Source: a virus. Taken from it: a stretch of DNA of 42,334 nt. The notes beneath the pieces were generated by a model. The model saw only the letters and a list, made by a program, of their open reading frames with translations. It was not told the DNA's origin and did not search any database. Shown in pieces: positions 1-42,334 of this stretch (position 1 is the first letter of the stretch; every line of letters starts with the position of its first letter). The position numbers and the translations under genes are program-made. Location: IMG/VR virus record IMGVR_UViG_3300036770_002282, positions 1 to 42,334 of that record; one strand, written 5' to 3'.

Positions 1-134
1 AGTATCTTAAATACTCCATCTCTTGGTTCTCTTGCTGAAATGAATAGTCTATCTTATGGAAGTATTCTTAACTTACCATCTTTGGGTTCATTAGCAGTTC
101 TAAACACAGTAGAATATTCAAACATTTCAGGACT
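1..134. repeat. Left copy of terminal direct repeat
   Basis: Bases 1-134 match 42201-42334 with a single difference at base 7 (t here, c at 42207). Bases 8-134 are an exact 127-base match. This is what a circular or circularly permuted genome gives when assembled with a k-mer of 127, so it is probably an assembly overlap and not a biological terminal repeat. It shows that the map closes and that the fibre gene is continuous over the join. Confidence 0.9.
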
Positions 135-190
135 TCCAAGTTTAGGTTCTCTTGCTGTAATGAATGGACTTTCTTTAGGAAGTATTACTA
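1..190 (+). repeat. 60-bp coding repeats (LGSLA units), fibre 1
   Basis: About three tandem units of 20 codons are visible, each reading roughly L-S-Y-x-S-I-L-N-x-P-S-L-G-S-L-A-x-x-N. They continue from 42140-42334 on the other side of the circular join. The same unit recurs in the next large fibre at about 2142-2330 and 2590-2720, so the two fibres share a repeat family. Confidence 0.75.
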
Positions 191-1866
191 ATGTACTTTT
201 GAGCAATGTTACTGAAAATAATTTATTAGCATATGACTCATCTTCAGGTAAATGGGTAAATACAGCTGACATTACTGTAAATTCTCTAACAGTTACTGGA
301 AGTATTGTTACAAACCAATCTTCTGCATTTTATGGAGATGGTTCTGATGGAGCAATAGATTTTGATGGAACTAATGATTATCCAAACTTTGCAACTTTTA
401 ATGGTTCTGATACCTACACTTTAACAAGAGATATTTATGCAAGTACATTGAATGTTGCATTTTTTGTATATCTTAAAACAGGTGGATATAGAATATTTGT
501 AAGTGATACTTTAGTCAATACAGGTTACATACATAACAATGGTAATGATGCTGTTAATAATACATTAGGTACAGGTGGTGCAGGAGGTTTCTTTAAGGCT
601 GGAGCTAATGGAGTTGCTGGTCTTGGAACTGCAACTGGAGGTGCTAATGGTACTGTTCCAACTGCACAAACTAATCTTGTAGCAGGTACAGGTGGTAGAG
701 GGCAAAGTGCTTATTCAACACAAGTAGCATTTGAGGGCTTAAGTCCTTTAACATCTACAACTACACCACCAGCAAGTGCTATTGGTAGTTCAAAGATGGT
801 CAATAATGTTTTTGCTTATCAGTTCTCTTTTATTCCATCAGCTACTAATGCTTTAATGCAATTTACCCCATCACAAGGTGGAGGTGCAGGTGCTAAATCT
901 GCAGCTGGAACTGGAGCAACATCAGGTGGAGGTGGAGGTGGTGGTGGAACTGTGTTCATTGCAGCCAGAAGTTTAGTAAATTTTGGAACTATATCTGCAA
1001 ATGGTGGTAATGGAGGAAATGCAAATGGAACTAATGCCAATTTAGGTGGTGGTGGTGGTGGAGGTGGGGGTGTTGTATGTGTTGTTTATGATACAAATAC
1101 TACTCTAACTTTAGGTGATATAAGAGCATTTGGTGGGTTAGGGGGTACAAGTTACAACCACTTAAATGGAACAAGAGCAGTTGCTATCCCTTACCACTTA
1201 CAAAACTCAACAGCACAAACAGTTTATGTAACTCCTACAAATTTTATGGATAAAAAATCTCTTTATATGATTTCTATTCATACTTTTGATGACATAATAT
1301 CCACTATTGAACAACCAAATTTTAAATTTGAACTTATAGATATAGTAAGTTATGACTCTATTGCTACTCCAACAAAATATCTACAACTTTACTATGCTTA
1401 TTTTGACCCTGCAGTAGGTGAGCTTGTTAATCAATTTGAAAACCAATCAATTAAATTTACTACCTTAAATGGAACTTGTACAAATATGAAGATTGTTATA
1501 GATGAAATTCAAAACTGTGATGGTACATCTCTTACTTATTCCCATGCTGTCAATTCTTCAGACTCTACAACAAACTTAACTGTAGATTTAGGATATGTTC
1601 CTATAACAGGTAATATGGTTTATTCTGTATTTGCCAAAGATGGTGGTTCTGCTACTGCTGTTGTAGGAACAGGTAATACTATAATTAGGCAAGGTAATAC
1701 AATTCCTTATCTTTACACAGAAGTTTCTCTTAACAGGCAAACAAATAATCTTACTTGGACTACTGCTACACAAGCTGCTGGAATATCTGTTGATATAGAC
1801 CAAGTAGCAACTATGAGAGATGGTGTAGAGGGTTGGGATGGAAAGGTGGTATTACTACCTCAATAA
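1..1866 (+). CDS. Tail fibre / adhesin, distal part (5' part at 40965-42334)
   Basis: The reading frame is open from base 1 and is the continuation of the gene starting at 40965; joined over the circular end it encodes 1033 residues. The part here opens with degenerate 20-residue repeats built around PSLGSLA, which resemble the 'GKPTLGT' spacer repeats of many phage fibres. A strongly glycine-rich stretch follows at about bases 560-1080, including two polyglycine runs that recall polyglycine-helix adhesins, and then a beta-rich C-terminal part. The role is probably host surface recognition at the tail tip; this is inferred from composition and from the neighbouring fibre genes. No CpG dinucleotide occurs anywhere in this segment, unlike the first 1.1 kb of the same gene. 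Confidence 0.8.
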   Translation, partial: SILNTPSLGSLAEMNSLSYGSILNLPSLGSLAVLNTVEYSNISGLPSLGSLAVMNGLSLGSITNVLLSNVTENNLLAYDSSSGKWVNTADITVNSLTVTGSIVTNQSSAFYGDGSDGAIDFDGTNDYPNFATFNGSDTYTLTRDIYASTLNVAFFVYLKTGGYRIFVSDTLVNTGYIHNNGNDAVNNTLGTGGAGGFFKAGANGVAGLGTATGGANGTVPTAQTNLVAGTGGRGQSAYSTQVAFEGLSPLTSTTTPPASAIGSSKMVNNVFAYQFSFIPSATNALMQFTPSQGGGAGAKSAAGTGATSGGGGGGGGTVFIAARSLVNFGTISANGGNGGNANGTNANLGGGGGGGGGVVCVVYDTNTTLTLGDIRAFGGLGGTSYNHLNGTRAVAIPYHLQNSTAQTVYVTPTNFMDKKSLYMISIHTFDDIISTIEQPNFKFELIDIVSYDSIATPTKYLQLYYAYFDPAVGELVNQFENQSIKFTTLNGTCTNMKIVIDEIQNCDGTSLTYSHAVNSSDSTTNLTVDLGYVPITGNMVYSVFAKDGGSATAVVGTGNTIIRQGNTIPYLYTEVSLNRQTNNLTWTTATQAAGISVDIDQVATMRDGVEGWDGKVVLLPQ

Positions 1867-1869
1867 AAT

Positions 1870-2115
1870 ATGTATATAACTGCAAATGATAAATTTTATA
1901 TAGTAACTTCCATAGGTAAGAATAAGTTTCACTACTACTTCACAGTAAGTGAGTTTAATGAGTTACCAACTGAAGAAAATTATAATCCAATTTCAGAGGT
2001 AGAGTTAAAGTGGGAAAATATTGAGAAAAAAACAATAGAAGATATTTATAACTATCTATTAACTTTAGATAATTACAAAGGAGGGATATTAAACAATGGC
2101 ACAAACACTAATTAG
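1870..2115 (+). CDS. Small protein between two fibre genes, unknown
   Basis: An 81-residue protein that I do not recognise. It is acidic and rich in Asn, Tyr and Glu, with no membrane segment or signal peptide. It starts 3 bases after the stop of the fibre gene and overlaps the next fibre start by 20 bases, so it is clearly part of the fibre operon. No strong ribosome site precedes its ATG, which suggests coupling to translation of the upstream fibre. A fibre-assembly chaperone or a small fibre-associated subunit would fit the position, but nothing in the sequence shows this. It lies inside the CpG-free tract. Confidence 0.6.
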   Translation: MYITANDKFYIVTSIGKNKFHYYFTVSEFNELPTEENYNPISEVELKWENIEKKTIEDIYNYLLTLDNYKGGILNNGTNTN

Positions 2116-4336
2116 ACATGAACAAATAGAAGATGTATATGCTTTTAGAGCTTCTCTTGGCTCATTAGCAGTTCTAAATAACATTACTTACTCAACTATA
2201 TCTGGGTTACCATCATTAGGCAGTCTTGCAGTTCTCAATGATTTATCTTATACATCACTACTTAACTTACCATCACTTGGTTCTCTTGCAGCTATTAATT
2301 CAGTAACTCAAGAATATTTACCATCTACTGCTTCATTTAATGATTTATATACAACAACCTTAACAACAGGTGGTCATGCAGTTACATCTACTGCTTCTAT
2401 TAGAAATTTAAGAAGTACAGGAATAATTGCTTCTAATGTAACTATAACTGGTGCTTTAGATGTAGCAAGTATATTTGGGATTAACTTTTTAGGAGTAGCC
2501 TCTTTAGTAAATACAGACTCATTAGGTGCAACAAATGCTGTAATTTCAACAGCAACAGTTGGTACTATTTATGCTGATACTTATGAAAACTTACCAGCAG
2601 TTTCTTTTACAAGTTTAACTAACTTACCAAGTCTTGGTTCATTAGCAATCCTTAATGATTTAAGTTACACATCTTTATTAAACTTACCAAGTTTAGGTTC
2701 TTTAGCACAAATATCAGATGTAGAATCCCCACTTGTATTATCAGGTGCAACTTTGTCTTTATCTCAAGCAAGTATTGTTCATAACTCTTTAGGAGGTCTA
2801 ACAACAGGTGATGCTCATACACAATATGCTTTACTTGCAGGTAGAGTAGGAGGTCAAAATTTAATAGGGGGAACTGGTAATAATGAAGTTCTTTTTTTCC
2901 AAGCAAACACAGCTTTATCAAACACACCAACAAGTGATGCTTTTAGATGGAGAGCTGGACAAAATGGTGGAAATACAAGAATGATATTAAGGCATGATGG
3001 AGCATTAGGAGTAAATAATACTTCCCCAAATGCAGGACTTCATGTAACTACAGGACTTACAGCAGTAGCAGGTTATGCAAATGGAATGCAAGTTAATCTT
3101 AATATCAACAAAGTAACAGATGATGCTATTGGGGCATTTTTTGATGTAAGTGATGTGGCTGGAGGTGTTAAGACTATTTATGGACACAGAGCAAGAATTA
3201 CATTTGATGCTTTGGCAAGTACAAGTTTATCTGGGCTTCAAGCAACTTCCAACCAAGCTATTATTAGAGGTGGTGGTGATGTAGGAACTGCAGAAATATT
3301 AACTTCTAATATGGAAGTTACAGGTAATTCTTGGGTAAATGATGCCAATATGATTAAGATATTTTCACCAACTATAAATACAGGTGGTTATATTAAAAAC
3401 CTTAAAGGCTTGTATTTAGGTTCTATGAGTGGTGCTTCTGATTCTAATTACTCTATCTATTCAGAGGGGGGAACAATGTTTCATGAAAGCCCAGTTTTAA
3501 TAGGTAATACTGGTTATCTTTCTATAAGAGATGGAAGTGTTACACCAATAAATGCAATAGCAGCTGGAGATATTTTAACTGGAACAACAGCAGGTATTTT
3601 TCAAATGGACATAAGTACAAGTCAGGCAATTTTTCAAAGAAGTAGTGCTGATGCAGTAGGAAACTACATAACATTTAGAAAAACAAGAGGTTCAACTACT
3701 TCTCCAACAGTAGCAACAACAGGGGATTCTGCTGGGGTTATAAGAGCATACACTTATGATGGAGCTGCTTATGATGAAATAACAAGAATTGAAATGGAGT
3801 CAGTTTCTGCACAAAATTCAGGTGCTATTAGATTTTGGACAATGAATGCAGGAACTATAGGAGAAAGACTATCAATCCTTAATGATGGTGATGTTGGTGT
3901 TGGAGTGGCTGCTCCATCACAAAAATTAGATGTTAATGGAAGAATTAGAATGGCAACTTGGACAGCTGATGGTGATACTGCAGCTTATAGAGATACTGCA
4001 ACCAACTGTATTGCTTTAATTGCTTCAGACCAAAGACTTAAAAAAGATTTAGAAGTTATATCCAACCCAATAGAAAAAGTAAAAGCAATAACAGGTTACA
4101 CTTATAGAAAGATAGATGATGAACCAACTGAAAAAAAGAAATATGGTGTAATGGCACAAGATGTTTTATCAGTTGCTCCTGAACTTACTTTCACATTTAC
4201 AAATGAAGATGACCCAGAAACTTACTATGGTGTTCATTATGATAAATTACCTACATTGTTATTAGAAGCAATCAAAGAGCAACAAAAGATAATTGAAGAC
4301 CTTAAAGCAAGAATAGAAGTGTTAGAAGCCCAATAA
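2096..4336 (+). CDS. Tail fibre/spike with C-terminal S74 chaperone domain
   Basis: A 746-residue fibre. The N-terminal 60 residues and residues of about 165-205 carry the same PSLGSLA repeats as the preceding fibre. The middle is beta-rich and low in charge. The last ~100 residues are a peptidase S74 intramolecular chaperone: SDQRLKK at the domain start (the Ser is the expected self-cleavage position), then YGVMAQDV, YGVHYDKLPTLLLEAIKE and a closing coiled coil. In known members this domain trimerises the fibre and then cuts itself off. The start is an ATG preceded by GGAGGG about ten bases upstream, overlapping the previous gene by 20 bases. It contains no CpG. Probably the second receptor-binding fibre of the virion. 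Confidence 0.88.
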   Translation: MAQTLIRHEQIEDVYAFRASLGSLAVLNNITYSTISGLPSLGSLAVLNDLSYTSLLNLPSLGSLAAINSVTQEYLPSTASFNDLYTTTLTTGGHAVTSTASIRNLRSTGIIASNVTITGALDVASIFGINFLGVASLVNTDSLGATNAVISTATVGTIYADTYENLPAVSFTSLTNLPSLGSLAILNDLSYTSLLNLPSLGSLAQISDVESPLVLSGATLSLSQASIVHNSLGGLTTGDAHTQYALLAGRVGGQNLIGGTGNNEVLFFQANTALSNTPTSDAFRWRAGQNGGNTRMILRHDGALGVNNTSPNAGLHVTTGLTAVAGYANGMQVNLNINKVTDDAIGAFFDVSDVAGGVKTIYGHRARITFDALASTSLSGLQATSNQAIIRGGGDVGTAEILTSNMEVTGNSWVNDANMIKIFSPTINTGGYIKNLKGLYLGSMSGASDSNYSIYSEGGTMFHESPVLIGNTGYLSIRDGSVTPINAIAAGDILTGTTAGIFQMDISTSQAIFQRSSADAVGNYITFRKTRGSTTSPTVATTGDSAGVIRAYTYDGAAYDEITRIEMESVSAQNSGAIRFWTMNAGTIGERLSILNDGDVGVGVAAPSQKLDVNGRIRMATWTADGDTAAYRDTATNCIALIASDQRLKKDLEVISNPIEKVKAITGYTYRKIDDEPTEKKKYGVMAQDVLSVAPELTFTFTNEDDPETYYGVHYDKLPTLLLEAIKEQQKIIEDLKARIEVLEAQ
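2142..2720 (+). repeat. LGSLA coding repeats, fibre 2 (two clusters)
   Basis: Two clusters of the 20-codon PSLGSLA unit occur, at about 2142-2330 and 2590-2720, separated by non-repeated sequence. Units inside the gene differ by several bases, so they are older than the exact circular overlap and not an assembly product. Confidence 0.7.
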
Positions 4337-4341
4337 TTTTG

Positions 4342-4356
4342 TATTATTAGGGTATG
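4342..4356 (+). promoter_or_regulatory. -10 element of leaderless start (adaptor gene)
   Basis: TTTTG-TATTAT-TAGGGT-ATG: the hexamer at 4342-4347 ends 6 nt before the ATG at 4354 and no ribosome site is present. No clear -35 is seen. Confidence 0.55.
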
Positions 4357-5013
4357 TCTACTCATTACAACTTATCTGAAATTCTAAAATCCGTTGGGGC
4401 TATTACTGACCAAGATGCTTCATTACCAACAGGTTCAGACCTAACTCAAAGGCTACAATTTGCTAATGATGCTTTAGGTGAGTGGGCAGATACTTATACT
4501 TGGACAGATTTAAGAAGTACAATCTTTATCAATACAACTAACTCATCAACTACTTCTATAGCACTTCCGACAAACTTTAGAGAACCTTTATCACCACTCG
4601 TTGAGTTTAACGATGATGGTTCAAAGTTCGTTTACCAAGTAACTCCAGCAGTTGACAGATTTAATAAAATTAGTACAGACAAATATTGTTATGTACAAGG
4701 GGTTTACCCTACAAAAGCTTTAATTATACCTAACGCATTACCAAGTGGTGCTTCTTTACAAATTGACTATATGTCATTCCCATCAAGTTTAGCAACTACA
4801 ACTGATACAGTTCCAGTAAGTGCTACACAATATATGGTTAAAAAAATAGCAGCTTTAGTTTTACAAGGAAGGGGAGACCCAAGATTTCCGTCAATCCAAA
4901 ACGATGCACAAAGAATACTCTCCAATGCTATTGAAGAGCAGAATGTGCCATTTGGAAGAGTGAATAGGATACCTTATTACACCGCAGGATTTTCTATCGG
5001 GTATGATGGATAA
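4354..5013 (+). CDS. Head-tail adaptor / tail tubular protein A-like
   Basis: A 219-residue protein. The N-terminal pattern, a helical segment 'TQRLQFANDALGEWADTY' followed by a beta-rich middle and a helical C-terminus, resembles the ring adaptor proteins that bind under the portal of podoviruses (gp4/gp11-type). Its position, directly before the nozzle gene with which it shares one base (stop and start overlap at 5013), supports this. It would connect the portal to the short tail. The start is set by the leaderless-type promoter just upstream. The first CpG after the fibre tract appears inside this gene at 4392. The family call rests on length, order and general pattern and not on a diagnostic motif. 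Confidence 0.65.
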   Translation: MSTHYNLSEILKSVGAITDQDASLPTGSDLTQRLQFANDALGEWADTYTWTDLRSTIFINTTNSSTTSIALPTNFREPLSPLVEFNDDGSKFVYQVTPAVDRFNKISTDKYCYVQGVYPTKALIIPNALPSGASLQIDYMSFPSSLATTTDTVPVSATQYMVKKIAALVLQGRGDPRFPSIQNDAQRILSNAIEEQNVPFGRVNRIPYYTAGFSIGYDG

Positions 5014-6962
5014 TGCCAAGATTAAACATACCAGCAGAAGCATTTAAACCAGCAGGTACAGTTGAAGTAACTTACGAAGGATTCAACGGAGGTCTTAATA
5101 CTTTTTTTGCTGACACAGAGATTAAAAGAAACGAGTTATCAACAGCTGATAATGTTTATCTTATAGGAAAAGGAATTATTACTGGAAGATGGGGAAGTGA
5201 GTTATTCTTCGAGGCAGGGACTGGAAATGTAAAACTTCTTGATGAGTACAACAATGTTCAAACTTCTCAATCAGACTTACTTGCAATTACTGACGCAGGT
5301 TATTTAGTTAAAAAATCAAACGCTTCGTATTCTATAATTACGGGAGCTTCTTTCGCCTCAGGTGCGGTAGTATCTGGAACTCAATTAGGTAATAATTACT
5401 ACATAGTATCCGACTCAACAAATTTAGTTAGGTACAACGGAACAAACCTAATTTCTTATTCTGGGGTTTCTACACCTACTATTTCTGGGGTATCTAAAAT
5501 ATCAGGAGCAAGTGGAACTACTACTTGGTCATACAGACTTACAGCACTTACAGCAAGTGGCGAAACATTACCTTCTCCAGCAGTTACAATTTCTAATTTA
5601 CCTGCAGATTATACACAAATTTATACAAATATCGCTTGGACAACTGTTAGTGCAGCTTCTGGGGTACTTGCAGGCTATGCTTTGTACAGAGGGCTTGCGG
5701 GAGAGGAAACCTTAATTGCAACTGTTGGTTCTACTACTACATCTTTTATTGATGAAGGAAACCCGCAATCAGATACAATTTTTCCTCCAAGTTCAGACAC
5801 TACTAAGGGTGTAAAAGCTAAATACATAAAGAGATTTGAGGACAGATTAGTTATTGCAGGAATAGAAAATGACCCAACTATGGTTATGATTTCAGGTAAA
5901 TACCCATATCAGGACAGATTTAACTGGACTTATGGAGGTGGTTATATTAGGGTTAGCCCAGATAGTGGAGATGAAATAATGGGTATTGAGGTTGCAGGCA
6001 CTACATCTATCGGTGCTACAACTAACTCTTCTATCCTTATTTTTATGAAGGAGAAGTCATTTCAAATGATACTTCCAACAGTAGAACTTGGTAACTACCT
6101 TGTATTAAACCCAACATACCAAGAGATTGCACCTATCGGAGCATCTTCATTTGCAGGAATTGTAAATATTAGAAACAACACTTTTTACTTTGGAAGAGAA
6201 GGTATTAACACAGTAGGTGCTGAGGCAGCATACTTAAATCAAGTTAGAACCAGAGAAATAAGTGCAAGAATTAGACCTACAATTCAATCTTATGATGATG
6301 AAGTTAAAGCATCGGCTACTGGGGGTTACATGGACTACAAGTATTTATTATCATTTAGTAATAAACAAACTATAGTTTATGACTACGAAAGAGCTGCATT
6401 TGTAGGTATTTGGAAAACCCCTTTTGTTATCACAAAGTGGTACAAGTACATTGATTCTAATGGTATTGAGAATTATCTTGCAGGTTGTGAAGATGGTTCT
6501 GTAAAAAAATTTACTCCAGTAATTCATAATGATAGCGGAACACAAATTAACAAAACTGTTAGATTTAAAAGAGAAGACTTTAATAGGTTTAATGTGATGA
6601 AAACTATTCAATCGTTCTATCTTTTATTTAGAAATGTATCTGGAACTATTAACATCAATTTTATTATTGAGGATAAAAATGGGCTTAGGACTATTGCTAA
6701 ATCAGTTAGTATTGAATCAACAACTGGTAAAACAGGTTGGGGTACTAATCTTTGGGGAGTTAAAAAATGGGGACAAACTATTGACTCAGTTGTTGCTTTC
6801 TTAGGGGACATTATTAGGTGGGGATACCTATATAAAACTGCAAGAACATTATTACTTGAGATAACAACCAATCAACCACAATCTAATTTTGAATTTGTAA
6901 ACTTTAAAGCAACCGCACAATACCAACCAGAAGGTTCACTACCACCTTCTTACAGAATATAG
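5013..6962 (+). CDS. Tail nozzle / stabilisation protein (beta-propeller type)
   Basis: A 649-residue, beta-rich protein. Features typical of podoviral nozzle proteins are visible: an N-terminal 'GFNGGLNT' segment, an immunoglobulin-like stretch near residues 150-255, then 'RLVIAGIENDPTMVMISG', 'GDEIMGIEV', 'IAPIGASSFAGIV' and 'TFYFGREGI', strand motifs of the beta-propeller that forms the distal tail tube (P22 gp10 and T7 gp12-like). It overlaps the adaptor gene by one base, so the two are translated together. It probably forms the six-fold tail tube to which the fibres attach. Function is inferred from gene order and strand motifs; no enzymatic residues are claimed. Confidence 0.75.
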   Translation: MPRLNIPAEAFKPAGTVEVTYEGFNGGLNTFFADTEIKRNELSTADNVYLIGKGIITGRWGSELFFEAGTGNVKLLDEYNNVQTSQSDLLAITDAGYLVKKSNASYSIITGASFASGAVVSGTQLGNNYYIVSDSTNLVRYNGTNLISYSGVSTPTISGVSKISGASGTTTWSYRLTALTASGETLPSPAVTISNLPADYTQIYTNIAWTTVSAASGVLAGYALYRGLAGEETLIATVGSTTTSFIDEGNPQSDTIFPPSSDTTKGVKAKYIKRFEDRLVIAGIENDPTMVMISGKYPYQDRFNWTYGGGYIRVSPDSGDEIMGIEVAGTTSIGATTNSSILIFMKEKSFQMILPTVELGNYLVLNPTYQEIAPIGASSFAGIVNIRNNTFYFGREGINTVGAEAAYLNQVRTREISARIRPTIQSYDDEVKASATGGYMDYKYLLSFSNKQTIVYDYERAAFVGIWKTPFVITKWYKYIDSNGIENYLAGCEDGSVKKFTPVIHNDSGTQINKTVRFKREDFNRFNVMKTIQSFYLLFRNVSGTININFIIEDKNGLRTIAKSVSIESTTGKTGWGTNLWGVKKWGQTIDSVVAFLGDIIRWGYLYKTARTLLLEITTNQPQSNFEFVNFKATAQYQPEGSLPPSYRI

Positions 6963-6972
6963 AAATATTTTG

Positions 6973-6987
6973 TATTACTAACTCATG
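6973..6987 (+). promoter_or_regulatory. -10 element of leaderless start
   Basis: TTTTG-TATTAC-TAACTC-ATG: the hexamer at 6973-6978 ends 6 nt before the ATG at 6985; there is no ribosome site in the 23-bp gap after the previous gene. Confidence 0.5.
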
Positions 6988-7674
6988 GCAAATTTATACA
7001 ATGTACCGCTTGAGAATGGTGTACAACTTACATTACAAAATGCACTTTTAACAGGTGAAACTACAACTATTACATTTACAGCTGCAGTTACATCAAAACT
7101 ACAAGCTTCCGCGTCTATTCCTGGAATACTTGTAATCGATAGGGTAGACGCAAATGGTGTTGAAACTCCAACTAAGACTGAATACATTTCTTTTACAGGT
7201 GTTGTTGGTTCAACAGTTACAGGACTCACAAGAGGACTTGCGGGTTCTACTGACCAAGACCATAGTGCTGGGGCTATCGTTGAATTTGTCCCTGATGTAA
7301 CTTGGGCTGATGCTATTAACGATGTATTCACAGAACAACACGATGCTACAGGTAACCACAAAGTCATTGACTGGAACACAGCAACTGATGGTGCAACTGT
7401 TACATTTGATTTAGATATTTATAAAAAACACAGAGTAACTTTAGGAGGTAATAGAACTTTAGCCTTATCTAATGCTTCTGCTGGTGATGTATTTATCATC
7501 TCTCTAATACAAGATGCTGTTGGTGGTAGAACTGTTACTTGGTTCTCTACAATTCAATGGGCTGATGGAGTTACACCAACTTTAACTGCAACTGCTGATA
7601 AAGCAGATTTATTTGGCTTTATTCAAACTTCAACTGGTAATTATTACGGATTTATAGTAGGGCAAAACTTATGA
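6985..7674 (+). CDS. Phage virion surface protein, fibre- or decoration-like
   Basis: A 229-residue protein rich in Thr, Val and Gly with almost no Cys. The C-terminal half (from about residue 140) has the repeated-strand pattern 'KHRVTLGGNRTLALSNA...GDVFIISLIQDAVGG', which I know from phage tail and decoration proteins of unknown exact role; the N-terminal half has 'TEYISFTGV...TGLTRGLAGS', also seen in phage tail-associated proteins. It lies between the nozzle and collar-fibre genes, so it is most probably a tail appendage or baseplate-like subunit. It has its own leaderless-type promoter and overlaps the next gene by four bases. Confidence 0.6.
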   Translation: MANLYNVPLENGVQLTLQNALLTGETTTITFTAAVTSKLQASASIPGILVIDRVDANGVETPTKTEYISFTGVVGSTVTGLTRGLAGSTDQDHSAGAIVEFVPDVTWADAINDVFTEQHDATGNHKVIDWNTATDGATVTFDLDIYKKHRVTLGGNRTLALSNASAGDVFIISLIQDAVGGRTVTWFSTIQWADGVTPTLTATADKADLFGFIQTSTGNYYGFIVGQNL

Positions 7675-7859
7675 CATATTTAGTATTTCACATAGTAGGT
7701 TATGAAAGAAAAGATGAGTTTGGAAACCTTTTTGATAAGGTTATTTTAAGATTAATTGATAGTACTTACGAATCCGCTCTTGATAGAGCAAAGATTATAA
7801 TTGATAAACCATTTTGGACTTTAGGTGAGGTAGTCGAATACCACCAAAAGGAGAAGTAA
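7671..7859 (+). CDS. Small protein in tail operon, unknown
   Basis: 62 residues, mixed charge, no membrane segment and no motif I recognise. The start (ATGA overlap with the preceding gene's stop) and the one-base gap to the collar-fibre gene place it firmly in the tail operon. Its end supplies the GGAG ribosome site for the next gene. An assembly factor is possible by position only. Confidence 0.55.
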   Translation: MTYLVFHIVGYERKDEFGNLFDKVILRLIDSTYESALDRAKIIIDKPFWTLGEVVEYHQKEK

Positions 7860-7860
7860 C

Positions 7861-9144
7861 ATGGCTATACCTTCAGGTGTAATATTCATCTGGACTGGAA
7901 CAAATGCTTCTATCCCAGCAGGTTGGGAAAGAGTTACTGATTTAGATGACAAATTTCCAAAAGGAATACCAGATGGTGTTACTAATCCAAATGTTACTGG
8001 AGGTGCTACAACCCACACCCACAATGCTACATCAACTCACACACATACATTAAATGACCATACACACCAATTTTATGTAGGTGGAGGTTATGGAGGTGTT
8101 GCTGGAACTCAAACTAATAGTGAAAATACAGCAGGAATTAATCACACTCACACTAATGGAACATCTGGTTCAAGAAGTGGAGGTGATTTATCAACAGAAA
8201 GTGCTACTTATGGCTCTGTTTCAAACAATCCTCCATACTATGAAGTAATTTTTATAAAACCATCAACACCTGCTGGAGGACTTCCAAATCTTGCTATTGG
8301 ATTTTCAGATGACACAGGTTTTTTAAACAACTCTGGCAAATATAATGGTTACTATCAATGTGATGGTACAAACTCAACACCAAACCTAACAAATAAATTT
8401 CTAAAAGGTGCAGGAACAGGTGCTGATGCTGGTGGAACAGGGGGTTCTTTGACTAATGTACATGAAATAGTACATACACACACAGTTGCAACTCACACCC
8501 ATACATTTGCTTCAGGTACTGTTAATTCACAATTAAGAGATTCAGACCCATCAGTTACAAATGAATTTTCTAATTCCCACACCCACTCTGGAAACTTAAC
8601 TTCTGTATCAGATACTTTATCTGCTGGAAACCCAAGTGTTACAACATCTGAAACTGTACAACCATTACATAGAGTTATTAATGCTATACAAAATAGAAGT
8701 TCTACAGTTTATACACCAGTTGGTATTATTGGTATGTGGCTTGGTACTTTATCAACAATTCCATCTAATTTTGAACTTGTTAGCTCAATGTATGGTTATT
8801 ATCCTAAAGTGAATACAGCATCTTTAGGTAATACAGGTGGTTCAAATACTCACACACATACTAACAATACTCACACACATACAGGTAGCCACAATCATGG
8901 AACAACAACAGTTTCACATAGTGCTTCTATTGATAGAGGTTCATCAACTACTTATACATTTATTGACTCTTTAAGAGGAGGCCCTGTGTATCATGACATT
9001 ACAACTGATACTGCTTCCACAACTTATTCAAATGCAACAACTGACTCTGATAGTGCATCAAATGAACCAGAATATAGAACTGTAGCTTTTATTAAATACA
9101 AAGGTGAGAAAGGTGGAGCATTTTTGTTTAATTTTGTCAGATGA
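7861..9144 (+). CDS. Tail collar-type fibre with His-rich loops
   Basis: 427 residues made of three related parts starting near residues 1, 145 and 285. Each has a 'G.I..W.GT...IP..WE.V'-like entry, a K/F-P-K segment, a glycine-rich loop with clustered HTH-type histidines, and an 'EPEYRTVAFIK'-like end. This is the phage tail collar fold, in which such histidines can bind metal along the fibre axis. It is probably a further receptor-binding or collar fibre. The start has a good GGAG site 8 bases upstream. The whole gene lacks CpG although both flanks have it, so it may have been exchanged together with the other fibres. Confidence 0.75.
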   Translation: MAIPSGVIFIWTGTNASIPAGWERVTDLDDKFPKGIPDGVTNPNVTGGATTHTHNATSTHTHTLNDHTHQFYVGGGYGGVAGTQTNSENTAGINHTHTNGTSGSRSGGDLSTESATYGSVSNNPPYYEVIFIKPSTPAGGLPNLAIGFSDDTGFLNNSGKYNGYYQCDGTNSTPNLTNKFLKGAGTGADAGGTGGSLTNVHEIVHTHTVATHTHTFASGTVNSQLRDSDPSVTNEFSNSHTHSGNLTSVSDTLSAGNPSVTTSETVQPLHRVINAIQNRSSTVYTPVGIIGMWLGTLSTIPSNFELVSSMYGYYPKVNTASLGNTGGSNTHTHTNNTHTHTGSHNHGTTTVSHSASIDRGSSTTYTFIDSLRGGPVYHDITTDTASTTYSNATTDSDSASNEPEYRTVAFIKYKGEKGGAFLFNFVR

Positions 9145-9329
9145 GGGTTGATGAAAGAATGGCAAAACTTGAGGAAAAAGTTGAAAATATCAAGGAAAAC
9201 TTGGACGAGGTAGTCAAATACAGACTTCCTTCTATTGAAAAAAAACTTGATGGACTTTCCAAATACATTTATATTGGTATCGGTCTTGCAATGGCGATAC
9301 AGATTTTAATTTCACATTTCGTAAAGTAA
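9141..9329 (+). CDS. Holin-like protein (coiled coil plus one membrane segment)
   Basis: 62 residues: a charged helical region with heptads over residues 1-40, then one hydrophobic segment (about 43-60, YIYIGIGLAMAIQILISHF) and a short tail ending in Lys. This layout matches the XhlA/holin-type small lysis proteins of phages. It overlaps the collar fibre gene by four bases and is followed by the CHAP endolysin, as expected for a lysis cassette. It would act at the inner membrane, opening it or anchoring a lysis complex. A structural membrane protein cannot be excluded. Confidence 0.65.
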   Translation: MRVDERMAKLEEKVENIKENLDEVVKYRLPSIEKKLDGLSKYIYIGIGLAMAIQILISHFVK

Positions 9330-9331
9330 TT

Positions 9332-9405
9332 GGCTGGGGAACAGAGATTCGAACTCCAATCTCAAACTCCAAAGGTTTGCGTCCTGCCGATTAGACGATT
9401 CCCCA
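9332..9405 (-). tRNA. tRNA-Gln (anticodon UUG)
   Basis: Read on the minus strand it folds fully: acceptor TGGGGAA/TTCCCCA, D arm GTCT/GGAC, anticodon stem CAAAC/GTTTG with loop CTTTGGA (anticodon TTG), T arm around TTCGAAT, discriminator G and an encoded CCA end. U1-A72 is the usual identity pair of tRNA-Gln. It is the only gene on the minus strand in this part of the map, wedged between the holin-like and endolysin genes. It would read CAA, a codon used very heavily in the Gln-rich virion protein at 25477. Confidence 0.95.
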
Positions 9406-9415
9406 ATTTATTTTG

Positions 9416-9430
9416 TATTATTATAATATG
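9416..9430 (+). promoter_or_regulatory. Overlapping divergent promoter, endolysin (+) and tRNA-Gln (-)
   Basis: On the plus strand TTTTG-TATTAT-TATAAT-ATG gives a leaderless-type start for the endolysin (hexamer 9416-9421, ATG 9428). On the minus strand TATAAT at 9420-9425 lies 14 bases before the tRNA 5' end. The same 10 bases can therefore serve both directions. Confidence 0.5.
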
Positions 9431-10057
9431 AATTTCCAAGACTTTATAAACAAATATAATGGTACTAAAGTAGATTTCGATGGTTATTACGGACACCAAT
9501 GTCAGGACTTGTTTAACAGGTACTTAGTTGATTGTTTAGGTATCCCAAACCCTATACAAATGTTTCCAGTAGCATCAGCTTACCAAAATTGGGACTATGC
9601 GAAAGACAATTCTAACTTCACCAGAATTGAAAACACACCGACAGGTGTTCCTCAAGAAGGGGATATTATTATCTGGAAAAAATCATCATCACTTCCTCAC
9701 GGGCATGTAGCAATATATGTTTCTGGTGATGTTAATAAATTCAAATCACTTGACCAAAACTGGCCTCTTGGTTCTGCAACTAATATTGTAGAACATAACT
9801 ATACAGGTGTACAAGGTTGGTTAAGACCAGTTAAAAATCAAATTGAAACTCCAGTTACAAAACCTCCTTTCATTGACCTTGTTAATGCTTGGAGTAGTTT
9901 AGATGGTAACAAAACATATGCTGCTGTATTAGGTATGTTTTTAACTATTGTTGCTTACAATATGGGATACATTACTGAAGACCAGTTTAATATGTTCGAT
10001 ACATTATTTTTAGCTTTAATGGGATTTAGTTTAAGAGACGCAATTAAAAAGAAATAA
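9428..10057 (+). CDS. CHAP-domain endolysin with C-terminal membrane hairpin
   Basis: 209 residues. Residues 1-137 are a CHAP amidase/endopeptidase domain: catalytic Cys25 in GHQCQDLFN, His91/His93 in PHGHVAIYV, and GDIIIWKK before the His as usual. Residues 160-209 hold two hydrophobic stretches (about 163-180 and 188-201) ending SLRDAIKKK, resembling a two-span phage holin. The enzyme would cut peptidoglycan cross-links or the glycan-peptide bond at lysis. The fused membrane part could anchor it or make it self-exporting. I chose ATG 9428 because it lies 6 nt after the -10 hexamer; the upstream TTG frame would put the promoter inside the gene. An intrinsic terminator follows at once. Confidence 0.85.
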   Translation: MNFQDFINKYNGTKVDFDGYYGHQCQDLFNRYLVDCLGIPNPIQMFPVASAYQNWDYAKDNSNFTRIENTPTGVPQEGDIIIWKKSSSLPHGHVAIYVSGDVNKFKSLDQNWPLGSATNIVEHNYTGVQGWLRPVKNQIETPVTKPPFIDLVNAWSSLDGNKTYAAVLGMFLTIVAYNMGYITEDQFNMFDTLFLALMGFSLRDAIKKK

Positions 10058-10088
10058 AAAAAGGACGGGGAACAACTCCGTCCTTTTT
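10058..10088. terminator. Bidirectional intrinsic terminator
   Basis: An 11-bp stem, AAAAAGGACGG (10058-10068) with CCGTCCTTTTT (10078-10088) and a 9-nt loop, lies between the converging endolysin (+) and SSB-like (-) genes. A/T runs on both sides let it work on either strand. Confidence 0.9.
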
Positions 10089-10131
10089 ATTAATGGTATT
10101 ACCCACTACAAGATTATGACTTCATTATACC

Positions 10132-10521
10132 TTAGAAAGGTAAGTTATCAATATCGATTTCAACTATTTCTTTAACAGGTGTAGTTGGTTGTTGTGGTAT
10201 TTCTTGTAAATTAAAATTGTAATTGTATTGTTCGACTTCGTTTAATAATTTACCAACCTTTTCCATTCCAACTGTGTGACTTTCTTTCGGGAAGAAGTAT
10301 TGCCACTTTCCTTCGGCAGCCATTGAGTGATAAGCAAACACTAACGCTTTCTTACCAGTATTCTTTTTAAATATAAGTGCTGCTGTATATTCACTTAGTA
10401 CTTCAATTTTGTCCAAAGTATAAGTTTCTTTTAATGTATTGTATTTTCTGTTTGGGTCTGAGAAAACCCTTTCAATTTCACTTGCGGTCTCTTTTAGTTT
10501 GATAGCAACTTCTCTTTTCAT
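10132..10521 (-). CDS. Possible single-stranded DNA-binding protein
   Basis: 129 residues of mixed alpha/beta character. The end is acidic with a hydrophobic tip, EIDIDNLPF, very like the C-terminal tip (DDDIPF) by which bacterial SSBs recruit partners, preceded by a Pro/Thr/Gln-rich linker near residues 108-118. A compact N-terminal domain plus flexible linker plus acidic tip is the SSB layout. It is directly downstream of the ERF recombinase on the same strand, a common pairing. I see no clear OB-fold signature, so the call rests on the tail and context. AGAAAGG precedes the ATG. Confidence 0.5.
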   Translation of the reverse strand: MKREVAIKLKETASEIERVFSDPNRKYNTLKETYTLDKIEVLSEYTAALIFKKNTGKKALVFAYHSMAAEGKWQYFFPKESHTVGMEKVGKLLNEVEQYNYNFNLQEIPQQPTTPVKEIVEIDIDNLPF

Positions 10522-10539
10522 ATTATTGTTTCCTTTCTC

Positions 10540-11079
10540 TTAACTCTTGATTGCTAAATTTTTTTCACACTCGACACATATAAATTTCTTTAATTTTACC
10601 CAAGACTCTGTTGCTCGTGGTTTATCAATGACTTTCTTACAAGTCATACAGGTATAAACTTTAGTTTCTGTGTTTTCTTTTCTAATAGGGGCAGTTGCTT
10701 TTTCACCATCATCGTCTTCTGCGGGAATAAACATAATAGATTGCAAAGAATATCTTCGCGCATAAGATATAGCACTACCCATCTCTTGAGGGTTATCTGG
10801 ATTTTTACACGACACTTTTAAAGATGAAGAAACCCATTCACCACTTTCGTGTAAGAGGACAGTCTCAACGAATGTGCCAGTTTCAGCAGTATCGACTGGT
10901 TGTAAAACACAGATTCCGTTTCTGTTAAGGGCATCTTTACATGCTTCCATAACAGCACCTAAATCAGCATATTTACTTTTATAAAATGGATTATTAGCAC
11001 CCTTGTGTGCCGAACCGATTTCCTTTTGAGCTTTATTTAAGGCAGATGATAAAGTTTTAATGGACTCGCTACTTCGCAT
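10540..11079 (-). CDS. erf: ERF-family single-strand annealing protein
   Basis: 179 residues. The N-terminal ~125 residues match the ERF family: 'ALNKAQKEIGSAHKGANNPF', 'KSKYADLGAV', a beta-rich middle and the helix 'GSAISYARRYSLQSI' followed by 'EDDDGE'. The C-terminal tail holds two CxxC pairs (CMTC and CVEC), so it probably binds zinc, which is less usual for the family. ERF proteins anneal complementary strands during recombination-dependent replication and genome circularisation. The SSB-like gene follows 18 bases downstream. The start ATG is 6 nt after a TATTAT hexamer, so this is one of the predicted leaderless mRNAs. Confidence 0.9.
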   Translation of the reverse strand: MRSSESIKTLSSALNKAQKEIGSAHKGANNPFYKSKYADLGAVMEACKDALNRNGICVLQPVDTAETGTFVETVLLHESGEWVSSSLKVSCKNPDNPQEMGSAISYARRYSLQSIMFIPAEDDDGEKATAPIRKENTETKVYTCMTCKKVIDKPRATESWVKLKKFICVECEKNLAIKS

Positions 11080-11091
11080 ACAAAAATAATA
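11077..11091 (-). promoter_or_regulatory. -10 element of leaderless start (ERF gene)
   Basis: On the minus strand TATTAT (11086-11091) is followed by TTTTGT and then the ATG (11079-11077), again exactly 6 nt. Confidence 0.6.
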
Positions 11092-11094
11092 GCA

Positions 11095-11100
11095 TATAAT
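11095..11100 (+). promoter_or_regulatory. Candidate promoter for plus-strand hairpin RNA
   Basis: TATAAT at 11095-11100 with TTCGCA 16 bp upstream (11073-11078). The predicted start near 11107 coincides with the first base of the strong hairpin at 11108. Confidence 0.45.
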
Positions 11101-11106
11101 TAGAAA

Positions 11107-11203
11107 TACATAAGAGTATAAGTCACGGGGCAGGGACTGTACTCTTATGTTTTAATTATTTCTTGTTTGTTCATTAAAAAAACCCACCTTTCGGTGGGTT
11201 TTC
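11107..11203 (+). ncRNA. Candidate small RNA or leader, plus strand
   Basis: From the predicted start the RNA opens with an 11-bp stem (ACATAAGAGTA at 11108-11118 with TACTCTTATGT at 11140-11150) that contains an inner AGTC/GACT helix capped by ACGGGGCAGG. An AU-rich single-stranded part follows, and then the terminator hairpin at 11183-11198 with four Us. There is no ORF in it. It is convergent with the minus-strand RNA at 11176-11264 and shares that terminator. Confidence 0.45.
11176..11202. terminator. Bidirectional terminator between two converging RNAs
   Basis: CCCACC (11183-11188) pairs with GGTGGG (11193-11198) over a 4-base loop. A seven-A run on the left and TTTT on the right make it strongest for minus-strand transcripts (GAAA tetraloop and seven Us). 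Confidence 0.9.
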
Positions 11204-11264
11204 TTGTATAGTAATAGTTCTCAGACACGGGGTCTGAAGAAAGTGTAATACGGAAAGTATTACT
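11176..11264 (-). ncRNA. Candidate antisense small RNA (about 89 nt)
   Basis: The minus strand has an extended -10 promoter (TGATATAAT, hexamer 11270-11275) and starts near 11264. The RNA forms hairpin GTAATAC/GTATTAC with loop UUUCC, then a linker with CUUUCUU (11243-11237), then hairpin TCAGAC/GTCTGA, then a linker with AACUAUUACUAUA (11219-11207), then the terminator with seven Us. CUUUCUU is complementary to AAGAAAG ribosome sites, and AACUAUUACUAUA to the leader box found before six phage genes, in the matching order. No ORF with a start is present. The transcript and its role are inferred from sequence alone. Confidence 0.6.
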
Positions 11265-11269
11265 CAAGG

Positions 11270-11278
11270 ATTATATCA
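11270..11278 (-). promoter_or_regulatory. Extended -10 promoter of the antisense RNA
   Basis: Minus strand reads TG-A-TATAAT (hexamer 11270-11275). There is no good -35, as is common for extended -10 promoters. Confidence 0.55.
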
Positions 11279-11360
11279 AATTTTTTCCAAAATAACTACA
11301 TTGATTTATTTTTCTTTTAAGGTAAAAATAGACTAACATCTATTTGAAAGGAACTGCCAA

Positions 11361-12212
11361 GTGCCCAAGATAACAGAACTAAGCGACTCCCAGCTTAGCG
11401 AGTTAATGAAAAAACAAGAAGAGTTAACAAGACTTCTTAAACCTTTTGTTGATTACAAAGGTAAAGACGAAGTTGTATCAGCAGTCCAAATAAAAGAAAG
11501 TATAGGTGCGGATTTAGAACAAGCAGTTTACGAAACTTCCATTCCACAATTAAATAAAATACTCGGAGGATTCAAAGCAGGTGACCTTATTACAATGTCG
11601 GGAATCTCGGGAAACGGAAAGACAGAGTTTTTAATCTCGCTTACTAAAGACTTTATAGATAGAAAGTATAAGGTGTTGTGGATTTCCTTCGAGGTAAATC
11701 CGAAAGACTTTATGGGACGATTTGGGGATTATGACCCCATTTTTTATATGCCCCTTCAAAATGTTCCAAACAATTTAATCTGGGTTTTAAATAAAATTAA
11801 AGAGGCCAAAGCTAAATACGATATCGATATTGTTATTATCGACCATCTTCATTTCTTACTTGATATGTCAACTCTCGGTTCAAAAAATGTCTCCCATTTA
11901 TTTGGGGGGATTATTAGACAGATTAAAACAATAGCACTCAAACTCGATGTCACAATCTTTTTAGTAGCACATTTAAATAAAACTGAAACCAAAACTGTCC
12001 CAGACCTTGTAGACCTAAGAGACTCATCTTTTACTTACCAAGAGGCGGATACAGTTTTAATAATTCACAGAGAAAACACCGATGACACAATAGATTTAAA
12101 CAAGAAAGTCCAACCTGCTATTTTAAGAGTTGCTAAGAATCGTTGGAACGGGTATTTAGGTTTAATAAAATTGATATATGACAGAGAAAAAAGAAGATAT
12201 TTTGGCTCTTGA
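11361..12212 (+). CDS. DnaB/RecA-type replicative ATPase (helicase)
   Basis: 283 residues. After a helical N-terminus of about 55 residues comes a RecA-like core: Walker A GISGNGKTE (residues 81-89), 'VLWISFEVNP', Walker B DIVIIDHLH (Asp161), and the sensor 'FLVAHLNK' (about 200-207), with 'DLRDSSFTYQEADTVLII' as in DnaB C-terminal domains. It is shorter than full DnaB and probably lacks the primase-binding domain. It would unwind DNA at the phage fork or load onto it. The start is GTG at 11361 with GAAAGGA about nine bases upstream. The next gene overlaps it by 35 bases. Confidence 0.85.
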   Translation: MPKITELSDSQLSELMKKQEELTRLLKPFVDYKGKDEVVSAVQIKESIGADLEQAVYETSIPQLNKILGGFKAGDLITMSGISGNGKTEFLISLTKDFIDRKYKVLWISFEVNPKDFMGRFGDYDPIFYMPLQNVPNNLIWVLNKIKEAKAKYDIDIVIIDHLHFLLDMSTLGSKNVSHLFGGIIRQIKTIALKLDVTIFLVAHLNKTETKTVPDLVDLRDSSFTYQEADTVLIIHRENTDDTIDLNKKVQPAILRVAKNRWNGYLGLIKLIYDREKRRYFGS

Positions 12213-12381
12213 TTATGTAATTGACAGTATTAAAAGAGAAGCTTGGGTTAACAAAGAGGTCTTAATGATTTACGAAGACTGTTACAGACGACTCAAAAAA
12301 CTTGCAAAAGAGATGGGACTTGATACAATGGAAATGGATAAGGCAAGAAACGAAGTAATGCGACTTTATAATCAGATATGA
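12178..12381 (+). CDS. Small helical protein, unknown
   Basis: 67 residues, almost entirely predicted helix and highly charged, with no motif I recognise. It overlaps the ATPase gene by 35 bases and the next gene by 4 bases (ATGA), so it belongs to the replication operon. The position suggests an accessory factor for the ATPase, but nothing in the sequence proves this. Confidence 0.6.
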   Translation: MTEKKEDILALDYVIDSIKREAWVNKEVLMIYEDCYRRLKKLAKEMGLDTMEMDKARNEVMRLYNQI

Positions 12382-12710
12382 CATCGGGGAAAACATCAAG
12401 AACGAAAGGACACAATTTTGAAAGGGAAACAGCGAAACTTCTTAGGCAGTATTATCCGAATGCTAAAAGGCAGCTTGAATATCAGGAGGGAGTGGGTTTT
12501 GATATCGCCGAGACTGGGGATTTATCAGTGCAGTGTAAGGTGGGAAAGTCCTTTAAGATTGAGAAAGCGCTTAAAGAAGCTATCAGACCTAATAAAATCG
12601 CTGTGGCGATTACTAAAAGGGATAGGGAAGATATTGTAGTCTCTATGTACTGGAAAGATTTTGAATTTTTTTTGGTTTCCTATCTTGACGCCAAAAAGAA
12701 AAAAAGATAA
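12378..12710 (+). CDS. PD-(D/E)XK nuclease, Holliday-junction-resolvase-like
   Basis: 110 residues with the order of an archaeal Hjc-like resolvase or VRR-type nuclease: 'KGHNFERETAKLLRQYYP' (Glu in the first helix), 'GVGFDIAETGDLSVQCKVGK' (a D...QxK catalytic core), then a helix and a 'KIAVAITKR' strand, with a basic C-terminal end. It would cut recombination or replication junctions before packaging, which fits with an ERF-based recombination system. The start ATG overlaps the previous stop by four bases. Confidence 0.75.
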   Translation: MTSGKTSRTKGHNFERETAKLLRQYYPNAKRQLEYQEGVGFDIAETGDLSVQCKVGKSFKIEKALKEAIRPNKIAVAITKRDREDIVVSMYWKDFEFFLVSYLDAKKKKR

Positions 12711-12728
12711 GATAAAACTATCGTCAAT

Positions 12729-12771
12729 GCGGTCGGGTATTGAGGACAGGAAATGATACCCGACAAACCGC
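12729..12771 (+). promoter_or_regulatory. Leader hairpin presenting a ribosome site in its loop
   Basis: GTCGGGTAT (12732-12740) pairs perfectly with ATACCCGAC (12756-12764), extended by GCGG/CCGC. The 15-nt loop holds GAGGACAGG and the ATG of a nine-codon ORF. The structure lies just before the gene at 12779 and may control its translation. Confidence 0.5.
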
Positions 12772-12782
12772 AAATCTTATGA
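12753..12782 (+). CDS. Nine-residue leader peptide ORF
   Basis: ATG ATA CCC GAC AAA CCG CAA ATC TTA TGA encodes MIPDKPQIL. GAGGA lies at a suitable distance before the ATG, inside the hairpin loop. The stop TGA overlaps the ATG of the next gene (12779), the same ATGA-type junction used by many genes here, so ribosomes finishing the peptide could restart on the gene. Opening or closing of the hairpin could thus set expression of the downstream protein. The peptide itself probably has no function. Confidence 0.4.
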   Translation: MIPDKPQIL

Positions 12783-13042
12783 CTGCTAAAGAGAAAATTG
12801 ACAGATTTATAGGCGAAATTCCAGAGTTAACTAAAGTTAATAATAATCCTACTTACATTTTTTCAGAAAATCCAGATATCAATAAAGTTTATTGGCAAGG
12901 ATATATCCAGGCTAAACTCGAACTCAGAGACAAACTATATCAAAAAGAAAATATCAATCCAGAACCCCCAAAAAACCCTCTTAATGAGTGGTCTCCAGAA
13001 TTTAACACAAGTTTATTTGGAAAGGATTTATATGAAAAATGA
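12779..13042 (+). CDS. Small protein in replication operon, unknown
   Basis: 87 residues, with no domain I recognise. It is rich in Asn, Lys and Glu, with 'NKVYWQGYIQAKLELRDKLYQ' in the middle, probably a helix pair. I chose ATG 12779 because it overlaps the stop of the leader ORF; a TTG at 12740 lies inside the hairpin stem. The end overlaps the next gene by 11 bases. Confidence 0.55.
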   Translation: MTAKEKIDRFIGEIPELTKVNNNPTYIFSENPDINKVYWQGYIQAKLELRDKLYQKENINPEPPKNPLNEWSPEFNTSLFGKDLYEK

Positions 13043-13412
13043 AGTATTTAATGCGTATCTGGATAAGATTCACCAAAGAGTTGAATGGCTTATGACTACT
13101 TGTATCGGTAGTTTTTCAATGCCAGCAACCAGAGAAGCGGCGAGGGAACATCTTACACAAACTATTAAAGATATTTTAATTGAAGTTTATGAGTTAGCAT
13201 ACACAACCGCTGAAAAAAAAACTAATAGCGAGTCACTTCAAAGATATAGTGTAAACAAATTTAAATTAGAAGAAAAACTCAGAACCCAGATAAGAAAGGA
13301 AGTTGTGGACGAGATATTTAAAAAGTACAAACTGAAAGACCAGAAGTATAAAGATAAGTTAATTGCGAAAGGGAAGAAGAATGAAGATGAAGTGGAAGAG
13401 GAGTTGGAATAG
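13032..13412 (+). CDS. Helical charged protein, unknown
   Basis: 126 residues, mainly charged helix, with a strongly Lys/Glu-rich C-terminal third ending in an acidic EDEVEEELE tail. The start at ATG 13032 is supported by AAAGGA six bases upstream. It overlaps both neighbours, so it is co-translated with the replication operon. A nucleic-acid-binding accessory protein is possible, but no motif shows it. Confidence 0.55.
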   Translation: MKNEVFNAYLDKIHQRVEWLMTTCIGSFSMPATREAAREHLTQTIKDILIEVYELAYTTAEKKTNSESLQRYSVNKFKLEEKLRTQIRKEVVDEIFKKYKLKDQKYKDKLIAKGKKNEDEVEEELE

Positions 13413-13773
13413 TAAAAGTTTTAATTTTGAAGTTGAGTATTTATTAAATGCAAAACTAAACGGGGATACACTTAACTTGCCAAAAATATACCTGGAAGAC
13501 CAAGAACTCCAAGACCAGATAAAATCAACTCTTGAGAATTACATTCTTGATAGGTTAAAGAAATCCGAAGAAACTAAAAAGGCTAACGAATTAAATGACG
13601 AAAAAACTAAAGTCAGAAATCACTTTAGAAATGTCTGTTTTAGAAAGAAATTCAATACAATCTCAGACCATATTAAATATATATCTGAATACTATAGGTT
13701 ACCAGAGATGAAGGTTATGGAATATGTTGAAGGTGATATAATCTTTATCAAAAAACAAACCTCATTAAAATAA
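13381..13773 (+). CDS. Helical protein at end of replication operon, unknown
   Basis: About 130 residues with a basic start, a charged helical middle and a more ordered C-terminal part with 'FRKKFNTISDHIKYISEYYRLPEM'. I see no family signature. The start is uncertain: ATG 13381 follows a GGGAAGAAG-like site, and a TTG at 13363 is possible. It overlaps the preceding gene by about 30 bases and ends just before a terminator-like hairpin shared with the opposing minus-strand block. Confidence 0.5.
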   Translation: MKMKWKRSWNSKSFNFEVEYLLNAKLNGDTLNLPKIYLEDQELQDQIKSTLENYILDRLKKSEETKKANELNDEKTKVRNHFRNVCFRKKFNTISDHIKYISEYYRLPEMKVMEYVEGDIIFIKKQTSLK

Positions 13774-13776
13774 GAA

Positions 13777-13820
13777 GGGCAGTCCCGAAAGACCGCCCTA
13801 ATGTTCGAATAAATCCGAAC
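13777..13820. terminator. Hairpins between converging operons
   Basis: GGGC-A-GTC (13777-13784) pairs with GAC-C-GCCC (13791-13798), and a second stem GTTCG/CGAAC lies at 13803-13820. They sit between converging plus and minus genes. A T-rich run follows only for the minus direction, so strength as a terminator is uncertain. Confidence 0.5.
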
Positions 13821-13821
13821 C

Positions 13822-14142
13822 CTATAATTCTACAAAACTTTCTCGAGCTTGTAAAGAGGCTATTTCCTCTGGGTCTTTAAGTCGCAACCATTCAGTCTTG
13901 TAAGGCAAATCGTAACCTTTCTGTCTCATGACTTTCTGGGCGTACATTAAGTTGTAAGGCATTAAAGTCGAGGAAGACTCGATAGTATAAATCTCATCTT
14001 GTCCAGTCTCGATGTTAAAGTAGTACAACTTGACCCTTGAATAATGGGGGTTATCTTTATTGACAAGACCACCCATGTTACCCGTTACAAGCTTTATCTC
14101 TTCTTCAGAAAATAAAGACATATCGAGTTTAAGCTTCATCAC
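13822..14142 (-). CDS. Early-block protein, unknown
   Basis: 106 residues, soluble and alpha/beta, with 'VKLYYFNIETGQDEIYTIESS' in the middle. I do not recognise a family. It is the last gene of the minus-strand block and overlaps the gene before it by 14 bases. Two Met codons open it (14142 and 14139); either may be used. Confidence 0.55.
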   Translation of the reverse strand: MMKLKLDMSLFSEEEIKLVTGNMGGLVNKDNPHYSRVKLYYFNIETGQDEIYTIESSSTLMPYNLMYAQKVMRQKGYDLPYKTEWLRLKDPEEIASLQARESFVEL

Positions 14143-14590
14143 CCTCTCCTTTCTCTCTTAAAGCTTCCAGATAGGCTTCATACTCGTACTTATACCTAAG
14201 TATAAAGTTATTTGGCCTATTGTATTCTAACGCAAGTTGCCTGGTAGTCATACCCGACTTTGCTTTCATGTATATCTCCTTACATAGTTCCAGGTCTTTA
14301 GCTTTATTATTTCGCTTCAAGACATCTTGTCTGACATAACCTCTCTTCCACCCGTTACTCTTTAATTCTTCCTTTCTCTTTAGCATATTCTCATGCTTTT
14401 TAATTTTTCTTTCCTCGATTCCCCTAAGTCTTTCTTCTTCTTTTTTCAATCTTTTTAACTCTCTTTCTCTTTGCTTTTTCTCTTTTTCTTGATTCTTTGC
14501 TTTTATTTTTCTTGCTTTCTCAAGTTTTTTTGAATCCATTCTCCACTTATGAAAGCTCGAGATTGAATCACTATCGTAATACCAACTCAT
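14129..14590 (-). CDS. Coiled-coil protein with C-terminal HTH-like segment
   Basis: 153 residues. Residues of about 20-85 form an extremely charged Lys/Glu/Arg coiled coil; the C-terminal part 'AKSGMTTRQLALEYNRPNNFILRYKYE' reads like a helix-turn-helix with a recognition helix. This may be a DNA-binding regulator or a helper of a small-terminase type. The HTH call is from pattern alone. It lies in the minus-strand block of small genes with a 4-base gap to the next. Confidence 0.5.
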   Translation of the reverse strand: MSWYYDSDSISSFHKWRMDSKKLEKARKIKAKNQEKEKKQRERELKRLKKEEERLRGIEERKIKKHENMLKRKEELKSNGWKRGYVRQDVLKRNNKAKDLELCKEIYMKAKSGMTTRQLALEYNRPNNFILRYKYEYEAYLEALREKGEGDEA

Positions 14591-14593
14591 AAT

Positions 14594-14941
14594 TTATCCT
14601 TTCTTTATCTTAAACATAATTAAATACTGAGTCTCATCTTCTTCGTCATGTAAAGTCCTGGAAGACACTGCACCCACTAATATATTAGCAGGAAGTGACT
14701 TCTGAACCAAGTGCAGGTGTTCGGTTATATGGTCGTAGTCATCTTTCTTGACTTCAAACTTCATTATCTTGAAGTTTTTGTTATCAACCGTAGATTCAAC
14801 TGGTGTCCTATGCAGTACGCAATCTTTCATTAAATCGGTAACGATTAAATCATCGACTCTCGCTTCCAGTTCGGATAGGGCATCAGTCTTAACCTTATAA
14901 GATACTAAGAATTTTTTTAACTCAGGCAGATATTTAAACAT
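14594..14941 (-). CDS. Early-block protein, unknown
   Basis: About 115 residues, alpha/beta, with an alternating charged and hydrophobic pattern and no motif I know. The start is unclear: ATG 14941 overlaps the end of the upstream gene, and an in-frame GTG at 14953 is also possible. Neither has a strong ribosome site, suggesting translational coupling to the gene at 14943-15176. Confidence 0.5.
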   Translation of the reverse strand: MFKYLPELKKFLVSYKVKTDALSELEARVDDLIVTDLMKDCVLHRTPVESTVDNKNFKIMKFEVKKDDYDHITEHLHLVQKSLPANILVGAVSSRTLHDEEDETQYLIMFKIKKG

Positions 14942-14942
14942 T

Positions 14943-15176
14943 TTATTTTTCACTTTCGACTTTAATCAAATACTCTTCGGCTTTCTTTTTATTTGAAAAC
15001 CATTTCGCACAGTTATCTCCAGCAACAACATACCCAGTAGTCTTATCAAAAACATAAAAAGATTTTGCTGGTATCCCTCCTAAATTGTTGTGACTATCTT
15101 CAACCGCTTTATTTAATGCGATGATATATTTACTAAAAGCTTTAGCATTGTAATCTTTAATGTTGTATATTCTCAT
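14943..15176 (-). CDS. Early-block small protein, unknown
   Basis: 77 residues. The middle 'IPAKSFYVFDKTTGYVVAGDNCAKWFSNKKKAEEYL' looks like a small compact alpha/beta domain with an amphipathic C-terminal helix. I do not recognise it. Its start shares one base with the previous gene's stop, so the pair is coupled. Confidence 0.5.
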   Translation of the reverse strand: MRIYNIKDYNAKAFSKYIIALNKAVEDSHNNLGGIPAKSFYVFDKTTGYVVAGDNCAKWFSNKKKAEEYLIKVESEK

Positions 15177-15415
15177 TATTCCTCCCCCCTATTAAATCCC
15201 CCGTAATATACTTCAAGAAGTGGGAATAACTTGACTGCTTCTTCAGTTGTAAGTTCAAAGTCCTTGATGTTATTCAAGTCCAGTTCGAGTTGACCTAATT
15301 CTTCAACGATGTAAGATTCCAGTTCCCCTCTTATTATTTCATTCTCGCAACTTTTTAATTCCTCATAAGCTTTAACTAATTCATCTATTTTTTCACTATA
15401 ACCCTGATATCTCAT
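15176..15415 (-). CDS. Early-block acidic protein, unknown
   Basis: 79 residues, rich in Glu and Leu, mainly helical, ending GGFNRGEE. Acidic helical proteins of this size in phage early regions are often inhibitors or DNA mimics, but nothing specific is seen. Upstream of its ATG stand AGAAAGG and, directly before that, the leader box AGTAATAGTT, which overlaps the stop codon of the gene before it. Confidence 0.5.
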   Translation of the reverse strand: MRYQGYSEKIDELVKAYEELKSCENEIIRGELESYIVEELGQLELDLNNIKDFELTTEEAVKLFPLLEVYYGGFNRGEE

Positions 15416-15427
15416 AAAAATCCTTTC

Positions 15428-15751
15428 TTAACTATTACTAAAAAACTTTTTACTATATTCAGAACTAATCGCATTTGCCAAATCAATCCACTTATCTTTC
15501 TTATAAGCAAGTTCGCAATCTTCACAATCGTCATCGCAATCATCGTAGCAATAATCGACATACTCAAATCTATCAGGCAAATCAACTTCGAAAGATACAT
15601 AAGTCCCGAAGTCGTGGTCATTGTTTTTCTTCCAGACATAACCGTCAATCTCATCGAACTTACTTTCTAACCATTCAAAAGCGATTGCTCTTTCTTTCTC
15701 GTCGACTGGGGCATCGAATGTATCCCAAGTACCTAATTTATTCCCGTACAT
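15428..15751 (-). CDS. Early-block protein with Cys/Asp cluster
   Basis: 107 residues, acidic. A dense cluster 'DYCYDDCDDDCEDCELAYKK' carries four Cys among Asp residues and could bind a metal ion. Trp and acidic residues fill the first half. I know no family with this pattern. The last base of its start is shared with the preceding gene's stop, and AGAAAGGAG stands before the ATG. Its end contains leader box site 1. Confidence 0.5.
   Translation of the reverse strand: MYGNKLGTWDTFDAPVDEKERAIAFEWLESKFDEIDGYVWKKNNDHDFGTYVSFEVDLPDRFEYVDYCYDDCDDDCEDCELAYKKDKWIDLANAISSEYSKKFFSNS
15430..15440 (-). promoter_or_regulatory. Leader box, site 1 (gene at 15415)
   Basis: Minus strand TAGTAATAGTT directly followed by AAGAAAGG. 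It gives 11 contiguous bases of complementarity to the candidate antisense RNA, plus 7 over the ribosome site. Confidence 0.5.
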
Positions 15752-16032
15752 TACTTACTCCTTTCTTTAACGGTATTTATAAACTCAGGGGCTTCACAAT
15801 CCTCTTCCAAGTAAACTGCTAACTTCCCAGAGTACCCGTATCCAGCAATCTTTTTAGCAAGTGAGTAGTATTTATCACCTTTAGGAACTACTAAGTACCC
15901 GTGTCCAGATGTCGGAATGAAGTTATAAATAAAATCCCCGACTTCAACTTTTTTAATTCCTTGAACTTCGTCATCTCGGAATGTCTGCAATTCTTTCTCG
16001 AACGGTGTCATATCAAGTCTTTCTCGGTACAT
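15751..16032 (-). CDS. Early-block protein, possibly DUF7007-like
   Basis: 93 residues. The segment 'PTSGHGYLVVPKGDKYYSLAKKI' followed by 'LAVYLEEDCEAPEFI' resembles small phage proteins in which a glycine/His turn is followed by 'Y..EEDC.A..'. That likeness is from memory and is weak. It probably folds as a compact alpha/beta domain. GAAAGG precedes the ATG, and it sits one base from the next gene. Confidence 0.5.
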   Translation of the reverse strand: MYRERLDMTPFEKELQTFRDDEVQGIKKVEVGDFIYNFIPTSGHGYLVVPKGDKYYSLAKKIAGYGYSGKLAVYLEEDCEAPEFINTVKERSK

Positions 16033-16033
16033 C

Positions 16034-16531
16034 TTATTTACCCCTTTCGTCCATTAAACTAATTACATAATTTAATCTGGTCTCTTTTTCTTCTTCAGAT
16101 AAAGTATCCCAGTCTTCGGGAACTTCGATTCCAGGCATTCCAGCTTTTATCATTCTTAACTTCCAGTCATTTTTTTCTGACTTAGTATCGGCAATTACAT
16201 TACCGATTTTTGCTATCATTCCAACGGTATTATAAAAATCGTTAGTCCTATCTATCATAAGTTTATCGAATTTCTCACACCAGTCGGTTGTGTCACCGAA
16301 GTGTTTAATCAGAACTTTATGTCCGACTGTCTGATAAGTGAATGATTCCCAAGTTCGGTTATAGTAAGTACATTTTGCTGTTGTTGTTTTGTATTTCTCG
16401 ATGTCATCGTTGTCAACTTCGAGCAACTCAGCAAGGTGTCTGAATCCATAGCGCGTATCTTGAGTCCTAAAATAAATACTTATTTTATCGTTTATCACGA
16501 TATTTTTTTCGTTGTAAAATGGTTTTGCCAT
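16034..16531 (-). CDS. Early-block protein, unknown (first of a transcript)
   Basis: 165 residues, soluble, with several Trp and charged residues and no motif I recognise. It is the first gene after a promoter (TTGACA at 16589-16594 with a -10 at 16567-16572 on the minus strand) and has the leader box plus AGAAAGG before its ATG, so it heads the transcript that runs left to 13822. Being first and separately controlled suggests an early function. Confidence 0.55.
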   Translation of the reverse strand: MAKPFYNEKNIVINDKISIYFRTQDTRYGFRHLAELLEVDNDDIEKYKTTTAKCTYYNRTWESFTYQTVGHKVLIKHFGDTTDWCEKFDKLMIDRTNDFYNTVGMIAKIGNVIADTKSEKNDWKLRMIKAGMPGIEVPEDWDTLSEEEKETRLNYVISLMDERGK

Positions 16532-16549
16532 AATTTACCTTTCTGTTTA

Positions 16550-16561
16550 AACTATTACTAT
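16550..16561 (-). promoter_or_regulatory. Leader box, site 2 (gene at 16531)
   Basis: Minus strand ATAGTAATAGTT, within a longer run of TAG/TAA triplets, then AGAAAGG. Twelve bases are complementary to the candidate antisense RNA. Confidence 0.5.
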
Positions 16562-16566
16562 TACTA

Positions 16567-16594
16567 TTATTACATTTGGTATATGAGATGTCAA
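16567..16594 (-). promoter_or_regulatory. Sigma70-type promoter with CATCTCATATA element
   Basis: Minus strand TTGACA (16594-16589), 16-bp spacer, TAATAA (16572-16567). The spacer begins TCTCATATA, closely matching the promoter at 17879-17907, so a shared operator is possible. Confidence 0.6.
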
Positions 16595-16603
16595 GTAATT
16601 ATT

Positions 16604-17089
16604 TTATAAAGTATTTGAATCCCATATCTCGACTTTCTCACCAGTCTCACTCTCGATAAACTCATCGGTATCTTTCAGAATCTTCCAGAATGTATTTCTG
16701 AATTCAGTCTCAATCTCAGATAAAAACTCGTCTATCTTCGGGAATACGGTCTTCAACTCGTCCGAAAGCTGGTCAACTTCGGTAAAGTAAAGTCCCGAAT
16801 GAATTCCACCCCCAGAATATCCACGATTCACACCGAATTTATTCGGAAGAAAATCAGATATACCTAAGTCTTCCATATCTTCAGTCGAATACTTATCAGT
16901 AAGTCCCTTGAAAAAGTCCAAGTACTCGGAACTGTCGATATAAATTGATTCAGACCTTGAAAAAAGTTCGTATTTATAGTCCAACGGATTGAATTCAAAT
17001 TCCATTCCGTACTTCATAAATATCCTTTTTATCCTTTCATTCATACAATAAAGATTCGGATATATAATCTCGTCATTGATTCCGTACAT
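16604..17089 (-). CDS. Early-block protein, unknown
   Basis: 161 residues, acidic, with 'GVNRGYSGGGIHSGLYF' in the middle, a glycine-rich turn that could bind a ligand, and a helical acidic C-terminus. I cannot assign a family. AGAAAGG stands before the ATG. It ends close to the next promoter, so it closes the transcript starting at 17842. Confidence 0.5.
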   Translation of the reverse strand: MYGINDEIIYPNLYCMNERIKRIFMKYGMEFEFNPLDYKYELFSRSESIYIDSSEYLDFFKGLTDKYSTEDMEDLGISDFLPNKFGVNRGYSGGGIHSGLYFTEVDQLSDELKTVFPKIDEFLSEIETEFRNTFWKILKDTDEFIESETGEKVEIWDSNTL

Positions 17090-17091
17090 TT

Positions 17092-17250
17092 TTAATACAC
17101 CTTTCTTAGAAAAAAATACTCGACTATGTAAACTGGTGTCCCATCGTCTTCACACCCGTATATTATGGAATAATCAATCTTACTCTCATTTTTCTTAACC
17201 CAGTCCGAAAGCTTTTTCTGGTCTCGGAATTCTTTATATTTAAGTCTCAT
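17092..17250 (-). CDS. Small early-block protein (52 aa), unknown
   Basis: A 52-residue ORF on the minus strand, MRLKYKEFRD...RKVY. AAAGGA stands nine bases before the ATG, and the gene fills the gap between its neighbours exactly (one base to the upstream stop and two to the next start codon). Aromatic and charged residues are mixed, with 'YIVEYFF' near the end. No family is recognised. Gap-filling and the ribosome site make it a real gene. Confidence 0.6.
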   Translation of the reverse strand: MRLKYKEFRDQKKLSDWVKKNESKIDYSIIYGCEDDGTPVYIVEYFFLRKVY

Positions 17251-17538
17251 TTATTTATTCCTTTTGATAACTTCATTCAAATACTTATCGTTTAAAGTCT
17301 TCAAATAGTCGATTAAATCTTGAAAATCGTCCAGACTTATAAATTTGAAGTCTTCCAAGATGTATACGATGTATCTGGTCTTTAAATAAGATTCACCCCT
17401 ATAAACATATTCGTCATAAGTCTCAAGTCCTAAGTCGGATTTTAAATATAAATCCTTTAAAGTTCCAACCGATAACTTATGTACAACTTCCACGAACTCG
17501 TCAATCATTCGGTATTTTTTTACTTCGTTATCTTTCAT
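17251..17538 (-). CDS. Early-block protein, unknown
   Basis: 95 residues, helical and charged. I chose ATG 17538 (MKDNEVKKY) because GAAAGGA lies eight bases before it; a longer frame reaches 17601 but has no ribosome site and would overlap the upstream gene more. The C-terminal part repeats Asp/Leu/Tyr-rich helices. It resembles the next upstream gene in composition, so the two may be distant duplicates; that is only an impression. Confidence 0.5.
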   Translation of the reverse strand: MKDNEVKKYRMIDEFVEVVHKLSVGTLKDLYLKSDLGLETYDEYVYRGESYLKTRYIVYILEDFKFISLDDFQDLIDYLKTLNDKYLNEVIKRNK

Positions 17539-17842
17539 CTTGAATCCTTTCAACTTCGTCAACGAACGAAAATCTTTCTTCCCAGATGTTATCGTATTCA
17601 ATCATAAATCTATGTCCGACCTTTCTTTCCTCTTGACATAATTCTGATAAATAGACAATCGGATTGTCTAAAAAGTCATCTCGAGTCTGATATAACTCGG
17701 GATTATCTTTCATCTCGTCACCAGTTAAATATTCATTTAATTCAATCAACTGGTCTTGATTGAATGTATTTATTACTTCGTAAAGTTTAACGGGATTGAA
17801 TTCCTGTTTAAACGGTACGAATGATTTTATGTATTCATTCAT
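17528..17842 (-). CDS. Early-block protein, first of a transcript, unknown
   Basis: 104 residues, acidic and mostly helical, with no motif recognised. It heads a transcript: a near-consensus promoter (TTGACA, 17 bp, TAGAAT) lies 37-65 bases upstream, and the leader contains the longest match to the antisense RNA (13 bases) followed by AAGAAAGG. Its stop overlaps the next start region by 11 bases. Confidence 0.55.
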   Translation of the reverse strand: MNEYIKSFVPFKQEFNPVKLYEVINTFNQDQLIELNEYLTGDEMKDNPELYQTRDDFLDNPIVYLSELCQEERKVGHRFMIEYDNIWEERFSFVDEVERIQDER

Positions 17843-17862
17843 TTGAATAACCTTTCTTATTA

Positions 17863-17875
17863 AACTATTACTATA
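17863..17875 (-). promoter_or_regulatory. Leader box, site 3 (gene at 17842)
   Basis: Minus strand TATAGTAATAGTT, then AAGAAAGG. Thirteen contiguous bases are complementary to the candidate antisense RNA, the longest of the six sites, plus 7 over the ribosome site. Confidence 0.55.
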
Positions 17876-17878
17876 TTT

Positions 17879-17907
17879 ATTCTATCTTATCATATATCAG
17901 ATGTCAA
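17879..17907 (-). promoter_or_regulatory. Sigma70-type promoter with CATCTGATATA element
   Basis: Minus strand TTGACA (17907-17902), 17-bp spacer, TAGAAT (17884-17879). The bases after the -35 (TCTGATATATGATAAGA) are partly palindromic and resemble those at 16573-16588. Confidence 0.75.
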
Positions 17908-18148
17908 TAACTTTCTTTCTGATAAATGAAAGACCCAGATTCAAAAAAGCTAAAATCTTCAATAAAATCTCCAGCCGATTGTCTTCGGTGTCGTCTTCAG
18001 TCTCGTCTTCAGTTGAATCTTTTGTCCAATCTTCGAGACCATGTTATTAAATTTTTAGATTTTTTAGAATCTTTAAAGACTTCAATCGGGATTAAAATCT
18101 TTAGAGATTCCCAGAATCTCTTTCGAGACTCTGGGATTGAATTACTTC

Positions 18149-18499
18149 TTAATAGAATCGATACTCTTCGGACTTCGAGATTTTAATCGTTATGGACTCT
18201 TGAACCCATAATTCCTTAAGAATCTCGATTCCCTTTTTTAATTCGTCTTGAAGTTCGTTGAATCGACTTTCTGGAACTTGGGATTCGATGAGATATAACT
18301 CTTCCCGAATCACTTGACCCGAATTTGATACATATGAACCCCGTACAGGATTCTTATCGTACAATGTCGACCCACCGAATAACGAATCGAATAGAATTTG
18401 AGACTGAGTGAATCTCGAGTCTCTCTCGATTGAAGTAATTACGGTGTCGAACTCAGTTGTCGGTATAAACAACTTTACGATAACATTACTGTTATTCAT
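18149..18499 (-). CDS. Early-block protein, first of a transcript, unknown
   Basis: 116 residues, alpha/beta, with no motif I recognise; 'RGSYVSNSGQVIREELYLIES' in the middle suggests strands followed by helices. It is preceded by AGAAAGG and the leader box, and further up by a TTGACA/TAATAT promoter (18571-18599). The 240 bases between its stop and the next promoter (17908-18148) contain tandem GAAGAC-type repeats and open but unconvincing frames on both strands; I see no gene there. Confidence 0.55.
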   Translation of the reverse strand: MNNSNVIVKLFIPTTEFDTVITSIERDSRFTQSQILFDSLFGGSTLYDKNPVRGSYVSNSGQVIREELYLIESQVPESRFNELQDELKKGIEILKELWVQESITIKISKSEEYRFY

Positions 18500-18515
18500 A
18501 TTATTACCTTTCTAT

Positions 18516-18525
18516 AACTATTACT
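18516..18525 (-). promoter_or_regulatory. Leader box, site 4 (gene at 18499)
   Basis: Minus strand AGTAATAGTT, then TATAGAAAGG. Ten bases are complementary to the candidate antisense RNA. Confidence 0.45.
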
Positions 18526-18536
18526 TCGTAGTCGGT

Positions 18537-18564
18537 ATCTCTCTCGATATATCTCTCTCGATAT
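18537..18564. repeat. 14-bp perfect tandem duplication
   Basis: ATCTCTCTCGATAT occurs twice in tandem (18537-18550 and 18551-18564), in the untranslated leader between promoter and gene start. It could be a protein-binding site or a replication iteron. Confidence 0.8.
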
Positions 18565-18570
18565 ATTTAA

Positions 18571-18599
18571 ATATTACCATCGTTTAAAATAGTTGTCAA
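18571..18599 (-). promoter_or_regulatory. Sigma70-type promoter for gene at 18499
   Basis: Minus strand TTGACA (18599-18594), 17-bp spacer, TAATAT (18576-18571). Confidence 0.65.
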
Positions 18600-18600
18600 T

Positions 18601-18620
18601 ACATTTAATATATTAAATGT
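18601..18620. promoter_or_regulatory. Perfect 20-bp palindrome beside -35 box
   Basis: ACATTTAATATATTAAATGT reads the same on both strands and lies one base upstream of the -35 hexamer of the 18499 promoter. Its right half plus TATT recurs at 18944-18958 upstream of the next minus-strand gene. This looks like an operator for a dimeric regulator. Confidence 0.55.
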
Positions 18621-18677
18621 TATTCAATTAATTATTTTAAATGAGTAATAATTGTATCCAGCTTTTTTTAATAAAAA

Positions 18678-18712
18678 AAAATTCCCGAGATTTTAACTTC
18701 GGGAATTTTAAA
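18678..18712 (-). terminator. Intrinsic terminator after the 55-aa gene
   Basis: ATTCCCGA (18681-18688) pairs with TCGGGAAT (18699-18706), extended by A-T pairs. On the minus strand the stem is followed by a long T run, ending the transcript of the gene at 18732-18899. Confidence 0.85.
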
Positions 18713-18731
18713 AATATTTTTTTATTTGATT

Positions 18732-18899
18732 TTATAATTCGAATTTAAAAATACTCAAATGAGATTTAAAAATAAATATATGATATTTAATTTTTTTAAA
18801 TGGGATTTTAAATTCTAAAAATCCGATAAAAAATTTTAAATAAATCGGATTAAAAATCTTGGTAAAATAATTACTTATTGAATTAAATGAAGTTATCAT
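18732..18899 (-). CDS. Small hydrophobic/aromatic protein (55 aa), unknown
   Basis: A 55-residue ORF on the minus strand, MITSFNSISN...FKFEL, rich in Phe, Ile and Lys. It has a full set of expression signals: TATAAT at 18934-18939, leader box 18918-18929, AGAAAGG, ATG, stop and an intrinsic terminator 20 bases further on. The sequence is very AT-rich, and the aromatic-basic composition suggests a peripheral membrane or membrane-active peptide. No family is recognised. The signals make it more credible than its composition alone would. Confidence 0.6.
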   Translation of the reverse strand: MITSFNSISNYFTKIFNPIYLKFFIGFLEFKIPFKKIKYHIFIFKSHLSIFKFEL

Positions 18900-18917
18900 T
18901 TTTAAATACCTTTCTAA

Positions 18918-18929
18918 AACTATTACTAT
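18918..18929 (-). promoter_or_regulatory. Leader box, site 5 (gene at 18899)
   Basis: Minus strand ATAGTAATAGTT, then TTAGAAAGG. Twelve bases are complementary to the candidate antisense RNA. Confidence 0.5.
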
Positions 18930-18933
18930 TTAA

Positions 18934-18961
18934 ATTATATCATATATTAAATGTTATTTAA
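18934..18961 (-). promoter_or_regulatory. Promoter of 55-aa gene
   Basis: Minus strand TATAAT (18939-18934) with a weak TTAAAT 16 bp upstream; the spacer contains the ATTTAATATATGATA element related to the other minus-strand promoters. Confidence 0.5.
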
Positions 18962-19028
18962 TAGATTTTATTTTAATAACTATAATAGATAAAATACGAT
19001 TCTAAAAAGGGTACTATTAAAAAAGTTA

Positions 19029-19057
19029 TTGACGGTGTGATTGATTCGTGGTATAAT
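19029..19057 (+). promoter_or_regulatory. Consensus sigma70 promoter of the large RNA
   Basis: TTGACG (19029-19034), a 17-bp spacer and TATAAT (19052-19057), with start predicted near 19064. It is among the best-matched promoters in the window and drives a region with no gene. Confidence 0.85.
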
Positions 19058-19063
19058 TTGATA

Positions 19064-19892
19064 AGGTTTTAACCTATAGTATTTTACACACCTACCACCC
19101 CACCTGTATTAAATACCCACCGATTTATCGGTGTAGGAGTGTTTGAACACATAGTTTACTCGCATATTTACAAAATCCCTTATAAAAAGAATAAATTCTA
19201 AACTGTAACTATACTCGTTCTAACTAATCAAAGTACCTTAGAAGCCATTACAGAGCTTATAAAGGGGTATTTAAACTCTCTTTCCTTATAAGGTTGTAGC
19301 TGTCTGTATTACTGAAATAAAGTATACCCCCTCCGTATAAAATACGGGGGATAAATAAAGTGAGTACATACATTACTCAAATTGGGTAAAAATTGTGTTC
19401 AATAGAGGTGAAAAAATGAGTATAGGGTTGGCAAGAACAGCTAAGACATTAAGAACAATTTTTTGAATTAGGTTATTAAAGCCCAAACTTTTATAACACC
19501 CATTAAAAGTAATACTAAAGCAGTAGTAAAGCAGATTTGCTGAGTCCCCCCTACCCCCAAAAAAAATATGGGAGTAATCCTAATAACCTGTGTCCGTTTT
19601 CTCTCGGGGTTATTTGCCTTATCACATCAGCGCCGTAGCCTTAATACGGTCGGGGAAGAGTATCTGTTAAGGTCAATCTTCTCTTCCAATACCCAACTGA
19701 TGCCAGTTTCCATTCGCAGCAGCCGACAGCTCCTTATTTGGTAGTGGGTCGCTGTCCCGAGTCTATTTCACCTCGTGAGTCCCCCCACCGACATCATTTT
19801 AAAAAAATATATTTGACAAGTCAAGTGTATTTTGTATTTATTATGTAGTCCCAACAATGGTAGTAGAAGAGCAGCCGAAAGGTTGCTTTTTT
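19064..19892 (+). ncRNA. Large structured noncoding RNA (about 830 nt)
   Basis: The region runs from a consensus promoter to an intrinsic terminator, has stops in all frames and no plausible gene. Helices seen by eye: ACAC-A-CCTAC/GTAGG-A-GTGT (19086-19095 with 19133-19142) around ACCGA/TCGGT; a 9-bp stem at 19256-19292; a 9-bp stem at 19330-19350 with loop AAA; TGAGTA/TACTCA (19361-19379); AATAACC..CCG/CGGGGTTATT (19582-19614); CATCAG/CTGATG (19625-19630 with 19697-19702) enclosing CCGTA/TACGG and GGAAGAG/CTCTTCC as a multi-branch junction; GACAGC/GCTGTC (19725-19756). TGAGTCCCCCC occurs twice (19541, 19776). Base composition from 19540 to 19800 is clearly richer in G+C than the flanks. Size and phage setting recall the giant ornate RNAs GOLLD and ROOL, but I cannot confirm membership. 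Confidence 0.75.
19871..19892 (+). terminator. Intrinsic terminator of the large RNA
   Basis: GCAGCC (19871-19876) pairs with GGTTGC (19881-19886) over a GAAA tetraloop, followed by six Ts. Confidence 0.9.
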
Positions 19893-19901
19893 ACTTTGTG
19901 C

Positions 19902-19916
19902 TATAATATAGGTATG
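19902..19916 (+). promoter_or_regulatory. Extended -10, leaderless start
   Basis: TG-C-TATAAT (hexamer 19902-19907), then ATAGGT, then the ATG at 19914. It lies just after the terminator and sets the start of the next gene. Confidence 0.65.
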
Positions 19917-20189
19917 TTCACCCACGAACAATTACACAGATTTATTAATTCAAAAGAAAATACTTTAATAGCCACCCCCGATAGCAAATATGCCCTATAC
20001 AAATTTAATGGTGATAGAATAGAAGTCAGATTAGATGAGAAGTTCCATAGGGAAGCAGATGGTAGGAATAGAAAGTCTATAGGCTATATGGAAACTATTC
20101 TAAGAATGTATTTAACACCAGAACAAAATGTATTTGATACATACTATAGGTTACTTCGTAATTGTTTATTAATTGAAAGGGTACAATGA
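19914..20189 (+). CDS. Small protein, unknown
   Basis: 91 residues, with a mixed helix/strand pattern ('SKYALYKFNGDRIEVRLDEKF'), no membrane segment and no family recognised. The frame is open back to an ATG at 19857, but that would place the RNA terminator and the promoter inside the gene; ATG 19914 sits 6 nt after TATAAT and is preferred. Its stop overlaps the next start by four bases. Confidence 0.6.
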   Translation: MFTHEQLHRFINSKENTLIATPDSKYALYKFNGDRIEVRLDEKFHREADGRNRKSIGYMETILRMYLTPEQNVFDTYYRLLRNCLLIERVQ

Positions 20190-20515
20190 TGTTTAATCCG
20201 TATATGATGATGTTAGGTTCTATGATGAATTTTAAATCTGAAAGAATCGCAAGAGTTGAACCAGAAGAAAATCAAGGTATAGGTGTCTCTACAGTATACA
20301 CTTCAGATGAAGGTTACGAAACCGCACTGCTTGATGCTACAGGCGCACACCCAGTTGAAAGATATACTTCTAAAGTCAAAGCTTTAAAAGGACATAAGAA
20401 ATGGGTTAAAGACGCCCCTAATTTAAAAACTGTAATTAAACTTGGCTCATCTTTTATAGGAGTTGAATCAGAAGAAATTGAGTTAATAAAAGTTTCTGAA
20501 AGGAAAAATAAATGA
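20186..20515 (+). CDS. Small protein, unknown
   Basis: 109 residues with a Met-rich N-terminus (MMFNPYMMMLGSMMNF) followed by a soluble, strand-rich region with 'VKALKGHKKWVKDAPNLKTV'. No family is recognised. ATGA overlaps join it to both neighbours, so the three genes 19914-20916 form one translationally coupled unit. Confidence 0.55.
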   Translation: MMFNPYMMMLGSMMNFKSERIARVEPEENQGIGVSTVYTSDEGYETALLDATGAHPVERYTSKVKALKGHKKWVKDAPNLKTVIKLGSSFIGVESEEIELIKVSERKNK

Positions 20516-20916
20516 GTAAATTAGATTTAACAAATAAAGTAAGCCCTTGTTGTAAGAAAAGGATAAAAGAGTTCACTATTGACTCTTTATATCACGGGAA
20601 AGTTGAATGCTACAATTGTTCTTACTGTGAAGGCAATCTAACTAAAACTGAGATACTTAGATTTAATTTAAACAATGAAGTACGATACGAATCTACCTCA
20701 GAAGATAAGTTTTCTGTTCTTGAAGAAAGACTTGAGAAACTTGAAGCTAAATTTAAAGTTGATGAGTATTCTGAAAGAAGTAAGATAAGAATTTTTATTT
20801 TCGAAGAATTAGAAAAATTTGATAACAAGAAAATTACTTATACAGACAGAAACAGAATAACTAACGAGATTATGGAAAAAGTTTACGATTTAATTAAGAG
20901 AATTAAGAACGATTAA
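20512..20916 (+). CDS. Small zinc-ribbon and coiled-coil protein
   Basis: 134 residues. Residues of about 12-45 carry two Cys groups (PCCKKR and CYNCSYC), a likely zinc ribbon; residues 65-90 are a charged coiled coil (VLEERLEKLEAKFK). The layout suggests a nucleic-acid or protein adaptor, but no named family is claimed. It is the last of a coupled three-gene unit. Confidence 0.55.
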   Translation: MSKLDLTNKVSPCCKKRIKEFTIDSLYHGKVECYNCSYCEGNLTKTEILRFNLNNEVRYESTSEDKFSVLEERLEKLEAKFKVDEYSERSKIRIFIFEELEKFDNKKITYTDRNRITNEIMEKVYDLIKRIKND

Positions 20917-20938
20917 AAAGTTATGGTAAAATTATCTC

Positions 20939-20948
20939 AGTAATAGTT
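20939..20948 (+). promoter_or_regulatory. Leader box, site 6 (gene at 20962, plus strand)
   Basis: AGTAATAGTT, then TGAAAGGA before the ATG; ten bases are complementary to the candidate antisense RNA. A -10-like TAAAAT lies just upstream near 20926. This is the only box before a plus-strand gene. Confidence 0.45.
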
Positions 20949-20961
20949 TGAAAGGAAAGTC

Positions 20962-21318
20962 ATGCCTACAGTAACACTAACAGCATTAAAGTATTTAATA
21001 GAAAACCCAACATTAAAACACGATATTGGAGACGGTTATACTATTCAATTTTGTAAAAGAACCTTTAAAGAAAGTGTAATTGTTGTTTTTAAATCCAGGT
21101 CTTTTAAGTACCTAAATTCTAAAGTAATACTTCTATCTCACGGTGAAAATAAAATTGCACAGATTGGGATTGTAAAGGACAAAATAAATGACGAAGAAAC
21201 TTTACTTGATACAACTGCAGGTTTTAATGAAGCTCTTGAAAAATATTCTCTATTAAGAAAACATTACGATAAACTTAAAGAATTATTTGGTGACGCTGTC
21301 AGTTTCGGTAGTAGGTGA
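20962..21318 (+). CDS. Small protein, unknown
   Basis: 118 residues, alpha/beta, beginning MPTVTLTALKYLIENP with two clear strand pairs ('TIQFCKRTF', 'SVIVVFKSRSF') and a helical C-terminus. No family is recognised. GAAAGGA precedes the ATG and the leader box stands before that. Its 3' end overlaps, tail to tail, the HTH gene on the other strand by 36 bases. Confidence 0.55.
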   Translation: MPTVTLTALKYLIENPTLKHDIGDGYTIQFCKRTFKESVIVVFKSRSFKYLNSKVILLSHGENKIAQIGIVKDKINDEETLLDTTAGFNEALEKYSLLRKHYDKLKELFGDAVSFGSR

Positions 21319-21771
21319 TTCTTCAGTTGATAAAACTTCAAACTTCTTCTTAACAGAATCTGGGATTACAATTTGAATATTAGTCTGTGAATGACCTATA
21401 GTATTTGAATTAGTAGTTGTAGTCCTTAGAAACTCAGCAGTTTTAAGTACATCTGAGTACTTTGCCTCACTAACACCTTCTTGGAGTTTCTTGTAAGTGT
21501 TAAGTTCTAAGTCCTTAGCAACTGCTTTAATATACACATCTTTCATCTTGTTTAGTTTTTCTACTTCAGCATTTAACTTTTTAAGAAGAGTGTCGTTAAT
21601 CTCAGAATTAGCTAACTTGTGAATGTGAATAGCACTTACCCCAAACATTTTAGCAATCTCTTTTTGTGTATAGTCTTGAGCAACTAAATCTTTAACTATC
21701 TTTTGCTTAACAGGTTTTGGTACTTTTTTGAAATGTTCTTTAATTTCAGAGTCTACAAATTTCCTACTCAT
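21283..21771 (-). CDS. HTH protein, probable small terminase subunit
   Basis: 162 residues. An N-terminal helix-turn-helix is clear ('YTQKEIAKMFGVSAIHIHKLANS', about residues 34-56), followed by a long helical, coiled-coil region and a Thr/Glu-rich tail. That is the layout of phage small terminase subunits, which bind the packaging site and form a ring. Adjacency to the large terminase supports it, although the gene points the opposite way. A transcription regulator acting on the shared divergent promoter is the main alternative. Start ATG 21771 lies 6 nt after TATAAT; a longer frame to 21849 would run into the large terminase gene. Confidence 0.6.
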   Translation of the reverse strand: MSRKFVDSEIKEHFKKVPKPVKQKIVKDLVAQDYTQKEIAKMFGVSAIHIHKLANSEINDTLLKKLNAEVEKLNKMKDVYIKAVAKDLELNTYKKLQEGVSEAKYSDVLKTAEFLRTTTTNSNTIGHSQTNIQIVIPDSVKKKFEVLSTEESPTTETDSVTK

Positions 21772-21777
21772 AATGAT

Positions 21778-21803
21778 ATTATAACCTATAATACTAAAAT
21801 ATG
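21778..21803. promoter_or_regulatory. Overlapping divergent promoters, terS-like (-) / terL (+)
   Basis: Minus strand TATAAT at 21783-21778 ends 6 nt before the ATG of the HTH gene. Plus strand TATAAT at 21787-21792 ends 8 nt before the ATG of terL. The two -10 boxes are only 3 bp apart, so both promoters can hardly be occupied at once. Confidence 0.6.
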
Positions 21804-23087
21804 AGAGATTTTCACCCAGCACAACTTGAGATTTATGAAAACCCAGCAAGGTTTAAAGTAGTTTGTGCTGGAAGAAGATTTGGCAAAAGTGAGCTTTCTA
21901 TCATCTCGATGATGTACTTTGCCCTACTTAACCCGTCAGCTAAAGTAGTTTACTTTGCCCCAACTATTTCCCAAGCCCGTGACATTGTTTGGAACAATCT
22001 TAAAAACTATTCTAAAGAGGCAGGTCTTTGGGCTGGAGAACCAAATGAATCCAGAATGGAAATTCCAATTAAAAACTTAGATAAAAACGGCCACCTCCTT
22101 CCAAGTACATCTGTTATTTGGCTTCGTGGTACTGAAAACATTGAGTCTGCCAGAGGTAATAAAATTGATTACCTTGTCGTTGACGAGGTTGCGTCAATGC
22201 GAAACTGGAGTTATATCTGGAGTGATGTACTGCGTCCTACTCTAACTGACTCTAAAGGACATGCGATGTTTATCTCAACTCCTAAAGGGTTCAATCATTT
22301 TTACGAGATGTTTAATAGGTCGGTAAATGACCCAGACTACGCTTCATTTAGATTTACTTCTTACGATAATCCTTTCCTTGACAAAGACGAATTAGAAAAA
22401 GCAAAGTTAGAAGTAACAGAAGACTCGTTTAAACAAGAGTATATGGCTGAATTTGTGTCAGTATCTGGTCAAGTCTACAAAGAATTTGATGTAGTCAGTC
22501 AGTTTAAGGTGGTTGATTACGACCCATTCTTAGAAGTAAATGTAACTATGGACTTTGGAGTTAATGACCCAACAGCGATTATCTGGATACAGCCAAATGG
22601 AAATGAATTTAGAATTATTGACTATCACGAAGAACAAAATGCTAATGTAGATTACTTTGCAGCTCTTATCAAGTCTAAACCATACCGAGAACCTTCTCTT
22701 TTTACAGGAGACCCTGCGGGTAATGCAAGGTCTATTGTTACTAATACTTCCCCTATTGAGGAGTACGCAAGACACGGAATACATATTAGAACTAAAACTG
22801 GTGTCAAAATTCCAGAACAAATCAGAATTACTCACAAATATATGCGTTCTTTGTATGTTGACAATAAACTTGAGAGGTTAAGGGACTGTTTACTTAACTA
22901 CAGATATCCAGACAGAAAAGCAAATATGTTTTCGACCAGTAATGAAACCCCAATCCACGATGAGTATTCCCACGCTATGAGGGCACTTGAGTATTATTTT
23001 GTAAATGTAGACGGAGGAGGATTTATGAGAAAGTACAACGATATACTACTTCCACAAAACGATGTCTCCAAATGGACTTTTGAGTAG
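21801..23087 (+). CDS. terL: Terminase large subunit
   Basis: 428 residues. The ATPase domain shows Walker A AGRRFGKS (residues 23-30), Walker B DYLVVDE (123-129) and the coupling motif 'AMFISTPKG'. The nuclease domain shows the acidic residues of an RNase-H fold: MDFGVNDPT (about 249), TGDPAG (about 303) and HDEYSHAMRAL near the end. It drives DNA into the prohead through the portal and cuts the concatemer. The portal gene follows after 19 bases. Length and motif spacing are normal for the family. Confidence 0.97.
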   Translation: MRDFHPAQLEIYENPARFKVVCAGRRFGKSELSIISMMYFALLNPSAKVVYFAPTISQARDIVWNNLKNYSKEAGLWAGEPNESRMEIPIKNLDKNGHLLPSTSVIWLRGTENIESARGNKIDYLVVDEVASMRNWSYIWSDVLRPTLTDSKGHAMFISTPKGFNHFYEMFNRSVNDPDYASFRFTSYDNPFLDKDELEKAKLEVTEDSFKQEYMAEFVSVSGQVYKEFDVVSQFKVVDYDPFLEVNVTMDFGVNDPTAIIWIQPNGNEFRIIDYHEEQNANVDYFAALIKSKPYREPSLFTGDPAGNARSIVTNTSPIEEYARHGIHIRTKTGVKIPEQIRITHKYMRSLYVDNKLERLRDCLLNYRYPDRKANMFSTSNETPIHDEYSHAMRALEYYFVNVDGGGFMRKYNDILLPQNDVSKWTFE

Positions 23088-23094
23088 GATTTAG

Positions 23095-23109
23095 TATTGA
23101 TTTAGTATG
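23095..23109 (+). promoter_or_regulatory. -10-like element of leaderless start (portal)
   Basis: TTTAG-TATTGA-TTTAGT-ATG: hexamer 23095-23100, ATG 23107. The match to a -10 is weaker than at other sites, but the spacing is again 6. Confidence 0.4.
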
Positions 23110-25176
23110 GACAATAAAAATAATCCACCAATTAACCAAATTCCAGAAGTAAACGCAATGGATAACGGGTACAATGAACTTTTTGCTGAAGTTAACTACC
23201 ATTATACCTACGGAACACAAGATATGGAAACCCGAAAGTTAAGAAAAAACGGGTGGGACGATATTGTTAAAGCATATTACGGAAGATTACCAAATAACTG
23301 GCCTTATTTATCAAGAGTAGTTGACCCAGTAATCAGAACTGCTCTCATTGAGAAGACTTCAAGACTATTTAACGGAAAATTAAGGGGTGTTGTTGTACCA
23401 AGAGAGACAGGAGATGCTATTAAAGCTAAAATTATTAACGCAGTTCTTGACTATTACTGGGATAATGCCCAACTTGGTGGCTCAATGCTTGAGAAATGGG
23501 CACTTATGGACACTTATACAAGACTATTTGGGGCAGCATTTGCCCTTTGCTACTGGAGAAAGACCGATGATTACGATGGAGTCGAGTTTAAAGTACTTGA
23601 TAACAGAGATGTATTTGTTGATTACCAAGCAAACTCAGTTAAAAATGCAAACTGGGTACAAGTAAGAGAGTGGAAAACACTACAAGAACTAAAAAACACC
23701 ACACTTGATGGTGAAAGTTTATACGAAAATTTAGATGAATTAGAAAAAATAATGCTTGCTGAGTATCAAGGTGATAGAAGAGACACCAGATACACTTCAA
23801 TGGTTAAACAACTAAGAGGACTTGAAGATAGAGTCGGACAAGACATCTACTTTAAGACTGTTGAGGTTGTAACCGAATATAGAAAAGACAGATGGGTAAC
23901 ATTTACCCCAAGATATGGACTTATTTTACGAGATATTGAAAATCCTCTCGATTCAAAGATTATTCCTATTGTTCAATTAAGATATTACCAAAACGGAGAT
24001 GATGTTTATGGTGAAAGTGAATTTGAAGCAGTACTTCCAATTCAAAGAGCAATTAATGCTAACCTTTGTGCTTTCCAAGACCAAATCAACTTCTCTCTAA
24101 GACCTCCAATTAAGGTGGCAAACAACGCAGACGGAGTTAGACTTGACACAATCGTGTATGCACCTAATGCTTTGTGGCTTACAGGTTCTACACCTAACAA
24201 TATTATCGAACACCAATCTGGAACACAAGTTGTTCAACAATTCTCAACTACTTACCAGGTATTAAAGTCAGCTTTCAACACAGCACTTGGTGAATTATCA
24301 TCTGGAGTTTCAAATGTAAACCCAACTGCTACCGAAAAGACAGCAACTGAAGTAAGAGCAACTTTCACACAGATGCAATCCAGAGACCAATACAACCAAC
24401 TCTTTTTAACAGAAGCTTTAAAAGACCAAATGGTGATGTGGATTAGACTTATCCAACAATTTCTTTTTGACGACCCAACTAAATACGAGATTATCTTTAA
24501 GATAACTGGTATGGATATGTTAAACGAACTAAAGAGATACGCACTTGACGACATGGAAGTTCCAGATGAGGTTACAACCCAAATGGCTGACATGATTTCA
24601 CAAGACCCTAACATGGCAGATACTGATGTTATTCAAACTATGATTGAAAACACAGCTATCCCTGCTTACCCAGTCAATATGAAACCATCTTCAAGAAATG
24701 GTGAATTTGCACCTAAGATGGAAATGGATAAGTACGGGGAGTTCGCAGTTTTAAGAGTTACACCAGAAGATTTAGAAGGTCAATATGATTACATTCCAGA
24801 TGTTAAATCAATGGCTATTGGAACTAACGACCAGTTAATAAATGGAAGAAACCAACTATTAACAATTCTATTAAATCCAAATGTAACAGCACAATTACAA
24901 AGTGAGGGAGACAGAATTAAAGTAAAAGATTTAATTATCGCAATAGCGGAAGATAACGGAGTAAGAAATGCAGGAAAATTTTTTGAATCAGTACAAACAG
25001 GAGCTGGACAACCAGGTATGGGAGGAGGACTTCCAACCGACATTAACCAAGCAGCAGGAGGAATTATTAACCCAAGCCAAATTAATCTTGGAGGTGCAGG
25101 AGCACAAGGGCTTCCAACATCTACTGAGCTTTTTAATGGGCAAGGTGCAGGAGTTTCCCAACCCATCGGTCTATAA
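23107..25176 (+). CDS. Portal protein (head-tail connector)
   Basis: 689 residues, the size of podoviral portals. It follows terL and shows 'NGWDDIVKAYYGRLPNNWPYLSRVVDPVIRTALIEK'-type entry helices, a 'YYQNGDDVYGESEFEAVLPIQRAINA' segment typical of portal wing and stem regions, 'ATEKTATEVRATFTQMQSRDQY' and a Gly/Gln-rich disordered C-terminus. Twelve copies would form the ring through which DNA enters and leaves the head. No nuclease or protease domain is fused. (Segment strings are shortened in the assignment; the key residues are the NGDDVYGES turn and the ERA-like helices.). Confidence 0.88.
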   Translation: MDNKNNPPINQIPEVNAMDNGYNELFAEVNYHYTYGTQDMETRKLRKNGWDDIVKAYYGRLPNNWPYLSRVVDPVIRTALIEKTSRLFNGKLRGVVVPRETGDAIKAKIINAVLDYYWDNAQLGGSMLEKWALMDTYTRLFGAAFALCYWRKTDDYDGVEFKVLDNRDVFVDYQANSVKNANWVQVREWKTLQELKNTTLDGESLYENLDELEKIMLAEYQGDRRDTRYTSMVKQLRGLEDRVGQDIYFKTVEVVTEYRKDRWVTFTPRYGLILRDIENPLDSKIIPIVQLRYYQNGDDVYGESEFEAVLPIQRAINANLCAFQDQINFSLRPPIKVANNADGVRLDTIVYAPNALWLTGSTPNNIIEHQSGTQVVQQFSTTYQVLKSAFNTALGELSSGVSNVNPTATEKTATEVRATFTQMQSRDQYNQLFLTEALKDQMVMWIRLIQQFLFDDPTKYEIIFKITGMDMLNELKRYALDDMEVPDEVTTQMADMISQDPNMADTDVIQTMIENTAIPAYPVNMKPSSRNGEFAPKMEMDKYGEFAVLRVTPEDLEGQYDYIPDVKSMAIGTNDQLINGRNQLLTILLNPNVTAQLQSEGDRIKVKDLIIAIAEDNGVRNAGKFFESVQTGAGQPGMGGGLPTDINQAAGGIINPSQINLGGAGAQGLPTSTELFNGQGAGVSQPIGL

Positions 25177-25195
25177 AACTTCAGAAGAGTTAGCG

Positions 25196-25321
25196 ATGGC
25201 TTATAATAAACAGTATGGAAAAGCAGAACTTATCAGAGAGTACAACCAATTCATCACAAGTCAAAGAGCAATCATTGACAACATCACAGGAAGTGTTGGG
25301 CAAGTCACAGATTCCGAGTAA
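25196..25321 (+). CDS. Very small protein after portal (41 aa), unknown
   Basis: A 41-residue helical ORF, MAYNKQYGKA...QVTDSE. A weak AGAAGAG stands about nine bases before the ATG. It fits the space between portal and the next small ORF, on the same strand. It is of unknown function and is listed because the position is otherwise empty and the frame is clean. Confidence 0.4.
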   Translation: MAYNKQYGKAELIREYNQFITSQRAIIDNITGSVGQVTDSE

Positions 25322-25325
25322 GTTG

Positions 25326-25457
25326 CATACAACAATCTTAAAGATTGAAAAATGTAACCATTCTTTTAAAAGAGTAAGACCTAATCAAGTCGAATGTATT
25401 AAATGTGGATACGGATTATTCGATTCACCAGAAAAACCTTTTGTATTGACAAGATAA
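25326..25457 (+). CDS. Small zinc-finger-like protein (43 aa)
   Basis: A short ORF with C...H and C..C ligands in 'KCNHSFKRVRPNQVECIKCG', a probable single zinc-binding knuckle. The start is uncertain: TTG 25326 keeps the finger with little overlap; an ATG at 25215 in the same frame would overlap the preceding small ORF. It lies between portal and the internal virion protein, so it may be a virion or assembly component. No family is recognised. Confidence 0.45.
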   Translation, partial: HTTILKIEKCNHSFKRVRPNQVECIKCGYGLFDSPEKPFVLTR

Positions 25458-25462
25458 TATTG

Positions 25463-25479
25463 TATTAATTTTGTATATG
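25463..25479 (+). promoter_or_regulatory. -10 element before internal virion protein
   Basis: TATTG-TATTAA (25463-25468), then 8 nt, then ATG 25477. A TTGTAT hexamer lies 16 bp upstream. Confidence 0.4.
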
Positions 25480-26700
25480 AACGAAGCATATTGGAATTTA
25501 TATAGTGGTGCAGGAACAAAATCAAGTAAACCACAAATGTCAAAAGCACCACAGATGTCAAAAGTACAACCTGCGATGTCAAAAATTACTGATACAGCTG
25601 CTTCATCACAAGCAAGATATAACCAAATGTTTGGTGCATCTACTCCTAAAGCAAGTACATCAAAACCATCAACTTCTTCTAAGTCATCAAGTTCTTCAAA
25701 GTCATCAAGTTCTTCAAAACCTAAGACTCCTTCAAAACCACAAAAAACACCTGAAGAAATTTACCAAGATGAAGTAAGAAAACAAATTGAAAATGCTTAC
25801 AAAGAACAAACTACTTATTTAGGCGGACTTGAACAACAATTAACTTCTGCGTTACCTGGACAATTAGAAGGTATCAGAGGTCAATACGAATCTTATCTAC
25901 CACAATTACAAGAGCAGTTATCTTTACAACAAGAGACTGGTGCTCAACAACAAGAAGCTTTAAGACAACAAGAACAACAACTTTTCTCACAAGTAAGAAG
26001 AGGTGCTGAAGAGCAAGGTCTAAGAGCTGTACAACAATTTGGTGGGGTAGGTGGTTCATCTGCTGCCCAAGCTGCTGGCGAATTAATTGCCAGAGAACAA
26101 CTAAGACAACAAGGAGCAATTCAACAACAAAGAGTTGCAGGTATTGAGAATATCAATACACAATTAAGAGCAATTCAATCAGAGTACAACTCAAATGTTA
26201 ATAAACTAAATCTCGAAAAAGAGAGGGCACTTACTTCTGCAAGAGACCAATTTAATAAGCAAATTAACGACATTAAAGCAGCAAAAGCACAAGCTGGTGT
26301 TACTAAAGCAAGTCAAACTATTTCAGCACTACAGGAATTTGCTGCAAGAAGAAGGCAAATTGAAGACCAAGCAACTGCACTACAGACAAACCTTACACTT
26401 GCAAGAGAACAAGCTGCAATGAATGCTCAAAATTTAGCTTTAAGTCAAAGGGTTACACAACAAAATATTAACTTCCCAACTGGCGGTGCGATAGATAATA
26501 CCCCAACAGTTACTGCAGGAAGAGCAAATCTTATTGCTTCCTTATCAGCAGGAGCTACAACACAAGACCAATTAAATCAAAATCTTGCTCCTTACGGGCT
26601 AAGGTTTATTGGTAGAGAACCAAACTCACCAGATGTATTACTATTCCAATCTTCAAACGGGGCAGTAATCGACAGTAAGGGTAATGTAAGAACCCAATAA
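25477..26700 (+). CDS. Internal virion protein, Gln-rich coiled coil
   Basis: 407 residues. Residues of about 30-95 are a low-complexity Ser/Lys/Pro linker; residues 95-330 are a long Gln-, Ala- and Glu-rich coiled coil ('LQEQLSLQQETGAQQQEALRQQ', shortened); the C-terminus is a small compact domain. Such proteins between portal and a giant partner are ejected internal (core) proteins in podoviruses. It would sit on the portal inside the head. The start at ATG 25477 follows a -10 element; a TTG six bases earlier is in frame but less likely. The heavy use of CAA agrees with the phage's own tRNA-Gln(UUG). Confidence 0.65.
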   Translation: MNEAYWNLYSGAGTKSSKPQMSKAPQMSKVQPAMSKITDTAASSQARYNQMFGASTPKASTSKPSTSSKSSSSSKSSSSSKPKTPSKPQKTPEEIYQDEVRKQIENAYKEQTTYLGGLEQQLTSALPGQLEGIRGQYESYLPQLQEQLSLQQETGAQQQEALRQQEQQLFSQVRRGAEEQGLRAVQQFGGVGGSSAAQAAGELIAREQLRQQGAIQQQRVAGIENINTQLRAIQSEYNSNVNKLNLEKERALTSARDQFNKQINDIKAAKAQAGVTKASQTISALQEFAARRRQIEDQATALQTNLTLAREQAAMNAQNLALSQRVTQQNINFPTGGAIDNTPTVTAGRANLIASLSAGATTQDQLNQNLAPYGLRFIGREPNSPDVLLFQSSNGAVIDSKGNVRTQ

Positions 26701-26707
26701 TTTTTAG

Positions 26708-26722
26708 TATTATTGGACTATG
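26708..26722 (+). promoter_or_regulatory. -10 element of leaderless start
   Basis: TTTTTAG-TATTAT-TGGACT-ATG: hexamer 26708-26713, ATG 26720, spacing 6, no ribosome site. Confidence 0.55.
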
Positions 26723-29700
26723 GACACAAAACAACAAGCAGTCGACCAGGCAATATCCAACTTTACAAATATGAAAGCTGCGGTTTCACAGCCTGCACCT
26801 TCTCAACCACAACAACCACAACAATGGAGTTATATTGAACAAGGTTTAAATTTTGGTAAACCATTTGGGGAAACTGGACTTGGAACAATTCCTGGAATGT
26901 TTGGTAATTTTGTTGTTCAGTCTGTACAAGATATTTTAAATATTCCTTCTAATGTTATTGGAGGTGGAATTGATATTTCAAGAGGTGATTACTACAAAGG
27001 TGCTGGAAGAATTGGGCAAGGTATTTTTGATGCCGCAACTACATTCTTTGCTCCAGCTAAAGCTCTTAAAGGAGTTAAAGCACTTAAAGCAGCAGACGCG
27101 GCGGCACCTGGAATTAAACAAATTATTTCAACTGGAGCTAAAGAAGGTGCTATTTACGGCGGTATTAGTGGCGGATTTCAAGGACTACAACAAGCACAAA
27201 ATGTTGCTCCAGAACAAAGATTACAAACTATATTTGGTAATGTAGGTTTAGGTACTTTAGGGGGAGCTTTCGTAGGAGGAGGACTTGCAGGACTTGGCGG
27301 GGGTTATTCAAGAATATTTAAACCTTTACAAGACGAAACAGATAATTTAGCAAAATTTAATGCAGGTGAATCCCCAGCAACTGAGAACTTTACGGTTGAT
27401 AAAAACGGGGTATTCAACATAAACCCTATTAAGAAAAGTGACTATGAAGTTAAAGGTGATATTAGTGTTGGTAGAACTAAAACTCAAACATTAAAAACAC
27501 AAGGTGGTAAAACTGAAACATTTGAAATCCCTTCTCCAAGTAAGTGGAATCAGATATTCGCACCAGTTAAAGAATTAAACATAAATATTCAAAACTTATT
27601 CCAAGATTGGGTGAACCAAAGAAAAGCAACTTTTATTCAAGGTCTTATCAAGTACAAAGAGTTTGAAGACTTAGCTAAACTTGGAAGACAAGGAATTATC
27701 GCATTTCAAAAAGGTGAGTCTGGTAAAAGATTTGCTGATGTTAAAAAATACTTTGATGAAAAGTACTCTTTACTAAAATCTAAAAATGTTCAGTTAGGTT
27801 ACCTTGACAATTACTTACCACAACTATGGGCAGATAGTGCCGAAACAGTTGCGGAAGCTTTTACAAAACCACAAAACAGGAGATTAACACAACAACCAGA
27901 GTTTACCTTATCAAGGGTTATTGAAGACTACGAAACTGGTATTAAAAAAGGACTTACACCAAGATATGAAAACATAGCCCAACTTATTCAATGGTACGAA
28001 CAAACAGCAAACAAAGCACTTGCTGATAGGGATTTCTTTGCAAAATTGATAAACGGCGGGTACATTTCACCAGGAGGTAAAGCACCTTCTTCTTGGGTTG
28101 ATTTAAGTACTAACTTCCCAAAATACAAAACAAGAGTCGGTACTGATAAAGAAATATTTCAAAATTACAAAGCAAGTCCAGAACTTGCCCGAGTTATTAA
28201 CAATTACTTAGACACAGGAAATGTAAACTTCCTTTCAACAGTTGCTAACTATTTATCAGATGTAAAACAAAGAATGTTAACATTTGGTCTTGCTAATACT
28301 GGTGTAAATGCTCACGGTATAAACATTTTGGTAAGAAACACTCTTTTCTCAGGTAACCCACTTGCTGGATTTGGACAGGCTGCTTACTTTTTAGTTAATC
28401 CTAAAGCTGCTCAAAGATATATAGATGCTAATTTAAATAAAATGGACTTTGCTATTAAGTCAGGACTTAATGTCTCAGCTAAAGATTTAGCAGACCTTAA
28501 TGCCAATAAACCAGACCAATACTTTAATACCAAAACTTTATTACAAGATAAGGCAACTAAGTTTGGTGAGAAATGGAATGAATGGTTTGAAAAACCACTA
28601 TTTAACCAAATTATACCTGCTCTCAAAACAGAGAAGTTTTACCAAGTATATGATGACTTAAAAGTAAGCATGCCAGAAAAAGATGCAGCTAAAAGAGCAG
28701 CTGAAATTGTAAATGGTGTATTTGGTGGAATTAACACCGAACAACTCGGAAGAAGTAAAGAAACTCAAGATATGATTAGACTTTTACTTCTTGCCCCAGA
28801 CTGGTTTGCTACAAACTTCTACGAGATACCAAGAGGTGTTCTTAAATCCTTTACTGATAAGGAGTATAAGGCATACGGAACATTCGCCAGAAACATGGTT
28901 TTTGCTTATGTAAGTGCTAATGTACATAACAAAATGCTATCTGGTCATTATATGTGGGAAAACGAACCAGGACAGAAGTTTAATATTGACACAGGTATGT
29001 ATGACCCAACAGGTAAAAAGATATATGTAAACTTGTTCGGTACTGCTGCTGATTTTGTAAGACTTCCATTTGATGTGTTTTCTGGATTTTTAGAAGGCGA
29101 TAATACAAGAGCTCAAACTATTATAAGAAATAGGTTGTCCCCTGCTCTTGGTACTGCTATATCTGTTGTATACAATAGAGATTATTTAGGAAGACCTATA
29201 TTAGATAAAGATATGTATGGAAATCCAATAGCCCCAGAACAAGAGTTATTAAATGTTACAAATGTAATTCAAGGTGCTGTAGGATACCCTAACTTTATTC
29301 AAGAAGGTATAAGATTATACACCGATTACTTAGCTGGTAAACCAGTTAATTACACAGAAGCAATCGCAAAATCACTTGAGATTCCTTTAAGATTTAAAGC
29401 AGAGACTGGTGAACTTGTGAGAGTTAGAGAAGATAGAGATAAAAGAAGAGCAGAATTATCCGAAGCGATTAAAAATAACGATACTGCAAAAGCCAACGAA
29501 CTATCACAAAACTTTACTAAAAAAGAAGTACAAAACATTATTAGTAGTTTGGTTGAAAGAGATACAAAAGTGGGACTTAATACACAAGAGAAATTTATTT
29601 ATTCAATGTCTAAAGGAGAAATTAGTGATTTACTTAAAACAAATCCAGACCTTGCCCCAGCAGTTGATAAAGTTAAATACTTAAAAGAACTTGAAAGTCA

Positions 29701-29920
29701 AAACAATACTTACGATAGTTTCTTAAATATGCAATTTAAACCAGATGAGACTGCAGGTAAAGGAAGAGTCTCCTTTAAACCTTTATCTGGTAAGACTTCT
29801 GGAACAAGGGTAAGAAAAGGTAGAAAAGTTAGAATAAGAAAACCAAGAATTGCTAAAGCAAGGAAACCTAAAAAGATTAAAGAACCTAAAATTAAAAAGC
29901 TAAAAGCTGTAAGAATTTAG
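26720..29920 (+). CDS. Giant internal virion protein with basic tail
   Basis: 1066 residues. An N-terminal Gln/Pro linker (about 20-38) is followed by a glycine- and alanine-rich, membrane-compatible region (about 75-205, with GGISGGFQG and GGAFVGGGLAGLGGG), a long mixed soluble region (205-960), and a C-terminal ~50 residues that are almost entirely Lys/Arg/Pro (RVRKGRKVRIRKPRIAKARK). The layout fits an ejected core protein: membrane insertion at one end and DNA contact at the other. I see no lytic transglycosylase motif. Its position next to the coiled-coil protein and its size agree with T7 gp15/gp16-like partners, without detectable sequence likeness. Confidence 0.65.
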   Translation: MDTKQQAVDQAISNFTNMKAAVSQPAPSQPQQPQQWSYIEQGLNFGKPFGETGLGTIPGMFGNFVVQSVQDILNIPSNVIGGGIDISRGDYYKGAGRIGQGIFDAATTFFAPAKALKGVKALKAADAAAPGIKQIISTGAKEGAIYGGISGGFQGLQQAQNVAPEQRLQTIFGNVGLGTLGGAFVGGGLAGLGGGYSRIFKPLQDETDNLAKFNAGESPATENFTVDKNGVFNINPIKKSDYEVKGDISVGRTKTQTLKTQGGKTETFEIPSPSKWNQIFAPVKELNINIQNLFQDWVNQRKATFIQGLIKYKEFEDLAKLGRQGIIAFQKGESGKRFADVKKYFDEKYSLLKSKNVQLGYLDNYLPQLWADSAETVAEAFTKPQNRRLTQQPEFTLSRVIEDYETGIKKGLTPRYENIAQLIQWYEQTANKALADRDFFAKLINGGYISPGGKAPSSWVDLSTNFPKYKTRVGTDKEIFQNYKASPELARVINNYLDTGNVNFLSTVANYLSDVKQRMLTFGLANTGVNAHGINILVRNTLFSGNPLAGFGQAAYFLVNPKAAQRYIDANLNKMDFAIKSGLNVSAKDLADLNANKPDQYFNTKTLLQDKATKFGEKWNEWFEKPLFNQIIPALKTEKFYQVYDDLKVSMPEKDAAKRAAEIVNGVFGGINTEQLGRSKETQDMIRLLLLAPDWFATNFYEIPRGVLKSFTDKEYKAYGTFARNMVFAYVSANVHNKMLSGHYMWENEPGQKFNIDTGMYDPTGKKIYVNLFGTAADFVRLPFDVFSGFLEGDNTRAQTIIRNRLSPALGTAISVVYNRDYLGRPILDKDMYGNPIAPEQELLNVTNVIQGAVGYPNFIQEGIRLYTDYLAGKPVNYTEAIAKSLEIPLRFKAETGELVRVREDRDKRRAELSEAIKNNDTAKANELSQNFTKKEVQNIISSLVERDTKVGLNTQEKFIYSMSKGEISDLLKTNPDLAPAVDKVKYLKELESQNNTYDSFLNMQFKPDETAGKGRVSFKPLSGKTSGTRVRKGRKVRIRKPRIAKARKPKKIKEPKIKKLKAVRI

Positions 29921-29956
29921 TATTAGTTAATTAGTAAAATTTTGAAAGGATTGATT

Positions 29957-30088
29957 ATGCCAATGGTAGGTAAAAAAAAGTTCGGTTACGATAAAAAAAG
30001 TAAAGAAATGGCTAAAGCATACGCTAAAAAGTCTGGAATGAAAATGATGGACAAAAAGAAAATGATGAAGAAGAAAGGTATGAAGTAG
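29957..30088 (+). CDS. Lys/Met-rich microprotein (43 aa)
   Basis: 43 residues, MPMVGKKKFG...KKKGMK, nearly half Lys or Met. AAAGGA precedes the ATG at a good distance. The strong positive charge suggests binding to packaged DNA or RNA. It is the first of four tiny genes whose ends overlap, so it leads a coupled unit directly after the giant virion protein, which itself ends in a similar basic tail. Too short to assign a family. Confidence 0.65.
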   Translation: MPMVGKKKFGYDKKSKEMAKAYAKKSGMKMMDKKKMMKKKGMK

Positions 30089-30246
30089 TGCCACTTGGAA
30101 AGAATGTTTCCAAGAATATATCCGAGCTTTACAAAGACAATAAAAAGTCAGGTAAAGCAAAAGGACAGAATGGTAAACCTCGTTCCAGAAGTCAAATCAT
30201 CGCTGTCGCAATTTCAGCGGCTAATAAAGCGAAGAAGAAAAAATAA
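30088..30246 (+). CDS. Basic microprotein (52 aa), phage small DUF type
   Basis: 52 residues from GTG 30088, which overlaps the preceding TAG stop. The pattern 'PLGKNVSKNISELYKDNK...RSQIIAVAISAANKAKKKK' matches small phage proteins with the 'KNI.EL...K...Q.IAIA...A.K..' signature that I know only as a domain of unknown function (DUF6496-like). Positive charge points to nucleic acid contact. It belongs to the coupled microgene unit. Confidence 0.65.
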   Translation: MPLGKNVSKNISELYKDNKKSGKAKGQNGKPRSRSQIIAVAISAANKAKKKK

Positions 30247-30398
30247 TGAGAAAAACATTAGAACAATTAAAAAATATGAAAAATAGTTTGGTTAAAAATA
30301 TTGCTCTTGCTAAAAGAAGAGGCACATCTAAACCAAAAAGCAAGTCTTCTGTTTCACCTAAAGAGTTTGCTAAACTAAAAACATACAAAAAGAAATGA
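30246..30398 (+). CDS. Basic microprotein (50 aa), unknown
   Basis: 50 residues, MRKTLEQLKN...KTYKKK, helical at the start and Lys/Ser-rich after. The ATG overlaps the previous TAA stop by one base (TAATG). No family is recognised; charge and linkage suggest the same role as its neighbours. Confidence 0.6.
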   Translation: MRKTLEQLKNMKNSLVKNIALAKRRGTSKPKSKSSVSPKEFAKLKTYKKK

Positions 30399-30553
30399 TT
30401 CAAAAACTTAAAAACTTAACAAGGGATTTTAATCTCGATGTTAAAAAACTTAAAAAATTAATAATTGAAAAAAAAGCTACAGTCCAAGATATATACAACT
30501 TAAAGAAAATTTATGTGGTAAAATTACTACAGGTTATTTTTAAGAGAAAGTAG
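30395..30553 (+). CDS. Basic microprotein (52 aa), unknown
   Basis: 52 residues, MIQKLKNLTR...VIFKRK, a helix with regular Lys and Leu spacing and a hydrophobic C-terminal third (VVKLLQVIF). It overlaps the previous gene by four bases (ATGA). It may bind nucleic acid or a membrane. No family is recognised. Confidence 0.55.
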   Translation: MIQKLKNLTRDFNLDVKKLKKLIIEKKATVQDIYNLKKIYVVKLLQVIFKRK

Positions 30554-30554
30554 A

Positions 30555-30941
30555 TTGGGGAAGAAATGTGTCGTCTGCTCAGAGGTGAAACCTTTGTCAG
30601 ACTTTAATTACATTAAAAAAACAGAAAGACACCACTCCTATTGTAGGAAATGCTGTAGTTTTAAAAATAGATTTTATAACTACAATATCACTCAAAATGA
30701 ATTACTTAAATTACTTAAAAAACAAAAGCACCGATGTTGCATATGCAATAATGATATCTCTAACAGATATGCTATCGACCATAATCATAAAACAAACGAA
30801 ATAAGAGGTTTACTTTGTCTTAACTGTAACTCTGGTCTTGGTAAATTCAAAGACAGGATAGACTTATTGTCTAAGGCTGTTGTATTCTTATATGAACGAG
30901 GAAGTTATGGTAATGAATATCAGAAAAACAACAAAAGGTAA
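30555..30941 (+). CDS. Recombination endonuclease VII-like HNH nuclease
   Basis: 128 residues from TTG 30555. Zinc-type Cys pairs (CVVC near residue 5, CRKC near 30, CCIC near 62) and the hallmark 'AIDHNHKTNEIRGLLCLNCNSGLGKFKD' (about 71-98; key residues DHxH and CxxCN) identify the Endonuclease_7 family. T4 endonuclease VII resolves branched DNA before packaging; many relatives are free-standing mobile nucleases, so both roles are open. It begins one base after the microgene unit and overlaps the next gene. Confidence 0.85.
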   Translation: MGKKCVVCSEVKPLSDFNYIKKTERHHSYCRKCCSFKNRFYNYNITQNELLKLLKKQKHRCCICNNDISNRYAIDHNHKTNEIRGLLCLNCNSGLGKFKDRIDLLSKAVVFLYERGSYGNEYQKNNKR

Positions 30942-31158
30942 AAACAGAAACTTTCTTTCTACAAAGGAAGGTGCTGGTATGACTGCTAAAGGTGTTGCTG
31001 CTTATAGAAGAGCCAACCCATCTTCAAGATTGCAAACGGCAGTTACGGAGGCTAACCCATCTCCAGCCCGAGAGAAAAGAAGAAAAGCATTTTGTAGTCG
31101 TTCTAAATCTTGGAAGGGTGAAAGAGGTATTGCAGCCAGAAAAAGGTGGAGATGTTAA
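30907..31158 (+). CDS. Basic phage protein, DUF6321-like
   Basis: 83 residues from ATG 30907, which has GAGG at 30899-30902. The pattern 'NFLSTKEGAGMTAKGVAAYRRANP', 'LQTAVTEANP' and a final 'FCSRSKSW...RKRWRC' matches a small phage family that I recall as DUF6321: a basic protein with conserved Gly, Arg and Trp residues usually found near head genes. It may coat or package nucleic acid. The frame is also open further upstream inside the nuclease gene, but the ribosome site supports this start. It overlaps, tail to tail, the repressor-like gene. Confidence 0.7.
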   Translation: MVMNIRKTTKGKNRNFLSTKEGAGMTAKGVAAYRRANPSSRLQTAVTEANPSPAREKRRKAFCSRSKSWKGERGIAARKRWRC

Positions 31159-31457
31159 TCTTCGTTTTTAAAATGTGACTCAGTTCTATCTTTAAAATCA
31201 AACTCACTTACATCTTCAAATCTATCAACTATAAATATTTTTTTATTAAAAACTTTTAGAAACTCAATGATTACTTCTAAAGATGGTTTTATTTCTTTTA
31301 ACTCATATCTGGAAATTGTTTTACCTGAAACTTTAAGAAGTCTCCCCATTTCTTCTTGTGAAAAACCCATAGCCATTCTTTCATCAAAAATAGCTTGATT
31401 AAAAACCCATTGGTTCATAGATTTTTTGTAGAATCTGTTATTCCTCTCAGTTGGCAT
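31155..31457 (-). CDS. XRE/Cro-type HTH regulator
   Basis: 100 residues with a classic XRE helix-turn-helix at about 30-65 ('MGFSQEEMGRLLKVSGKTISRYELKE') and a short charged tail. It is probably a DNA-binding repressor or antitoxin-like regulator; there is no toxin gene beside it. The ATG is 7 nt after an extended -10 (TG-G-TATAAT at 31470-31465 on the minus strand), so its mRNA should be nearly leaderless. It faces the plus-strand genes from 31521 and could repress their promoter. With no integrase in the map, lysogeny control is unlikely. Confidence 0.8.
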   Translation of the reverse strand: MPTERNNRFYKKSMNQWVFNQAIFDERMAMGFSQEEMGRLLKVSGKTISRYELKEIKPSLEVIIEFLKVFNKKIFIVDRFEDVSEFDFKDRTESHFKNED

Positions 31458-31464
31458 TAAATAA

Positions 31465-31473
31465 ATTATACCA
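31465..31473 (-). promoter_or_regulatory. Extended -10 promoter of XRE regulator
   Basis: Minus strand TGG-TATAAT (hexamer 31470-31465), 7 nt before the ATG. On the plus strand another TATAAT lies at 31483-31488 facing the next operon, so this 60-bp gap is a divergent control region. Confidence 0.6.
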
Positions 31474-31520
31474 CTCGTGAGTTATAATTAGTATTGTTAC
31501 CTTGTACACAGGAGAGATAT

Positions 31521-31733
31521 ATGATGTACAAATTCCAGGTCGTTGTCGTTATGGAAAAAGATGGCGATGAGTTAAGTATTGTTCGTGGTACTCACAAAAT
31601 CTACCATTCGGTGATTATGGATTTGGTAGAAAGTTGGACACGACTTTACAGGCAAAATGGGTGGAAGATTAAGTCCATCTACGAGCAGAACTTTGAGTTT
31701 ATCGAAGGAGTGGAGTGGTATGAGCATGGATAA
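31521..31733 (+). CDS. Small protein, unknown
   Basis: 70 residues from ATG 31521, with GGAGAG at 31511. Alpha/beta with 'FQVVVVMEKDGDELSIVRG' strands and an 'ESWTRLYRQNGWKIKSI' helix. No family is recognised. It has richer C/G-ending codon use than the neighbouring virion genes. It heads a three-gene group ending with an HNH nuclease and overlaps the next gene by 14 bases. Confidence 0.6.
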   Translation: MMYKFQVVVVMEKDGDELSIVRGTHKIYHSVIMDLVESWTRLYRQNGWKIKSIYEQNFEFIEGVEWYEHG

Positions 31734-31899
31734 GTCCAAACTTATTATCAAACTTGTAAGGGACACGGAAAACGGAAATCTTGTAATGTGGCTTACAGTA
31801 ACTCGTAACCCAGTACTGGATTACATGGTACAAGCACAGATGGCAGCAGAACCTTATTTGAAAGGTGGTTGGCATTTGGTACACGCTCACATTGAGTAA
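31720..31899 (+). CDS. Small protein, unknown
   Basis: 59 residues from ATG 31720, preceded by GGAGTGGAG. Alpha/beta with 'KLIIKLVRDTENGNLVMWLTV'. No family is recognised. It is coupled to the preceding gene (14-base overlap) and ends at the AAGGAGG site of the HNH gene. Confidence 0.55.
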   Translation: MSMDKSKLIIKLVRDTENGNLVMWLTVTRNPVLDYMVQAQMAAEPYLKGGWHLVHAHIE

Positions 31900-31910
31900 G
31901 GAGGTCTTAT

Positions 31911-32177
31911 GTGTCAAGATTACCGCGACACCTTAGATACCAAGTACTGGAAAGTGATAATTTTATTTGTCGCTTCTGCGGTATTGGTGGTCGGTATTCC
32001 GACATTATTCTTGAAGTACACCACATCGTCTGGAAACGACACGGTGGACAGGACGAACTTGCTAATCTAATGACAACTTGTCGTAGGTGTCACGAGATTT
32101 TGCATTATGGTCGGGAGCTAAACACTCCAAAAACTTTCTCTGAGTTGAAGAAACGAGGGGGTTGGGGTGGTCGTTAA
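31911..32177 (+). CDS. HNH endonuclease
   Basis: 88 residues from GTG 31911 with a perfect AAGGAGG six bases upstream. The HNH fold is plain: CRFCG (about residue 20), 'LEVHHIVWKRHGGQDELANLMTTCRRCHEILH' (key residues HH, the N of ANL, CxxCH). It could be a packaging-associated HNH nuclease, which many phages need for terminase action, or a free mobile nuclease. No HTH or other targeting domain is attached. Codon use resembles the two preceding genes, so the group may have been acquired together. Confidence 0.85.
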   Translation: MSRLPRHLRYQVLESDNFICRFCGIGGRYSDIILEVHHIVWKRHGGQDELANLMTTCRRCHEILHYGRELNTPKTFSELKKRGGWGGR

Positions 32178-32199
32178 TTCGGCTACCCCTTTTCTAAAT

Positions 32200-32274
32200 G
32201 CTGGTGTAGCTCAAAGGCAGAGCAGTTGTTTTGTAAACAACAGGTTGTAAGTTCGATTCTTATCACCAGCTCCA
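32200..32274 (+). tRNA. tRNA-Thr (anticodon UGU)
   Basis: Full cloverleaf: acceptor GCTGGTG/CACCAGC, D arm GCTC/GAGC, anticodon stem GTTGT/ACAAC with loop TTTGTAA (anticodon TGT), T arm GTAAG/CTTAT around TTCGATT, discriminator T and an encoded CCA. It reads ACA, frequent in the Thr-rich virion proteins. A leaderless-type promoter begins 8 bases after its end. Confidence 0.95.
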
Positions 32275-32281
32275 TAAGTGA

Positions 32282-32296
32282 TATAATATTTTTATG
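32282..32296 (+). promoter_or_regulatory. -10 element of leaderless start
   Basis: TATAAT (32282-32287), ATTTTT, ATG 32294: spacing 6, no ribosome site. Confidence 0.6.
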
Positions 32297-32620
32297 GACG
32301 ATTCACAATTTGAAATAATAAATAAAGAAATACTTGCCTCAGTTGCTCATATCTTAAAAGGAAAAGGTACTGAATACAGAACTAATAACGATGTCACATC
32401 TAACTTTAAAACCAATGCTGAAGAATTAGGACTAACCAAATATCAAGTCTGGTCAGTTTACTTTACAAAACATATTAAGTCGATTATTGGCTCAATTAAA
32501 TCATCACCATCAAACCCTACAAATGCAATCAAATCAAGTGAAACCTTAGATTTAAGAATAGTAGATGCTATCGCATATTTACTACTTCTTAATGCAATGC
32601 TTGAGTCTGACAAACAATAA
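32294..32620 (+). CDS. Possible all-alpha nucleotide pyrophosphatase-like protein
   Basis: 108 helical residues. The pattern 'KGTEY...NDVTSNFKTNAEELGL', 'VWSVYFTKHIKSI' and 'SETLDLRIVDAIAYLLLLNAML' (spaced Glu/Asp on helices) is one I know from phage proteins related to MazG/dUTPase-like all-alpha pyrophosphatases or to DUF1599-type nucleotide-modification proteins. It might clean or adjust the nucleotide pool. The assignment is by pattern only. It lies between tRNA-Thr and the scaffold gene with its own promoter. Confidence 0.5.
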   Translation: MDDSQFEIINKEILASVAHILKGKGTEYRTNNDVTSNFKTNAEELGLTKYQVWSVYFTKHIKSIIGSIKSSPSNPTNAIKSSETLDLRIVDAIAYLLLLNAMLESDKQ

Positions 32621-32625
32621 CACTA

Positions 32626-32651
32626 TTGACATACCCCATAGAAATTATATT
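32626..32651 (+). promoter_or_regulatory. Candidate promoter of scaffold-capsid operon
   Basis: TTGACA (32626-32631) and TATATT (32646-32651) are separated by only 14 bp, shorter than ideal; the predicted start lies at the foot of the leader hairpin. Confidence 0.4.
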
Positions 32652-32652
32652 T

Positions 32653-32700
32653 CTCAATTAAGTTCTGGGTGATGCTCGCCCTAACCACTATTTAATTGAG
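32653..32700 (+). promoter_or_regulatory. Structured 5' leader before scaffold gene
   Basis: A 9-bp closing stem, CTCAATTAA (32653-32661) with TTAATTGAG (32692-32700), encloses a second hairpin GGGTGA/TCGCCC (32667-32681, loop TGC). The ribosome site CAGGAGAA follows directly. It could protect the 5' end of the abundant capsid mRNA or control translation. Confidence 0.6.
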
Positions 32701-32714
32701 CAGGAGAACTGTAA

Positions 32715-33479
32715 ATGGATAATATCCAAGACGGCACTATGGACAATTTGGAAGTCCAAGAAGTTGATGTAGCATCTTCAGGTAATTTGCCAGACCAAGA
32801 AACAACTACACAGGGAGAACCAAATCTTCCAGAACACGCCGCTGAGCGTACTCGTAAAGAATTTGAAAAGCTCTTAGCTTCCAATAAGGAACTAAAAGCT
32901 AAGTTGAAAGAGCTTGAAACTAAAAAACAAGCTGATGTCAAACCTAATGTGTTTGATAACTCAAGTACTCTTTCAGAAGACATGGGCGACTATGTAGATG
33001 AAGAAGGAAATGTCCTCATCGACAAGTTAAACAAAGACCTAAAGTCTCTGAGAATGTCCGCACTTGAGGCTAAGGCCTTAGCAGAAGACGCTAAGAACAC
33101 TATCGAGGTGGAAAAGGCTGTTACTAAACACCCTTATCTCGACCCAGCTAATGTCGATTACGACCCACAATTTGTGGAACTCGTAAAAGATAGATTAGCA
33201 AGACTTCAGTTGGAAGGGAAAAACACAAGTTTATCTCTGGCAGCTGACGAAGTATTAAGAGTGTATAAACCGATGAATGCAACTCTAAAAGAAAGAGAAG
33301 ACGCAGTATCTGAGTATAAGAAAACACAAGTTGCTAAGGCTCAAGTAGGAACAGTCAATACTGGCAAAAATGTCAGAGTTGATTTTACTTCCGAAGATTT
33401 AAAGCAGAAACTTTATTCTTATAACGAAAATGATAGGTCTTTTGCAATCAGGGAGAGATTGAAAAGAATTGGTTTATAA
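32715..33479 (+). CDS. Capsid scaffolding protein
   Basis: 254 residues. An acidic, disordered N-terminus (1-50) is followed by a Lys/Glu coiled coil (50-75), a helical middle and a C-terminal helical, basic end (KQKLYSYNENDRSFAIRERLKRI). This, together with its place directly before the major capsid gene, is the standard layout of a phage scaffold, which guides prohead assembly and then leaves. No protease domain is seen. The start has GGAGAA nine bases upstream. Confidence 0.8.
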   Translation: MDNIQDGTMDNLEVQEVDVASSGNLPDQETTTQGEPNLPEHAAERTRKEFEKLLASNKELKAKLKELETKKQADVKPNVFDNSSTLSEDMGDYVDEEGNVLIDKLNKDLKSLRMSALEAKALAEDAKNTIEVEKAVTKHPYLDPANVDYDPQFVELVKDRLARLQLEGKNTSLSLAADEVLRVYKPMNATLKEREDAVSEYKKTQVAKAQVGTVNTGKNVRVDFTSEDLKQKLYSYNENDRSFAIRERLKRIGL

Positions 33480-33516
33480 GTTAATGGTGAGAAAGGACAC
33501 TAAATAAAACACAACT

Positions 33517-34431
33517 ATGGCATTTGGATTACAAACCTACCAAGACGCTTCAAGAAGAGAAGATTTAATTTCTTTACTAAGAGATGTTTCTCCATTAGGA
33601 GGTAACTATCTAACTGGTAATCTTGGAACATCTGTAGCAAGAAACACTCTACACGAGTGGACTACTTACCACCAAACAAGACCAACTTCCGTAACTTTCT
33701 CAGTTGAAGGTGCTGAAGCTTCTTTCGATGACCTAACAGCTCCTGTTAGAAGTAACAATGTTACTGCAATCATCACAGAGAACCTAAAAGTATCAAATAC
33801 TGAAAGAGCTGTAACTAACGCTCAATATGTTGACCCATTCACAATGCAAAAAGAAAAAGCATTGATGAGAATGAACGCAAAAATTGAATTCGCATTAGTT
33901 AACGGAACAAAAGCTTCTGGTGCATCTGGAGTAGCAAGAGGAATGGCTGGAATCGATTCATGTATCACAACTAACGCAACTGCATTAGCTTCTGGTACTT
34001 CTTTAACAGTTACAGGACTTGAAGACTTACTACAACTTTCTTACAACCAAGTTGGAATGGAATATATCGCTGATGTAATATTAGTACCTATGATTTTGAA
34101 GAGAAGAATTTCTCAATTCACAACTCCTATTACTAACTATGTCAACGAAACAGATAAACTATATCAAAATGTTTCTGTATTCGATTCCTCATTAGGTCAA
34201 GTAAGAATTATCCCTCACAGAGATGTAAGAAATGTAGCTGGTTCTACAACTATCTACGCTCTAAGAATGGATACATTCAAAGTTGCTTACCTTGAAGGTA
34301 GACAACCAAGCTTTAAAGAACTTCCAGCAAACGGTGATTACACAGCAGGTCAGTACATTACTGAGTTGACTTTAGAATCATTAGCTGAAAAAGCTTCTGT
34401 AAAAGCAACTGGTTACGCAAACACATTATAA
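33517..34431 (+). CDS. Major capsid protein (SU10-type)
   Basis: 304 residues with the features of the SU10 major head protein family (Pfam SU10_MHP, HK97 fold): N-terminal 'RREDLISLLRDVSPLGGNYL', 'ARNTLHEWTTY', 'VTAIITENLKVSNTERAV', and a C-terminal 'IIPHRDVRNVAGSTTIYALRMDTFKVAYLEGRQP' (key residues IIPHR and the final AEKA helix). It forms the icosahedral shell. Codons are strongly biased (GGA, ACT, AGA), as expected for the most abundant protein. A seven-codon ORF with AGAAAGG inside precedes it (33484-33507); the true ribosome signal is unclear. Confidence 0.93.
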   Translation: MAFGLQTYQDASRREDLISLLRDVSPLGGNYLTGNLGTSVARNTLHEWTTYHQTRPTSVTFSVEGAEASFDDLTAPVRSNNVTAIITENLKVSNTERAVTNAQYVDPFTMQKEKALMRMNAKIEFALVNGTKASGASGVARGMAGIDSCITTNATALASGTSLTVTGLEDLLQLSYNQVGMEYIADVILVPMILKRRISQFTTPITNYVNETDKLYQNVSVFDSSLGQVRIIPHRDVRNVAGSTTIYALRMDTFKVAYLEGRQPSFKELPANGDYTAGQYITELTLESLAEKASVKATGYANTL

Positions 34432-34469
34432 CCGAGTATTAACTTCGTTATAACTTTGTGATAACTATA

Positions 34470-34495
34470 GGGTAGGGGGAAACTCCTACCCTTTT
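34470..34495 (+). terminator. Intrinsic terminator after capsid gene
   Basis: GGGTAGG (34470-34476) pairs with CCTACCC (34485-34491) over an 8-nt loop, followed by only four Ts, so it may allow partial read-through. Confidence 0.75.
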
Positions 34496-34502
34496 AAAAA
34501 AT

Positions 34503-34913
34503 ATGAACGCATTAGATAACTTAAACGAAAATCCTGAATATGTAGCAGTTCCAAGACAACAGGTGATGGTTATCGATAAAATTGTCGAGAAACTAAAAAA
34601 CAACGAGTCTGGTACTGTTGAAACCCAAGATGATTGGGACGCTGTTGTATTACTGTTTGATTTATTTAGACTCGAACACACAGGACATTACAACTGGTTT
34701 ATCGAGACAATTAAAGAATACCGAAAAGGTACTACATCAAATCACGGAATTGTTAAAGATGACGCAGGAGATATGGTGCAACACATGCTTGAGATACCAG
34801 AGGTCTTTCACCAGTATATGCACCGAGTATTCCCAAACCAAAAGTGGGATAAAAAGTTTATCAGAAAACTAACAACCGAATTACCAATCTTAAAAGTAGC
34901 AGACCAGTTGTAG
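34503..34913 (+). CDS. Phage protein after capsid, unknown
   Basis: 136 helical residues, with several His in the second half ('SNHGIVKDDAGDMVQHMLEIP', 'FHQYMHRVFPNQKWDKKF'). It lies where many phages have a head completion or neck gene, but I see no fold signature. There is no good ribosome site; TTTAAAAAATATG precedes the start directly after the terminator. Confidence 0.5.
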   Translation: MNALDNLNENPEYVAVPRQQVMVIDKIVEKLKNNESGTVETQDDWDAVVLLFDLFRLEHTGHYNWFIETIKEYRKGTTSNHGIVKDDAGDMVQHMLEIPEVFHQYMHRVFPNQKWDKKFIRKLTTELPILKVADQL

Positions 34914-34915
34914 TA

Positions 34916-34952
34916 TTGACTCTAACCTATAACACTATATTATAGGGTTATG
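34916..34952 (+). promoter_or_regulatory. Full promoter with leaderless start
   Basis: TTGACT (34916-34921), 16-bp spacer, TATTAT (34938-34943), AGGGTT, ATG 34950. One of the leaderless sites with a recognisable -35. Confidence 0.75.
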
Positions 34953-36758
34953 TCAGCAAAACTCGCTCTTACTTATATTGTTAAAGATAACTCCGAACTC
35001 GAACTATTTAAAAAATCACTAAAATCATTTATGCCTTACTTTGACGGACTATTCGTAGTCGTTAATGGTTTATCTGGCGAACACGACCTTATACATAAAG
35101 AGGTAAAGAAATGGAAAGGTACTTCTATTTCTATTAGTCCAGAAACTCACCCTAAGCCTTATTATAAAAACGAAGATGGTACTTGGGAGTTTGTAAACTT
35201 TGCAGCAGTAAGACAAATATCATTTGATATGGTTACCCCAGATTACGACTACATATCTTGGGCTGATACAGATGACCTTTTACAAGGTGGTACTGAAATA
35301 AGGGGACTTATGAATAATGCTAAGTCACAAGGACTTGATGCAGTATTTTGTACCTATTATTACTCAGTTATTTTTAATGACGATGGGTCTGTTAAAGAAC
35401 CAGTTATATTTCACGAAAGAGAAAGATTTCTTAAAAGAGGTAAATACAAATGGACTTCTTGGTTACACGAAGTATGTGTAGTTAAAGAAGGAGATATGAA
35501 AGATGCCAAGATGGCACAGTATACTTACAGTCCAGAAAAGAAACAAAATCTTGTATGGATACACACAGCAAACTACGAAAAGTCTTCCAAAGCACTTCTT
35601 AGAAATGTTCGTATTTTAGAACTTCAAGCTAAATCAGAAGATTATAAAGACCCAAGAACTATATTTTATATTGCAAAAACTTACTTTGACATCAACACAG
35701 ATGAGAAGTTAATTGAGTCTGAGAAGTACCTTGATATGTATATTCCTATGTCTGGTTGGGACGAAGAGATTGGTAATGCTTATCACTACAAAGGACTTAT
35801 TAAACAAAAACAAGGTAAAGATAAAGAAGCAATTCCTTTTTACAAGGAGGCAATTAAACAACACCCTAAAAATCACCTTGACTATTTAAGACTGGCAGAT
35901 GCTTACTTTAAAATCGGAGACTTTGAAAACTTCCAGTTCTATTTAAAACTTGTACCTTACTTACCAGAGATGCAATCTAAAGCTACTATTGGAAGTCCCT
36001 TTGAAGTCAAGATTCTTTTCTTAACTCTTAAATACTTAGAAGCAGAGAAACAAGGAAAAATGGAAGATATGCTTCACTATGCAAAACTAAGGCACGAATA
36101 TGTGAAAGACACACTTCTTGAACAAGTTGAAACAAATATTGAGATAAACAAGATTGCTGAAGCTATTCACAATTATGCAATATTTTTAATCAAGTATGGA
36201 CTACATAGAGAAGTTTTATATTTAATTGAAACTTTACCAGAACAATTTCAAGGTCAAGAATTTATTAAAAAGGTTATTAACAGACTTCCAGGAAAAGTTC
36301 ACGATGACAAATCAATCGTTTACTTTGCGTCATTCTATCAACCACATTTTGAGAAATGGAACGGAGATAGTTTGAAAGTAGGTATTGGTGGTTCTGAATC
36401 AGCAGTCATCTACTTAGCAGAAGAGTGGGCAAAACTTGGATTTTATGTAGTTGTTTATTGTGATACTCCAGAAGACACAGTCATTAACGGAGTACTTTAT
36501 GTTAAATACTGGAAGATAAACTGGAACGACCAATTCAATGTGATGATTACTTGGAGAACTCCGTTCTTTGCAGACTTTGGATTTAAGACAAGGAAACACT
36601 TTGTAGATTTACACGATATTGTAGACCCAACACATTGGACACCAGAAAGAATTAAGCATGTCGATAAAGTCTTCTTTAAGAGTAAGTGGCATTCCGAACA
36701 AATACCACAACTACCAGACAGTAAGAAAGTAATTATTTCCAACGGAATTACATTATGA
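34950..36758 (+). CDS. GT2 glycosyltransferase-TPR-GT-B N-half fusion
   Basis: 602 residues in three parts. Residues 1-220 are a GT-A (GT2-like) transferase: 'ALTYIVKDNSELELFKKSLKS' entry, the metal motif 'SWADTDDLL' (about 108) and 'WLHEV'. Residues 225-330 are TPR-like helices ('YHYKGLIKQKQGKDKEAIPFYKEAI', 'YLRLADAYFKIGDF'). Residues 450-602 form the N-terminal Rossmann half of a GT-B enzyme ('YFASFYQPHFEKW', 'GIGGSESAVIYLAEEWAKLG', 'KWHSEQ', ending ISNGI). Its partner half is the next gene, which starts in ATGA overlap. It may glycosylate virion proteins, the host surface or modified DNA bases; the substrate is unknown. Confidence 0.8.
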   Translation: MSAKLALTYIVKDNSELELFKKSLKSFMPYFDGLFVVVNGLSGEHDLIHKEVKKWKGTSISISPETHPKPYYKNEDGTWEFVNFAAVRQISFDMVTPDYDYISWADTDDLLQGGTEIRGLMNNAKSQGLDAVFCTYYYSVIFNDDGSVKEPVIFHERERFLKRGKYKWTSWLHEVCVVKEGDMKDAKMAQYTYSPEKKQNLVWIHTANYEKSSKALLRNVRILELQAKSEDYKDPRTIFYIAKTYFDINTDEKLIESEKYLDMYIPMSGWDEEIGNAYHYKGLIKQKQGKDKEAIPFYKEAIKQHPKNHLDYLRLADAYFKIGDFENFQFYLKLVPYLPEMQSKATIGSPFEVKILFLTLKYLEAEKQGKMEDMLHYAKLRHEYVKDTLLEQVETNIEINKIAEAIHNYAIFLIKYGLHREVLYLIETLPEQFQGQEFIKKVINRLPGKVHDDKSIVYFASFYQPHFEKWNGDSLKVGIGGSESAVIYLAEEWAKLGFYVVVYCDTPEDTVINGVLYVKYWKINWNDQFNVMITWRTPFFADFGFKTRKHFVDLHDIVDPTHWTPERIKHVDKVFFKSKWHSEQIPQLPDSKKVIISNGITL

Positions 36759-37309
36759 AACTAATATATAAATCTTCATACGACAGAGGTCTAATACACC
36801 TTCTTACTATGTGGTCATCGATTAAAAAGGAAATACCAGAAGCTACTCTTGATATTTATTACGGGTGGAATCTCTACGACAAAGCTCACTTTAACAATCC
36901 TTCTATGATGGGTTGGAAAAAAATGATGATTGAGTTAATGAACCAAGAAGGAATTACTGAACATGGAAGAGTATCTAAGAAAGAATTAGATGAAGCTACT
37001 GCTAAATCAGACATCTGGGCATATCCTACAGATTTCGGGGAGACAAACTGTATCACAGCTTTAGATTCGCAAAAGTTAGGTTGTGTACCAGTAACTATTG
37101 CCTATGCTGGTCTTCTTGACACAGTATACTCGGGAGTGCTAATTGAGGGTGATATTAATCTTGGAGATACTAAAGATAAATTCTTAAAAGAATTACTCGC
37201 ACTTTGGAAAGATAAGAAAAGATACGAAACTGAAAAACAGAAAGGAATAGATGGTGCTAAGAAGTTTGCTTGGTCAAGAATAGCGAGACTTTGGGTAGAC
37301 CACTTTTAA
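36755..37309 (+). CDS. GT-B glycosyltransferase C-terminal half (split gene)
   Basis: 184 residues that match only the second half of a GT4-type glycosyltransferase: 'KLIYKSSYDRGLIHLLTMW', 'ATLDIYYGWN', 'HGRVSKKEL', 'SDIWAYPTDFGETNCITALDSQKLG' (the E of FGET is the sugar-nucleotide-binding acid) and 'PVT'. The missing N-half is at the end of the preceding gene, in another frame, and the two meet at ATGA (36755-36758). So one enzyme is made as two chains or is an old frameshifted gene. The join falls at the natural hinge between the two Rossmann halves. Confidence 0.8.
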   Translation: MKLIYKSSYDRGLIHLLTMWSSIKKEIPEATLDIYYGWNLYDKAHFNNPSMMGWKKMMIELMNQEGITEHGRVSKKELDEATAKSDIWAYPTDFGETNCITALDSQKLGCVPVTIAYAGLLDTVYSGVLIEGDINLGDTKDKFLKELLALWKDKKRYETEKQKGIDGAKKFAWSRIARLWVDHF

Positions 37310-37310
37310 T

Positions 37311-38000
37311 ATGGATTTAAAACAACTTATAGATAAATGGGGACAAGAATTTTACGATGAAGTTTGGTACGAATTACCTTACTCTCAATACTCAGCACTT
37401 TCATCAATGTTACTTTATGCGGTAATAAGAGAAAACAAATATAAAAAAATATTCGAACTTGGTTGTGAAAGAAAATCGAGGTCGACATACATTATCCAAA
37501 AGGCATTACTTAAAAACGGAGAAGAGTTTACCCACTATATGTGTGATTTCCCAGAAGTATTAAGTCAAGCTTATAGGAATTTGTTTGACAAAAGTAATGT
37601 ACAAATTGTAGCAGGAGATGTAACTACAGTTGAATTTGACTATTCAGACATCGACTTTATGTTTATCGATGCTCACCACGAGAAATGGTTTGCAGCTTGG
37701 TATTTAGATAACATTATCCCACAACTTAAAGATGGTTCTTTAGTACACATTCACGACATCTATTTAACCAGAGATTGGAAAAACAGAATGGATAGAGAAA
37801 TGGAAACTGAAGAACTTATTGAAAGACATAAGAACAAAACACTTAATTTAGAGAAGTTATTAATTATGGAAGATTACACAATGTATGACGATAACAAAAA
37901 GTTATGGTTAGAGATTGCAAGTAAGTTTCCTTTTATAGGTGACTTCCCAGCACCAGTATTACCACATGGTGATGGAACAACTTATTGGAGAAAGAAATGA
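37311..38000 (+). CDS. Class I methyltransferase-like protein
   Basis: 229 residues. 'YKKIFELGCERKSRSTYII' (about 42-60) is a SAM-binding glycine loop in variant form, 'VQIVAGDVTT' a following strand, and 'IDFMFIDAHHEKWFAAWYLDNIIPQLKDGSLVHIHDIY' (key residues FIDAHHE and HIHDIY) is typical of the Methyltransf_24 type linked to sugar or cell-surface modification. It may act on glycans made by the neighbouring transferases. It starts one base after the previous stop and overlaps the next gene by four. Confidence 0.7.
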   Translation: MDLKQLIDKWGQEFYDEVWYELPYSQYSALSSMLLYAVIRENKYKKIFELGCERKSRSTYIIQKALLKNGEEFTHYMCDFPEVLSQAYRNLFDKSNVQIVAGDVTTVEFDYSDIDFMFIDAHHEKWFAAWYLDNIIPQLKDGSLVHIHDIYLTRDWKNRMDREMETEELIERHKNKTLNLEKLLIMEDYTMYDDNKKLWLEIASKFPFIGDFPAPVLPHGDGTTYWRKK

Positions 38001-38515
38001 AGTATATTAGTTTATTCGCAGGAATAGGAGGGTTTGATTTAGCACTTGATAGGTTAGGACACGAATGTGTTTACACTAACGAGTGGGACAAACACGCAGC
38101 AAAAGTTTATGAAAAACAATTTAACAGAACAGTCGACACAAGAGACATCAAAACAGTATCAACAGAAGAAATTCCAGAGCACGATTTAATAGTTGGAGGA
38201 GTACCTTGTCAATCTTGGAGTATTGCTGGTAAACGACTTGGTTTTGATGATGATAGAGGTAATATGTGGTTTGCCTGTTTTGAGATATTAAAAAAGAAAC
38301 AACCGAAATATTTTATTTTTGAGAATGTTAAAGGCATACTTTCACACGATAAAGGAAAAAGTATGGAAAGGATTTGTGAAGAACTGTGTTCCTGTGGTTA
38401 CGCAATCGATTTCGAAGTATTAAATTCAAAAGATTTTGGTGTACCTCAAAATAGAGAAAGAGTATATATAGTTGGAAAAAGATTGGATTTACTTGACACT
38501 TGTCAGGTTTTTTAA
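37997..38515 (+). CDS. Cytosine-5 DNA methyltransferase, N-terminal part
   Basis: 172 residues carrying motifs I-VIII of a C5 DNA methyltransferase: FAGIGGFDLAL (7-17), the catalytic Cys71 in GGVPCQSWS, ENVKG (109-113), 'DFGVPQNRERVYIVG' (146-160). It then stops after an odd tail (LLDTCQVF) that is really the promoter of the inserted HNH gene. The target-recognition and motif IX-X parts lie beyond that gene (38926-39368). Start ATG 37997 has GGAGAAAG before it and overlaps the previous stop. It would methylate phage DNA against host restriction if the two parts assemble, as in the split enzyme M.AquI. Confidence 0.88.
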   Translation: MKYISLFAGIGGFDLALDRLGHECVYTNEWDKHAAKVYEKQFNRTVDTRDIKTVSTEEIPEHDLIVGGVPCQSWSIAGKRLGFDDDRGNMWFACFEILKKKQPKYFIFENVKGILSHDKGKSMERICEELCSCGYAIDFEVLNSKDFGVPQNRERVYIVGKRLDLLDTCQVF

Positions 38516-38530
38516 TATTATGAATACATG
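38493..38530 (+). promoter_or_regulatory. Promoter inside the methyltransferase gene, for the HNH gene
   Basis: TTGACA (38493-38498), exactly 17 bp, TATTAT (38516-38521), 6 nt, ATG 38528. A near-perfect example of the leaderless promoter class, apparently brought in with the homing gene. Confidence 0.8.
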
Positions 38531-38929
38531 GCAAAAAATGACTTTTATCGAGAAATGTACGAGTATTATAAACAAGGTTTTTCTTTACAAGAGGTTGGTA
38601 AGATGTTTGGAATTACCAGACAATCAGTCTATTGTGGCTTTAAAAGAAGAAAGTTTAAACTTAGAGAAAAAAAAGAACTCCCATTTGTTACTTTTAATGG
38701 GGAAAAATTTACACTTAGAAATAATGGTTATTATGGAAAAACTTATGGTAATAGGGAACTTATGCACAGGGTTGTTTGGAAATTTCATAACGGAGATATT
38801 CCAGAAGGTTATGACATTCACCATAAAGATAGGAATAAGAAAAACAACAGTATCGAAAATTTAGAAATTTATGAAAAGGCCGAACATGCACGAAAATTTA
38901 ACACAGGAAGGAATCAGTTTACAAAATGA
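38528..38929 (+). CDS. HNH homing endonuclease inserted in the methyltransferase
   Basis: 133 residues. An N-terminal helix-turn-helix (about 18-41, 'FSLQEVGKMFGITRQSVYCGF') is followed by an HNH_3-type domain: 'RELMHRVVWKFHNGDIPEGYDIHHKDRNKKNNSIENLEI' (key residues MHR, IHHKD, N of NNSIENL). This is the free-standing phage homing endonuclease family. It interrupts the cytosine methyltransferase, has its own promoter, and ends in ATGA overlap with the second methyltransferase part. The space outside its ORF is too short for a group I intron. Confidence 0.9.
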   Translation: MAKNDFYREMYEYYKQGFSLQEVGKMFGITRQSVYCGFKRRKFKLREKKELPFVTFNGEKFTLRNNGYYGKTYGNRELMHRVVWKFHNGDIPEGYDIHHKDRNKKNNSIENLEIYEKAEHARKFNTGRNQFTK

Positions 38930-39368
38930 AAACAATAGAAAAGTTAAAGAAGAAGTTATTACAAAATCCAAAAATCAAGATGATGGTTTACCCTTTCCCT
39001 CAAGATACGAAAGATACCTACAATTTAGAAAAAATCTTAGAAGAACAAGTAGACCAAAAATACTTTCTTTCAGAGAAACAAAAAGAGAAACTACTGAAGT
39101 ACCTCAAAAAATAAATCAAATAACTAACCCACCACATTCTGGACAAAGAGTGTATGGAATTAACGGTATTAGCCCTACTCTTACTACAGGTAAAAAAGTA
39201 AATATCTTGATTGATGGGCAAGTAAGAAAACTTACTGAAACAGAGTGGGAAACTTTACAAGGATTTGAAAAAAATTGGACAGATTGTATCTCATCAACTC
39301 AGAGATACAAATGTTTAGGTAATGCTGTCACAGTAAATGTAGTTTATGAGTTGGCAAGGAATTTATGA
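38926..39368 (+). CDS. Cytosine methyltransferase, C-terminal part (-1 frameshift)
   Basis: From ATG 38926 the frame gives 'VYPFPQDTKDTYNLEKILEEQVDQKYFLSEKQ', the start of the target-recognition region, and stops at 39114. The homologous text goes on in the -1 frame as 'KINQITNPPHSGQRVYGINGISPTLTT', 'RKLTETEWETLQGF' and 'SSTQRYKCLGNAVTVNVVYELA' (motifs IX-X, with the conserved GNAV), to 39368. The frames meet exactly at a run of six As (39106-39111), where a -1 slip joins them without loss of a residue. Either a programmed slip, a recent one-base deletion, or a sequencing error. The start overlaps the HNH stop (ATGA). Confidence 0.75.
39106..39111 (+). other. A6 run where the methyltransferase frame changes
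   Basis: CTC-AAA-AAA-TAA in the upstream frame; a -1 slip gives AAA-AAA-ATA-AAT, which continues into the conserved C-terminal motifs. Confidence 0.6.
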
Positions 39369-40225
39369 ATAATACAAAAGTAGCAGTTATATTTGGAACT
39401 AAAAGACCACACCTTTATTATGTTAACCACGATTTAGGACTCATCGAAGCATTTAGGTCACTACCTAAAAACTTTCATGTAGAGTTCTTTTTACACACTC
39501 CACTTCTTGGGGCAATACATAAAGGACACCATTTACTATGGTTTAAAAACACAATTAAGTCTATGAAGTGGGGTATTAATCAGTACTTCGAACCTAATGT
39601 AGTAGTATGTGTTGGTAGTCCCAACTATGAATGGGAGAAGATATTAGTCGGTGATTACAAAAAGATTTTTATCTATGACTCTTACGAGTTACCTAAAAAA
39701 AATCTAAACTGGGACGCAGTAATTGTACCAACCAAAGAAGATTTAAATGTTTATCCAGAAGCAGTAGTTGGGGCAGTCTACAACTCAAATCTATTCAAAG
39801 CTGATGACAGAAGGAAACACTTTAATAGAATCTTCCCGCAGTTAGTTCATAACTTAGATTTGTTTTTAAATATAGAACACATGCCAGATTCAGTAAGTAT
39901 GAATGAAGCACCTGATTTGTTTTACCTATCAGACTTTCCATCAACACTTATGAATGACTTCTTAAATCAATCAAAAGTAACCTGTTTACTTGAAAAAGAC
40001 AGCGATGTTGAATTAGCACTTTCATCAATGGCTTGCCAAGTCCCAGTAGTTACAGTCGTGGATAACAAATCTTCTTTCTTAAATGGTGTGTTTACATCAC
40101 TTGCTACAACACCTTACTTTGAGACCGCAATGGTTAATGGACTTAGAAGCAGTGGACTAATTGAGTACGATTTAAAGGACTATACAATAGAAAGTTTTAA
40201 CCGAAAACTCAAGAAGTTACTGTAG
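39365..40225 (+). CDS. Glycosyltransferase-like protein (GT-B type, degenerate)
   Basis: 286 residues. The N-terminal 'VAVIFGTKRPHLYYVNHDLGLIEAF' strand and turn, 'WDAVIVPTKEDLNVYPE', 'AVYNSNLF' and the C-terminal 'DVELALSSMACQVPVVTVV' (matching the 'EA.A.G.PVV' segment of GT4 enzymes, but with E-x-x-L-S-S in place of the usual acidic pair) suggest a GT-B glycosyltransferase or a relative that lost some residues. It starts in ATGA overlap with the methyltransferase stop and closes the sugar and DNA modification cluster. Confidence 0.55.
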   Translation: MNNTKVAVIFGTKRPHLYYVNHDLGLIEAFRSLPKNFHVEFFLHTPLLGAIHKGHHLLWFKNTIKSMKWGINQYFEPNVVVCVGSPNYEWEKILVGDYKKIFIYDSYELPKKNLNWDAVIVPTKEDLNVYPEAVVGAVYNSNLFKADDRRKHFNRIFPQLVHNLDLFLNIEHMPDSVSMNEAPDLFYLSDFPSTLMNDFLNQSKVTCLLEKDSDVELALSSMACQVPVVTVVDNKSSFLNGVFTSLATTPYFETAMVNGLRSSGLIEYDLKDYTIESFNRKLKKLL

Positions 40226-40231
40226 GTTCTG

Positions 40232-40269
40232 TTGAATAAACAACTGATAAATAGTATTGGTTAACTATG
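40232..40269 (+). promoter_or_regulatory. Promoter with leaderless start
   Basis: TTGAAT (40232-40237), 17 bp, TATTGG (40255-40260), TTAACT, ATG 40267. The -10 match is moderate; spacing to ATG is 6. Confidence 0.5.
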
Positions 40270-40644
40270 TTAGGAGCTGAAGATGTCAAGAAATATCAAG
40301 TTGAAACGCCTATTGAGACGCAAGTTGAGACTAAAGAAGTTACTCCTGGAAGTAATCTTAATCTCGATAGTGCTATTTTACGCAATCAAATCGGACAACA
40401 ACTTGGACTTGCCTCACTTGAAGTAGAAAAATATTCAGGTGATATAGACAGTATTCTTGATTGGGCAAGGTCTAATGGGGCTAAGTCTATGGAAGATATT
40501 ATCTACGAAATTAGATACCTCTCCAATATGTTGGGTAACAATCCAATGGAAAAGAAAATTAGAACTGTTTCAAGATATGTCTTTTTAGCTAACGAAAAAC
40601 AAAGGTTAAATATGGAAATGGAGAGATTAAAGAGTTATGAGTAG
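40267..40644 (+). CDS. Virion-region protein, unknown
   Basis: 125 residues: an N-terminal Thr/Glu-rich low-complexity part (10-30) and a helical remainder with 'SILDWARSNGAKSMEDIIYEIRYLSNMLG'. No family is recognised. It opens the fibre operon, overlaps the next gene by 8 bases and has its own promoter. A fibre-attachment or assembly protein would fit. Confidence 0.55.
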   Translation: MLGAEDVKKYQVETPIETQVETKEVTPGSNLNLDSAILRNQIGQQLGLASLEVEKYSGDIDSILDWARSNGAKSMEDIIYEIRYLSNMLGNNPMEKKIRTVSRYVFLANEKQRLNMEMERLKSYE

Positions 40645-40963
40645 TACACAAGAATTAAGTTATCTTGGTTCTGGACATTTATCACCAGAAGCAATAATGA
40701 TGTATGAACAATTCGGAAGAATTGGTAACTCTACTGATGGGCAAGCATATTTAAGAATAACAAAGGCAGACCAATTAACTTTTGTTGATGATACTGGAAC
40801 TTATGTTTATATAGGTAATGCTGTACCTGGAACTGGAACATCTGTGGCATCTTGGAAAATAAGAAGAGTTACAACAACTAATCCAGTAAAAGTTGAGTAT
40901 GCCGCTGGAAGTACTTTATACAATCAAGTTTGGGACAATAGAGCTTCACTAAGCTACTCATAA
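40637..40963 (+). CDS. Small tail-region protein, unknown family
   Basis: 108 residues, beta-rich in the second half: 'YLRITKADQLTFVDDTGTYVYIGNAVPGTGTSVASWKIRRVT' (key residues YIG.A.PG...ASW.I.R) is a pattern I have seen in small phage tail-associated proteins without known function. It lies directly before the fibre gene with one base between, so it is likely a fibre-base or adaptor subunit. Confidence 0.55.
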   Translation: MSSTQELSYLGSGHLSPEAIMMYEQFGRIGNSTDGQAYLRITKADQLTFVDDTGTYVYIGNAVPGTGTSVASWKIRRVTTTNPVKVEYAAGSTLYNQVWDNRASLSYS

Positions 40964-40964
40964 T

Positions 40965-42334
40965 ATGGCAGTATTTTTTGACTACATTTTAGATGAACTA
41001 AGACTTAAAGACACTTCTGGTGGAGGAGGCAGTGCTGGTTCTTTGGAAGCTATACAGATAGACCAAAGCGGAGGTACATCTGACACTTACGGAGTTTTAT
41101 CAGGAACTATAAATGGCTCAAATACCACATTTACTGTTTCAAAGACAGAATATTTAACAGGAACATTAAGAGTTTTCTTAAATGGACAATTACAAACACA
41201 AGGTACAGCAGAAGATTGGGTTGAAACAACACCTGCTTCAGGTACATTTGATTTTAATACAGCACCTCAAAGTGGTGATGAAATTACAGTTGTATACAAC
41301 TACCCAGCAAGTGGAGTTATTGATACACTTGTTGTTAATAATTTAAGTGTTAATTCCACAGCTTCTATAAATGTGGGATACTTTAATAATGTTTATGCAA
41401 GTACAGCAACTATTGGAAACCTTACTACAAATAATATCGCTAATCATTCAACTATTTCTACAAATCTTATCTTTACTAATGGGATTGTTGCCTCAACTGC
41501 AACTATTGGTACAGCACATATCTCAAACATTGACTGGAATCTAACCTCTGGGGCAACTCTTGCTAATGAGGGGGAGATGAACTGGGTTAATGATTTGGGT
41601 ACAGTAGTTGTTGGACTTCCTGGAGGAAATGTTGATGTTGCTCTTGGAATGGAGAATGTTTTTCCTAAAAGAGTATTAAATTCAACAGGTTCGACAATGC
41701 CAAAAGGAACTGCTGTTTATATAAATGGGGTATCAGGTAACGACCCAACTGTTGCAAGAGCAGTAGCAACATCAGATACTACTTCTGCTTTTACATTAGG
41801 ATTAACCTCTGAAGATATTGCAGCTGGTCAAAAAGGTTGGGTAACAACATTTGGTGAAATTAAAGGACTTGATTTATCTACCTTTTCAGGAGGAGATACT
41901 TTATATCTATCTGGGGCTACTGCAGGGTATTATACAAATACACCCCAACTTGCCCCACTTCACTATGTCAGACTTGGAACTGTTGTTAAAGCAACTTCTG
42001 ATGGAATACTTGTTGTTAATGTAATCAATGGCTATGAAGTAGATGAGTTACACAATGTTAAAATATCATCACTCGCATCAGGACAAATCTTACAAAGTGG
42101 TGCTTCAAACCTTTGGTACAATGTTACACCTGACTTTATACCTAATGCTTCATACCCTTCTCTTGGTTCTTTAGCTATTATGAATCAATTAAGTTATGGA
42201 AGTATCCTAAATACTCCATCTCTTGGTTCTCTTGCTGAAATGAATAGTCTATCTTATGGAAGTATTCTTAACTTACCATCTTTGGGTTCATTAGCAGTTC
42301 TAAACACAGTAGAATATTCAAACATTTCAGGACT
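40965..42334 (+). CDS. Tail fibre, N-terminal part (continues at base 1)
   Basis: Starts at ATG 40965, one base after the previous stop, and stays open to the window end (over 450 codons). After circular joining it continues at base 1 to 1866, for 1033 residues in total. The first ~30 residues with a GGGGS-like linker should be the tail-attachment part; 'GSNTTFTVSKTEYLTGTLRVFLNGQLQ' is a strand-rich domain common in phage fibres, and later 'FPKRVLNSTGSTMPKGTAVYING' another. The PSLGSLA repeats begin near 42140. CpG occurs in this part up to 42075 and not after. Confidence 0.85.
   Translation, partial: MAVFFDYILDELRLKDTSGGGGSAGSLEAIQIDQSGGTSDTYGVLSGTINGSNTTFTVSKTEYLTGTLRVFLNGQLQTQGTAEDWVETTPASGTFDFNTAPQSGDEITVVYNYPASGVIDTLVVNNLSVNSTASINVGYFNNVYASTATIGNLTTNNIANHSTISTNLIFTNGIVASTATIGTAHISNIDWNLTSGATLANEGEMNWVNDLGTVVVGLPGGNVDVALGMENVFPKRVLNSTGSTMPKGTAVYINGVSGNDPTVARAVATSDTTSAFTLGLTSEDIAAGQKGWVTTFGEIKGLDLSTFSGGDTLYLSGATAGYYTNTPQLAPLHYVRLGTVVKATSDGILVVNVINGYEVDELHNVKISSLASGQILQSGASNLWYNVTPDFIPNASYPSLGSLAIMNQLSYGSILNTPSLGSLAEMNSLSYGSILNLPSLGSLAVLNTVEYSNISG
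42076..42334. other. Start of CpG-free tract (continues 1-4391)
   Basis: The last CpG before the join is at 42075 and the next on the circle is at 4392, about 4.5 kb later. The tract covers the distal part of fibre 1, the small gene and all of fibre 2. A second CpG-free tract covers the collar fibre (7836-9205). Confidence 0.85.
42201..42334. repeat. Right copy of terminal direct repeat
   Basis: Matches bases 1-134 with one mismatch (42207); the final 127 bases are exact. See the left copy. Confidence 0.9.

Follow-up and report, generated by a model that had tools for sequence, protein, structure and literature searches.

A probable new family of pseudoknotted phage RNA encoded close to the terminase genes

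The intergenic region upstream of the packaging genes of a tailed phage raises the question of whether it encodes a large structured RNA and, if so, on which strand, over what length and of what class. The window is the whole stretch of DNA analysed, a 42,334-base IMG/VR tailed-phage contig (IMGVR_UViG_3300036770_002282) that also carries genes for a CHAP endolysin, ERF and a DnaB helicase. The element lies in 1.4 kb between leftward genes (ending at 18499) and rightward genes (from 19914), with the annotated head and packaging genes to its right on the plus strand. The first-pass annotation had read this interval as one plus-strand RNA of 830 nt with its own promoter and terminator, belonging to GOLLD or ROOL, to a distant relative or to a new class. 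Its simpler observations hold: no open reading frame of at least 60 aa was found between 18500 and 19856, G+C content is raised (0.49 in 19540-19800 vs 0.35 window-wide) and TGAGTCCCCCC is duplicated, with copies at 19541-19551 and 19776-19786. The landmarks of the locus are these.

9331-9405: tRNA-Gln
19085-19540, minus strand: variable 3′ extension (minus reading) with a putative 3′ end, recognisable in one relative only (L003)
19541-19790, minus strand: conserved structured RNA core matched by covariance model R2, with putative termini and the 5′ end probably near 19790
19546-19558, minus strand: conserved motif, CCCCCCTACCCCC on the plus strand and GGGGGUAGGGGGG in a minus-strand RNA, present in all six homologues (variant CCCCCTTCCCCC in L003)
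21801-23087: terminase large subunit
23107-25176: portal-like protein
32200-32274: tRNA-Thr
33517-34431: major head protein

Folded on the plus strand, the region exceeds its shuffles in stability (z of -4.8 with the terminator and -3.4 without it), but a stable fold alone shows no conserved RNA and homologues were therefore sought. The element was recovered from six related phage contigs, all metagenomic: the window, L003, L047, L049, L238 and L251 (the same record as L239). L003, found by a terminase query (terminase 89% identical), carries the whole interval in diverged form (~51% identity) in its syntenic intergenic region, while L047 and L049, found by a terminase profile search (terminases 62% and 60% identical), hold the part corresponding to 19541-19790 directly upstream of a TerS-like gene. 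L239 and L238 came from a portal profile search and constitute a second subfamily; the two are 78.5% identical, lack helix H1 and share CCCCCCTACCCCC, helices H3 and H4 and 3′ motifs with the other members. Model R2 finds the core in its training set (window, L003, L047 and L049) and, among held-out records, in L251 at 21.5 bits (E ~2e-4; 20-21 bits by R1/R2) and in L238 at 13 bits (E 0.057). Every copy found sits within a few kb of terminase or portal genes.

This comparison breaks up the single 830-nt unit first proposed, with conservation across the six phages spanning 19541 to ~19790 and 19064-19540 being recognisable in L003 only. The conserved blocks that the window and L003 alone have in common in that outer part are AACACATAGTTTA (19146-19158) and CCTTATAAGG (19284-19293), and the consensus fold gives one signal with z -7.2 over 19064-19190 and another with z -3.3 from 19443, with none between. 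Whether the first 480 nt of the original interval belong to the RNA is less certain than for the core. The 10-nt palindrome CCTTATAAGG is identical in the window and at 3619-3628 of L003, in regions otherwise half-diverged, and might act as a loop for self-association or, in the DNA, as an operator. A 16-codon plus-strand reading frame at 19417-19467 with a possible Shine-Dalgarno sequence was dropped as a conserved gene, its L003 counterpart encoding a different peptide.

Beyond the six contigs, most relatives in the terminase and portal clades gave no R1 or R2 match. HTVC034P and Vibrio phage 1.266.O, the cultured phages closest in terminase, showed no match, and blastn queries with the window RNA and with the element of L238 matched no INPHARED phage. 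In IMG/VR DNA pattern scans not tied to terminase, the genuine copies were all terminase-linked and the other matches were mostly chance matches in coding DNA; a scan of bacterial and archaeal genome contigs gave 20 matches, about the chance expectation, none of them model-supported. L051 has an element scoring 12 bits, and L005, L053, L054 and L212 have weakly conserved ones; all were examined and none was accepted as a member. The latter four relatives have, at the same site upstream of terminase (L005:5310-5350, L054:3911, L053:2131, L212:425), a different weakly conserved noncoding element marked by a pair of C-runs (read on the minus strand, G-run N2 G-run) and a common CACTTCGCT patch. 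A C-rich/G-rich dyad (e.g., CCCCTCCGTAT-AAA-ATACGGGG) also recurs before the terminase module in several relatives (window 19328-19349, L005 ~5490, L053 ~2237, L047 ~405, L049 ~5405), the window's copy lying within the RNA region's 3′ extension.

The comparison of homologues revealed conserved helices, in line with the original claim that helices exist. They are listed here with the pseudoknots in plus-strand coordinates, without assignment to a strand.

19582-19588 with 19608-19614 (span 19582-19614): helix H1, four different arm sequences
19632-19637 with 19645-19650: hairpin H3, six sequences
19654-19660 with 19681-19687 (span 19654-19687): hairpin H4, with conserved loop TATCTGTTARGKTCAA (plus sense)
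19617-19621 with 19668-19672: pseudoknot PK3, linker CCTTA with H4 loop TAAGG, covariation in four phages
19725-19788: candidate H-type pseudoknot PK1/PK2, topology shared with L003, L047 and L049 by different arms

In H1, hand-checked in four sequences, 30 of 33 cells are paired with double substitutions in six of nine pairs, and the helix continues through a 5-nt bulge into a 3-bp helix (H1b) closing an invariant 8-nt loop at 19597-19604. Among six sequences H3 has 34 of 36 cells paired and double substitutions in all six pairs (2 of 720 permutations as good), and H4 has 40 of 42 cells paired and double substitutions in six of seven pairs (1 of 720). Over the whole six-sequence R2 alignment 87% of cells are paired, a figure that falls to 70% when the 3′ letters are shuffled; double changes occur in 17 of 30 pairs (8.6 when shuffled) and the covariation score is 0.42 (0.17 when shuffled), with none of 500 shuffles reaching any of five measures; sliding the 3′ partners by 1-3 columns lowers pairing to 37-50% and the score to at most 0.12. 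This alignment was fitted to the structure, with the window and L003 rows one column out in places, and an alignment-independent stem search was therefore run. Requiring at least two double substitutions, the pairwise search gave 1-4 stems per alignment vs 0.1-0.7 in column-shuffled controls, recovering H1, H3 and H4 and revealing PK3, which had not been looked for. RNAalifold on automatic alignments found part of the structure only, arms of unequal length being misaligned. The closing helix of the multi-branch junction originally described was not borne out: formed by CATCAG/CTGATG in the window, it has a possible counterpart in L003 (ACACG/CGTGT) and none in the others.

The arms of PK3 differ between phages (window CCTTA/TAAGG, L003 ACCTA/TAGGT, L047 ACATA/TATGT, L049 ACATT/AATGT) and are Watson-Crick paired in 20 of 20 cells, a value that no other matching of the arms equals (1 of 24). 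At that position L238 has a comparable pairing of linker and loop (7 bp), as has L251 (4 bp). Because this compensatory pairing is a pseudoknot kept in four phages, a DNA cruciform cannot explain it. The candidate PK1 would pair GACAGC (19725-19730) with GCTGTC (19751-19756) and PK2 would pair GTGGG (19744-19748) with CCCAC (19784-19788), PK2 being seen in L238/L251 too; both pairings are less certain than H3, H4 and PK3 because their arms were picked by eye. With H3, H4 and PK3 kept by compensatory changes while the sequence diverges and no protein frame is present, the comparison argues that a compact multi-helix pseudoknotted RNA fold is under selection and bears out the proposal of a large structured noncoding phage RNA. 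That the region is an AT-rich intergenic stretch with chance hairpins is in keeping with single-sequence cores that are not unusually stable on either strand (z ~0.4 to -1.4 in all but one), but in several diverged phages H1, H3, H4 and PK3 have undergone compensatory changes, which refute it for the core and leave it barely credible overall.

The strand of this RNA decides how the flanking signals are to be read.

19029-19057, plus strand: promoter-like site TTGACG-17-TATAAT, absent from L003
19796-19824, minus strand: candidate RNA promoter TTGACT-17-TAAAAT, a putative site matching at 10/12
19866-19892, plus strand: intrinsic terminator before the late operon, GCAGCC-GAAA-GGTTGC then TTTTTT, -14.4 kcal/mol

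The best promoter and terminator of the window are both on the plus strand, as first reported, the 19029 site matching at 11/12 with a TG before the second hexamer. A plus-strand RNA of the same family, ~830 nt long, starting at the 19029 promoter and ending at the 19871 terminator in a layout like that of lambda 6S and possibly concerned with antitermination of the packaging genes lying to its right, would make use of both; it is also favoured by the more negative plus-strand fold of the whole interval (z of -3.4 vs -0.5 on the minus strand in the window, -2.7 vs -2.0 in L003) and by a different plus-strand site in L049 (TTGAAA-18-TATAAT, 4895-4924). However, neither signal has a counterpart in L003, no terminator is visible at the corresponding position of L003, L047 or L049, and the two signals, first taken as the ends of the conserved RNA, probably do not belong to it. 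Promoter-like sites in the region number 11 vs 8.8 expected by shuffling. The first rightward gene has its own TATAAT just 6-8 nt before its ATG (window 19895-19916, L003 4350-4368, L047 445-463, L049 5450-5464), which counts against a plus-strand leader; a TATAAT this near the ATG also suggests leaderless transcripts in the host.

Base pairing points to the minus strand. Among non-Watson-Crick cells, the hand-curated helices read on the plus strand contain five A.C and one G.U, and since A.C on the plus strand is G.U on the minus, H1 in L003 and L047 and H3 in L003 and L238 are uninterrupted on the minus strand only. Hand inspection of a hairpin at 19328-19349 and its L003 counterpart also favours the minus strand by wobbles, while the asymmetry is weaker in the model-made alignment (10 G.U vs 5 A.C, p 0.15) and a small hairpin of L047 (CAGG/CTTG) speaks for the plus strand. 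The invariant unpaired bases are A/G-rich on the minus strand (AGAGAAAA, UUGAACNUAACAGAUA, UGAUGUGAUA and GGGGGUAGGGGGG), making the conserved loops pyrimidine-rich on the plus strand, and from the typical composition of RNA loops they give a log likelihood ratio of 4-9 for the minus strand. Just before the element on that strand, at the place homologous to the candidate promoter, L003 has TTGACG-16-TAAAAT (4105-4078), and directly past the element's plus end L003 has an 86-aa minus-strand reading frame with no visible plus-strand terminator. Taken together, wobbles, purine-rich loops, shared hexamers and the L003 gene order make the original plus-strand assignment probably wrong and place the RNA, with good though not full confidence, on the minus strand; the plus-strand RNA is accordingly a minority reading of roughly one chance in a few. 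Within the window, 18666-18712 forms a strong minus-strand hairpin with a T9 tract, which may either stop transcription running leftward out of the RNA or mark where the intergenic region ends.

The position of the element admits a packaging role, either as a motor RNA like phi29 pRNA or as a pac/cos DNA site with helix-like dyads. Such a role would suit the closeness of all copies to terminase or portal genes and the other C-run elements that RNA-less relatives have at the same site, but the compensatory pairing in PK3 and the conservation of single-stranded loops are unexpected of a DNA site, and a TerS-like gene before TerL in L047, L049 and L005 leaves no obvious gap for a pRNA. In L239, moreover, the orientation of the element relative to the late genes is reversed, which speaks against a packaging role and against the plus-strand reading alike, and because of this flip a free-standing RNA is favoured over a cis-acting leader of the packaging operon. 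A packaging-associated element is on balance improbable.

The best explanation, and probably the right one, is therefore a new family of free-standing, structured and pseudoknotted phage RNA encoded on the minus strand. Against it count the small membership, six in all with H1 missing from two, and the lack of R1 or R2 matches in most of the clade. Transcription would start near 19790 and run leftward from the RNA's own promoter, yielding a core of ~250-290 nt and, in this phage and its nearest relative, a longer form of up to ~700 nt. The folded RNA would act in trans during the phage cycle as an RNA-protein particle or an RNA-only assembly, being, by analogy, either protein-bound or self-assembling as GOLLD and ROOL do (PMC12286853).

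Searches for known RNA families give this reading its novelty. Rfam cmscan of both strands at gathering and permissive thresholds found no relevant match in the window at E<=10 or in L003, L047, L049, L238 and L251 at E<=5, the few hits listed being chance matches far below the curated cut-offs. The GOLLD model (RF02032), searched at E<=10, matched neither the window nor the five homologous records. The group II intron model RF01998 was absent from the six records, with positive controls that worked, and cmscan gave no hit to D1D4 or other Rfam intron models. The ROOL model (RF03087) matched none of the six records, a negative that by itself weighs little as the control genomes gave no match either, and the Rfam-wide cmscan was likewise empty. 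GOLLD often lies near tRNA islands, but no tRNA island adjoins the element, and the nearest tRNA gene of the window is ~10 kb off or more. A diverged member of GOLLD or ROOL would share a phage-encoded, large, pseudoknotted and apparently independent RNA of similar length; given the searches on either strand and the distance from tRNA genes, membership in either is not supported, is already disfavoured and would be a very long shot. Of the classes first offered, the new one thus stands, with H3, H4 and PK3 kept by compensatory changes among its homologues.

Among the few large structured phage RNA classes known, GOLLD and ROOL build RNA-only cages of unknown function, the homo-oligomeric nanocage of GOLLD being a 14-mer (PMC12286853). 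A multi-pseudoknot RNA class tied to the packaging module that forms an RNA machine or self-assembling particle independently of GOLLD and ROOL is a tentative proposal, with perhaps one chance in three of being right. If true, it would be another sequence-unrelated family with covariation-supported pseudoknots at a fixed place beside terminase genes, and a further case in which to ask how common such particles are in phages and whether some play a part in packaging or in control of the late phase.

Other phage RNAs offer further comparisons. Lambda 6S RNA and the late leader, as generally known, resemble the element only on a plus-strand reading, in which a leader would run from promoter to terminator ahead of the late operon, but the element has an elaborate conserved pseudoknotted fold, a probable location on the opposite strand and an inverted position in one relative. 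Like phi29 pRNA, as that RNA is generally described, it is a structured phage RNA and lies near packaging genes, but the terminase here is of the TerS/TerL type and no pRNA family was matched in Rfam. GOLLD is a large, independently folded phage RNA of unknown function with a conserved and a variable part (PMC12286853), a division that the element shares, although the element has a smaller core, adjoins terminase rather than tRNA genes and lies outside the GOLLD model. ROOL, a large RNA of phages and prophages, contains multiple pseudoknots and is not known to have a protein partner (PMC12286853), and although the element differs in position and lies outside the ROOL model, it resembles ROOL as a large phage RNA with multiple pseudoknots. 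Behaviour like that of GOLLD and ROOL is, by analogy, possible.
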